Source of the DNA: an uncultured Clostridium sp.
GTDB lineage: Bacteria > Bacillota > Clostridia > TANB77 > CAG-508
Assembly: GCA_945877035.1 (NCBI GenBank)
Contig: CAMCQH010000013.1
Location: forward strand, 1 to 43,586
DNA length: 43,586 bases
Reading direction: 5' to 3'
In this document: positions 1 through 43,586 of the stretch, in pieces
Position numbering within the stretch: the stretch's first letter is position 1
How the letters are laid out: each line of letters begins with the position of its first letter
Position numbers and translations under genes: made by a program
The notes under the pieces: model-generated
The model's database searches: none
What the model was told of the DNA's origin: nothing
What the model saw: the letters and a program-made list of their open reading frames with translations, nothing else

Positions 1-300
1 TATTGCATCTGTACTTGCTGGGTCTGGTGTATATGTTACATAGTCTCCTGGTTGTACTTTACTTGCTAATGTTTCTTTTGTTTCCAGTGTCTGTCCTCCT
101 ATTATAGCATTCATTTGTTCTAAGTAATTTGTCAATATCGCATTTTCCTCTGCTGTTTTCTCCTCTGTTAAATTCTTTGCATTTTGTGCTTGTGTGAATA
201 GCCCTTGGTTTAATAGTGCTGATATTGAGATTCCTGCCAATATCAATAAAATAATAATTGTAATTACTAGTGCCACTAGCGTTATACCTTTGTTTTTCAT
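1..300 (-). CDS. Prepilin-like protein with N-terminal methylation motif (partial, runs off left edge)
   Basis: Read from the ATG at 300-298, the protein begins MKNKGITLVALVITIIILLI and continues LAGISISALLNQGLF, the layout of a type IV pilin or type II secretion pseudopilin: short basic leader, Gly before the cleavage point, then one long hydrophobic helix. About 100 residues are visible before the left edge, with no stop. AGGAGG lies at 307-312. The mature protein would start ITLVA, so the usual Glu at mature position 5 is replaced by Ala. A different frame (304 to 59) is also open but encodes no recognisable protein. The family call is good; whether it assembles into a pilus is unknown, since no pilus ATPase or prepilin peptidase is in the window. 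Confidence 0.8.
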   Translation of the reverse strand, partial: MKNKGITLVALVITIIILLILAGISISALLNQGLFTQAQNAKNLTEEKTAEENAILTNYLEQMNAIIGGQTLETKETLASKVQPGDYVTYTPDPASTDAI

Positions 301-335
301 TCAATATTCCTCCTCATTTGTTTTATTCTAAATTC

Positions 336-364
336 ATTCTACTACATTTTTAGTTGTATTTCAA
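336..364 (-). promoter_or_regulatory. Promoter of the prepilin-like gene
   Basis: On the minus strand, TTGAAA (359-364) and TAGAAT (336-341) are separated by exactly 17 bases, about 35 bases upstream of the start codon at 300. This is a good match to a housekeeping sigma-A promoter. Confidence 0.6.
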
Positions 365-402
365 CAGTTTTGGTTTATTTTTTTAACAAATAGTTACTTT
401 TT

Positions 403-651
403 GTTACAATTCACAATCCATTAATGTAGAAAAGTAAAACTTGAGAATATATAAATAAAATTATTTTTGACGAATGCGACCGGAGAGTATCTTAAAAAAT
501 CTTAAATTGCATGGTTGAGGGTGCGCAAAGTCGGAGAGACTCAAACATGCAATTTTAGATTTTTTTAGAGCTCGTATTGAGCCGAGGAAAAAATAATTTT
601 ATTTATATATTCTCAAGTTTTACGGCTTGGTTTAAAGTAGTGAATCGTAAC
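403..651. repeat. Palindromic element, copy 1 (nested long hairpins)
   Basis: The ends are GTTACAATTCAC (403-414) and GTGAATCGTAAC (640-651), inverted with one mismatch. Inside, 434-468 and 589-623 are perfect 35-base inverted arms. A second, imperfect stem pairs about 491-519 with 541-570. GC-richer unpaired patches separate the two stems (about 469-490 and 571-588). The right arm is followed by GGCT. No open reading frame of note lies inside. It fills most of the gap between the divergent genes at 300 and 760. Related copies are at 24430, 26204, 34163 and 38081. Confidence 0.75.
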
Positions 652-691
652 CATTAAAAAATAGACCCAGAAAATTTTGAATAAATTCCAC

Positions 692-720
692 TAGACATTT
701 ATATCTATTTATAGTAGAAT
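692..720 (+). promoter_or_regulatory. Possible promoter of the COG2426 gene
   Basis: TAGACA (692-697) and TAGAAT (715-720) are separated by 17 bases, 40 bases before the start at 760. The -35 box is imperfect, so this is tentative. Confidence 0.4.
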
Positions 721-759
721 ATTCAAGACAAAATATTTTTAGAGAAAGGAATATTGATT

Positions 760-1326
760 ATGGCAAGTTTACCAATTATAGTAAAATATTTATTAGTTTT
801 TTTTATTAGCATGGTACCAATAGTAGAATTAAGAGGAGCAATACCTATTGCAGAAGGTTTAGGATTAAATATATTTCTATACTATCCAATAGCAATTATA
901 GGCAACATGCTCCCTGTTCCAATTATTTATCTATTTGCTAGAAAAGTCCTTGAATGGGGAAAAGACAAAAAAATTATTGGAAAATTTTTCACCTGGTGTC
1001 TAGAAAAAGGTGAAAAAGGCGGAGAAAAATTGAAAAAAACAGCTGGAAATAAAGGTATCTTTTTTGCTTTACTTCTTTTCGTTGGAATTCCTATTCCAGG
1101 AACTGGCGCATGGACAGGAACATTAGCTGCTAGCTTTTTAAATCTTGATTTCAAAACTAGTATAACAGCTGTAACACTAGGTGTTCTATTAGCAGGTATT
1201 ATAATGTCTTTAGGTAGTAAATTTGTTGCAATTTTAGGATGGCCTGGTTTAATTGCAATTATTGCTGTAATTTTAGTTATTATTGCAATATATATTATTA
1301 GATCTAAATCTAAAAAGAAAAAGTAA
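760..1326 (+). CDS. Small multidrug export family protein (COG2426, Sm_multidrug_ex)
   Basis: A predicted integral membrane protein of 188 residues. Near the N-terminus it has the family signature VPIVELRGAIPIAEGLG, followed by hydrophobic segments, a basic loop (about residues 60-90), then FVGIPIPGTGAWTGTLAA and a Lys-rich tail. These features match the COG2426 / PF06695 family; its name is historical and the transported substrate is not established. An in-frame TTG at 754 exists, but AGAAAGGA (743-750) is too close to it and is well placed for the ATG at 760. It is a single gene: divergent from the prepilin-like gene and followed by a strong terminator. Confidence 0.85.
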   Translation: MASLPIIVKYLLVFFISMVPIVELRGAIPIAEGLGLNIFLYYPIAIIGNMLPVPIIYLFARKVLEWGKDKKIIGKFFTWCLEKGEKGGEKLKKTAGNKGIFFALLLFVGIPIPGTGAWTGTLAASFLNLDFKTSITAVTLGVLLAGIIMSLGSKFVAILGWPGLIAIIAVILVIIAIYIIRSKSKKKK

Positions 1327-1328
1327 TC

Positions 1329-1370
1329 AAAAATGACAGTATAAAAAACATTTTCTATACTGTCATTTTT
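1329..1370 (+). terminator. Intrinsic terminator after the COG2426 gene
   Basis: The 15-base arms 1329-1343 and 1356-1370 (AAAAATGACAGTATA and its complement) form a perfect hairpin with a 12-base loop, starting just after the stop codon and ending in a T run. The A-rich left edge would let it also stop transcripts from the convergent gene at 1465. Confidence 0.85.
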
Positions 1371-1464
1371 GTATATAACATTTTATACCTTATAAGTTCC
1401 AAAAAATCAATTAAATATATTACTTTTTAGAACTTATATGGTATTTTATCCATTTTTTATATTT

Positions 1465-2625
1465 CTATTCAACTTTTTCTTCTATTTTTTCTTCTTCATC
1501 TTTAATTTTATTCCTACTATCAACAAAATCTGTTAATATTGTTTTAATTACAACAGCAATTGGCACAGCTAAAAACATTCCCAAAATTCCAAAATATGCC
1601 CCTCCAATAGTAATAGAGAACAATACAAGTAATGGACTAGTTTTTAATGAAGAACCTATTATTTTAGGATTTATTATATTTGCATCAATTTGTTGTAATA
1701 TTATTACAACTATTGCCATTACTAGTGCTTTGCCAAATCCTCCAGTAATAAATGTTACAAGTATTCCAAAAGCCACAGCTACTATCGCTCCAATATATGG
1801 TATCATATTAAATAATCCAATTATAAATCCTAATAATGGTGCATATTTTACCTTTAATATTAACATAGCTACAGTAGTTAGAATACCCACAATTACTGCA
1901 TCCAACAATTGGCTAGTTACAAAAGTAAAAAATACTTCATTTGCATTAGTAAAATATTTATCAAGCGCCTCATATGTATCTTTTTTGAATATTGCTCTTG
2001 AAAATCTTCTTAAAGATTTTACTATTGAACTTCTTTGTAATAAAATATATACAGAAACCACTATAGATACAAATACATCAAATATTCCAGAGAAGACATT
2101 TATAATATTTTTAACATATTCAATAATTTTTTCATTATTAATACTTAAAAATTGTTTTATATCTATATTAGTTAGTTCTTGCATCTTTTCTTGCATCATA
2201 TCGCTTTTAAATATCGAATCTTCTGGCAATTCAGCATATTTATTAACTAATGTTTCATAATAATTAGGAATATTGCTAACCAACTCAACTACACTGTCTA
2301 TTAATATTGGAAAAATACAATTTATAATTATAATTACAACTGCAATAAACATTATATATGTAGTTACAACTGATATTCCTCTCGCTTTTTTTGATATTAT
2401 TTTAAATTTTGATTTTTTTAATGCGTTTTCAATTTTTCTACATGGTATAAATAAAATATATGCTATTAGTAATCCTATTAAAAATGGTTTTAATATAGTA
2501 AGTAATGTTCCAAACCATGCCTGTATTCCTGAAATGTTGTCCAACATTTTATATACTATGACCACTGTTATTGCAATTAATAGCCATGATATTCTTTTTT
2601 TCCATCCTTGTTTTATTTCTTCCAT
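1465..2625 (-). CDS. AI-2E family transporter (putative permease)
   Basis: A 386-residue multi-pass membrane protein of the AI-2E transporter / UPF0118 family (PF01594). Hydrophobic segments fall at about residues 14-28, 41-62, 83-109 and 172-193, then a dense C-terminal block. Family motifs include FNMIPYIGAIV and QQIDANIINPKIIG, near the usual PxxxG and Q-rich signatures. Members have been linked to autoinducer-2 export or ion antiport; the substrate here is unknown. The tail is charged (KDEEEKIEEKVE). The start has GAAAGGAG about 10 bases upstream. It lies downstream of exonuclease III on the same strand, but a long hairpin (2654-2739) separates them. Confidence 0.9.
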   Translation of the reverse strand: MEEIKQGWKKRISWLLIAITVVIVYKMLDNISGIQAWFGTLLTILKPFLIGLLIAYILFIPCRKIENALKKSKFKIISKKARGISVVTTYIMFIAVVIIIINCIFPILIDSVVELVSNIPNYYETLVNKYAELPEDSIFKSDMMQEKMQELTNIDIKQFLSINNEKIIEYVKNIINVFSGIFDVFVSIVVSVYILLQRSSIVKSLRRFSRAIFKKDTYEALDKYFTNANEVFFTFVTSQLLDAVIVGILTTVAMLILKVKYAPLLGFIIGLFNMIPYIGAIVAVAFGILVTFITGGFGKALVMAIVVIILQQIDANIINPKIIGSSLKTSPLLVLFSITIGGAYFGILGMFLAVPIAVVIKTILTDFVDSRNKIKDEEEKIEEKVE

Positions 2626-2653
2626 ATCTACATTCGCTCCTTTCGTTCCTTTT

Positions 2654-2739
2654 GGGGACGTTTCTCAAATGGACATTTTTGTCCTTTTTGTACCAGATGT
2701 CCATTTGAGAAACGTCCCCGAATGGACAAAAACGTCCAT
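2654..2739. repeat. REP-like GGGGACG palindrome plus second small hairpin
   Basis: Bases 2654-2676 and 2697-2719 are perfect 23-base inverted arms beginning GGGGACGTTTCTC, with a 20-base loop. Immediately after, AATGGAC and GTCCATT form a second hairpin (about 2721-2739). The loop and the second hairpin share a TTTTGTACCA tail. Such GGGGACG palindromes recur in Clostridia and resemble REP sequences mobilised by Y1 transposases, though no such transposase is in the window. It sits in the leader of the AI-2E gene, just upstream of its ribosome site. Confidence 0.8.
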
Positions 2740-2758
2740 TTTGTACCATATCTTTAAA

Positions 2759-3514
2759 TTATAATCCAATTTCTAATCCTACTGGGCAATGGTCACTTCC
2801 CATTACTTCTGGATATATTGTAGCTTCTTTTATTTTATTTTCAATATCTTTTGATACTATAAAATAATCTATTCTCCAACCTACATTCTTTTCTCTTGCG
2901 TGTCCCATATATGACCACCAACTATAAGCATTTTCTTTGTCTGGATATAAATATCTAAATGTATCTACAAATCCTGCATCTAACAATTCAGTCATTTTTG
3001 CTCTTTCTTCATCTGTAAATCCTGCATTACCTCTATTAGATTTTGGATTTTTTAAATCTATTTCTTTATGTGCTACATTTAAATCTCCACACATAATAAC
3101 TGGTTTTGTTTCATTTAGTTTTAATAAATATTTTCTTATTTCATCTTCCCAAACTTGTCTATAATCCAATCTTTCTAGTCCTCTCTTTGAATTTGGTGTA
3201 TATATATCTACCATATAAAAATCATCAAATTCTAAAGTTATAACTCTTCCTTCTTTGTCATGTTCTTCGATTCCAATTCCATAAGTTACTTTTTTGGGCT
3301 TTATTTTTGTAAAAATAGCTGTTCCTGAATAACCTTTTTTCTCTGCGCTATTCCAGTAACTTGTATATCCATCAAATTCTAATTCTACTTGATCTGGTTG
3401 GCATTTTGTTTCTTGAATACAAAATATATCTGCATCAATTTCTTTAAAAAAGTCCGCAAATCCTTTTACTAGACATGCTCTTATTCCATTTACATTCCAT
3501 GATATTAATTTCAT
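2759..3514 (-). CDS. xth: Exodeoxyribonuclease III
   Basis: A 251-residue member of the exonuclease III / AP endonuclease family (EEP superfamily), a base-excision repair enzyme that cleaves abasic sites and removes 3' blocks. The catalytic motifs are complete: WNVNGIR with Asn7, QETK with Glu35, GDLNVAH with Asp144 and Asn146, the WRIDYF segment with Asp216, and terminal SDHCP with Asp241-His242. Length is typical. AAAGGAA lies about 8 bases before the ATG. It follows the ATPase gene by 61 bases on the same strand, possibly by read-through. Confidence 0.96.
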   Translation of the reverse strand: MKLISWNVNGIRACLVKGFADFFKEIDADIFCIQETKCQPDQVELEFDGYTSYWNSAEKKGYSGTAIFTKIKPKKVTYGIGIEEHDKEGRVITLEFDDFYMVDIYTPNSKRGLERLDYRQVWEDEIRKYLLKLNETKPVIMCGDLNVAHKEIDLKNPKSNRGNAGFTDEERAKMTELLDAGFVDTFRYLYPDKENAYSWWSYMGHAREKNVGWRIDYFIVSKDIENKIKEATIYPEVMGSDHCPVGLEIGL

Positions 3515-3575
3515 TATTTATTTCCTTTCATTTAAATATAAGTCTATTTTACTACATTTGTTTAAAAATATCAAA

Positions 3576-4853
3576 TTATGGTTTTAATGCTGTAATTGGC
3601 ACTATATAAATTCCTGTTTCTGGATCTTGTGCAATTACATCTGTATATCCAACTACAACACACATAAATTTTGGTTTTTTTATCATGTTATCATAAAAGT
3701 TCATTAAGCTTTTTTTGGCATAATCAACTTCATGAAATCCTAATTTTATTTCAACTGCTGCATATTCTCCATCACTAAATTCTAAAATTGAATCTACTTC
3801 TAGTCCTGTAACATTATCTCTAAAATGGAAAAGCTTTCCACCCAAATATTCCATATATATTTTTAAATCTCTTTCAACTAATGCCTCAAACATAAATCCA
3901 AAAGTTTTCAAATCATCTATTAATTTATCTTTTGTTAAATCCAGACTTGCACATGCGAGTGATGGATCAGTAAAATGCCTTTTCACTGATTTTCCTAATC
4001 TATCTGGTGACCTATAATTTTCACTATATGCATTTTGATTTTCAGTTATATGAAGTCTATTTAAAACATCTAAATAATCATCAATTGTTGTTCTACTTTC
4101 AATAATTTCTTTCTCATTAGCACATTGTTCTATATCTTTTAATAATGTTTTTTTATTTGCAATAGTTGACTCATTTCTTGCTAAACTTTTAAGTAACATT
4201 GACATTTTATTTTTATCCCTTTTTTTATCATCATGAATATCTTTATCTAAAATTGCCTCAATATAACTTTTAGGTATTATTCCGATTTTATCTTCTGGCG
4301 TTTTAATATTTGAAGGCCATCCTCCACGAATTATTAGATTTGCCAATTTCTGCAGTGTAATTTTATCATTTAACTGGTTTTTTAAAGTACCATTTAACAT
4401 ATCTTGTATAGATGCTTTGCCAGTAGAATCTCCTGATTCATATAAGCTCATTGTATGCATTTGTATTTTTCCAATTCTACCTGCTCCAGAATGATGTATT
4501 TTCTCTTTCTGTTCTTCATCTGTTAATTTAGTAGAACATGTTAAAAGATAATTTCCTTTTTTAGTAGTTTCATCACATTTTCTTCTAACAGCATCCCATA
4601 CCTCTGGAATTATATTCCATTCATCAATTAATTCTGGTCTTTCTTCATCTAATATTAAATCTAAACTTAATTTTGCTTTTTCCCTAATTTCATCTTCATC
4701 TAAAAGTACCATACTATTTGCATGATTTAAAGAAGCCCATGTTTTACCACACCACTTTGGACCTTCAATACTTACAGCACCAAAAACTTCTAAGTATTCT
4801 TCTATTTTTTTGTCAACTAATCTGTCTATATATTCTTTTTTTCTCAAAGACAT
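3576..4853 (-). CDS. AAA-type ATPase with DUF4143 / nuclease-like C-terminus
   Basis: A 425-residue protein of the widespread AAA_14/DUF4143 ATPase group. Residues 31-38 (GPKWCGKT) are a Walker A loop; PELIDEW (73-79) fits Walker B, and GNYLLTCST (100-108) fits sensor 1. The C-terminal part contains FMFEALVERDLKIY and then LEVDSILEF (D354) and AAVEIK (E368, K370), the D...ExK spacing of a PD-(D/E)XK fold, although family members are not proven nucleases. Functions of this group are unknown; it is often multicopy and discussed near mobile or toxin-antitoxin loci. AAGGAGA precedes the ATG by about 8 bases. The gene has its own promoter with a tandem repeat array directly upstream. Confidence 0.85.
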   Translation of the reverse strand: MSLRKKEYIDRLVDKKIEEYLEVFGAVSIEGPKWCGKTWASLNHANSMVLLDEDEIREKAKLSLDLILDEERPELIDEWNIIPEVWDAVRRKCDETTKKGNYLLTCSTKLTDEEQKEKIHHSGAGRIGKIQMHTMSLYESGDSTGKASIQDMLNGTLKNQLNDKITLQKLANLIIRGGWPSNIKTPEDKIGIIPKSYIEAILDKDIHDDKKRDKNKMSMLLKSLARNESTIANKKTLLKDIEQCANEKEIIESRTTIDDYLDVLNRLHITENQNAYSENYRSPDRLGKSVKRHFTDPSLACASLDLTKDKLIDDLKTFGFMFEALVERDLKIYMEYLGGKLFHFRDNVTGLEVDSILEFSDGEYAAVEIKLGFHEVDYAKKSLMNFYDNMIKKPKFMCVVVGYTDVIAQDPETGIYIVPITALKP

Positions 4854-4880
4854 TTTCTTTTCTCCTTCCCTTACAATTAC

Positions 4881-4909
4881 ATTTTACCATATATTCTATG
4901 CATTTTCAA
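4881..4909 (-). promoter_or_regulatory. Promoter of the ATPase gene
   Basis: Minus-strand TTGAAA (4904-4909) and TAAAAT (4881-4886) are separated by 17 bases, with the -10 box about 28 bases from the start codon. The tandem array begins right at the -35 box, and the spacer contains ATGCATA, which resembles the repeat unit. Confidence 0.6.
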
Positions 4910-5031
4910 TATTTAATATACATTTTTTAATGAATTTGATATGCACTTTTTAACAATTTTAATATACATTTTTTAATAATTTCAATATGCACTTTTTAAT
5001 TAATTTGATATACATTTTTTAAAACATTCAT
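4897..5031. repeat. 23-bp tandem array (five full units plus one degenerate)
   Basis: Full units start at 4917, 4940, 4963, 4986 and 5009. Plus-strand units read TATACATTTTTTAA or TATGCACTTTTTAA followed by nine AT-only or nearly AT-only bases. The two versions strictly alternate, giving a 46-bp higher-order repeat. A shortened unit (4897-4916) overlaps the promoter. There are no spacers, so it is not CRISPR. Position beside a -35 box suggests an operator or activator array. Confidence 0.85.
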
Positions 5032-5052
5032 TGTATATGTTGTAATAGCAAT

Positions 5053-5080
5053 AAAAAGGAACTCCTTTTATAGGAATTCC
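5053..5080 (-). terminator. Terminator of the G5/3D-domain gene
   Basis: On the minus strand GGAATTCC (5073-5080) pairs with GGAGTTCC (5058-5065) through a 7-base loop, followed by TTTTT (5053-5057). It is about 24 bases after the stop codon of the gene ending at 5104. Confidence 0.75.
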
Positions 5081-5103
5081 CAATTAATTTTTTAAATCAT
5101 ATG

Positions 5104-6051
5104 TTATTGATTAACTACACTTACTGATAAATATCTTACACCCCAAGCTAGAGCTTCTGCATGTGAATTTACATATATATCTATTTTATTACCTTTTATA
5201 GCTCCGCCTCTGTCTTCAACCGTATAAGTATGTCCATTTATATTTAATTTAGTACCAAATGCGAATTGAGAAGATGCTGCAACTGTTCTTCCTGCTGTTG
5301 CCTTTGTCCCCATTGCTGTAATACCAGTTGATTTACCACAACATTTAGCACATGAACAATATGCTGTTATTTTATATATTTGTCCACTTGCATTTGCTGA
5401 TACTGTTGTACTTGGTGTCGCTCTTGATGTTGTTCCAGATCTTGATGTTACAACTTTATTTACCTGTACTATCTTATTTACTGGTTCTTTAATTATCTTT
5501 TCAGATAATTGTATTTTTTCAATTTCTACTTCATTTTGATATTTTATTTTATAAGTTACTTCTTTTAATCCATTTTTTCCTTGTTGTAAAACTTTATTTG
5601 TTGTATTTGTGTCTGTTCCTGCTGTATTTTTTGTTATTGTTTCATAAGGTATCTCAACTTGTTCTGTAACTATTTTTTCTGTAATTGGTGCATAATTATT
5701 TAACAACTCATTTAATGTTGTTTGAACACCTTCTTCAGAAACTTTAGCTATTTGAACTTCGTTGTATGATTTATCAACAATTCTTATAACAGATCCTGCT
5801 GCTACTTCTTCACTAGAATCTGGTATTGTTTTTTGGTTTTCATCTAAAACTATATTATTTTCATCTAATACTTCACTAATTGTAGATTTAGCTGTTAAAA
5901 CAGTTAATTCGTATCCATTTTGTAGTACAATTTTAACATCTTTTAAATTTGTACTAACTGCCATAACACCTATTCCTGAAATCAATACTAATATTATACT
6001 AACACATATGATTTTCATAATAGAAATTGAAGCTTTTTCTTCATTTTTCAT
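5104..6051 (-). CDS. G5 and 3D domain-containing cell-wall protein (YabE-like)
   Basis: A 315-residue exported protein. After a short cytoplasmic stretch, a hydrophobic segment (IMKIICVSIILVLISGIGVM) serves as signal or anchor. A DUF348-type ubiquitin-like domain follows (VKIVLQNGYELTVLTA...), then a G5 domain around VTEQVEIPYETI, and a C-terminal 3D domain starting YKITAYCSC. The 3D core VEDRGGAIKGNKIDIYV carries the conserved aspartates of the MltA/RpfB-like double-psi barrel, and a cluster of four Cys precedes it. Relatives (YabE, Rpf-like proteins) are thought to cleave peptidoglycan glycan strands. The reading frame is open to 6114, but the upstream part overlaps the promoter; AAGGAGG at 6063-6069 supports the ATG at 6051. 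Confidence 0.88.
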   Translation of the reverse strand: MKNEEKASISIMKIICVSIILVLISGIGVMAVSTNLKDVKIVLQNGYELTVLTAKSTISEVLDENNIVLDENQKTIPDSSEEVAAGSVIRIVDKSYNEVQIAKVSEEGVQTTLNELLNNYAPITEKIVTEQVEIPYETITKNTAGTDTNTTNKVLQQGKNGLKEVTYKIKYQNEVEIEKIQLSEKIIKEPVNKIVQVNKVVTSRSGTTSRATPSTTVSANASGQIYKITAYCSCAKCCGKSTGITAMGTKATAGRTVAASSQFAFGTKLNINGHTYTVEDRGGAIKGNKIDIYVNSHAEALAWGVRYLSVSVVNQ

Positions 6052-6085
6052 AAATTTATAATACCTCCTTTTGGCATCACTTCCA

Positions 6086-6114
6086 ATTATACTACATTTT
6101 ATTATATTTGTCAA
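6086..6114 (-). promoter_or_regulatory. Strong sigma-A promoter of the G5/3D gene
   Basis: Minus-strand TTGACA (6109-6114) and TATAAT (6086-6091) are both perfect consensus boxes, separated by 17 bases. This confirms that translation cannot begin at the in-frame ATG at 6114. Confidence 0.85.
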
Positions 6115-6232
6115 ATTTGTCCAAGCCTACGGCTATAAACGTTTCATTATATTATATGCTGTAAGTACTGAAAATAGTACAAAATTTTTTTGTAAATTTT
6201 TTATGAATTTTGTGTAGAAATTTGAAAAACTA

Positions 6233-6261
6233 TTGTTAAAATTTTAAATTTATGTTATTAT
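6233..6261 (+). promoter_or_regulatory. Candidate promoter of lemA
   Basis: TTGTTA (6233-6238) and TATTAT (6256-6261) are spaced by 17 bases, about 42 bases before the lemA start. Both boxes are one or two bases off consensus in a very AT-rich context. Confidence 0.45.
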
Positions 6262-6302
6262 CTACTTATATTAAGTATATAATAAAAAAGGAGGAACAAA
6301 TT

Positions 6303-6863
6303 ATGGGATGGATTATATTAGCAATAGTAGTATTATTAGTAATTGCCATCATAGCAATGTACAATGGATTAGTATCTTCTAGAATCAAAGTAGACAATGC
6401 TTGGAGCCAAATTGATGTACAATTACAAAGAAGATTTGATTTAATTCCAAATTTTGTTGAAACAGTGAAAGGATATGCAGCACATGAATCAGAAACTTTT
6501 GAAAAAATAGCTGGGTTGAGAACAGCATGGGCAAATGCCGGAACAGTTGCAGAAAAAGCTGATTTAGACAACCAACTTTCAGGAGCATTAAAAACAATAA
6601 TGGCTGTTTCTGAAAATTATCCAGAATTAAAAGCAAATCAAAACTTTTCAGAATTATCTGAAGAATTAAGAAATACAGAAAATAAAATTTCTTTCTCTAG
6701 ACAATTCTACAATGACGCTGTAACAATGTATAACGAAAAATTACAAATTTTCCCTTCTAACATCATTGCAAATATGTTTAATTTTAAACCTCGTGATTTA
6801 TTCAAAACAGATAGTGATGAAGCTAGAAAAAATGTAAAAGTAGACTTTGGGAAAAATGCATAA
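6303..6863 (+). CDS. lemA: LemA family protein
   Basis: A 186-residue protein with an N-terminal transmembrane helix (GWIILAIVVLLVIAIIAMYNGL) and the LemA helical core: NAWSQIDVQLQRRFDLIPNFVETVKGYAAHE, then NQNFSELSEELRNTENKISFSRQFYNDAV and a C-terminal PRDLFKTD. This matches PF04011 over the full length. The function is not settled; genes of this family are commonly paired with HtpX-like proteases, as here. An upstream in-frame ATG at 6252 exists, but GGAGG at 6290-6294 lies 8 bases before the ATG at 6303, which also starts the membrane helix. Confidence 0.93.
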   Translation: MGWIILAIVVLLVIAIIAMYNGLVSSRIKVDNAWSQIDVQLQRRFDLIPNFVETVKGYAAHESETFEKIAGLRTAWANAGTVAEKADLDNQLSGALKTIMAVSENYPELKANQNFSELSEELRNTENKISFSRQFYNDAVTMYNEKLQIFPSNIIANMFNFKPRDLFKTDSDEARKNVKVDFGKNA

Positions 6864-6871
6864 TTTATAAT

Positions 6872-6903
6872 AAAAGGGGTTGTCAATAGGGACGCCCCTT
6901 TTT
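6872..6903 (+). terminator. Intercistronic terminator between lemA and htpX, with an alternative stem
   Basis: AAAAGGGG (6872-6879) pairs with CCCCTTTT (6895-6902), followed by another T. GTTGTCA (6879-6885), located in its loop, is the complement of TGACAAC (6903-6909) just downstream, so a competing or pseudoknotted fold is possible. The hairpin probably reduces htpX transcription relative to lemA. The GGGACG core resembles the REP-like repeats elsewhere in the window. Confidence 0.65.
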
Positions 6904-6933
6904 GACAACTTATAAAATTTTGGAGGAATATTT

Positions 6934-7836
6934 ATGTTTAAATCAAGCAAAAAAAATAAATTTGAGTCTGGTATAATAGTATCTATCTTTATAATTGTAA
7001 TTACATTAATAGTATATTATATTTGTAATGCATTAAATTTAGGAAATCTATCAATAGTAATTGCATTAATATTTTCAATAGCAAGTGCTTGGGGTTCTTA
7101 CTATTATAGTGATAAAATTGTACTAGCATCTTGCAGGGCAAGACCAGCAACAAGGGAAGAAGATTTAAAACTTGTTAATATATTAGATGCTTTAATGGTA
7201 ACTGCAGGATTACCAAAAAAACCAGATTTATATGTTGTAGAAGATAATCAACCAAATGCTTTTGCAACAGGAAGAAATCCAGAACATGCTGTAATATGTG
7301 TAACAACTGGATTACTAGAAAAATTAGATTATTATGAATTAGAAGGTGTTATAGCTCATGAAATGAGTCATATCAAAAATTACGATATTCTTTTAAGTAC
7401 TGTTGTTTCTGTATTTGTTGGATTTATAGTAATGTTATCAGATATATTTTCTAGAGCACTTTTCTGGGGTGGTGCAAAAGATAGAGATAGTGACAGTAAA
7501 GCAAATGGTATTTTAATGTTATTAGGTTTAATCTTTTTAATATTATCACCAATTTTTGGTACTTTAATGCAACTTGCTCTTTCAAGAAAAAGAGAGTACT
7601 TAGCAGATAGCACTGCTATTGAATTTACACGTAATCCAGATGGTTTAATATCTGCATTGCAAAAACTTGAAAATGACCCTAATGAATTAGAAACTGCAAA
7701 TTCTGCAACTGCAAATATGTATATTATAAATCCTTTTAAAAAGAATGGAGAAAAAGGAAAAAAGAAAACTTCTAGTTTGTGGTCAACACATCCAAGCACA
7801 GAAGATAGAATAGAAGCTTTAAGAAATATAAAATAA
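6934..7836 (+). CDS. htpX: Zinc metalloprotease HtpX homologue (M48B)
   Basis: A 300-residue membrane protease. Two hydrophobic segments lie near residues 14-32 and 38-54. The zinc motif is HEMSH (His142, Glu143, His146), and KREYLADSTA supplies the third ligand Glu221. Another hydrophobic pair lies at about 155-210. The C-terminal STHPSTEDRIEAL is a family signature. HtpX proteases degrade misfolded membrane proteins at the cytoplasmic face. It lies 70 bases downstream of lemA, with GGAGG before the ATG, and is probably co-transcribed past an attenuator-like hairpin. Confidence 0.95.
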   Translation: MFKSSKKNKFESGIIVSIFIIVITLIVYYICNALNLGNLSIVIALIFSIASAWGSYYYSDKIVLASCRARPATREEDLKLVNILDALMVTAGLPKKPDLYVVEDNQPNAFATGRNPEHAVICVTTGLLEKLDYYELEGVIAHEMSHIKNYDILLSTVVSVFVGFIVMLSDIFSRALFWGGAKDRDSDSKANGILMLLGLIFLILSPIFGTLMQLALSRKREYLADSTAIEFTRNPDGLISALQKLENDPNELETANSATANMYIINPFKKNGEKGKKKTSSLWSTHPSTEDRIEALRNIK

Positions 7837-7877
7837 AAATTAGGGATTAAAGGCCTGGCCCCTAATCCCTAATTTTT
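7835..7877. terminator. Bidirectional terminator between htpX and tatD
   Basis: The arms 7835-7849 and 7863-7877 (AAAAATTAGGGATTA and complement) pair perfectly around GGCCTGGCC-type bases. It begins at the htpX stop codon and contains the last codons and stop of tatD on the opposite strand, so the convergent genes share it. Confidence 0.8.
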
Positions 7878-8644
7878 AATATTCTTTTTGTATTTTTTAC
7901 TGTCATTTTTTCAACTTCTTCCAAACTTAATCCCTTACTACTTGCAATTTTTTGAGCAACAAACCTAACATTAGAAGGAGTATTTCTTGTCCCTCTAACA
8001 GGTTCCGGTGCTAAATATGGACTATCAGTTTCAATTAAAATTCTATCATTTGGAACTAAATTAATCATCTCTTCAGCATTCTTTGAATTTTTAAATGTAA
8101 TCGGACCAGCAAATGAAATATAAAATCCAAATTTTAATCCCTCTTTTATTAATTCTCTATTTTGCGGGCAACAATGAAAAACACCTCTATTTTTCACTTC
8201 ATTTTCTTTTAATACCTGAATAGTATCCATTACTGCATCTCTTGTATGAATAACAATTGGTAAATCTAGTTCATTAGCTAATTTTATTTGTTCTATAAAT
8301 GCTTTCTTTTGAATTTCTTTATTTTCTGTATTCCAATAATAATCTAAACCTATCTCCCCAATTGCCAAAACTTTTTTATTATTTTTAACTAAATCCTTTA
8401 TTTCTGATAATTGTTTCCACAATTCTTCTTCAGTTTGTGGAATATCATTTGGAGAAACTCCAGCAGTTGCATAAATAAAATCATAATTATTAGCTATTTC
8501 AATAGCTTTTTTTGAACTCTCAACACTATAACCTGCAGTAACAAAGTTTATTGTTCCAGACTCATAAATTTCTTTTATAACTTTATCTCTATCTTCATCA
8601 AATTTTTCATCATTTAGGTGACTATGACTATCAAAAAAGCCCAT
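7862..8644 (-). CDS. tatD: TatD family metal-dependent hydrolase (DNase)
   Basis: A 260-residue TIM-barrel hydrolase of the TatD/YcfH family, metal-dependent 3'-5' nucleases associated with DNA processing and repair. Metal-binding residues are visible: N-terminal FDSHSHLND (His7, His9), AIGEIGLDYYW, VIHTRDA, VFHCCPQ and the terminal ETDSPYLAPEPVRG motif. Full length for the family. The start has GGGGAG about 7 bases upstream and follows acpS by 16 bases, so it is the last gene of the WG-protein operon. Its last codons overlap the terminator hairpin of htpX. Confidence 0.94.
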   Translation of the reverse strand: MGFFDSHSHLNDEKFDEDRDKVIKEIYESGTINFVTAGYSVESSKKAIEIANNYDFIYATAGVSPNDIPQTEEELWKQLSEIKDLVKNNKKVLAIGEIGLDYYWNTENKEIQKKAFIEQIKLANELDLPIVIHTRDAVMDTIQVLKENEVKNRGVFHCCPQNRELIKEGLKFGFYISFAGPITFKNSKNAEEMINLVPNDRILIETDSPYLAPEPVRGTRNTPSNVRFVAQKIASSKGLSLEEVEKMTVKNTKRILKIRD

Positions 8645-8660
8645 TTTGCATTCTCCCCTT

Positions 8661-9038
8661 TTAATTTTTATATGACACTACTACATTAGCAGTCGCATAT
8701 AATTTACAATGAGAAATACTAACATCAATACTCTCAATTTCATCAGTATTTATATTCAACAAATTCATTTGAGGTCTCCCCTGCTTATCATTCACAACCT
8801 CAAAGTCTTTCCAACAAACAGAATACTTATCATCCAATTTTGCAGAAATAGCTTTAAAAGACGCTTCTTTTGCAGCAAACCTACCAGCATAATGTTGATA
8901 TTTCTGACCTTTTTTAGACTCACAATATTCAATTTCTCTATCAGTAAAAACTCTTTTTAAAAACTTTTCTCCAATACTTTCTATACTCTCTCTTATTCTG
9001 TCAATTTCTATAATATCAACACCACAAGTAACCTTCAT
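8661..9038 (-). CDS. acpS: Holo-[acyl-carrier-protein] synthase
   Basis: A 125-residue phosphopantetheinyl transferase that converts apo-acyl carrier protein to its active form using coenzyme A. Motifs are complete: GVDIIEIDR with Asp8, RFAAKEASFKA with Glu58, and SISHCKLYATA near the C-terminus. Length is typical. The ribosome-binding GGAGG is formed by the last units of a heptamer repeat array directly upstream (9039-9140). In many Firmicutes acpS is near alr or dacF; here it sits with tatD and two genes of unknown function. Confidence 0.95.
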   Translation of the reverse strand: MKVTCGVDIIEIDRIRESIESIGEKFLKRVFTDREIEYCESKKGQKYQHYAGRFAAKEASFKAISAKLDDKYSVCWKDFEVVNDKQGRPQMNLLNINTDEIESIDVSISHCKLYATANVVVSYKN

Positions 9039-9140
9039 AATCCGACCTCCGACTTCTGACCTCTAATTTACAATCTCTAACCTCTAACTTCCAACCTCAG
9101 GCATCTGACCTCTGACCTCCGATTTCCGACTTTCAAACTC
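9039..9140 (-). repeat. Heptamer tandem array upstream of acpS
   Basis: Read on the minus strand, the gap is an imperfect run of 7-base units of the form TYRGARG, for example TTAGAGG, TCAGAAG, TCGGAGG, TCGGATT, ending at the acpS ATG. The array is about 14 units long with decayed members. Units resemble Shine-Dalgarno sequences, and the last GGAGG is in position to act as the acpS ribosome site. A second array lies at 29838-29934. Confidence 0.75.
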
Positions 9141-9157
9141 CAACCTCTAATCCACCA

Positions 9158-10381
9158 TCATCTAATTAATTCTATATAATTCAAAATATTAAAAATCAAA
9201 GATGCCACCAAAATCACAGCAACAACAATAATAGCTTTAGAATTCTTTTCAATATTCAACTCTTTATATAAAACATCATATTTTATTTTTATTTCATCAT
9301 ATAATCTATCTAATTCAAAAACTTTAAGAAGTTTAAAATTAATTTTTGAACCTATCTCATCATCAGTTATATCTTGCACCCATAAATTTTTAGTAAATTC
9401 AATAAACTTCTTTCTTGCAATTTTTAAATTTGATGAATTTTTGAATTCAATTTCTAATTTTTTCAAATATATTTTTTTATATAAATTCAAAATATAAGTA
9501 TAAAAATATTCATTTTCAAATTTGCTTGGTAATTCTATAAAATTATTTATATCACTACTTGATGCAAATAATACAACTCCCTGCTTTGAAAATCCCATTT
9601 TTGCATATTTCCATTCAGAAAAAATAGTAGAATTATCTAATTCTATATCTGATGAATTGTCTGCAGATAAGAAATTCGCATATTTTACAAAATTATATTT
9701 TATATCCTCAAAACTTTTATTAGCATTCCAAGCCTCACTATCTATACAAACATATGAATATGTTAAAAATCTTTGAGTATCAATATCAAGTTTCATAGCT
9801 TCAATATCTGAGCCTGTAATATCTTTAACAAATTCTGTTAATTTATTAACATCACTAAATGTATTTGTTTGTAAGTAAATTTTATCATAGTCTTTTAATG
9901 CATTTTCTTGTTTTATATCTCTAAACTTATAATTAAAATTCAAAATATCTGAAAAACTTTGACTATCTTCTATATTTGTTTTCATGCTAAAAAAGCACAC
10001 ACCTGTATTAAAACATATAAGCTCTATTTTCTGTATTTTGAAAAATATTCCTTTATCTTCTGTTTTTCCTTGTATATCCTCTTCTAAATTATACTCAAAA
10101 ATTGTACATGGGTATTTGCTTAAAACTGCTGATTTTGTATCATCTGGAAGTTCATTTAATTTATCCAATTTCAATTTAGAATGAGAAAAACTAGAAAATA
10201 GAAAATCTCTCATTTTAGGTGAAAAATATTTGTATAATTCAAAATCTTTTCCTTTTTGAAATACCTTTAATGCAAATCTTTTATCTTTTATTAATTTTAA
10301 TATATACTTTTGATATTTACTCTCCTTTATTATAAAAGGATGTATAAAATATGTATATTGATAATTCATCTTTAGTTCCAT
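9158..10381 (-). CDS. Conserved-looking protein of unknown function with C-terminal membrane anchor
   Basis: I do not assign this 407-residue protein to a named family. It starts MELKMNYQYTYFIHPFIIKES, has a long soluble, Lys/Phe/Asn-rich region without recognisable catalytic motifs, a basic helical segment near residues 300-330, and one hydrophobic helix at the C-terminus (AIIVVAVILVASLIFNILNY) followed by only a few residues. The layout is that of a tail-anchored cytoplasmic protein. A CorA-like plan was considered, but there is no GMN motif and only one C-terminal helix. GAGGT lies 8 bases before the ATG at 10381. It begins 17 bases after the WG-repeat gene ends, so the two are probably co-transcribed. 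Confidence 0.7.
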   Translation of the reverse strand: MELKMNYQYTYFIHPFIIKESKYQKYILKLIKDKRFALKVFQKGKDFELYKYFSPKMRDFLFSSFSHSKLKLDKLNELPDDTKSAVLSKYPCTIFEYNLEEDIQGKTEDKGIFFKIQKIELICFNTGVCFFSMKTNIEDSQSFSDILNFNYKFRDIKQENALKDYDKIYLQTNTFSDVNKLTEFVKDITGSDIEAMKLDIDTQRFLTYSYVCIDSEAWNANKSFEDIKYNFVKYANFLSADNSSDIELDNSTIFSEWKYAKMGFSKQGVVLFASSSDINNFIELPSKFENEYFYTYILNLYKKIYLKKLEIEFKNSSNLKIARKKFIEFTKNLWVQDITDDEIGSKINFKLLKVFELDRLYDEIKIKYDVLYKELNIEKNSKAIIVVAVILVASLIFNILNYIELIR

Positions 10382-10398
10382 TTTTATTACCTCTTTTA

Positions 10399-11922
10399 TT
10401 ACAATTGATTATAATAATTCATATTAATGTCTAATCCCAAATGCCATCTACCTATAAAATTAATTAACAAATATTCATCTAAATTATAAGTAGGTTCTTG
10501 TACTACATTTCCTTTAGTATCAATACTTCCCCATTTGCCATCTTTTTTGATTCCGGCATAACCGTAATCATTTTGTTCTGTTGCATCATCATACATATAG
10601 TCTACTATAACTTTTCCAGTTTTATCTACAAAACCATATTTTCCATCTTTTTTACTTAAGAATAATGTTCTATTTGGAAAAATATCTGCTTCTTGTTTTT
10701 CCTCAAATTTGAAATTATAATATTTATATTCATCATTTATTCTTAATTTCAAATATCCTTTACTTTCATTTAATTCTATCAAAATTCCTGTAAGTTTAGT
10801 TTCTAAATTACTGTTTAATACATTAGAATTGAAATTACTATCCTCTGCTACATAAATATCTGCTTTTTTATTATATGATATTGAGCTATATTCAAAAGGT
10901 ATTTTTTCTTGTTTTTCATTATCTATAATTCCATATTTATCACCTTTTTTAGCTATAAATATTCCTGTTTTTGTTTCTTTTAAATCATCATATTCAGCAT
11001 CTATTAATACTTCTCCTGATAAATTCATTACACCATATTTGTTTGATTTGACAAATATAACTGCATTTTCTTGGTTTTCTAGAATTTGTTTTATAGAATC
11101 AAAGCCTTTTGTTAATACATCTGCATTTTCCTTATTTACTAGTTTTTGTTTTCCATCTACTGTTACAACATATAAATCATTTCCATATACTTTTTCAATT
11201 CCATCATATTTTGTTTCTAATACTTGATTATTTGAATAATCTATAATTCCGTATTTACCATTATCATCTTTTACAATAAATCCTGATTTATTATCTTCTC
11301 CTAATACATCTATATCTGCATATTTAGGTTCTACAACGATTTTGCCTTCATTATCAACAATTCCATATTTTCCATCTTTTTTGATTTTAAATGAATTTTC
11401 TATTCCTGAAATTGATGTTATTTCTTCATATTCTGTAGGTAATATTTCTTCTCCTGAAATTTTTACTAACCCATATTTTCCGTCTTTCTGAACTTTTAGT
11501 ATATCTTGGTCATACCAAAGATTATGGTTTTTGTCTTTATTTTGTATTGCTTCTACTTTACTATATTGTGTAAATATTTTCTCACCTTTTTCATTTAAGG
11601 CTTTTGTACTATATTCACCTGTTTCGTAGTTTACGTCATATGTGCATATAAATACTGGCATTTTAGAGTTTGGTATTACTATCATTTCTTTATATGATGG
11701 GTCTATTACATTGTTGCCTTCTGCATCTATAACTCCCCATTTATTGTCTTTGTATGATGTAAAATAACTTTTACTTGTTATTTTTCCTGACGTGTTGTCT
11801 TTTGTGAATATTCCTTTTATTATAAATACAAACATGATTATTACTGCTATTGCAATGGCTACTGCAAATACTTTTGTCATGTTTAATTTTGGTTCTGTGT
11901 CATATCTTTTTCCTCTACTCAT
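10399..11922 (-). CDS. WG repeat-containing membrane-anchored protein
   Basis: A 507-residue protein. After a basic cytoplasmic N-terminus there is one transmembrane helix (about residues 18-37), then a run of WG (KWG) repeats, PF14903. The repeat signatures are seen as KWGVID, KYGLVK, KYGIVD, KYGIID, KYGVMN, KYGIID, KYGFVD and KWGSID, each followed by G.v.i.p.Y. Such repeats form extracytoplasmic beta-rich domains of unknown ligand. AGGAGG stands about 5 bases before the ATG and a good promoter lies upstream. It heads an operon with the unknown tail-anchored protein, acpS and tatD. Confidence 0.88.
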   Translation of the reverse strand: MSRGKRYDTEPKLNMTKVFAVAIAIAVIIMFVFIIKGIFTKDNTSGKITSKSYFTSYKDNKWGVIDAEGNNVIDPSYKEMIVIPNSKMPVFICTYDVNYETGEYSTKALNEKGEKIFTQYSKVEAIQNKDKNHNLWYDQDILKVQKDGKYGLVKISGEEILPTEYEEITSISGIENSFKIKKDGKYGIVDNEGKIVVEPKYADIDVLGEDNKSGFIVKDDNGKYGIIDYSNNQVLETKYDGIEKVYGNDLYVVTVDGKQKLVNKENADVLTKGFDSIKQILENQENAVIFVKSNKYGVMNLSGEVLIDAEYDDLKETKTGIFIAKKGDKYGIIDNEKQEKIPFEYSSISYNKKADIYVAEDSNFNSNVLNSNLETKLTGILIELNESKGYLKLRINDEYKYYNFKFEEKQEADIFPNRTLFLSKKDGKYGFVDKTGKVIVDYMYDDATEQNDYGYAGIKKDGKWGSIDTKGNVVQEPTYNLDEYLLINFIGRWHLGLDINMNYYNQL

Positions 11923-11946
11923 AATGACCTCCTTTTTATCATGCTT

Positions 11947-11975
11947 ACTATATCATAAAATGCTATTGTTTTCAA
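11947..11975 (-). promoter_or_regulatory. Promoter of the WG-repeat operon
   Basis: Minus-strand TTGAAA (11970-11975) and TATAGT (11947-11952) are separated by 17 bases, with the -10 box 25 bases from the ATG. Confidence 0.7.
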
Positions 11976-12006
11976 GTGTTTACAATTCAATTAGATTTTT
12001 AATATT

Positions 12007-12102
12007 TTATCACTTTTTTGCAAGATTTCTTGATGCTTTTATCACACTTTTGCAGACTTTTTTAGTATTTTTATCACACTTTTGTATTAAATATTTTACA
12101 AG
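12007..12102. repeat. 32-bp direct repeats upstream of the WG-operon promoter
   Basis: The motif TTATCAC(AC)TTTTG recurs at 12007, 12039 and 12071, exactly 32 bases apart, and the first copy is 32 bases from the -35 box. The rest of each unit is less conserved. Confidence 0.55.
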
Positions 12103-12139
12103 ACAATGGTTTATTACAATGGTTTGCCTGGGTACAAAA

Positions 12140-12146
12140 TTCGACA
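12140..12146 (-). promoter_or_regulatory. Possible Spo0A box
   Basis: The minus strand reads TGTCGAA within TTTTTTGTCGAATTTT, an exact core match to the 0A box (TGNCGAA). It lies between spoIIE and the WG-repeat operon, far upstream of the latter's promoter. A seven-base match in AT-rich DNA is weak evidence. Confidence 0.25.
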
Positions 12147-12147
12147 A

Positions 12148-12185
12148 AAAAAGAGAGACAAATTGGTACTGTCCCAACTGTCTCA
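12148..12185 (-). terminator. spoIIE terminator built from a REP-like palindrome
   Basis: On the minus strand GAGACAGTTGG, overlapping the spoIIE stop codon, pairs with CCAATTTGTCTC around GACAGTA, followed by CTTTTTTT (down to about 12147). The GGGACAGT core recalls GGGAC-type REP sequences. Confidence 0.75.
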
Positions 12186-14615
12186 TTCTTTATTCAAAAA
12201 CTTACAAACAACAACACTCATATCATCTTTAGCCACGCCATAATTATTGTCAATTGCTTCATTCAAAACTAAATCAGCAATTTTTTTAGTATTTGTTGTC
12301 TCAATATCTTCTAATAAATACTTAATCCATAATTCTTTATTTTTATACTCAACATTAGAATCCAAAATTCCATCTGTGCACATAAGCATAATTTCACCTT
12401 CGCTAATGTCTCTATCAAATGACTGTAAATTAGCATCATTTATAATACCAGCTGGAAGAGAGTTTGCCTTAATAATTTGAACCTTATTTTTATTTTTAAT
12501 ATAAGTTGGACAAGCTCCACTTTTTATAAATTCTATATTTCCGCAGTATAAATCAATTATTGCAATATCTAATGTTGCAAATATTTCTTCATTTTGATTT
12601 ATTAAGCTTGAATTTATTAATTCAAGAGATGTTTTTTTGTCAAAGCCTGATAGTAATAAATTTTCAAGCATTTTTAATGCTTTATTACTACTTTGTTTTG
12701 CATCATTTCCAGATCCCATACCATCACTTAATGCTACTAAATATTTTCCGTCTTTTAGTCTTATACTTAATAGGCTATCACCTGAAATGTCACTATTGCT
12801 TTTTGTAGTATCTGCATTTCCAAGTGCCATAACAAATTTATCATCTGACAAGAAATTTAATCTCGTCCCAATACTTGCCTCTTGGTTAAAAACAATTTTT
12901 TCTTTTAAAACTTCTGTAAGTATTTTTTCAATATATTCAATATCTGTATTATTTGATTTTTGCATATAAACTTCTATTAAAAATCTATCTTCTTTTTGTA
13001 TTGAAATTTCTTGTATTTCTATTTCTTTTTGTTTTAACAATTCTACAACTTGTTTCTTTTCATTATTATATTGTTCTTCATTTTTTATATTTTTTTCTAT
13101 ATTTTCTGCTATACTTGAAATTGCCTTTGATACACCTTGTAATTGTGTTTCTATGTTTTTCTTATTTTCTTCAAACTTTTTTTGCCATACAAAATTTGAT
13201 TTACTAATTTTATATGACATATTTATTACTCTTACCATTTGTGAAATATTTTCTTCCAAATATTCACTTATTTTTTTATCATCAAAACCAACAATATAAC
13301 TATTACATTTTGCAAAAATATCAAGTAATTGCTCTCTTGTAATTTCTTGTTTATCAATTAATAATTTAAAAATTTCATCAACTATAGGGCCTTCTGTTTT
13401 AGTCATATCCTCATATAACATATTATTTTCATATCCATTTAAATTATCTAACAATTCTGAGATAAATATGTCTTTATTTGATTGCACAGTTTCTTCTTGT
13501 GCTTGATTTTTTTCTATTTTATAAGATTTAGCCATTTCTTGAATTGTATCTGAAACATTATTTAATCTTTCAGCTGTTTCTTTACTCTTATTTAAAGCCC
13601 TATCAGGAAATACTGGCAATAATTTAGAATTTCCCATAAATTCTTCTATATTAATTTGAATTGATTTTGGTATTGCTAAAAGTCCAATTGAAGCTATTAA
13701 TATTTCTTTAAAATGAATTAGTTCTACTGTGTATCCATTAGATACATATGCAAGTACAATATTTCCTAAACAGAATCCTATTATAACTCCTATTTTTCCA
13801 AATTTATTTAGTATTCCTGCTATCATACCAGAAATTGCATAAGCAGCTACCATTACAGGGTCAGATGATGTAATTATTCCAAATGTAACTCCAATTGTTA
13901 CACCTGCCGTTGTTCCTACTAATACGCCATTTTTCCAACCTAAAATTAAAACAATTAATATACTTAAAATATTTCTAATAGAAAATCCAAAAACACTTAA
14001 ATCTCCAAAAGCTCCAACTGATATTGCTATCATTAAGCTAGCACCTAAAACCTCTTCAATTGAAAAAGCTTTTACATCTTTAAAATCTCTTACTACAATT
14101 ATTGAATTTACAAAAATTTTATAAAAAACAACTGTAATTATTGAAAAAGATATTATAGATAAAATATCATACAATGTAAATCCTGATATTCCAACTTTTG
14201 CTAATTGGATTATTAATGTTGATATAAAAATATTTTTTGCTAATCTAATTTTCTCATTTTTTTCTTCATCATTACATCTTGGTTTTACTACAAACATACT
14301 TAAAATTAAAACCAATGCTGTTAATATGTATGTTAGTGCACCACTAACTCCAAATCTTATACTACTACCAATTATTGCAAAAAGTACTACTCCTAATAAT
14401 GGAACTGAATTTACAATACAAGCACCTAAAATACTAATGCTAAATGGTGAAAATTCTCCTGTAATTCCTACCATTGATATCATAAGTGATATTATATAAA
14501 TTGGTATGTTTTTTAATTCAAAAACATTTGATAATAAATCTATCTTTCTTTTTTCTTTTTTTGTTTCTTCATAATTTCTGCTATCTATTGTACTTTCATT
14601 TATATTTTGAAACAT
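12183..14615 (-). CDS. spoIIE: Stage II sporulation protein E (PP2C-type phosphatase)
   Basis: An 810-residue protein with the SpoIIE plan: about ten transmembrane segments in residues 25-310, a central coiled-coil regulatory region rich in Glu, Lys and Ile (about 320-580), and a C-terminal PPM/PP2C phosphatase domain. Phosphatase motifs are VALSDGMGSGNDA, LMCTDGILDSN and KDDMSVVVCKF. SpoIIE dephosphorylates SpoIIAA in the forespore, releasing sigma-F, and acts at the polar septum. A GTG at 14624 is in frame but lies inside the ribosome site GAGGTGG; the ATG at 14615 is correctly spaced. This gene is the clearest sign of a spore former. Confidence 0.96.
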   Translation of the reverse strand: MFQNINESTIDSRNYEETKKEKRKIDLLSNVFELKNIPIYIISLMISMVGITGEFSPFSISILGACIVNSVPLLGVVLFAIIGSSIRFGVSGALTYILTALVLILSMFVVKPRCNDEEKNEKIRLAKNIFISTLIIQLAKVGISGFTLYDILSIISFSIITVVFYKIFVNSIIVVRDFKDVKAFSIEEVLGASLMIAISVGAFGDLSVFGFSIRNILSILIVLILGWKNGVLVGTTAGVTIGVTFGIITSSDPVMVAAYAISGMIAGILNKFGKIGVIIGFCLGNIVLAYVSNGYTVELIHFKEILIASIGLLAIPKSIQINIEEFMGNSKLLPVFPDRALNKSKETAERLNNVSDTIQEMAKSYKIEKNQAQEETVQSNKDIFISELLDNLNGYENNMLYEDMTKTEGPIVDEIFKLLIDKQEITREQLLDIFAKCNSYIVGFDDKKISEYLEENISQMVRVINMSYKISKSNFVWQKKFEENKKNIETQLQGVSKAISSIAENIEKNIKNEEQYNNEKKQVVELLKQKEIEIQEISIQKEDRFLIEVYMQKSNNTDIEYIEKILTEVLKEKIVFNQEASIGTRLNFLSDDKFVMALGNADTTKSNSDISGDSLLSIRLKDGKYLVALSDGMGSGNDAKQSSNKALKMLENLLLSGFDKKTSLELINSSLINQNEEIFATLDIAIIDLYCGNIEFIKSGACPTYIKNKNKVQIIKANSLPAGIINDANLQSFDRDISEGEIMLMCTDGILDSNVEYKNKELWIKYLLEDIETTNTKKIADLVLNEAIDNNYGVAKDDMSVVVCKFLNKE

Positions 14616-14803
14616 CCTTACCACCTCTTAAACTTTTATAGCATTATTTTACTACTTGTCCTTCGTATTTTTTGTCTTTTTTAGATATCTACTAAAAAAA
14701 GTTTTTTACAATTTGTGATATATTATTTATTTTTTAATTATTTTCTTTCTTTTTATGTTCTTTATTTTATTATATTTTAGCAAAATTTGCAATATATTTA
14801 ACA

Positions 14804-14842
14804 ATTAAAAAAAGGAAAAGAAGCATATCGCCTCAATTCCTT
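14804..14842 (-). terminator. Terminator of the giant surface-protein operon
   Basis: On the minus strand AAGGAATTGAGGC (14830-14842) pairs with GCTTCTTTTCCTT (14812-14824) with few mismatches, followed by TTTTTTT. It is a few bases after the stop of the gene ending at 14849. Confidence 0.75.
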
Positions 14843-14848
14843 AATAAA

Positions 14849-17800
14849 TTATTTTTTATCTACAATAAATCTTTTAATTAGAATTATTCCTACACCTAAT
14901 ATAGTGATTGCTGTAATTCCTATTACTATAGGTAAAATATAATCTTTATCATCACCAGTACTTGGTATAATTATAATTTGTTCTGAATCGCCTATATTGA
15001 AATAGTTGTTTATAAGTTTAACAGGTGTTCCTATAAATCCTGTTTGATTCTTTCTTACTTTCGCAATTTCAGATTCATTATTAAATGTATTATCATCTGT
15101 ACTTGTTAATAATTTTGATGTAGATAAAGTAACTGAATTTGAGTCACCAGGTTTCAAATCTTTTGTTAGACTAGATGTTAAATAAATTCTATATTTATTA
15201 ATATCTTCAGCCTTTTTCTTTGATGCATTAACATCCTCTAAATATTCTTTTTCTATTTCTGTCCATTTATTATTTGAATCATCTTGGTTAACAATACTTA
15301 GCCTTCCATCAACATAATCTAGTAATTCTGTTACTGATGCTGTTACTAATTTACTTTCATCTGTTATACCATAATAATAGTAATCTTTTGTTGAATAATC
15401 TTTTTCACCAACATTTGTAACTTTCATTGTATATATTGTTTCTAGTGTTGCTCCTTCTATCAATTCATTATCCATTTCTGTTTTTAATTGTCCAATATTA
15501 ATTGCTCCACTTTCTGTAACAGATGGTTTTAAATATATTGTATGTTTATGTGTTCCTGTTAAGTTACCATTTTCATCTATTTTCGCATCTACTAATACTT
15601 GACCATTTGCTAATGTTATTTTATATCCTGAAATCTTTTTAGTAAAATCTAATGCTTGTTTTGCTCTTTCAACAATACCAAAATCTACATTTTGTATTGT
15701 AAATCTAACTTGTTCAGTTGTTCCATCTGTTATTGTTGTTGGATATTCTACACTTATTTGCATTGTTGGAGTTATTGAATCCATCTTCGTTGTTTTTATA
15801 ATTTGTGATGATCCATCTTTATATGCATTATTTATTTCAGTTTCTAGAGTGTTTATTGTAATTTGTCTCATTTCATTATCAATTGTTGCTCTTGTTTCTG
15901 TTTTATCAAATGCATCCATATATCTTTCTTGTGCACTTATTGTATCATTATTATATTCTGAACCTCTATACCAGAAAGTATCTTTTGTTTGATTATATTT
16001 ATTTACTCTGTTATTGTTATATATTGTTCCCTTATAATATTGTACCTTGTAAGTACTATCTCCCCAAGTATATGTTAATGTATAATCACCTGGTATATAA
16101 TTTGAAATTAAGAAATTACCTTTTGTCAAATTATCTGCAACATATGCATATGTGCTACTTTCTGATTCATTATATTTTACTGGTTCAAAATAATTTATTC
16201 CAGTTTTTTCATCATATTGTAACTTAAATCCATATTTTCCATCACTATCTACTGTCTTTGTTTGATATACTTTGCCACTTCCAGAATTTTCTTTTAAAGT
16301 AACTAATATTCCACCAAGAGTTGTTTCTCCATTATCAAATATTCCATTTCCTTTTCTTTCTTCTCCAGCTACTGCTTCTTTACCTTCTTTTCCTGTTGTA
16401 TCTACAAATACTGTACCATTTACACCTCTTGCATTTTTCAATTCAAGTTTTAATGATGTTGCACCATCTGTATCATCTTCATATGTATTTACTTGTCCTG
16501 GTACTACGTTTCCTGGAACTGAATCTTTGTCTACTACTGCTACTGGTGTATTTACGTTATTATCTTTAAAGGTTGTATATGAATTAATTTCAACTGTATT
16601 ATTTAATACTTCACCATTGTTTACTAATGATAATACCGCTTCTCTATTCATTTCAAATTGAACATATATGAACTGTGTTACTCCTGATTCTATAACTGCA
16701 TTTGTATCAATTCTGTATTTTGAATACTTATCACTATTGTATGACATTTGTTCACTATGTAATTCATTAGAAATTACATCTTGTTCATTTACTGAAGTTC
16801 CTGCATGTATTAGTTTCATTCTATTGTCACAGTAATCAACAATATTATTGATTCTACCTAAATATGGTGATTCATTTTTCAATGCTATTTTATATGTTGT
16901 ATATACTTTTAGTTCTTTGTCTTTATTTGATGTTGTAAATTCTCCATCAGCTTTGTATATTGCTCTAGCATATGTTCCTGTATTTCTTTGGAATTTAACA
17001 CCTACATTCCATGAAGATTCTTCATCAATCTCGCCTTCTGCGTTATATCTTACAGTTGCATATCTATAAATATGTGATTTTCCATTTACTTCTACTCTTA
17101 CATTATACAAATCTTTTGTTATTGCATAATCTGTTTGTTCCTTTTCAAATAATCCTAAATTGATATATCTGATTTCTTCCATTGTTGGTTCAAAATCACT
17201 ATATAAATGATATCCCGCTTCATCTGTTCTAGCATAAACTTCATCATTTTTATAGTAATTTACTGTATTTACATGGTCTTTATTAGTACCATTATATTCA
17301 GCTTGTACATCACGATCACTAATATGTAAAGTTTGTGTACCATTTCCATCTACACTTGTAAATTTACTATCTAATATATTTCTAGAATTTGTATCTATTG
17401 CTTTTGAGCCATTTGTTTTACTTAAATTTGAAGCCACTGATTGATATTTTATTCCACCATATTCAAATTCAATATGATATTTTCCTGCTTGTAATTCATC
17501 TAAGTCAACACCTTCAAATCGATATTCTCCACCATCTATTTCACTATATATGCCTTTTTCTCCTGTTTCTTTTATCAATAGTTCACCTTTATTATTCCTT
17601 ACTATATTACCATTAGCATCTTTTAAATATACTTTTATACCATTAAGGCCTTCTTCAACACCTTTATCATATAAATTATTTCTTACAGTTGTTTTACCTT
17701 GATTTTCTTCAAGCCATACATATCCTGATAGTTTTACATATTTTTGATGGTTATATAATAATTTAGTTTCATTTAAACTATTTACTGGATATTCTTTTCC

Positions 17801-19213
17801 TATCTCTGGTGAATATCCATAATGTGGGTTTGAAGATTCAATAGCTGTTATCTGTGGATCATTTGCATAACGATCTGAAACATAAGTTGGATAGCTAATT
17901 ATGTAAGGTCCAGTTACATATATTACATATTTTCCCCCAAAACTTACTGAAGTTTCTTGAATAATACCATTTTCATTTGTTTTAAACTCTTTTGCACTAC
18001 CTTGAGAAATATTGCTCCATCTGTTACTATAATCTATGTACATTGTATGAGGACGCCACTCATAATAATAATATGTATAAGTACCTATAGGAGTTGGATA
18101 AGATTTTACATCTACCAAATCATATGTTAAAACTTGCGCTCTAAATTTGAACCCTACATTATCTAATGGTGTTTTTTCTCCTCTATCATCAACTTTTTGT
18201 AATCCAAATTTTATAGAATCTTTCTTAACACCATAATCTTGATGTCCTTCACCTTTTGCTTCTACTGATTTTTCACTTGGTAATACATGTACTAAGTTTT
18301 GATATTCAGTACCTGATTTTAAAAACCATACTTTTACTTTTTCTACTTTTGTTTTTTGTACTGTTTTTAAATCTAGATGTACTGATGTTATATCTCTAGC
18401 TCCTTTTATATCAATATAGAATTTATCTCCTGATTCTATATTTTTAACATCAACAGTTTTTGCAGTACTTCCTTCATATTTTACAAATTTAACATCTGTT
18501 ACATTATTTCCATCTGCTTTTACTGTAATACTTTGTAAAGTTCCTTCAAACTCCCATATAAATGGTCCTACTCTATAATAACCATTACCAAGGTCTTTCT
18601 TTTTCATATTATTCTTATTTGGTGTTTGATCTGTCATTTGTATTTCTTTTCCATCTGATTTACTTGTTGTACTTCCTATACTTGCAGCATATGACTTTGC
18701 TTCTTTTGCAACACTATTGTTAGATATAGAAATACCATCATTTCCACTCCAACTATAATCGTTTTTATCTCCAAATAATGCATCTGCCCATTCATTAGCA
18801 AAATACCACAATGCTTTTTGTCCTTGTGTATTGTTATTAACTGTTCCATAACCTTGTTTTTGATTAAATATATATGCAACAATTGCATTATAACCACTTT
18901 TTACTTCTTTTCCAGAACTGTTTTCTGAATTATAAACAGTAGCTGTTTTTCCATCAATTTCTACATATTTGTCTACAACAAATGTTTTTGTTGCACTTTT
19001 AAGTGTTTTATGACGTTGAATACAATAAGTATTCATTTTATTTGCTATATTATTATACCCTAAAGAATAAATATTACCTATAGCATTTTTACCTTTACTT
19101 TCCATAGTTGTAATATCTGTATTAGCAGCATTTACAACACCAATTGTTAAAGCAGTAATTATTATTGCAGCTATTGCTATAAATTTAATTTCTACTTTTT
19201 TAATATGTTTCAT
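14849..19213 (-). CDS. Large cell-wall-anchored adhesin with thioester domain, Cna-B/SdrD-type repeats and IPSTG anchor
   Basis: A 1454-residue surface protein. Residues 1-29 form a signal peptide. A thioester-type head follows: NTYCIQRH with Cys64 and TQGQKALWYF with Gln132, the Cys and [T/G]QxA[I/L]W pair that forms an internal Cys-Gln thioester in Gram-positive TED adhesins. A Cna-B/SpaA-like domain begins near residue 334 (IKFGLQKVDDRGEKTPL), an SdrD-B-like domain near 494 (KLSGYVWLEENQ), and another near 935 (NGTVFVDTTG...). The C-terminus has IIIPSTGDDKDY, a hydrophobic helix and RFIVDKK, a sortase-type signal with Ile for Leu, as in some pilin motifs such as IPQTG. No sortase is in the window. 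It starts 17 bases after the upstream gene, with GGAGG in the gap. Confidence 0.85.
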   Translation of the reverse strand: MKHIKKVEIKFIAIAAIIITALTIGVVNAANTDITTMESKGKNAIGNIYSLGYNNIANKMNTYCIQRHKTLKSATKTFVVDKYVEIDGKTATVYNSENSSGKEVKSGYNAIVAYIFNQKQGYGTVNNNTQGQKALWYFANEWADALFGDKNDYSWSGNDGISISNNSVAKEAKSYAASIGSTTSKSDGKEIQMTDQTPNKNNMKKKDLGNGYYRVGPFIWEFEGTLQSITVKADGNNVTDVKFVKYEGSTAKTVDVKNIESGDKFYIDIKGARDITSVHLDLKTVQKTKVEKVKVWFLKSGTEYQNLVHVLPSEKSVEAKGEGHQDYGVKKDSIKFGLQKVDDRGEKTPLDNVGFKFRAQVLTYDLVDVKSYPTPIGTYTYYYYEWRPHTMYIDYSNRWSNISQGSAKEFKTNENGIIQETSVSFGGKYVIYVTGPYIISYPTYVSDRYANDPQITAIESSNPHYGYSPEIGKEYPVNSLNETKLLYNHQKYVKLSGYVWLEENQGKTTVRNNLYDKGVEEGLNGIKVYLKDANGNIVRNNKGELLIKETGEKGIYSEIDGGEYRFEGVDLDELQAGKYHIEFEYGGIKYQSVASNLSKTNGSKAIDTNSRNILDSKFTSVDGNGTQTLHISDRDVQAEYNGTNKDHVNTVNYYKNDEVYARTDEAGYHLYSDFEPTMEEIRYINLGLFEKEQTDYAITKDLYNVRVEVNGKSHIYRYATVRYNAEGEIDEESSWNVGVKFQRNTGTYARAIYKADGEFTTSNKDKELKVYTTYKIALKNESPYLGRINNIVDYCDNRMKLIHAGTSVNEQDVISNELHSEQMSYNSDKYSKYRIDTNAVIESGVTQFIYVQFEMNREAVLSLVNNGEVLNNTVEINSYTTFKDNNVNTPVAVVDKDSVPGNVVPGQVNTYEDDTDGATSLKLELKNARGVNGTVFVDTTGKEGKEAVAGEERKGNGIFDNGETTLGGILVTLKENSGSGKVYQTKTVDSDGKYGFKLQYDEKTGINYFEPVKYNESESSTYAYVADNLTKGNFLISNYIPGDYTLTYTWGDSTYKVQYYKGTIYNNNRVNKYNQTKDTFWYRGSEYNNDTISAQERYMDAFDKTETRATIDNEMRQITINTLETEINNAYKDGSSQIIKTTKMDSITPTMQISVEYPTTITDGTTEQVRFTIQNVDFGIVERAKQALDFTKKISGYKITLANGQVLVDAKIDENGNLTGTHKHTIYLKPSVTESGAINIGQLKTEMDNELIEGATLETIYTMKVTNVGEKDYSTKDYYYYGITDESKLVTASVTELLDYVDGRLSIVNQDDSNNKWTEIEKEYLEDVNASKKKAEDINKYRIYLTSSLTKDLKPGDSNSVTLSTSKLLTSTDDNTFNNESEIAKVRKNQTGFIGTPVKLINNYFNIGDSEQIIIIPSTGDDKDYILPIVIGITAITILGVGIILIKRFIVDKK

Positions 19214-19230
19214 TTTTTCCCCTCCTTCCT

Positions 19231-22200
19231 TTATATAATATTTCTATTTATAATTAATTTTTTAATTACATATACTGCTACACCAAGAATTGCTATTGTT
19301 GTTATAACTAATATTACTGTTGTTACTACTTGACCTGTTTTAATACTTATAATAACATCTGCTGAACTCATATCATTTTCGCCTTTTACTTTATTTCCTT
19401 CTGTTGAGTTTATATCAGTTAAGCCTAATTCGTTATAAGAACTTACAATTTCTGCTGTATTATTTACTAATCCTGTATTATTTTCTTTCATTTGTTTTAT
19501 TACTGTTAATTTAACTTCTTTGCTTTCTCCAGGATTAATTTTTGTATCTGATAAACTTGTGCAATATACTGTGTCTTTATCTTGATACCATTCTTTATTT
19601 AGTTCTGAACTAAATTTGTAATCACTTGATAAATAATCTGCTATTTTCTTAACATATCCAGCTACTTCACCTTTATTTGTTACTTTAATTGTATATTCTA
19701 CAACTACTGTTGTTGAATTTACTTCTTTTGCATTAATTTCTTGTTTTGCAAGTTGTGTATCTGTGTATTCTGTAGTTGTTGTTTTGCTATTTTGTACTGT
19801 TATTTTTGTTACATATTTGTCTAATTGCATATCATATTTTTTAGATAGAACTAAACCTATATTAATTCCTGATATGTTTTGATTTAGATCTATTTTCTCT
19901 GAAGCTCCAATTTTTGTTTCTTGACCATCTATAGTTATAGTTTTTTCAATTGCTTTTGAGCTATTTTCACTTAAAACTCCTTCTTTTTCAAATGTTGTAA
20001 TTCCATATATAGATGTATCATATTCAAATATTACTAAATATTGTCCTTTTGCTATTTTAGTAAATGCATAAAATCCTTCTGAATTAGTTGTTGTTTCTAT
20101 TACATTTCCATTTGCATCTTTAGCATATTCATTTGTTTTTGTATCAAGTAATTTTACTTTAATTCCTTCTAGTAATTTCTCATTTAAATCTTTTTGACCA
20201 TTTTCATTTTCATCAGTCCATGCTGTTCCAGATATTAAATAACTTGATGTTGTTGAAGTATTATTTCCATTTTCTCCATTGTTTCCACTATTTCCACTAT
20301 TTCCACTGTTTCCACTGTTTTCATCATCATCAACATATTCTTCTGTTTGTAACATATGTTCTACTCTTGCTGTTTTTACTACAATGTATGAATGTTTTAG
20401 TTTTGTTTCATTTATAATTTGAATAAGTCCGTTTTCATCATCTGAAAGATTTGCATCTACTTCTATAGTATAAACTATGCTTTCTCCAGCTCCAATTGTT
20501 TCTTCTGATAATGTTATTAATTTTTGTGATTTTTCTTCATCTTTTTCTAAATCATAGTCATCTTCTGATAATATTTTATCATTTCTTGTAATACTTTTTA
20601 ATGTTACTTCATTTGATAACAAGTTTTCAACTTTTATACTATTAATTTTATTAGCTCCATTATTTTTTACAGTTACATTATATATAATTTTATTTCCAGC
20701 TTTTACATAGCTTCCACTATTTTCTGAAGTTACAGTCATATCTAAACCTTTTGTATCATTTTCTATTCTAAAGTCTAATTCATTTGAATTATAGTCTTTA
20801 TTATTAGCTGTAACTTTTGCTGTTATAGACATATCTTCATAATCTTTATCTGTTTGCATATTTGTTACTATATATATTGCAACTGTTAATTCTTCTCCTG
20901 CATCTATTTCTTTAATTGTTAATGTATTTGTATTTTCTGCACTTACATACTCATCACTAATATAGAACATTTTTGTTATATCTATTCCAGTTGGTTTGTT
21001 AACAGTTACAACTGCATTAGTTACTTTTTGATTAGATTCATTTGCTACTGTTAATAAATATCTATAATTATAACCATTTTTGAATGTTGATGTTTCTTCA
21101 GTATTTTTTAATTGTACTGTTAAAATTCCTTGTTCAATTGTAGTTTTAACTTCATTTGAAGTTTTTGTTACATCACCATATTGAAGTTGAACAGTATTTG
21201 AAATTATATTTCCTGCTGTTCCTTTTTTAACTTTAACTTCATAATATTTTGTTACAGTTTCACCTTTTGCTATTTTATCAATATTAACTTCTAGTTCTGT
21301 ATTATCTAATTCTATTTGCTCTTCTTTGTCTTCTGAATTTCCTTCAACTTGCTCTGTTGAATTTAATTTGTTTGAATCTATAAGTACTGTATTTTCTGGA
21401 ACACTTGCTATAAGTTTAACATTTGTCATATCTTCTGAACCATCATTTGCAATAGTTACTACATATCTTATAATTTCGCCTTCTTTAACAGTTGAAGTTT
21501 CTTTTGCTGCAACTAATGCCTTTAAACTTACATCTAAAGTTGCACCTTTTTCAGTATTTATTGTCATAAAATCTGTTACAACTTCTTTTTCTGCTGTCAC
21601 ATTTGTATAATATACTGTATAACCTTGTTTTGCTGTTAAATTATATTCTAAATTATCAGGGAATTGTACATCATAAGATGCCTTAACACCTTCTCTAACA
21701 GCTAATTTATCTATTTTAATCAAGTATTTTTTTACTTTTTTAGAATCTGTTATATTTTCAGACCAACCATTATTTGTATTTGTTAAATCTTTTGTTGCAT
21801 TTGCATTTTCTGAATAATATACTTTTATTCTGCTAGCATCTACTCCAGTTACTGTTATTTCTCCTACTGCTATATCAAAGTTATTTACTTCTACTGCATC
21901 TTTTGTTGGAAAAGTTCCTAATATTCTTACATCTGTTATTTCATTTTCTTCATTATTAATAATTTCATTTTCTACTACTGTACTATTAATTCCTCTTGCT
22001 CTTTGAATTATTGGAAGTGTTACCTCTTTATTTCCTTGATTATTTATTATTTCAGCATCATAACCATCTATTCTATTTATTGTTACTAACCCTGCATATG
22101 AAACAAAATTAACTGTTTTTTGGTCTTGTGCTGTTTTTTCTCCATTTATACATGTTAATATTATTTGTTCTTGGCTACTTGGTAATCTTTTATCTAGTGT

Positions 22201-24105
22201 TATATCCATATTTATTATTAATATAGCACCTTCTATAGCTTTGTCTTTATAATTTGTTTGTTCACCACTTAATTTTATTTCTATTATATTTCCGTCTAAT
22301 ATTTGTTCAGATGTTTTTGTTAATTCTTCTTCATCTGCTAATTGTACAGATTTTACATCTATATTTTGTACTGTTGCTGGTAATTGAATTCTTATTGTAG
22401 GATTTTTGTATAAGTCATTGTTTTCATCTCTTGAGTTTAATACAACTCTCATTTCCACATTGTTTGTACTCATTGTTGAAAATTCTGTTTTGTTTAATTG
22501 TAATTGTGCTTTTGTTTCAGTTTCTTGTAAACCTATTTTTGAACTAGTTACTTGTAAATCTACTGTTTCAGTATTTTCTACAACATTTCCAGTTACTTCT
22601 GTTGTTATCTCTGTTGCTTTTACTATATTATTTTCAATTTTTCCTATTGTTTTTGTAATTGTTAATTTTATATCACCTGTATTTTGTGGAGCAGTTGTTT
22701 TTATTTTTATTTCTGAAATTCCTTCTCCATAATTAACTATTACATTTCCATTTTCATCAGCTTGAGAACTTGAATTTACTTTTGCAATTTCTACATCATT
22801 TTTCGCATTTAATATTACTAATTCTCCATTATTGCCTAATATATTTAAAACATTTTCTTTACTAATTACTGTAGTTTTGTATGTTGAAGTAATTTCATTA
22901 TCACCAATTTTTTGATTTTGTTCTGTCAAGTTTACTTCACTTACAACTCCTACTAAATTTGAATTTATTATTGTTGTATATGTTATATCTCTTGCAAGTC
23001 CAGCATATAATTTACCTTTATAAATACTTTCTTCATTTTGAATCATCTCTGTTGTTATTATTGAATATTTTTCATCTTCACCTATTTGTATTTCTGATGT
23101 TGCATTAACCTTTGTTCTTGCTGTATCATAAAGATTTATTTCTGAACTTACACTTATTTTTTCAGTATTTATTTCTACATCTTTATCAAAAATATATGTA
23201 ATTATAAATTTGTCTTCTCCGCTTTTTGTCCAAGTTATTTTATTGTTTTCTGCAGTATTGTTTATTTCTATTGTTGCTAAACCTGTTTCTGCATTATAGT
23301 TCCAGTTATCTTGTGCTAGTGTTTTTCCATTTGTTGCTAATATCTTATTTGCACTAATTAATGCTTCTGGATATTTATCTGAAATTTTAGGAGCTTGTAC
23401 TTTTACCAAAGAAGATTTTATAGGGAATAAATTATTGTTAATTCCTGAAGTTACTTGTACTTGTACTATTCTTTTATTTTCTCCATTATATTTTACAACT
23501 TTATTTGTGATTATTTCTTGTGATAGTTTTATGCATTCTTCAGCACTAGTATATGGACTAACCATATCTATCTCTACTGTTCTAGTTGCTGAAATAGCAA
23601 TATCTTTTTGAGTACTATCTCTATATGTTCCTTCTATCGCAATTTTGCTTTCCATGTTTATTAAACTTAAATCAAATTGTGAATCTGTTAATAATTGAAT
23701 ACCAACTTCTATCTCTTTAGTTTCTCCTGCATTAATTTGATTTAAGTAAATTTTATTCTCTTCGATTTTGCTTATTGAATTATCTGTAAAATCACTTTTG
23801 AATTTAAAATTAGCATCATTTAATACTATATTTCCATTAAATAATCCCTCTTGTTTAACAGATATTTGAAAATATAGTTTTAAGTCTTCTGCATTTATTT
23901 TAGCATCTAAATTATTTACTTTCTCTCCTTCTCCATTTTTTAGATAAGCCTCAAATTCTACATTTTTGTTGTTTGTACTTTTATCGGCATTTACTGCATC
24001 CACAGCATAAGATACTACATTAGCACATAGCAAAACAAAATTTGCCATTGTTAATGTAGCAATAATCATTAAAACTGTTACGATTTTTAAAATTTTTTGG
24101 TTCAT
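19231..24105 (-). CDS. Giant DUF11-type repeat surface protein with SdrD-B domain
   Basis: A 1624-residue exported protein. The N-terminus (MNQKILKIVTVLMIIATLTM...) is a signal peptide. The first half holds beta-rich segments without clear names. From about residue 860 come at least three DUF11/CARDB-like units, each with x-x-Y-x-V-T-V-x-N-x-G signatures: IRYVVTIANDGSEDMTNVKL, YRYLLTVANESNQKVTNAVV and IIYNVTVKNNGANKINSIKV. A flexible Asp/Glu then Ser-Gly-Asn linker follows, an SdrD-B domain (LISGTAWTDENENGQKDL), a further DUF11-like unit (VEYTIKVTNKGEVAGYVKK), and a C-terminal SIKTG, helix and KKLIINR. SIKTG stands where LPXTG would, so sortase anchoring is uncertain. It is the first gene of a two-gene operon with its own promoter. 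Confidence 0.82.
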   Translation of the reverse strand: MNQKILKIVTVLMIIATLTMANFVLLCANVVSYAVDAVNADKSTNNKNVEFEAYLKNGEGEKVNNLDAKINAEDLKLYFQISVKQEGLFNGNIVLNDANFKFKSDFTDNSISKIEENKIYLNQINAGETKEIEVGIQLLTDSQFDLSLINMESKIAIEGTYRDSTQKDIAISATRTVEIDMVSPYTSAEECIKLSQEIITNKVVKYNGENKRIVQVQVTSGINNNLFPIKSSLVKVQAPKISDKYPEALISANKILATNGKTLAQDNWNYNAETGLATIEINNTAENNKITWTKSGEDKFIITYIFDKDVEINTEKISVSSEINLYDTARTKVNATSEIQIGEDEKYSIITTEMIQNEESIYKGKLYAGLARDITYTTIINSNLVGVVSEVNLTEQNQKIGDNEITSTYKTTVISKENVLNILGNNGELVILNAKNDVEIAKVNSSSQADENGNVIVNYGEGISEIKIKTTAPQNTGDIKLTITKTIGKIENNIVKATEITTEVTGNVVENTETVDLQVTSSKIGLQETETKAQLQLNKTEFSTMSTNNVEMRVVLNSRDENNDLYKNPTIRIQLPATVQNIDVKSVQLADEEELTKTSEQILDGNIIEIKLSGEQTNYKDKAIEGAILIINMDITLDKRLPSSQEQIILTCINGEKTAQDQKTVNFVSYAGLVTINRIDGYDAEIINNQGNKEVTLPIIQRARGINSTVVENEIINNEENEITDVRILGTFPTKDAVEVNNFDIAVGEITVTGVDASRIKVYYSENANATKDLTNTNNGWSENITDSKKVKKYLIKIDKLAVREGVKASYDVQFPDNLEYNLTAKQGYTVYYTNVTAEKEVVTDFMTINTEKGATLDVSLKALVAAKETSTVKEGEIIRYVVTIANDGSEDMTNVKLIASVPENTVLIDSNKLNSTEQVEGNSEDKEEQIELDNTELEVNIDKIAKGETVTKYYEVKVKKGTAGNIISNTVQLQYGDVTKTSNEVKTTIEQGILTVQLKNTEETSTFKNGYNYRYLLTVANESNQKVTNAVVTVNKPTGIDITKMFYISDEYVSAENTNTLTIKEIDAGEELTVAIYIVTNMQTDKDYEDMSITAKVTANNKDYNSNELDFRIENDTKGLDMTVTSENSGSYVKAGNKIIYNVTVKNNGANKINSIKVENLLSNEVTLKSITRNDKILSEDDYDLEKDEEKSQKLITLSEETIGAGESIVYTIEVDANLSDDENGLIQIINETKLKHSYIVVKTARVEHMLQTEEYVDDDENSGNSGNSGNSGNNGENGNNTSTTSSYLISGTAWTDENENGQKDLNEKLLEGIKVKLLDTKTNEYAKDANGNVIETTTNSEGFYAFTKIAKGQYLVIFEYDTSIYGITTFEKEGVLSENSSKAIEKTITIDGQETKIGASEKIDLNQNISGINIGLVLSKKYDMQLDKYVTKITVQNSKTTTTEYTDTQLAKQEINAKEVNSTTVVVEYTIKVTNKGEVAGYVKKIADYLSSDYKFSSELNKEWYQDKDTVYCTSLSDTKINPGESKEVKLTVIKQMKENNTGLVNNTAEIVSSYNELGLTDINSTEGNKVKGENDMSSADVIISIKTGQVVTTVILVITTIAILGVAVYVIKKLIINRNII
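20281..20334. repeat. 9-bp in-gene repeats encoding the Ser-Gly-Asn linker
   Basis: The plus strand repeats TTTCCACTR about five times, encoding NSG/GNS triplets followed by an Asp/Glu run in the giant DUF11 protein. It is a coding minisatellite that could change the length of the linker between the repeat stalk and the SdrD-B domain. Confidence 0.7.
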
Positions 24106-24144
24106 TGTACTACCTCCTAATAAAAACCTTTTTATTCAATTTAT

Positions 24145-24173
24145 ATAATATATTTTATATAAATATATGTCAA
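24145..24173 (-). promoter_or_regulatory. Promoter of the giant surface-protein operon
   Basis: Minus-strand TTGACA (24168-24173) and TATTAT (24145-24150) are separated by 17 bases, about 40 bases before the start codon. AGGAGG precedes the ATG at 24105. Confidence 0.7.
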
Positions 24174-24176
24174 TAC

Positions 24177-24224
24177 TTCATATTTCTTGGTACTGTAAGC
24201 CTTTACGGAAACACAAAATATGAA
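24177..24224. promoter_or_regulatory. Nested inverted repeat just upstream of the -35 box
   Basis: TTCATATTT (24177-24185) and AAATATGAA (24216-24224) are perfect 9-base arms, enclosing a smaller GTAA...TTAC pair (TGTAAGCCTTTACGG). It begins four bases upstream of the -35 box, so it is a candidate operator. It lies outside the predicted transcript, which argues against a riboswitch. Confidence 0.4.
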
Positions 24225-24429
24225 ATATAACATTTTTATTACATTTATATTACTTTTTTGTAATATATTAAAAAATAATATTTTTACATAATTCTGCTAA
24301 TCTATATTATACAACAATCTTCTTATTTTTTCAATGTTTTTTTGACATTTTTATCCTTTTTCCTATCAATTTTAGTTTACATTTTCGTGTGACACTTCTT
24401 AACTAATATTCATATAATAATTATTATAT

Positions 24430-24620
24430 GTTACAATTCACAATTATTTATACTAGAGTAGCGCGAGAATGTACTAATTTATTGATATCGGAGCGATTCG
24501 TGGGGACCGTTTTAGAAAATGTATGAACGCATGTGAATTACATTTTCTTAAAAGGGGTAGCGTAGAAATCAATAAATTAGTACATTCGGGAGCGGACTGT
24601 TTTAAAATTGTGAATAATAC
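24430..24620. repeat. Palindromic element, copy 2
   Basis: The left end is GTTACAATTCACAAT (from 24430) and the right end ATTGTGAATAATAC (to 24620). Outer arms 24467-24486 and 24568-24587 are perfect 20-base complements. An inner stem pairs TTTTAGAAAATGTA (about 24510-24523) with TACATTTTCTTAAAA (24539-24553). GC-richer unpaired patches separate the stems. It shares the architecture and the GTTACAATTCAC end with copy 1, but not the arm sequence. It lies in the divergent gap upstream of both the surface operon and the gene at 24675. I see no gene in 24106-24674. Confidence 0.75.
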
Positions 24621-24674
24621 TATTATATTACATATATAAATTTTATTTTAATATATTATATTGAGGTGATATTA

Positions 24675-25139
24675 TTGGATAATATGAATATTGATGAAAA
24701 CACAATGAAAAACATTAAAAATATGGTTGATAATGGTAATATATCAGATGCAATTTCAAGTATTTCTCCAGAAATGATTCAAAATTTTTCAAAAATGCTA
24801 TCAAGCCAAAATAATAACAACAACGACAATAATAATTTTAATACTAACACTAATACTGATACTAATACATCAAGTCAAAGTAGAACTAATTCAAATAATA
24901 ATTTTGACATCAGCGGTCTAGATATGAATACAATAATGAAAATGTCTTCTGTTTTTCAAAAAATGAACAATACCAAAAATGACCCAAGAGCAAATTTATT
25001 AAACTCACTAAAACCATATTTAAGAGACGGCAAAAAAGACAAATTAGATAATTACATGAATTTATTAAATGTCACAAAAATAGCAGAAATTATGAAGGAA
25101 AACAATAAAGAAAACAATAAGGAGAATAATGATGTTTAG
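24675..25139 (+). CDS. Asn-rich small protein of unknown function
   Basis: A 154-residue soluble protein with no named family that I can assign. It has three parts: a helical N-terminus (NIDENTMKNIKNMVDNGNISDAISSISPEMIQNFSKML), a low-complexity Asn/Thr/Ser linker (about residues 48-78), and a conserved-looking helical C-terminus (DPRANLLNSLKPYLRDGKKDKLDNYMNLLNVTKI). GTG at 24666 lies in the ribosome site GAGGTG; TTG at 24675 has the right spacing, and ATG at 24684 is a possible alternative. It overlaps the next gene. I infer a coat or envelope role in sporulation from the style of the pair, without proof. Confidence 0.65.
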   Translation: MDNMNIDENTMKNIKNMVDNGNISDAISSISPEMIQNFSKMLSSQNNNNNDNNNFNTNTNTDTNTSSQSRTNSNNNFDISGLDMNTIMKMSSVFQKMNNTKNDPRANLLNSLKPYLRDGKKDKLDNYMNLLNVTKIAEIMKENNKENNKENNDV

Positions 25140-25446
25140 ATTTCCGTTTTACAATTATCCTTATAATTATCCATATTATAGATATTATAACAGATATTAC
25201 AAAAATAATGTACAAGATTTAGAACCTAAAAAAGAAGAAAAAGATAGTATTACTAACTCAAATGAAGTTAGTAATACTACCAATTCTCGATTTGATTCAA
25301 GCCCTGACCAAGCTATTTTTGAAATATTAGGAATCAAACTATATTTAGATGATTTAATAATTCTTGGTATATTATTTTTCTTATATCAACAAAATGTAAA
25401 AGACGAAATGTTGTATATAATTTTATTTTTGTTGCTTTTCTCATAA
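25132..25446 (+). CDS. Tyr-rich small membrane protein of unknown function
   Basis: A 104-residue protein. The N-terminus is strikingly Tyr/Arg/Asn-rich (FRFPFYNYPYNYPYYRYY), followed by a charged linker and a hydrophobic C-terminus: FEILGIKLYLDDLIILGILFFL and then YIILFLLLFS, consistent with two short membrane segments. Tyr-rich segments are common in spore coat proteins, but this is only analogy. AAGGAG at 25119-25124 gives better spacing to the ATG at 25132 than to the one at 25129. It overlaps the end of the upstream gene by 8 bases, which implies translational coupling. Confidence 0.65.
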   Translation: MFRFPFYNYPYNYPYYRYYNRYYKNNVQDLEPKKEEKDSITNSNEVSNTTNSRFDSSPDQAIFEILGIKLYLDDLIILGILFFLYQQNVKDEMLYIILFLLLFS

Positions 25447-25484
25447 TTTTAGTTTTATATTTAGTTTCTAAATAATAAAATTAT
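25443..25484. terminator. Possible bidirectional terminator between the Tyr-rich gene and minC
   Basis: ATAATTTTA (25443-25451) pairs with TAAAATTAT (25476-25484) and an inner ATATTTAG pairs with CTAAATA. It is AT-only with short T runs, so terminator strength is uncertain. Confidence 0.4.
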
Positions 25485-25499
25485 AAATTTATATTGTAA

Positions 25500-26111
25500 T
25501 TATTCTATTATAATTTTATCATCCTCAATATATACATATGCTTGTCTATGTACAGGCTCTTCATCTCTATCAATTTCTTTGACTATATTTGAAATTCTTA
25601 TTTGCACAGTATCTAAATTTCCAGCTGCAATAATAGCATTTTTATTCCCTTTAGCGCCTGCATGTGCCAACCCTCTTAAATTTCCTAAAACTACAATATT
25701 ATCTGATGCTATAACTTCTGCCCCTGAATTTACATCTCCTAAAATCACAATGCTTCCCTCTGTCTCTAGCCTTTGTCCAGACCTTAATGAACCTCTATGA
25801 AATTTAGTTTCAGAAATAGAAATCTCTTGCTTAAAAGTTCTTGTTATACTGGATAATCCTAAACTTTTTGGCATATCAAATTCCACATCAACATCAATAT
25901 TTTGTTTTATCAATTCTTGTATTTCATCTATTTCCTTATTTTTTAAAACTTTACCTACAATTTTTATAGGTGTTTTTTCATCCTTATACAATTTTTTTAA
26001 CTCAGGTAACTTTTTATTTAAAGCACCTATAATCTTCCTTTGTTCTGCATCTTCTGATATCTTAATTACAATATAATCCTTTTTTAAAATAATACTTACA
26101 CAATTATTCAT
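25500..26111 (-). CDS. minC: Septum site-determining protein MinC
   Basis: A 203-residue MinC. The N-terminal domain (VSIILKKDYIVIKIS...) is followed by the C-terminal beta-helix, with HRGSLRSGQRLETEGSIVILGDVNSGAEVIASDNIVVLG and then LRGLAHAGAKGNKNAIIAAGNL, the hallmark region for FtsZ inhibition and MinD contact. The frame is open to 26153, but that N-terminal extension is translated repeat DNA; AAAGGG with 9-base spacing supports the ATG at 26111. It is the last gene of the mre cluster; the next gene is convergent, so minD and minE are not adjacent. Confidence 0.93.
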   Translation of the reverse strand: MNNCVSIILKKDYIVIKISEDAEQRKIIGALNKKLPELKKLYKDEKTPIKIVGKVLKNKEIDEIQELIKQNIDVDVEFDMPKSLGLSSITRTFKQEISISETKFHRGSLRSGQRLETEGSIVILGDVNSGAEVIASDNIVVLGNLRGLAHAGAKGNKNAIIAAGNLDTVQIRISNIVKEIDRDEEPVHRQAYVYIEDDKIIIE

Positions 26112-26132
26112 TTCTACATCCCTTTCACTACG

Positions 26133-26182
26133 CTTCGCTCCGTTCATCGTCACCCAAAATTTTTCAAATTTTGTCTGCCAAA
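26133..26182 (-). repeat. Leader hairpin repeat, copy 1 (upstream of minC)
   Basis: On the minus strand the unit reads TTGGCAGACAAAATTTG, then AAAAATTTTGGGTGACGATG and AACGGAGCGAAGCG, running into the minC ribosome site. AAAATTT and AAATTTT form a small hairpin. Two more copies lie upstream of the coat gene at 34714. Confidence 0.8.
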
Positions 26183-26203
26183 TCTCATAGTTCTACGTAT
26201 CAT

Positions 26204-26292
26204 TTAATTTTATAGAGTAGTTCTAACTGTTGATATATTAAAATTTAAAAAATGAATTTTAATTTTAATATATCAACAATTAGAACGGCTTA
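26204..26292. repeat. Palindromic element, copy 3 (truncated ends)
   Basis: Arms 26220-26245 and 26261-26286 are 26 bases long with one mismatch and begin GTTCTAACTGTTGATATATT. The left flank TTAATTTTATAGAGTA and right flank GGCT are identical to copy 5 at 38081. The outer GTTAC ends are not recognisable. It lies between PBP2 and minC, inside the mre cluster, and could be transcribed. Confidence 0.75.
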
Positions 26293-26302
26293 TTTAAACA
26301 AA

Positions 26303-28423
26303 TCACCTTATACTTTCTATATAAGAAATCGCCCTCATATCCTCAGTCACATTTTGAGTATTCATACCAAAATACTCTGCCATTATATCTCTAACCGCCT
26401 CTGCTGTATAATTTCCATGTCCACCATTTTCAACCATAACAACAACCGCAATTTCCGGATCATCATATGGAGCAAAAGCAGCAAACCACGCGTTTACAAT
26501 ATCCTTTCCATTTTTATCTTGTCCAGCTTCAGCAGAACCTGTTTTTCCTCCAACTTCTATATTAAAATTTTTAAATCTTACATAAGCTGTACCAGATTCT
26601 CCGCTAGTAACAGATTTCATACCTTCTTTTACAGCATTTAAATATTCTTTATTTAAAGTTATATTTTCTTCATCAGAATTATCTGAAAGTCCTAATTTTT
26701 TATTTACAAAATTATTTATTTCTTCCTTAGATACTTCTGTTCCATCTTCATTTTGAATTGTTTTTACAATACTAACATCAATTTTATTTCCACCATTTGC
26801 AATCATACTTATATATTTAGTCATTTGTAATGGTGTAAATCTATTGTATCCTTGTCCAATTGATGCATTTAATGTATCTCCTGGATTCCAAGTCTTTCCA
26901 ACTGATGCAACATATTCTTTACTTGCTAAAGTTCCTGCTGTTTCATCTGGCAACTCTATACCTGTTTTTGTGCCTAATCCGAAATATTTAGCATATTTAT
27001 CTAATGTTTCTATTCCCATTCTATCAGCAGTTTCAATAAAGAAATAGTTACATGATTTTTCTATAGCACCAAGCACATTAAGGTATCCATGTCCAGTATG
27101 ATAATCTGTATAATACCAACATTTCCACTCAGCTCCGCCATATTTTTTATAAATTCCAGTATCATTTATTCTTTCATTTAATGTAATGTTCCCTGATTCT
27201 AATCCTGCTATTGCTGTAACCATTTTAAATATTGATCCTGGTTCATATGCACTTTGTATAGATTTATTTAATAATGGATAAGACTCATTTTGTAAATATC
27301 CCTGCCATTCTTCATTACTTATTCCATTCGCAAAAGACTGTGGATTATAATCAGGATAACTTGCCATTGCTAGCACCTCTCCTGTTTTAACATTCATAAC
27401 TACACATGACCCACCTTTAGCATCATATGATTTTCCAAATCCACCATTTCTTATTTTTTCTATATTATTTTTTAATGCATCTTCTGCTATTTTTTGAAGT
27501 TTTGAATCAATAGTTAATACTACATTACTACCTGCAACAGCCTCTTCAGCAATATTTTCAGCTGTAATAGTTCCATCAACAGCCATATCTATTTGTTTTA
27601 CACCTTTTTTACCTTTTAAATATTCTTCAAAAAGCGCTTCTACTCCTGTTTTTCCTATAATATCGTTTTGATTATAAGTATCTTTCTTTTCTTTATATTC
27701 AGTATCACTTATTTTATAAGCATATCCTAAAATATGTGATGCTAAAGTTCCTTCTTTATACTCTCTTATAGGCTGTACAGAAATATTTATACCTGGGAAC
27801 TCATCACCATTTTCATAAAACTCTGCAACAGCCTCCCTTGGTATATCTTTTGCAATTGTTATAGATTTAGTACTACTATATCCCTCTTTTACTATTGCAT
27901 ATCTAATTGCTATAATCTTTCTCACTTCGTTTATATCTTCATTATCAATTTTATACTTTTCCTTAAACTTATAAAACGCATCTTCTGCAGTAGCATTTTC
28001 ATCTATATTGTTGTTTCCTTTCCAATTGGTTAAACTATTTTCTGATAATTTAAATTCAAAAGGATTAATACTAATTGGAAAAGAATCAGTATAAGAAACA
28101 TTATATTTTTCTAAAACATTAACTATTTTTAATATAGTATCATTTAATGTTTTTGTATCTATTTTACTTTTATATAACTCAAAATTAAATTTTTGACTAG
28201 AAGAAACCAAAACATTTCCAGACCTATCTAATATATCACCTCTTGCCGCTTCTAATGTGCTTTCTCTTGTCAGTCTAGTATTTGATTCTTCTCTATATTC
28301 TGTACCATGCACAATTTGAAGGTTAAACAATTGGACAATCAAAATTATTCCTATAACATATGTAAAAACAGTCGCTGTATTATATCTAAAATTAATATTC
28401 TTTTTATTAATAATTTTTGCCAA
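26303..28423 (-). CDS. mrdA: Penicillin-binding protein 2 (elongation transpeptidase)
   Basis: A 706-residue class B PBP, the transpeptidase of the MreBCD elongation machine. An N-terminal helix (VFTYVIGIILIVQLFNLQIV) precedes the dimerisation domain with EAARGDILDRSG. Catalytic motifs, numbered from the GTG at 28441, are SIFK (403-406), SCN (463-465) and KTG (633-635). Start choice: a GTG at 28441 overlaps the mreD stop, but AAGGTGA lies just before an in-frame TTG at 28423, the arrangement seen in several neighbours; either is possible. It ends upstream of a palindromic repeat and minC. Confidence 0.93.
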   Translation of the reverse strand: MAKIINKKNINFRYNTATVFTYVIGIILIVQLFNLQIVHGTEYREESNTRLTRESTLEAARGDILDRSGNVLVSSSQKFNFELYKSKIDTKTLNDTILKIVNVLEKYNVSYTDSFPISINPFEFKLSENSLTNWKGNNNIDENATAEDAFYKFKEKYKIDNEDINEVRKIIAIRYAIVKEGYSSTKSITIAKDIPREAVAEFYENGDEFPGINISVQPIREYKEGTLASHILGYAYKISDTEYKEKKDTYNQNDIIGKTGVEALFEEYLKGKKGVKQIDMAVDGTITAENIAEEAVAGSNVVLTIDSKLQKIAEDALKNNIEKIRNGGFGKSYDAKGGSCVVMNVKTGEVLAMASYPDYNPQSFANGISNEEWQGYLQNESYPLLNKSIQSAYEPGSIFKMVTAIAGLESGNITLNERINDTGIYKKYGGAEWKCWYYTDYHTGHGYLNVLGAIEKSCNYFFIETADRMGIETLDKYAKYFGLGTKTGIELPDETAGTLASKEYVASVGKTWNPGDTLNASIGQGYNRFTPLQMTKYISMIANGGNKIDVSIVKTIQNEDGTEVSKEEINNFVNKKLGLSDNSDEENITLNKEYLNAVKEGMKSVTSGESGTAYVRFKNFNIEVGGKTGSAEAGQDKNGKDIVNAWFAAFAPYDDPEIAVVVMVENGGHGNYTAEAVRDIMAEYFGMNTQNVTEDMRAISYIESIR

Positions 28424-28440
28424 TTCTTCACCTTCTTTCA

Positions 28441-28974
28441 CTAAAAATACCTAGTCAAAATCCTATTACCTTTATACTCATTTTCAATATAATACCCAAA
28501 TTTCTGTATCAAAGGATAAATAATTATAGTAATCAAAATATTATAAACAACCTCTATCACTAAAATTTTTATAAAATTCACTAACTCTAGATTTATAGAA
28601 TAAATTATATAATTTATAAAATATGCCACCACCTCAAAAATAACAGTTGAGCCAAACACCATAAACATCATAGTTATCCTACTATCTTTAGAAAAATTCT
28701 TATCAAAAATTGTAGCAATAACACCTATCAAAGCTAAACCTAATAAATTTTGCCCTACTTTTTCTTTAAAAATCAAATCTAAAAATATTCCTACTCCTGC
28801 TCCATATATAATGCCCATACTCTTATTTCCAAATAATCCTATAAACAAGATATAAACAATAAAAAGATTAGGCTTAACACCTGAAATTGAAAACCAACTA
28901 AAAAAGTTAGATTGCAAAAAATAAATTACAAATCCAATTACAATTAAAATTAGGTTTATAAGAAATTTTTTCAA
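28441..28974 (-). CDS. mreD: Rod shape-determining protein MreD
   Basis: A 177-residue integral membrane protein with about five or six helices and the family-typical IKPN-like segment ISGVKPNLFIVYILFIGLF followed by GIIYGAGVGIFLDLI. It acts with MreC in positioning peptidoglycan synthesis. A GTG at 28983 begins inside the ribosome site GAGAGGTGG; the TTG at 28974 has correct spacing. It lies between mreC and mrdA in the standard order. Confidence 0.9.
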   Translation of the reverse strand: MKKFLINLILIVIGFVIYFLQSNFFSWFSISGVKPNLFIVYILFIGLFGNKSMGIIYGAGVGIFLDLIFKEKVGQNLLGLALIGVIATIFDKNFSKDSRITMMFMVFGSTVIFEVVAYFINYIIYSINLELVNFIKILVIEVVYNILITIIIYPLIQKFGYYIENEYKGNRILTRYF

Positions 28975-28999
28975 TAATTCCACCTCTCTAAATATTTTG

Positions 29000-29815
29000 T
29001 TAATGACTTTTTATAACCAATACAGTATTTAGTTTGCTAAAATCTACCGCTGTTTCTACTAATGCATATCTATCAGTTATGTTTTTAGTATTAACAATTT
29101 TTTTAATAGTTCCTACATGTATTCCTTTTGGATAAATTCCACCTAATCCTGATGTTTCAACACTATCTCCTTGGACTAAATTTGCATCTGTAGGTATATA
29201 CATAGCTTTTAATTCTGAATTACTATCTAATGTCCCTTTGCAAACTATACTATCTTTGTTTGTGCTCATTAGGCAACTAATAGAACTTGATGTATCTATT
29301 ATTGTTCTTACTTTTGCAGTATTATCAGTAACAGATATAACATGTCCAACTAATCCTTCATCAGCTATAACAGTCATTTTTTCTTCTATACCATCGTTTT
29401 TTCCTATATTTATAACAATTGTTTTTGAATAATTACTTATATCTTTATTTATAATATAAGCAGGAACAGTTTTATACTCACCATATTTTTCTGTTAGCCC
29501 TAAATATTCTTTCAAAGTTTCATTTTCAGTTTTTATATTTTCAAGTTCTCTTAAAGATTGCTCTAACCTACTATTTTCTTCTTTTAACTCTTGATTTTCA
29601 TTTTTTAAATTATTTATATCTGTAAAAAATGTAGAATTTCCACTAACTTTATTTTTCAAATATGTTAATCCATTTTGCATAGGCATAACTAATTTATTAG
29701 CAATATTTTCAAAAAAAGATGTATTAGCTTCTCTATTAGAAAATATAACTATTAAAACTAAAATAACTATAGTAATAATAATTCCAAACAAACCACTTCT
29801 CTTATTCTTATGCAT
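29000..29815 (-). CDS. mreC: Rod shape-determining protein MreC
   Basis: A 271-residue protein with one N-terminal membrane helix (FGIIITIVILVLIVIF), a coiled coil (about residues 68-105: NNLKNENQELKEENSRLEQS...), and the MreC beta domains (NIGKNDGIEEKMTVI, GLVGHVISV, GLGGIYPKGIHVG). MreC links MreB to the extracytoplasmic wall synthases. GGGAGAGG precedes the ATG. A heptamer array separates it from mreB. Gap to mreD is short. Confidence 0.95.
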   Translation of the reverse strand: MHKNKRSGLFGIIITIVILVLIVIFSNREANTSFFENIANKLVMPMQNGLTYLKNKVSGNSTFFTDINNLKNENQELKEENSRLEQSLRELENIKTENETLKEYLGLTEKYGEYKTVPAYIINKDISNYSKTIVINIGKNDGIEEKMTVIADEGLVGHVISVTDNTAKVRTIIDTSSSISCLMSTNKDSIVCKGTLDSNSELKAMYIPTDANLVQGDSVETSGLGGIYPKGIHVGTIKKIVNTKNITDRYALVETAVDFSKLNTVLVIKSH

Positions 29816-29837
29816 AAACCTCTCCCTTCTACATTTT

Positions 29838-29934
29838 CAAAACTCTAATTTTCAAACATCCAACCTCCAACCTCTAACATCTAACATCCGACATCCGACA
29901 TCTGACCTCTGACCTCCAACTTCTAACTTCTAGT
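29838..29934 (-). repeat. Heptamer tandem array between mreB and mreC
   Basis: On the minus strand consecutive 7-base units include TTAGAAG, TTGGAGG, TCAGAGG, TCAGATG, TCGGATG (twice), TTAGATG, TTAGAGG, TTGGAGG and TTGGATG. About 12 units are clear, then decay. The unit family is the same as upstream of acpS and has the same orientation relative to transcription. Confidence 0.85.
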
Positions 29935-29936
29935 CC

Positions 29937-30968
29937 CTACTTCCTCTTCCTAGAATTAACAAGTACAGTCTTCAATCTTTCCAAATCATCCAAAGTCTTG
30001 CCAGCACCTCTAACTACGCAGTCTAATGGTTCTTCTGCAACATATACAGGCATACCTGTTTCAATGCTTAATAATTTATCTAAATTTTTAATTAATGCAC
30101 CTCCACCGGCAAGAACAATTCCTTTTTCCATAATATCTGATGCAAGCTCTGGTGGTGTTTTTTCAAGAGTATTTTTAACAATATCAACAATTTTAGAAAT
30201 TGACTCTCTCATAGCTTCCTCAATTTGTACTGATGTTATTCTTTCATTTCTAGGTAACCCATCTGTTAAATCTCTTCCTCTTATTTCCATTGACATTTCT
30301 GTCATAAGTGGCATTGCACAACCTATCTGCATCTTTATTTGTTCAGCAGTAGTTTCTCCTATTGCTAAATTCATTTCTCTTTTAACATAATTTACTATAT
30401 CTTCATCAAGTTCATCACCTGCGACTCTTAAAGAATGACTAACAACAATTCCACCTAATGAAATTACTGCAACTTCTGTTGTTCCACCACCAATATCAAC
30501 AATAATACTTCCACTTGGTTCAGCAACATCTAAAGAAGCTCCTATTGCAGCTGCCATAGGCTCCTCTATTAAATATACTTCTTTTGCTCCAGCTTGAAGT
30601 ACAGATTCTTCAACAGCTCTTTCTTCAACTTCTGTTATTCCTGATGGTACACCAACAACTACTCTTGGTTTTCCAACATTATATCTTTTTTCTACTTTTT
30701 CTATAATGTTTTTAAGCATTAATTGAGTAGCTGTAAAATCGGCAATAACACCATCTTTTAAAGGTCTAACCGCCTTTATTTGTTCTGGCGTTCTTCCTAG
30801 CATTTCTTTTGCATCATTACCAGTTGCCATTATATTGCCTGTCCTTTTATCAATTGCAACAACAGAAGGTTCTTTTAAAACTATCCCTTTTCCCTTTAAT
30901 GTTACTAAAATATTAGCTGTTCCTAAATCAATTCCAATATCTTTTGAACCAAATGTAAAAAATTTCAT
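29937..30968 (-). CDS. mreB: Cell shape-determining protein MreB
   Basis: A 343-residue actin-like ATPase. Nucleotide-binding motifs are [11 protein letters not shown] (phosphate 1), [22 protein letters not shown] (phosphate 2) and [14 protein letters not shown] (adenosine), with [12 protein letters not shown] and [18 protein letters not shown] in between. It forms membrane filaments that direct lateral wall synthesis. An ATG at 30980 sits against AGGAAGGA; the ATG at 30968, giving [10 protein letters not shown], fits the family N-terminus. First of the mreBCD genes. Confidence 0.97.
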
Positions 30969-31044
30969 ATTTATTCTCATTCCTTCCTAAAGGCATACAC
31001 TCAGTTTTAAAAAATCTTTCAACAACCTTTTCTGCCTCTTTTAT

Positions 31045-31783
31045 TTAAACATCCGTTTTTTGCATAGACTTTTTCTCTTTTTCTACTAGTTTTTGAGTTT
31101 CTACAAAAACACTTTTAAAATTTCCATTACCTATTACTATATGGTCTAGTAACTCAATATCAAACATTTTTGCAGCATTATACAATTTATCTGTAAATTT
31201 TATATCCATTATACTTGGTGTTGGATCACCAGTTGGATGGTTATGTATTAATATCATTTTAGGTGCTTTTATTTTTAAAGCCTCTGCTATAATTTCCTTC
31301 ATATTTACATTTGCAAAATTAGTACCACCGTATTGCTACATCAACACATTTTAAAATTTCATTTTTAGTATTAAGTAAAAATAATTTTACATATTCGCGT
31401 TTTTCGAATCTCAATTCCTCCATTACTAAATTTGCTATATGCTCTGTGCTTTTTACTTGTACTTTTTTATAGTTTGATGGTTTTGACATTCTAATAGCAA
31501 GCTCACAAATGGCTTTAATCTGTATTGCTTTAACTCGACCTATTCCATTAATTTGCATAAGTTCTTGCAAGCTCATAGTTTTTAGAAAATTTAAATCACC
31601 CATTTGTGGGTCATAATTTAAACTTAATATTCTTTGAGCTATTTGTACTGAAGTTTCATCTTTAGTTCCAGACTTTATTATTATTGCTAATAATTCTGCA
31701 TTAGATAAACTTTTTTCTCCATATAATTCTAATTTTTCATATGGTCTTTCTGTTTCTGGTAATTCTTTTATTTTTAGTGACAA
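31045..31783 (-). pseudogene. radC: radC with a single-base frameshift
   Basis: Two adjacent frames together encode a RadC-family protein (JAB/MPN metalloprotease-like; cellular function uncertain). The first frame gives LSLKIKELPETERP, a helix-hairpin-helix (INGIGRVKAIQIKAICEL), then LLNTKNEILKCVDVAI and stops at 31319. The second contains NMKEIIAEALKIKAPK and the JAMM motif HNHPTGDPTPSIMD. Removing one base near 31330 rejoins them as VAIGGTNFANVNMKEII, the expected family sequence. The start is probably TTG at 31783 after AAAGGAAGG; an upstream ATG at 31813 is less suited. It may be a true mutation, a sequencing error or recoding at a rare CGG codon. Confidence 0.85.
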
Positions 31784-31859
31784 ATTAAACCTTCCTTTCA
31801 TTTCACTCATCATAAAATAATTTTTTATTTTAAAGATGGTTTATATTTGTCCCACATTA

Positions 31860-32117
31860 TTATATTTTTTTGTATATAAATATTGATAATATCATTCCGA
31901 TAATACTTGCAACATTTATTTTAAACATTAATCCAAATGTTAATTGAATAACACTTAAATCTAATACTATTGGACTTTCTAATCCAAATTGTTGCTCATA
32001 TGAAAGCCACCAAAGCCATGATACTCCTGATGCTAGTTTTCCAAGTAATCCCCCTATTACTAATCCTGCTAGTAAAAACACTAACAATATCCATATATTT
32101 TTTTCTCTCGTTGCCAT
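31860..32117 (-). CDS. DUF4321 domain-containing membrane protein
   Basis: An 85-residue protein with two membrane helices (IWILLVFLLAGLVIGGLLG and VASIIGMILSIFIY) and a middle SPIVLDLSVIQLTFGLMFKIN, matching the DUF4321 family. Such genes usually lie beside radC and mreB in Clostridia, as here. GGAGG lies before the ATG. It is the first gene of the mre cluster with its own promoter. No function is known. Confidence 0.88.
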   Translation of the reverse strand: MATREKNIWILLVFLLAGLVIGGLLGKLASGVSWLWWLSYEQQFGLESPIVLDLSVIQLTFGLMFKINVASIIGMILSIFIYKKI

Positions 32118-32177
32118 ATTTATACCTCCATTTTTTTCTTTTGTCCTTACGGATTCACCTTTTTCTAATACATTGAT

Positions 32178-32206
32178 ATTATATATTGATTTTGCTTTTT
32201 TTTCAA
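32178..32206 (-). promoter_or_regulatory. Promoter of the DUF4321-radC-mreBCD-mrdA-minC cluster
   Basis: Minus-strand TTGAAA (32201-32206) and TATAAT (32178-32183) are separated by 17 bases; the leader is about 55 bases long. Confidence 0.75.
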
Positions 32207-32310
32207 GAGATTTCCATAAATTTATAAATAATCATAATTACCAAAAATTGTTCCTTTTCATATAATAACAATAGTAGTATAATATAATTAATAACATTGG
32301 AGGTATCTAA

Positions 32311-32949
32311 ATGAAAATAGAAAAAATAACAGAAAACAAAATTAGAATAATACTAAAAAAAGAGGACTTTAAAGATAAAACCATAGATTTAGAAAAAATT
32401 ATTTTAAACACACCTGATTCTCATAGTTTATTTTTAGAAATATTAGACAGAGCTGAAAAAGAAGTTAATTTTAATACTAATGGGCATAAATTATTGATAG
32501 AAACATATATGCAAGGAGAAGATATTTGCGTATTCACAATAACAAAATACATGGAAAAAAATATTAATACTAAAAATTCATCTAAAAAGCATTTAATAGT
32601 AAAAAGAAAAACTCAAGTCTTTAATAATACCTCTATTATTTCAAAATTTAATGAATTTGAAGATTTTTGTGATTTTTGCGATTTTATCAATAAAAATCAC
32701 ACCATTAATTTAAAAGGTCTTTTTAAAAACTGCTTATTATATAATTATAACAATACATATTATTTAGTGATTGATGGTATAAATCCATATCATACTTCAT
32801 TAAATTCATTTAACTCATCTTTGCTGGAATTTTCTAGTTTATTAAAATGCAATAAAAACTTTAAATTTAAATTAAAAGAACATGCAAAGATAATTATAAG
32901 AAATAATGCTATAAATACAGGAATAAAATATTTCACATACAAAAAGTAG
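32311..32949 (+). CDS. mecA: Adaptor protein MecA-like
   Basis: A 212-residue protein. Its N-terminal half matches MecA: MKIEKITENKIRIILKKEDF, then the LFLEILDRAEKEVNFNTNG and LLIETYMQGEDICVFTITK motifs. The C-terminal half ends with a second alpha/beta region (LKLLFKN-like, YYLVIDG, FSSLLKC). MecA adaptors present substrates such as ComK to ClpC for degradation; the substrate here is unknown. GGAGG lies 7 bases before the ATG, and TATAAT at 32278-32283 may be the -10 box. The C-terminal part is more divergent than usual. Confidence 0.8.
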   Translation: MKIEKITENKIRIILKKEDFKDKTIDLEKIILNTPDSHSLFLEILDRAEKEVNFNTNGHKLLIETYMQGEDICVFTITKYMEKNINTKNSSKKHLIVKRKTQVFNNTSIISKFNEFEDFCDFCDFINKNHTINLKGLFKNCLLYNYNNTYYLVIDGINPYHTSLNSFNSSLLEFSSLLKCNKNFKFKLKEHAKIIIRNNAINTGIKYFTYKK

Positions 32950-32972
32950 ATAAATGTAAAAAAATGCAAAAC

Positions 32973-33002
32973 AATCCACAATTCATATATAAATTGTGGA
33001 TT
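32973..33002. terminator. Terminator between mecA and the M23 gene
   Basis: AATCCACAATT (32973-32983) and AATTGTGGATT (32992-33002) form a perfect 11-base stem with an 8-base loop, followed by ATTTTATTT. It lies between two convergent genes and could serve both. Confidence 0.8.
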
Positions 33003-33009
33003 ATTTTAT

Positions 33010-34005
33010 TTAATATAAATAATTTTGTGGATTATATGCCACTCCATTAACTCTTATTTCAAAATGTAAATGTGGTCCTGTTGAATTTCCTGTATTTCCG
33101 ACAGCTGCAATTTTTTGTCCTTTTGATACAGTTTGTCCAGCACTATAATACAATTTACTACAATGTCCATAATATGTTTGTACACCATTACTATGTGTAA
33201 TTACCATTAAATATCCATAAGAACCTTTCCAACCTGAAAAAGTAACTGTTCCTGATGCAGCAGCCACAACAGGTGTTCCAGTTGAAGTTGCTATATCTAA
33301 TCCGGTATGTGCTGAACTTCTTACTCTACTTCTAGCTCCAAATCTAGATGATATTGTGCCAGATACTGGTTTTACTAGTGAAATTCCTAAACTTACTTTA
33401 GTTCCAGAAATATTTGTAGCAGTATTTACACTTCCTGTTGAAGATTTTTTATTTGAAGCTACTACAACACTTTTTGGTTCAACATATAATTTTGCAACAG
33501 CATCTTCAACTGATGTCATGTCTTTCCATTCAGTTTCATATTTTTCTGAAATTGTAATTTTTTCAATATTTGAACTACTTTTTTCTTTTAATTTATTAAC
33601 AATATCCTCTGCATCTGCAAAACTTGTTACATATGCTTTTTCTTCTTGGTTCTCTAAAACTGCATAATATCTATAATAAGTTTGTCCATCAGCTTTTACT
33701 AAATCAAAAATCTTATCATCATCAGTATCTACATTTCTTTTTAATAAACATATATTATACTCTGGTAAGCTTTCTACTTGCACAAAAGCTGCATTTTCAT
33801 CATCACCATTTTCTATGTAATCATTTATCTTTGATTGCAATTTACTTTTATTGTCTGTATATCCTACCATTTCACCATTTATATTTACGCTATAACTTAT
33901 TTTATAAAAAGATGCTACAATTCCTAATATAACTAAAAGCACTACTGATATTAGAACTATTAATTTCATCGTTCTTCTTGTATGTATTAATACTTTTTTA
34001 AACAT
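33010..34005 (-). CDS. M23 family (LytM) peptidoglycan metallopeptidase
   Basis: A 331-residue protein. One N-terminal helix (LIVLISVVLLVILGIVASF) anchors it, a beta-rich spacer follows, and the C-terminal LytM domain is complete: SSRFGARSRVRSSAHTGLDIA supplies the first His and Asp zinc ligands, THSNGVQTYYGHCS the middle, and GPHLHFEIRVNG the HxH motif. It cleaves peptide cross-links. Placement and layout allow a role like SpoIIQ or vegetative wall turnover, which I cannot separate. GGAG lies about 8 bases before the ATG. Confidence 0.9.
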   Translation of the reverse strand: MFKKVLIHTRRTMKLIVLISVVLLVILGIVASFYKISYSVNINGEMVGYTDNKSKLQSKINDYIENGDDENAAFVQVESLPEYNICLLKRNVDTDDDKIFDLVKADGQTYYRYYAVLENQEEKAYVTSFADAEDIVNKLKEKSSSNIEKITISEKYETEWKDMTSVEDAVAKLYVEPKSVVVASNKKSSTGSVNTATNISGTKVSLGISLVKPVSGTISSRFGARSRVRSSAHTGLDIATSTGTPVVAAASGTVTFSGWKGSYGYLMVITHSNGVQTYYGHCSKLYYSAGQTVSKGQKIAAVGNTGNSTGPHLHFEIRVNGVAYNPQNYLY

Positions 34006-34018
34006 TACAAATTCTCCT

Positions 34019-34064
34019 TATAAAATTATGCTATAATTTTATACTTTTTTAAAAAAATTTGCAA
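34019..34064 (-). promoter_or_regulatory. Promoter region with perfect palindrome upstream of the M23 gene
   Basis: TATAAAATTAT and ATAATTTTATA (34019-34029 and 34033-34043) form a perfect 25-base palindrome with a 3-base centre. Minus-strand TTGCAA (34059-34064) and TAAAAT (34036-34041), 17 apart, form a plausible promoter, so the palindrome covers the -10 box and reaches toward the ribosome site. This fits an operator. Confidence 0.45.
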
Positions 34065-34162
34065 GAGGTTGTTTATTAATTTTCCGTAAGTTTTTATGAA
34101 TTTTTTTCATTATTCTTTCATTTATTTTCATTTTCTCAAATTTTTTAATTATATAAAAAAAT

Positions 34163-34258
34163 GTTACAATTCACAGATAATACATTTTAATCAAATGAAA
34201 AGGTTAAATATTATATATTCAACCTTTTTTATAAAACTTAAAAACTGTGAATTGTAAC
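34163..34258. repeat. Palindromic element, copy 4 (short form)
   Basis: Perfect 14-base inverted ends GTTACAATTCACAG (34163-34176) and CTGTGAATTGTAAC (34245-34258) flank a central hairpin AAAAGGTT...AACCTTTT (about 34198-34229). It lies just after the coat gene stop at 34265 and may terminate that transcript. I see nothing else in 34065-34264. Confidence 0.8.
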
Positions 34259-34264
34259 AAAATC

Positions 34265-34510
34265 TTATTGTTGTAATTCAGTTTTTACAGTTTGCACCTC
34301 TGTTGTTGTTGCTTTTTGTGCTGGTTTGTAATAGCCTTTTGTTTGAGCTATTTTGAAAAGTTCATATTGAAAACTTTCATCATTATTTCTAATTTGTTGA
34401 AATGCTTGTCTTAAATTCATGTTTTCTGATTCTGTTATAGCTGTTTGATAAGCTGTTAAATCTGATTTCACACCAGATAAAATGTCATTTACCATTGTTT
34501 TTTCATCCAT
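34265..34510 (-). CDS. CotF-like spore coat protein
   Basis: An 81-residue, mostly helical protein: MDEKTMVNDILSGVKSDL, then TESENMNLRQAFQQIRNNDESFQYELFKIAQTKGYYKPA. The QxIRNxxxxxxxELFxxAxxKGYYKPA pattern is that of CotF/ferritin-like coat proteins. It is a component of the spore coat in relatives. AGGAGG lies 8 bases before the ATG, 15 bases after the preceding gene, so the two form one transcript. Confidence 0.85.
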   Translation of the reverse strand: MDEKTMVNDILSGVKSDLTAYQTAITESENMNLRQAFQQIRNNDESFQYELFKIAQTKGYYKPAQKATTTEVQTVKTELQQ

Positions 34511-34525
34511 TTTTCTTTCCTCCTA

Positions 34526-34714
34526 TTAATTATTTAAAAATGTCATTAATTTTTGTTTTGTGTTTAAACTGTCTTGTGCTGCTTTTGTAAATAATTGTTT
34601 TATTTGTGGATCTACTGCTTGTGATGAATATGTGTTTAATTTTTGATATGCTATTTCGTGTGCTCCTATTAAATGTCTTAAATGTTGTAATTCTAATTGA
34701 TTTAAATCTGCCAT
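34526..34714 (-). CDS. Small CotF-like spore coat protein
   Basis: A 62-residue helical protein, MADLNQLELQHLRHLIGAHE followed by IAYQKLNTYSSQAVDPQIKQLF. The ELQHLRHLIGxHExxxxKLxxYxxxxxDPxIKxxF pattern matches the first half of the CotF-type ferritin-like fold; the neighbouring gene gives the second half, so the pair may form a split helical bundle. The ribosome site AAAGGAAGG ends the repeat DNA upstream. Confidence 0.82.
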   Translation of the reverse strand: MADLNQLELQHLRHLIGAHEIAYQKLNTYSSQAVDPQIKQLFTKAAQDSLNTKQKLMTFLNN

Positions 34715-34735
34715 TTTTATCCTTCCTTTCTCTCA

Positions 34736-34840
34736 CTTCGTTCGTTCATCGTCATCCAAAAATTTTTCAAATTTTTGTCTGCCAAATCTTTTTTGCTTCG
34801 CTCATCGTCATCCAAAATTTTTCAAATTTTGTCTGCCAAT
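34736..34840 (-). repeat. Leader hairpin repeats, copies 2 and 3 (upstream of the coat gene)
   Basis: Two head-to-tail units (about 34736-34788 and 34794-34840) of the repeat seen upstream of minC: TTGGCAGACAAAA(A)TTTG, AAAAATTTTTGGATGACGATG and GA(A)CGAAG. They differ by one base in each arm (an AAAAATTT pair versus AAAATTT), preserving pairing. The rest of 34715-34938 holds only the terminator of pcrA. Confidence 0.85.
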
Positions 34841-34890
34841 TTCTTGCGTTATTCTTTAATTATCATTTACCAATTTAAATTTTTTATTCA

Positions 34891-34932
34891 AAAAAAGAAA
34901 AAATTATTTTTTCAAATAACTTTTTCTTTTTT
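34891..34932 (-). terminator. Terminator of pcrA
   Basis: Arms 34891-34909 and 34914-34932 (19 bases, one mismatch) form an AT-rich hairpin just after the stop codon at 34939. It would end minus-strand transcription in an A/T tract. Confidence 0.55.
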
Positions 34933-34938
34933 AATTAA

Positions 34939-37263
34939 TTATTCAATTACTTCCAAATTCGCAAATTTAGCCATTAGCCTCTTATGCCCAACTTTATCAA
35001 ATTGAATATCAACTTTTAAATCTTCACCTTCTGGCTCAACACTACTAATTGTGCCTTCTCCAAATTTTTTATGGAATATTCTTACTCCAGATTTATATTT
35101 AGATAAATCAACATCATTTCCAGAAGATTTTTTATTTAATGAATTCAAGAAACTTTCTGCAGTTCTAAACATAAATCCATTATTAGAACTTGCACTAGCT
35201 GCAACTACAGGTTCTTTAGTATCAATTTTATATGTCTTAATAGCTCCATTATTTGTAGCCCTATTATCTTTGCTTCCATATGTCCAACTATATTTTGAGT
35301 CTCCAAATATATTAGTTTCTTGTTTTTCTCCAAGTGCGTCATCATATCCATCAAGTAATTCACTAGGTATTTCTTTTAAAAATCTTGATACTTGATTACA
35401 ACTTGTAGAGCCAAATATTGTACGCTGTTTACTACATGTTAAAAATAGATTTTCTTTTGCTCTTGTAATACCAACATAGCATAAACGCCTTTCTTCCTCT
35501 AATTCTTTAGGTTCAGAAATTGATTTATAACCAGGGAAAATTCCTTCTTCCATTCCAACTAAGAATACAACTGGGAATTCCAAACCTTTTGCACTATGTA
35601 ATGTCATTAAAGTTACACTTTCATCAGTTTCTTCCATATCATCAATATCACTTGATAATGTTATTCCTTCTAAGAAATCACTTAATTTATTATCTGCTGA
35701 TTCTTCTTCAAACTCTATTGCAACTGTTAAAAATTCATCTAAGTTCTCAATTCTGTTTTCCGCTTCTATTGTGTTTTCATTTTCTAATGCCTTTGTATAT
35801 CCAGACTTTTTAAGTGTTTCTTTTATCAATTCAGATATTTGCATTTCATCTTTTTTAGCACGTAATTCTTCTATGCAATTTACAAATTCTCTTGAATTTA
35901 AGAACACTCTATTTAATCCATACTGGTCTGCATGTTCTATTATTTCATACATAGAAACACCTGTATTATTTGAAATTTCTTCAACTTTGTCTAAGCTTGT
36001 CTTTCCAATTCCTCTTTTAGGCTCGTTTATAATTCTCTTTAAGCTTAAATTATCTGATGGATTTTGTATTAATCTTAAATATGAAATAATATCTTTTATT
36101 TCTTTTCTTTCATAGAATTTAAGTCCACCTACAATTTTATATGGTATATTTTCTCTTCTTAAAATATCCTCTATTGCTCTTGACTGTGTATTCATTCTAT
36201 ACAAAACTGCAAAATCTGAATATTTATAATATTCTTCTCTTCTTAAATGTTCAATTTGTTCTGCAATATATGTTCCTTCATCATATTCATTACTTGCTGA
36301 ATAAACTCTTGGTAATTTTCCTACATCGTTTTCTGTCCATAATTCTTTTTTATAAGTCACTTCATTATTCTTAATTACAGCATTTGCAGCTTTTAAGATA
36401 TTTCCTGTACATCTATAATTTTGCTCCAATTTGATTATTTTTGTTCCTGGAAAATCTCTTTCAAAGTTTAATATATTTGAAATATCTGCTCCCCTAAAAC
36501 TATAAATTCCCTGGTCATTGTCACCAACAACTGTTATATTTCCATTTTTTGAAGCTAATAATGTAACTAATGTAAATTGTGCTTTATTTGTATCTTGATA
36601 CTCATCTACTAAAACATATTTAAACTTGTCAGAGTAATATTCTAATATGTCAGGGTTGTCCATTAAAATTTTAATTGTGTAATTTATAATATCATCAAAA
36701 TCAATTGCATTGTTTTCCTTTAATCTTTTTTGATATAATTCATAAACTAACGCTATTTTTTCTTTTCTAAAATCGCCATTTGCTTTAACAGCATATTGTT
36801 CAGGTTCTAGCATTTCATTTTTAGCATTACTAATTTCTGATAAAACACTTCTATCTGTAAACATTTTATCATCTAATCCAATACTTTTAATACATGCCTT
36901 TGTCAATGTTCTCTGGTCAGATGTATCAAATATTATAAATGAAGAATCAAAACCTATTCTGTCTATAAATCTTCTTAATATACGAACACAAATAGAGTGG
37001 AATGTCCCCATCCATATATCTTTTGCAACATCTCCTACAAGATTTGCAATTCTTTCTTTCATTTCATTTGCTGCTTTATTTGTAAATGTTATTGCTAATA
37101 TATTCCAAGGTAATGCTTCTTTTTCTCCTATCAAATAAGCAATTTTATGTGTTAATACCTTTGTTTTCCCACTTCCGGCACCTGCAATTACTAAACATGG
37201 ACCTTCTGTATTTATTACTGCTTCATATTGTTTATCATTTAATCCTTCTAAAATATTTTGCAT
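34939..37263 (-). CDS. pcrA: ATP-dependent DNA helicase PcrA/UvrD
   Basis: A 774-residue superfamily 1A helicase. Motifs in order: IAGAGSGKTKVL (Walker A), TFTNKAANEMKERI, VLVDEYQDTNKAQ (Walker B), VVGDNDQGIYSFRGA, EQNYRCTGNIL, VTLMTLHSAKGLEFPVVFL and YVGITRAKENLF. The C-terminal tail (VRIFHKKFGEGTISSVE...) is the RNA polymerase-binding Tudor-like segment of PcrA. It unwinds DNA in repair and replication and removes RecA. AGGAG is 6 bases before the ATG; it has its own promoter. Confidence 0.97.
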   Translation of the reverse strand: MQNILEGLNDKQYEAVINTEGPCLVIAGAGSGKTKVLTHKIAYLIGEKEALPWNILAITFTNKAANEMKERIANLVGDVAKDIWMGTFHSICVRILRRFIDRIGFDSSFIIFDTSDQRTLTKACIKSIGLDDKMFTDRSVLSEISNAKNEMLEPEQYAVKANGDFRKEKIALVYELYQKRLKENNAIDFDDIINYTIKILMDNPDILEYYSDKFKYVLVDEYQDTNKAQFTLVTLLASKNGNITVVGDNDQGIYSFRGADISNILNFERDFPGTKIIKLEQNYRCTGNILKAANAVIKNNEVTYKKELWTENDVGKLPRVYSASNEYDEGTYIAEQIEHLRREEYYKYSDFAVLYRMNTQSRAIEDILRRENIPYKIVGGLKFYERKEIKDIISYLRLIQNPSDNLSLKRIINEPKRGIGKTSLDKVEEISNNTGVSMYEIIEHADQYGLNRVFLNSREFVNCIEELRAKKDEMQISELIKETLKKSGYTKALENENTIEAENRIENLDEFLTVAIEFEEESADNKLSDFLEGITLSSDIDDMEETDESVTLMTLHSAKGLEFPVVFLVGMEEGIFPGYKSISEPKELEEERRLCYVGITRAKENLFLTCSKQRTIFGSTSCNQVSRFLKEIPSELLDGYDDALGEKQETNIFGDSKYSWTYGSKDNRATNNGAIKTYKIDTKEPVVAASASSNNGFMFRTAESFLNSLNKKSSGNDVDLSKYKSGVRIFHKKFGEGTISSVEPEGEDLKVDIQFDKVGHKRLMAKFANLEVIE

Positions 37264-37325
37264 CTTTTTCTCCTATTCTAAAAAATGTGCTAACCACATT
37301 TTGTTATCTCTTATTTTACTGTCCA

Positions 37326-37354
37326 ATTATATAATTTTCAATATTAAAAGTCAA
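37326..37354 (-). promoter_or_regulatory. Promoter of pcrA
   Basis: Minus-strand TTGACT (37349-37354) and TATAAT (37326-37331) are separated by 17 bases, about 60 bases before the start codon. Confidence 0.75.
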
Positions 37355-37399
37355 TAGGATTTAAAATTTTTTCAAACATTTTTTCGTATAAAATAGTAA

Positions 37400-38062
37400 T
37401 CATATAGTAATATAATCCTTAATTTTAGAATACTTACTATCCCCAATTCCACTCACCTTTTTAATATCCTCAATACTACTAAACTTCCCATTTTCTTTTC
37501 TATAATTAATTATTTTTTGAGCAGTAGAAGGGCCAATACCAGGCAATGTCTCCAAATCAGTTTGATTAGCAGTATTTATATTTATTTTACTGCTTTTAGC
37601 GCTTGTATTCTTTGAAGTACTCGTACCTGTATTTGTACTTCCATTTTCCTTAGACACATAAGTACTTGTATCATCCTTAACTTCATTGATTTCACTATTT
37701 TTTGGTATATAAACTTTCATCCCATCTTCTAAAACAAATGCCAAATTTATATCTTTTATATTAGCATCATCTGTCAAACCACCTGCCTTTTCTATGCAAT
37801 CCGCAATTCTACTATTTTCATCTAATTCATATATTCCCTCATTTTTAACAGCACCTGCAACATATATAACTATCTTTTCCTTATCCTCTGTAATTGATAT
37901 TTTATTTCCTATCCCCTCATCTTCTTCATTTGTATTTAAAAAAATATTTATACTTGAATCACTTTCCAAATAATCCCTATCTCTTATAAACAAATAATAT
38001 ACTCCAATAATGAATATAATAATTATTGATACCAAAATTATTTTTTTATTAAACTTCTTCAT
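37400..38062 (-). CDS. comEA: ComEA-like DNA-binding competence protein
   Basis: A 220-residue protein. An N-terminal helix (KIILVSIIIIFIIGVYYLFI) is followed by an SLBB domain (about residues 62-118, VIYVAGAVKNEGIYEL... AGGLT...), a Ser/Thr linker, and C-terminal helix-hairpin-helix motifs (ININTANQTDLETLPGIGP and VSGIGDSKYSKIKDYI). ComEA binds incoming DNA at the membrane during transformation. GGAGG lies 8 bases before the ATG. ComEC, its usual partner, is not in the window. The gap to pcrA is 136 bases. Confidence 0.93.
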   Translation of the reverse strand: MKKFNKKIILVSIIIIFIIGVYYLFIRDRDYLESDSSINIFLNTNEEDEGIGNKISITEDKEKIVIYVAGAVKNEGIYELDENSRIADCIEKAGGLTDDANIKDINLAFVLEDGMKVYIPKNSEINEVKDDTSTYVSKENGSTNTGTSTSKNTSAKSSKININTANQTDLETLPGIGPSTAQKIINYRKENGKFSSIEDIKKVSGIGDSKYSKIKDYITI

Positions 38063-38080
38063 ACTATCATCCTCCTTTTT

Positions 38081-38241
38081 TTACAGTTCATCCTTAATTT
38101 TATAGAGTAGTTCTAAATGTTGATATATTAATATTTTGCAGCAAAAGACCCAATGGTAGACCCCAGCTATGTTTTTTGCAAAAAATATTCATATATCAAC
38201 ATTTAGAACGGCTAATTTTTAATATTTTACTGAACTGTAAC
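38081..38241. repeat. Palindromic element, copy 5
   Basis: The right end TGAACTGTAAC (38231-38241) is the complement of the left end TTACAGTTCA (38081-38090). Arms begin GTTCTAAATGTTGATATATT (from 38110) and end at 38209, imperfect only at the tips. The left flank TTAATTTTATAGAGTA and right flank GGCT match copy 3. It fills most of the divergent gap between comEA and dacF, almost touching the comEA ribosome site. Confidence 0.8.
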
Positions 38242-38280
38242 ACATTTTGTCTTTTTTTGTAGAAAATTTTACACAAGCAA

Positions 38281-38309
38281 TTGAATTTTTAATTAAAATA
38301 TTGTAATAT
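38281..38309 (+). promoter_or_regulatory. Promoter of the D,D-carboxypeptidase gene
   Basis: TTGAAT (38281-38286) and TAATAT (38304-38309) are separated by 17 bases, 30 bases before the ATG. Confidence 0.55.
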
Positions 38310-38338
38310 TAATTTATAAATTTTTATGGAGAGTCACA

Positions 38339-39601
38339 ATGAAAATTAAAAAGATTTTAACAATTATATTTATATTAATATTTACCTTAAACCTTACAAT
38401 AAGTTATGGAATTTCAGACACCCCAGAAATATCTGCAGGAGCAGCAATACTAATAGACACATCAAGTGAAAGAATTCTATACTCAAAAAATGAAAACGAA
38501 AAAATGTACCCAGCAAGCACAACAAAAATACTAACTGCAATTTTAACAATAGAAAATTGCAACTTAGAAGATGTAGTTATAGTCCCTTACGAAGCAATAT
38601 CTTCTATCCCTTCAGGATATTCAGTAGCCGCACTTCAACCTGGAGAGCAACTTACTGTAGAACAACTATTGCAATTACTACTAGTTCACTCTGCTAATGA
38701 TGTTGCAAATGTACTTGCTTATCATATTTCTGGTTCTATAGAAGCATTTGCTAGCTTAATGAATCAAAAAGTTTCAGAATTAGGACTACAAAACACACAT
38801 TTTACTAATCCTAGCGGTATACATGATGAAAATCATTATACTACAGCTTATGATTTAGCTATTATAATGAAATATTGTATGAAAAATTCTACTTTTAGAA
38901 ATTTATCAAGTTTAAAGTATTGTACAATTCCTGCTACAAATAAATATGAAGAAAGAGTTTTTAATACAACAAATGAATTGTTAACAAATAATAGTAGTAG
39001 TAATTATTACTACAAATATGCAATTGCAGGGAAAACTGGATATACAACTCAAGCCAAAAATTGTTTAGTCTCTGTTTCAAATAAAGATAATTTAGAATTA
39101 ATATGTGTTGTACTTTCTGCTGGCTTATATTCTAATAATGTAAGTGCAAGATTTACTGATACAAAAGCACTTTTTGATTATGGATATGATAATTACACAA
39201 TTAGAAAATTAAGAGAAAGAGATGCTATTGCAACTCAAATTGAAATAAATAAAGCTACAAAAGAAACTCGAAATTTAGACCTGTTGATTTCTAATGATAT
39301 AACCGCTTTAATTTCTCAGGATGATTTAGAAACTGAATTTACTCCAGAAATTGAAATTAATGATAATTTATCTGCTCCAATAGCTCAAGGTCAAATTGTT
39401 GGAAAAATCATTTACAATATTGATGGAATTGAATATTCTGCAGATTTGACTGCTTCACATAGTGTTGAAAAATCTGGATATCTAAAATTACTAATTCAAA
39501 TTTTAATGATTATATTAATTTTATTTTTCTTATATAAATTATTATTTGAAAATCATCCAAAGAAAAAATATTATAGAATAAAAAATAATAGAAAAAAATA
39601 A
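38339..39601 (+). CDS. dacF: D-alanyl-D-alanine carboxypeptidase (PBP5/DacF type)
   Basis: A 420-residue serine-type carboxypeptidase. A signal peptide (ILTIIFILIFTLNLTIS) is followed by the penicillin-binding core: STTK (60-63), SAN (118-120) and KTG (232-234), then a small C-terminal beta domain and an unusual final helix (LLIQILMIILILFFLYKLLF) with a basic tail. It removes the terminal D-Ala of stem peptides. Most relatives have an amphipathic C-terminal anchor; here the helix is clearly transmembrane. The symbol is by family; it could equally be dacA-like. Confidence 0.92.
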   Translation: MKIKKILTIIFILIFTLNLTISYGISDTPEISAGAAILIDTSSERILYSKNENEKMYPASTTKILTAILTIENCNLEDVVIVPYEAISSIPSGYSVAALQPGEQLTVEQLLQLLLVHSANDVANVLAYHISGSIEAFASLMNQKVSELGLQNTHFTNPSGIHDENHYTTAYDLAIIMKYCMKNSTFRNLSSLKYCTIPATNKYEERVFNTTNELLTNNSSSNYYYKYAIAGKTGYTTQAKNCLVSVSNKDNLELICVVLSAGLYSNNVSARFTDTKALFDYGYDNYTIRKLRERDAIATQIEINKATKETRNLDLLISNDITALISQDDLETEFTPEIEINDNLSAPIAQGQIVGKIIYNIDGIEYSADLTASHSVEKSGYLKLLIQILMIILILFFLYKLLFENHPKKKYYRIKNNRKK

Positions 39602-39613
39602 TTTTATTAATGC

Positions 39614-39641
39614 AAAGGGCAAATTAAAATTTGCCCTTTTT
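39614..39641 (+). terminator. Terminator after dacF
   Basis: AAAGGGCAAATT and AATTTGCCCTTT form a near-perfect stem, followed by TT. It starts 12 bases after the stop codon. Confidence 0.85.
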
Positions 39642-39705
39642 ACATTACCTTCAAAGAATTTTAATCATGTCCATTTTGTTTTTATAAGCTTAAAGCTCTT
39701 GCAAT

Positions 39706-41046
39706 TTAAAAGTCCTCACCAATAACTATAGTTACATCTACTAAACTAGTACTTGACTTATTTGTTGAAATACTTCCAACTCCTAAAATTTCTTTTATAT
39801 TTTTTAAATCTTCATGCTCTGTATCTTTCTTGTTTGTTATTATAGTTTTTGCAATAGAAGATGACTTACCAGTCTTTTTAACTTCATATCCTGCATCTTC
39901 TAATAATTTTTTTGCTTTTTCTAACTTTGTTGTATCTCCACTTCCATTTAATAACTCAATTTTTATTTTTGCAGATGTATTAGTATTATCTGGTACTGTA
40001 TTATTTGATATAGTATTAGACTCTTCCCCTTCATCATCTGTTGAATCAATATAAAACATAGATTTTATTAATTTTTCTGTTTCCACTTTATCTGCAACAA
40101 ATATGCTTACATTATTAGTTTCTTTCCAATCTGGTGTTGTTCCTGGTAATGTTGCTGTTTGCATATTATCTGTATCAAATTCCACTGCATATGGAATATA
40201 ATCTTTTACAAAAGCGATATCTAAATTTGTTTCTATATTTTTATTTGCTATGTCTAATATTTGACCTAATTTAAATATATTACTTGGTTTTAATGTTTGT
40301 TTTAATGTTGCTACTATAAAATCTCTTTGTGTTCTCATTCTTCCAAAGTCGTCATTTCCATACTCTGAAGAATATGTAGTCATATATCCATTTTCGTAAT
40401 TACTATGTCTATATCTTACAAGTTGTTCTGCTTTTTTTCCATCTATTATTTGTTCCCCTGCGTCTAAATCTATAACTAGATTTTGAGAGGTATCTTCATA
40501 TTTCATATCCTCTGGTACAGTAAATTTAACTCCACCTATTGCATCAACTAATTCTATTAATGCTCCTGTTTTTACAACTGCATAATATTGTATATCTAGT
40601 CCTGTAATTTCATTAACAGCCTCTAAAGTTTTTTCTGGTCCTCCATAAATATTATATAATGCATTTATTTTTTGTGAAGCTGTTGCTCTGTTTTTATTTT
40701 TTCCTGTAAAAGTATCTCTTGGTATTGAAATCAAATTTGCTGTTTGTGTATTAGGATTATATGATGCCACCATTATTGTATCTGTTAAATCTGCTTCTAT
40801 TGATGTACTTACACCTAAAATTAATACTTTGATTTCTTTTAAATCTTTTTTAGTATTTTCATCATGTCCTACCACTGTTGCAAGCATTCCACTTAATCCA
40901 CCGCCATTTTTATATGTTTTATATGCAAACCAACCTCCCAATAATATCAATATTAATAAAATTACTAATAAAACTTTTTTCCATATTTTTTTCTTTTTTC
41001 TTCTATTTTTTCTATTTTTATCTACACTCATTCGTTTACTTTTCAA
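39706..41046 (-). CDS. LytR-CpsA-Psr (LCP) family protein with LytR_C domain
   Basis: A 446-residue protein. A Lys/Arg-rich N-terminus precedes one membrane helix (KKVLLVILLILILLGGWFAY). The LCP domain contains VLILGVS, DLTDTIMVASYN, ISIPRDT, QKINALYNIYG and RYRHSN, with catalytic Asp and Arg residues kept. The C-terminal LytR_C domain starts near IKIELLNGSGD. LCP enzymes attach teichoic acids or other glycopolymers to peptidoglycan. TTG at 41046 is preceded by GGGAGTGA at good spacing; ATG at 41061 is upstream of that site. Confidence 0.94.
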   Translation of the reverse strand: MKSKRMSVDKNRKNRRKKKKIWKKVLLVILLILILLGGWFAYKTYKNGGGLSGMLATVVGHDENTKKDLKEIKVLILGVSTSIEADLTDTIMVASYNPNTQTANLISIPRDTFTGKNKNRATASQKINALYNIYGGPEKTLEAVNEITGLDIQYYAVVKTGALIELVDAIGGVKFTVPEDMKYEDTSQNLVIDLDAGEQIIDGKKAEQLVRYRHSNYENGYMTTYSSEYGNDDFGRMRTQRDFIVATLKQTLKPSNIFKLGQILDIANKNIETNLDIAFVKDYIPYAVEFDTDNMQTATLPGTTPDWKETNNVSIFVADKVETEKLIKSMFYIDSTDDEGEESNTISNNTVPDNTNTSAKIKIELLNGSGDTTKLEKAKKLLEDAGYEVKKTGKSSSIAKTIITNKKDTEHEDLKNIKEILGVGSISTNKSSTSLVDVTIVIGEDF

Positions 41047-41086
41047 AATAATCACTCCCATATTGCTTTAAAAAATTCACGTTTCT

Positions 41087-41115
41087 AGTATAGCAAAAAT
41101 ATAAAAAAAACGCAA
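41087..41115 (-). promoter_or_regulatory. LCP promoter overlapping the cvpA terminator
   Basis: Minus-strand TTGCGT (41110-41115) and TATACT (41087-41092) are separated by 17 bases. The -35 box is part of the hairpin that ends the cvpA transcript. Confidence 0.5.
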
Positions 41116-41132
41116 TAAATTTGCGCTTTTTT
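41103..41132 (-). terminator. Terminator of cvpA
   Basis: On the minus strand AAAAAGCGCAA pairs with TTGCGTTTTTT around a short AT loop, just after the cvpA stop, with an eight-base T run. Confidence 0.75.
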
Positions 41133-41134
41133 CT

Positions 41135-41728
41135 TTAAAATTTTACAATATTTTCATATATCATTTTAGTTATATATGTACTTTGGATTTTACTATTTAA
41201 TCCACTTTCAGGATTTATTTTTGTATAAGCCCCCATTAGCAAAATACATATACCAACAATTAGTACTCCCCTAACTAGTCCATATACAATTCCGCCAACT
41301 TCATTAAATTGCTTTAGCAATGGTAAACTAGCAACAAAATCCATTAAAGATATAACAATACTTAAAATTATTTTAACAACTATAAATAACACTACAGCTG
41401 TCACAGCATATACTACATTTTTTGATAAGTTTTCAGCTTGTTCTGGTAATATATTATTTTCCAACTGATTTGTAATACTATTTGGCATTTGTTCATTTTT
41501 ATCTATAACATCTGTTGCATTTTGTATAATTGTATCTTTTATTTTTTCATCTATACTTGTATTGTTAATTATCATTCCTGATACTGGTTTATACACAATT
41601 ATTGTTAAAATTATTGCAATTATACCTGCAAATAATTTTGCTCCTAATTTAACTAATCCTTTTTTATATCCTAAAAATGCTGATAATAACACTATTGCAA
41701 TTAATATTATATCTATAATAATTCCCAT
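41135..41728 (-). CDS. CvpA family membrane protein
   Basis: A 197-residue protein. Four hydrophobic segments are visible (IIIDIILIAIVLLSAFLGY, LFAGIIAIILTIIVY, VVYAVTAVVLFIVVKIILSIVISL and GLVRGVLIVGICILLMGAY), with the CvpA signature YKKGLVKLGAKL. CvpA relatives affect envelope integrity and colicin V production; the role here is unknown. GTG at 41737 is too close to GGGGAGAG; ATG at 41728 fits. It follows the DUF5711 gene at a distance of 83 bases. Confidence 0.88.
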   Translation of the reverse strand: MGIIIDIILIAIVLLSAFLGYKKGLVKLGAKLFAGIIAIILTIIVYKPVSGMIINNTSIDEKIKDTIIQNATDVIDKNEQMPNSITNQLENNILPEQAENLSKNVVYAVTAVVLFIVVKIILSIVISLMDFVASLPLLKQFNEVGGIVYGLVRGVLIVGICILLMGAYTKINPESGLNSKIQSTYITKMIYENIVKF

Positions 41729-41811
41729 AATTAACACTCTCCCCTTTTATATATTTAACTTCATTTAAAACCATAAATCTGATTGAAAAATTTAAAATTT
41801 TCAAACCTATA

Positions 41812-42993
41812 CTATAAATTTATAATCTCTATCTTATCTCTATAAACAATTCCTGCAATAGAATTAGATAAAACTATGTTTGTTACTTCTTGTTCTGCTA
41901 TATATCTTTTTAAAAGCCATCCACTTGTATTTATAAACTCTACTTCTGAACCTAAATTCAATGCTATTATATTATTTTTTGTATAAATTTCCTTTGTTAC
42001 CGCCTCTGCAGTGTATAATGATGTACTTTTATTATCCGAGTTTATTATATTAACTATTGAATCTGCTGTAAATAATCCTGATGATTTTTCCTCAATTGTT
42101 ACTGAAGCATTTGATAAATCAATTGATGAAAACGAGACTTTTTTATCTCCATATTCTTGCAAAGTATCTACTGTTTCATCAGTTTTTATAACTGTAATTT
42201 TGTCTGTATACATACATAATAATTTATCTTTTTCTTGGTATTTTATATTTGTTATTAAATCATTATTTTCCCCGTTATATACTTTCTCGGCTGAATTTTC
42301 AGTATTATTTTTTACATCATCTATCGAAAATATCTTTATGTTTGATTGTATCATTGTTCCAGATGTATCAATTTCGGCAATTGCTAAATATTTATTATCC
42401 TCTGATATTGATGTTGATGCAACTCTTGTTGATTTCAAAAATATTTTAAATAGTTCATCACCTTTATTGTCATACATTGCAATTACTGTTTTATGCAGTG
42501 TATCTACTATAGTTACTGCCACATAGCCATTTTTATTGACAACAACTTGAGATATATTTCCTTCTATTTCTTTTTCCCATATAATGTCTTTATCTTCTAT
42601 TAGATATAGCTTCTGCCCTTTTTCTTCTGCAACAGCTAAATATCTATTATCATCATTAAATATTGGCTTTGTTATTTCTAGTGTTAATTTATTTTCTTCT
42701 TTTCCTGTACTATCATATATATTAAAATTGTTCTTATTTAGTACACCTATGTATTTATTAAAAGCATATATACTTGAACTATCCGATTCTTCTATTTCAA
42801 TACTAGGCAAATTATTTTGTGTCTTTTCTTTTTGGAAAATATTTTTGTCTATCCAATTCCTTACATTTTTGTTATTTGCATAAATTATAGTTATTGTTAT
42901 AAATATTATTAAAACTATTGCTATAGTTATTGATATTATTACTTTTTTCTTATTTACCTTTTTTTGTTCCGGCTCTACCCAAAAATCTTTCAT
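41812..42993 (-). CDS. DUF5711 family membrane-anchored beta-propeller-like protein
   Basis: A 393-residue protein. It begins MKDFWVEPEQKK, has one helix (VIISITIAIVLIIFITITIIYA), and then blade-like repeats such as YLAVAEEKGQKLYLIEDKDIIW, GYVAVTIVDTLHKTVIAMYD and YLAIAEIDTSG, consistent with a beta-propeller. Length, anchor and the adjacent CvpA match the DUF5711 family. Function is unknown. The frame stays open to 43044, but GAGG with 6-7 bases spacing supports the ATG at 42993. Confidence 0.85.
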   Translation of the reverse strand: MKDFWVEPEQKKVNKKKVIISITIAIVLIIFITITIIYANNKNVRNWIDKNIFQKEKTQNNLPSIEIEESDSSSIYAFNKYIGVLNKNNFNIYDSTGKEENKLTLEITKPIFNDDNRYLAVAEEKGQKLYLIEDKDIIWEKEIEGNISQVVVNKNGYVAVTIVDTLHKTVIAMYDNKGDELFKIFLKSTRVASTSISEDNKYLAIAEIDTSGTMIQSNIKIFSIDDVKNNTENSAEKVYNGENNDLITNIKYQEKDKLLCMYTDKITVIKTDETVDTLQEYGDKKVSFSSIDLSNASVTIEEKSSGLFTADSIVNIINSDNKSTSLYTAEAVTKEIYTKNNIIALNLGSEVEFINTSGWLLKRYIAEQEVTNIVLSNSIAGIVYRDKIEIINL

Positions 42994-43074
42994 ATTTAAC
43001 CTCATTCCTAAAGGTATAATTCTGGTTGAAAAAGAATTTTGCAACCTTTATTTTTTCTATTTTTTGTTACATAT

Positions 43075-43103
43075 GTTATATCAGTTTTTGAGTATTTTTG
43101 CAA
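43075..43103 (-). promoter_or_regulatory. Promoter of the DUF5711-cvpA transcript
   Basis: Minus-strand TTGCAA (43098-43103) and TATAAC (43075-43080) are separated by 17 bases. Confidence 0.55.
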
Positions 43104-43125
43104 TATAATTTTTAATTATTTAGTT

Positions 43126-43586
43126 TTATTTCATTTTGTTTATTTCTTGTTGTGATAATCCTGTTATTTTTGATATTAAGTCAAGTGGTAAATGTTCTTT
43201 TAACATATTTTTTATAATTTCTAAATTTCTCTGGTTGATTCCGGTCTTAATTCCAGATTTAATTCCATCTTTTCTTCCATTATTGAATATTCTTTGATTA
43301 TCTTCTTTAATTGTTTCAAATACTGTCATCATTTTCTCATTACCTCCCTTTCTATTTTTTATATTTTCTATAAATTCTTTCGTTTTTTCTTCACCTATTT
43401 TTTCTTTAAGTATTTGATCTAATATTATTGTAAATAATTGTTTAATTTCTTCTGTATAAATTTCTTCATTTGAATTTATCTCTGTTGTTATTTCTTCCAA
43501 ATACCTAACTATTTCTTCATTATCTTTTGCTTTCTCTATTAGCATTGCTTTTGATAAAAATGATTTTTCTTTTATTAATTCTTCTT
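43126..43586 (-). CDS. PD-(D/E)XK nuclease family transposase-like protein (Rpn family), C-terminal part
   Basis: The reading frame runs open to the right edge; the visible part reads ELIKEKSFLSKAMLIEKAKDNEEIVRYLEE, then GRKDGIKSGIKTGINQRNLEIIKNMLKEHLPLDLISKITGLS. The short GI(K/N)xG repeats followed by a helix-turn-helix-like IKNMLKxxLxxxLISxITGLS are typical of the C-terminus of the recombination-promoting nuclease/putative transposase (PDDEXK_2) family. The catalytic part lies outside the window. An internal ATG at 43545 is not the likely start. Confidence 0.75.
   Translation of the reverse strand, partial: EELIKEKSFLSKAMLIEKAKDNEEIVRYLEEITTEINSNEEIYTEEIKQLFTIILDQILKEKIGEEKTKEFIENIKNRKGGNEKMMTVFETIKEDNQRIFNNGRKDGIKSGIKTGINQRNLEIIKNMLKEHLPLDLISKITGLSQQEINKMK

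Follow-up and report, generated by a model that had tools for sequence, protein, structure and literature searches.

Palindromic loci and their ends

The window analysed here is the whole of contig C13, 43,586 nucleotides long, from the genome of an uncultured Clostridium sp. (G000; 1.70 Mb in 65 contigs, 80% complete). Five palindromic loci lie along it. Copy 1 (403-651, forward strand) is bounded by end motifs at 403-413 and 641-651, and contains outer arms (434-468/589-623) that match each other at 100% and inner arms at 490-519/540-569. Copy 2 (24430-24620, forward strand) has its left end at 24430-24440, a degenerate right end, the subterminal motif TAGAGTAG at 24454-24461, arms matching at 96% (24467-24489/24565-24587) and, between them, a conserved core with GTGGGGACC at 24500-24508 and GGGG at 24554-24557. 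Copy 3 (26204-26292, forward strand) is a remnant of the copy-5 subfamily, with TAGAGTAG at 26213-26220, arms matching at 93% (26220-26249/26257-26286) and unrecognisable ends. Copy 4 (34163-34258) has no defined orientation: its paired ends (34163-34173 and 34248-34258) belong to long end repeats (34153-34189/34232-34268, 76%) enclosing a short AAAAGGTT stem, and no core was seen there. Copy 5 (38080-38241, forward strand) has ends at 38080-38090 (TTTACAGTTCA, one mismatch) and 38231-38241, TAGAGTAG at 38103-38110 and arms matching at 96% (38110-38137/38182-38209); its left boundary thus lies one base outside position 38081, where the earlier note had placed it.

The arms do match within each copy, as that note had reported. 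Those of copies 3 and 5 are nearly alike (GTTCTAACTGTT and GTTCTAAATGTT), so that the window holds four hairpin types. The claim that all five loci share related ends or subterminal motifs stands for the ends of copies 1, 2, 4 and 5. No end-motif match with at most one mismatch is present in copy 3, and neither TAGAGTAG nor GGCT was found in copy 4; the five loci are therefore of unequal quality as family members. The subterminal motif takes the form TAGAAAAG in copy 1.

At up to one mismatch the end motif, GTTACARTTCA, occurs nine times in the window against 3.09 expected, a count reached in one of 100 shuffles, and seven of the nine matches are ends of copies 1, 2, 4 and 5. The remaining two, at 11979 and 13540, are partnerless; that at 11979-11989 (TTTACAATTCA, one mismatch) lies between two long ORFs and is possibly the remnant of another copy. 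The subterminal motif TAGAGTAG is found four times against 1.17 expected (three of 100 shuffles reached four), and three of these matches sit in copies 2, 3 and 5. Exact occurrences of GTTACARTTCA across the genome number 25, whereas the reversed control gives 4. Among relatives, the exact motif is present in 26 of 36 genomes, an occurrence that chance could account for in the case of an 11-mer, and a clear excess is confined to a few of them, for example G017 (58 against 3 in the control) and G023 (71 against 0). G023 belongs to a different family of the order, and at several of its loci (L144, L145, L147 and others) these ends enclose an unrelated palindrome, GTAGGGACAGCATTCATGCTGTCC or GTAGGGACACAATTTATTGTGTCC, and again both arms have been exchanged jointly. 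Viral contigs scanned for the end motif gave no match in one search and four in another, none of the four with a partner end; these were set aside as chance matches, three of them lying inside one phage ORF that looks capsid-like.

A further palindrome at 2647-2726 has 30-nt arms (TCCTTTTGGGGACGTTTCTCAAATGGACAT, 93%) and a 20-nt spacer. Its GGGGACG..AATGGACA ends resemble the surroundings of the hairpin at L087, so that it probably belongs to a different MITE family.

Arms within subfamilies

Copy 1 has a full-length relative at 94% in its own genome (C16:686-934), together with partial relatives; the search gave 27 match rows, several of which are the opposite strand of the palindrome. Copy 2 has three relatives at 90-92% and copy 5 three at 91-96% in the same genome, and copies 3 and 5 are 95% identical over 43 bases. 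The arm differences among the window copies are mostly a matter of subfamily identity. This alters the earlier picture of arms specific to each copy: the arms differ between subfamilies, and for copies 1, 2 and 5 they are found again elsewhere in the genome, so that a shared arm does exist for these three within their subfamilies. Replacement of the arms at each insertion does not account for the difference between the five copies. Nor does the objection hold that a MITE would keep its arms, which are kept inside each subfamily.

Target-site duplications and a candidate transposase

Target-site duplications, proposed as a check in the earlier note, are present. Pairing of ends across loci from the window genome and its relatives gave 99 candidate pairs, of which 72 were kept after removal of those with an end match below 11/16 or nested in another. 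A perfect 8-bp flanking duplication accompanies 25 of the 72 elements, where shuffled pairings gave 0.39 and never more than 3, and the 8-bp flanks agree at seven or more bases in 37 of the 72 against 0.68; since the loci were picked by their ends, these figures test the boundary and not the abundance of the elements. For no other length between 3 and 12 do more than two of the 72 show a perfect duplication. Within the window only copy 2 has one, the 8-bp TATTATAT at 24422-24429 and again at 24621-24628 (a feature without strand), and this copy is outside the 72 because its right end is too degenerate. The flanking 8-mers agree at two of eight positions for copy 1, five for copy 4 and three for copy 5. 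End-only forms of 40 bp also exist, with a perfect duplication in L006 and agreement at six of eight bases in L009. The five loci are old copies, some of them decayed, of MITEs with GTTACARTTCA ends; for the family both these ends and the 8-bp duplication are shown.

Elements also occur inside one another. L136 of G017 (29-495) holds a 467-bp element with a perfect 8-bp duplication in which one hairpin sits inside another's arm, an arrangement suggestive of stacked modules. Ends of the GTTAAACTATTAGGGACGG type are nested within another pair of the same type in L299 (6990-7220) and L343 (6590-6950), and the inner element of L299 is without the core hairpin.

A transposase gene with near-identical ends, another check proposed, was found in the same genus. 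PF03050 matches occur in six of 36 genomes. In L209 (G006) two GTTACTGTTCAGACT ends, at 1356 and 3027, enclose a 496-aa IS66-type ORF, and the element is flanked on both sides by ATAAAATC, a perfect 8-bp duplication. The protein matches PF03050 with E=9.5e-29 and the NCBIfam IS66 model with 170.6 bits, below its 180-bit cut-off. Similar ends adjoin IS66 fragments in L211 and L215 (G005) and L213 (G002), which are partial; an IS66 gene in L210 (G020) has other ends, and a complete IS66 with such ends is seen in one of eight IS66 loci, that of L209. The window genome has no PF03050 or IS66 match in its assembly, an absence that is uncertain given 80% completeness, and the link to the transposase is consequently one of kinship and not of co-occurrence. 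An IS66 copy since lost may have mobilised the elements in trans. The elements are probably IS66-mobilised MITEs, as suggested by the one complete IS of the same genus with similar ends. ISL3 and IS6 elements likewise produce 8-bp duplications.

Other candidates were rejected. For IS256, ISLre2 and IS1595, scanning of 13 of 16 loci revealed no matching ends around the gene; L123, next to an IS256 fragment, contains a MITE-like pair of its own. End pairs or neighbours 1-7 kb apart in G017, G019 and G023 (L065, L069, L087, L139, L141, L142) enclose host-like ORFs, none of them transposase-like; L065 contains an ORF that by its look is tyrosine-recombinase-like.

A conserved hairpin core with variable stems

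The core of copy 2 was found in three of 29 genomes of the genus: its own, G016 and G004. In G016 and G004 stem 1 has a different sequence, with the two sides still complementary in each case, and the G016 elements have different ends, GTAACTACTCA, with an 8-bp duplication that is perfect in L167 and agrees at seven of eight bases in L164 and L173. A wider scan with GGGGACCNTTYTAGAAAATGT gave at least 113 stretches, of which 80 (85 matches) were used; among the matches listed, all 80 are MAGs titled Clostridia, Clostridiaceae or Clostridium. From these 80 stretches, 74 copies had enough flank, 55 had distinct upstream flanks, and the alignment (A1) comprises 44 rows.

Across the 55 copies among the matches listed, the 20 bp of stem 1 pair at 96.5% within a copy and at 59.0% across copies, and for the outer 10 bp the values are 98.5% and 44.9%; since the helices were located by pairing, the within-copy figure is partly built in. 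Among the 44 aligned copies from the same matches, change on both sides affects 23 of 40 pairs against 17.5 shuffled, and 211 cells against 73.5, the cells being sequences and not events. The covariation score is 0.286, a value reached in none of 500 shuffles and about three-fold the shuffled 0.087; the slid controls give 0.044-0.069. Covariation therefore exceeds chance, and is also expected of folded DNA or of arm copying. Around the one core the outer arms are locus-specific. The core itself is subject to turnover: within the window genome, three further copies (L396-L398) keep GUGGGGACCGUUC and GAAUGGGG with a different inner stem and different outer arms. As judged by eye, other subfamilies have loops such as GAATGYGAYYGGAG and ATTGAGCCGAG in common, and also a 1x1 U.U mismatch in the second stem.

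Model R1, whose source alignment includes copy 2, scores that copy at 24464-24612 with 121.3 bits. When the order was searched, at least nine of its 95 genomes gave matches, which fall in one family and three of 26 genera, nine of the matches being in the window genome; the filters were strict, so that these counts are lower bounds. The reverse strand of copy 2 is likewise hit by R1 (E=2.9e-5), as is the unrelated palindrome at 2652-2743 (E=7.8e-4), and its hits to subfamily C (7.1e-6 to 4.4e-4) are for this reason no proof of kinship.

The core is not tied to one type of end. Among the 55 core copies in the matches listed, six have both ends of one type (four GTTAAACTATT, one GTTACARTTCA, one GTAACTACTCA), two have decayed ends, and 47 are without recognised ends of the three types at the threshold used. 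Six of these 47 do have an end on either side when it is read at two mismatches, of the GTTAAACTATT type in five and of the GTTACARTTCA type in one, which indicates that some endless copies are decayed members. The stems of the 47 are intact: a permissive extension over 1337 positions counts 109 mismatches. L408 has an apparent further end type, TTGCCAAGAGGGACGG, recognised by eye. Given the 47 endless copies and the several end types, the hairpin is treated here as a conserved unit not tied to this MITE, and it is at this independence from the ends that a pure IS66-MITE reading is weakest. In the copy-2 subfamily, what is conserved is the hairpin core and not the ends: loops and core persist as the long stems are replaced, one arm together with the other.

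How the arms change

Paired change can be followed between close copies. Twelve clusters (854 pairs) show 47 double changes from one Watson-Crick pair to another against about 22 after row shuffling, and 42 double changes to other states against 28.5; as the non-pair class is also above the shuffled value, misalignment inflates both. Single changes number 247. The 47 comprise 26 transitions and 21 transversions, and 12 of them come from cluster D1, where it is the apical part that varies between members. In the 1375 stem positions of the 55 core copies among the matches listed there are 10 G.U, 5 A.C and 29 other non-pairs.

One such locus is a gap flanked by convergent genes, whose orthology is supported on both sides (88-98%). 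The arms here are AGCCAATATGATATATTTA in L301 and L338 and ACAAAAGTATGTATTTA in L326 and L388. Each left arm pairs with the right arm of the same copy, the stem read containing no more than one mismatch, and the core is nearly identical. We read the difference as a matched indel of about 8 nt, a reading that depends on how short AT-rich flanks are aligned; such a change is poorly explained by single-base compensation. Mixed cases occur as well: L318 and L359 differ by a wobble and a paired change, L336 and L340 by an unmatched indel. The earlier proposal that both sides have changed together stands between subfamilies, between species and at this one orthologous gap, the core having been kept.

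Apparent empty orthologous sites are seen in the window at about 28987-29039 (for L295 and L329) and about 10400 (for L314), with flanks 69-80% identical and gaps of 52 and -19 bases.

RNA or folded DNA

In all 14 orientable consensuses the better fold is that of the motif strand, with a margin over the complement of between 0.2 and 16.6 kcal/mol; these have loops in common, so that the result is nearer one observation than fourteen, and the strand totals leave out the seven of 21 consensuses that could not be oriented. G.U outnumbers A.C by 26 to 11 in the 14 oriented consensuses (p=0.02), by 56 to 59 the two are alike in recent single changes, and in the 55 core copies among the matches listed they stand at 10 to 5 (p=0.30) under strand-symmetric scoring. 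Strand evidence for RNA is thus weak. Among the same matches, 53 of the 55 copies are located outside any ORF of at least 80 aa. A cis-regulatory role with one fixed orientation was not supported, the 43 of 55 copies scored with simple ORF calling showing no preferred direction relative to genes. Rfam release 15 gave no match in the window at the gathering score, and in the relatives' stretches only a tRNA in the flank and sub-threshold plant and animal miRNA models. We lean towards a putative transcribed structured RNA.

Possible origins of the paired stems

The account held with slightly better than even confidence is that these are old IS66-moved MITEs in which the copy-2 fold is selected and the stems are, in addition, re-copied by template switching. 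The loci would be non-autonomous elements moved by an IS66-family transposase acting on GTTACARTTCA ends, with interiors made of long folded hairpins of several subfamilies. Selection for the fold would maintain stem pairing, and many paired changes could arise in one step if one arm were copied from the other by replication template switching in the hairpin. The fold may be a putative transcribed structured RNA carried by several transposon types, or alternatively a DNA strand that has to fold during transposition. A bolder version, which seems a real possibility while falling somewhat short of even, is that of an undescribed structured RNA or folded ssDNA module that hitchhikes in unrelated transposon types (with GTTACARTTCA, GTAACTACTCA, GTTAAACTATT and perhaps TTGCCAAGAGGGACGG ends) and also stands alone in uncultured Clostridia, its loops near-invariant and its stems so frequently rewritten through template switching that an individual locus can possess its own arms. 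Both folding-driven conversion and selection for structure, raised in the earlier note, are still live; its observation is partly confirmed and its interpretation partly supported.

Selection on the fold could also act through stepwise compensation only, each point mutation being compensated singly with no arm copying. The covariation around an almost invariant core, the intermediates in L318/L359, the excess of G.U over A.C in the oriented consensuses and the 26 of 47 double changes that are transitions, passable through G.U, all agree with this. Transversions, however, have no route via G.U, and 21 of the 47 are of this kind; G.U occupies only 10 of 1375 stem positions, and the stretch of about 8 nt matched at one gap, between species with flanks 88-98% identical, is hard to reach singly. 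Stepwise compensation as the whole explanation is therefore unlikely. The locus-specific outer arms around one core, and its presence in several end types, would instead be expected if the core hairpin inserted into, or recombined between, existing palindromes such as MITE ends or terminator hairpins, the outer arms then being those of the site and the core the piece that moves. At the L301 gap, L087 indeed holds a different core inside arms having AGCCAATAT in common with L301. This sharing of nine bases is a single case, however, the L087 hairpin lies between inverted ends of its own, and the apparent empty site for L295 in the window has no such palindrome; capture of this kind is judged quite improbable.

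It may finally be supposed that the hairpins are passive parts of ordinary MITE subfamilies with separate fold-back origins, shared loops and joint changes being due to descent and alignment error. Arms are common to the members of each subfamily, single changes have no strand bias (56 to 59) and the copies no preferred direction relative to genes. Against this, one core has different arms across many genomes and inside one, it is near-identical at an orthologous gap where the arms differ, and stems are intact where ends are unrecognised. This possibility, already strained in light of the covariation, has little to recommend it.

Relation to known elements and significance

The elements themselves are of a known kind, MITEs probably driven by IS66; the unusual part is a conserved core with co-rewritten stems. 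They resemble IS66 insertion sequences and derived MITEs in their 8-bp duplications and in ends near-identical to those of an IS66-type element of the same genus, and differ in their long-hairpin interiors and in having one core that also occurs with other or unrecognised ends. There is also a likeness to integron attC sites and REP palindromes, which combine few conserved unpaired bases with variable arms; GTAG stands at some hairpin feet. The 8-bp duplications and IS66-like ends set the present elements apart from both. REPs moreover measure 20-40 bp according to the accessible part of one report (PMC3733652), whereas the hairpins here span roughly 70-450 bp.

The Bacillus cereus bcr repeats, as described in the available portions of two papers, are dispersed and intergenic; some are MITE-like, others have a secondary structure that is conserved, and roughly half of the copies are expressed (PMC3446304, PMC2267715). 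The present elements are likewise dispersed, intergenic and MITE-like with conserved secondary structure; they have other sequences and hosts. Those portions contain no mention of stem turnover around a fixed core (PMC3446304, PMC2267715). Template switching is a published source of paired hairpin changes, and the RNA hairpins treated in the accessible text of that work have stems made or kept paired by arm copying, as may apply here; they belong to RNA genes, whereas the present hairpin is multi-copy and transposon-borne (PMC8794818). No account of a conserved core with stems rewritten in step was found in the literature searched, nor an Rfam release 15 match in the stretches searched, and among the titles listed for the end motif none was related.

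The maintenance of stem pairing under sequence change is usually studied on single RNA genes. Here one MAG holds at least 20 core copies (20 of the 80 loci listed), and these, with the orthologues and the near-invariant core, amount to many parallel trials for judging between template switching and stepwise compensation. Should the core be an RNA, uncultured Clostridia would contain an unnamed class whose spread has been helped by transposons. These elements may constitute a new family of structured RNAs, and they offer a natural record of hairpin evolution.
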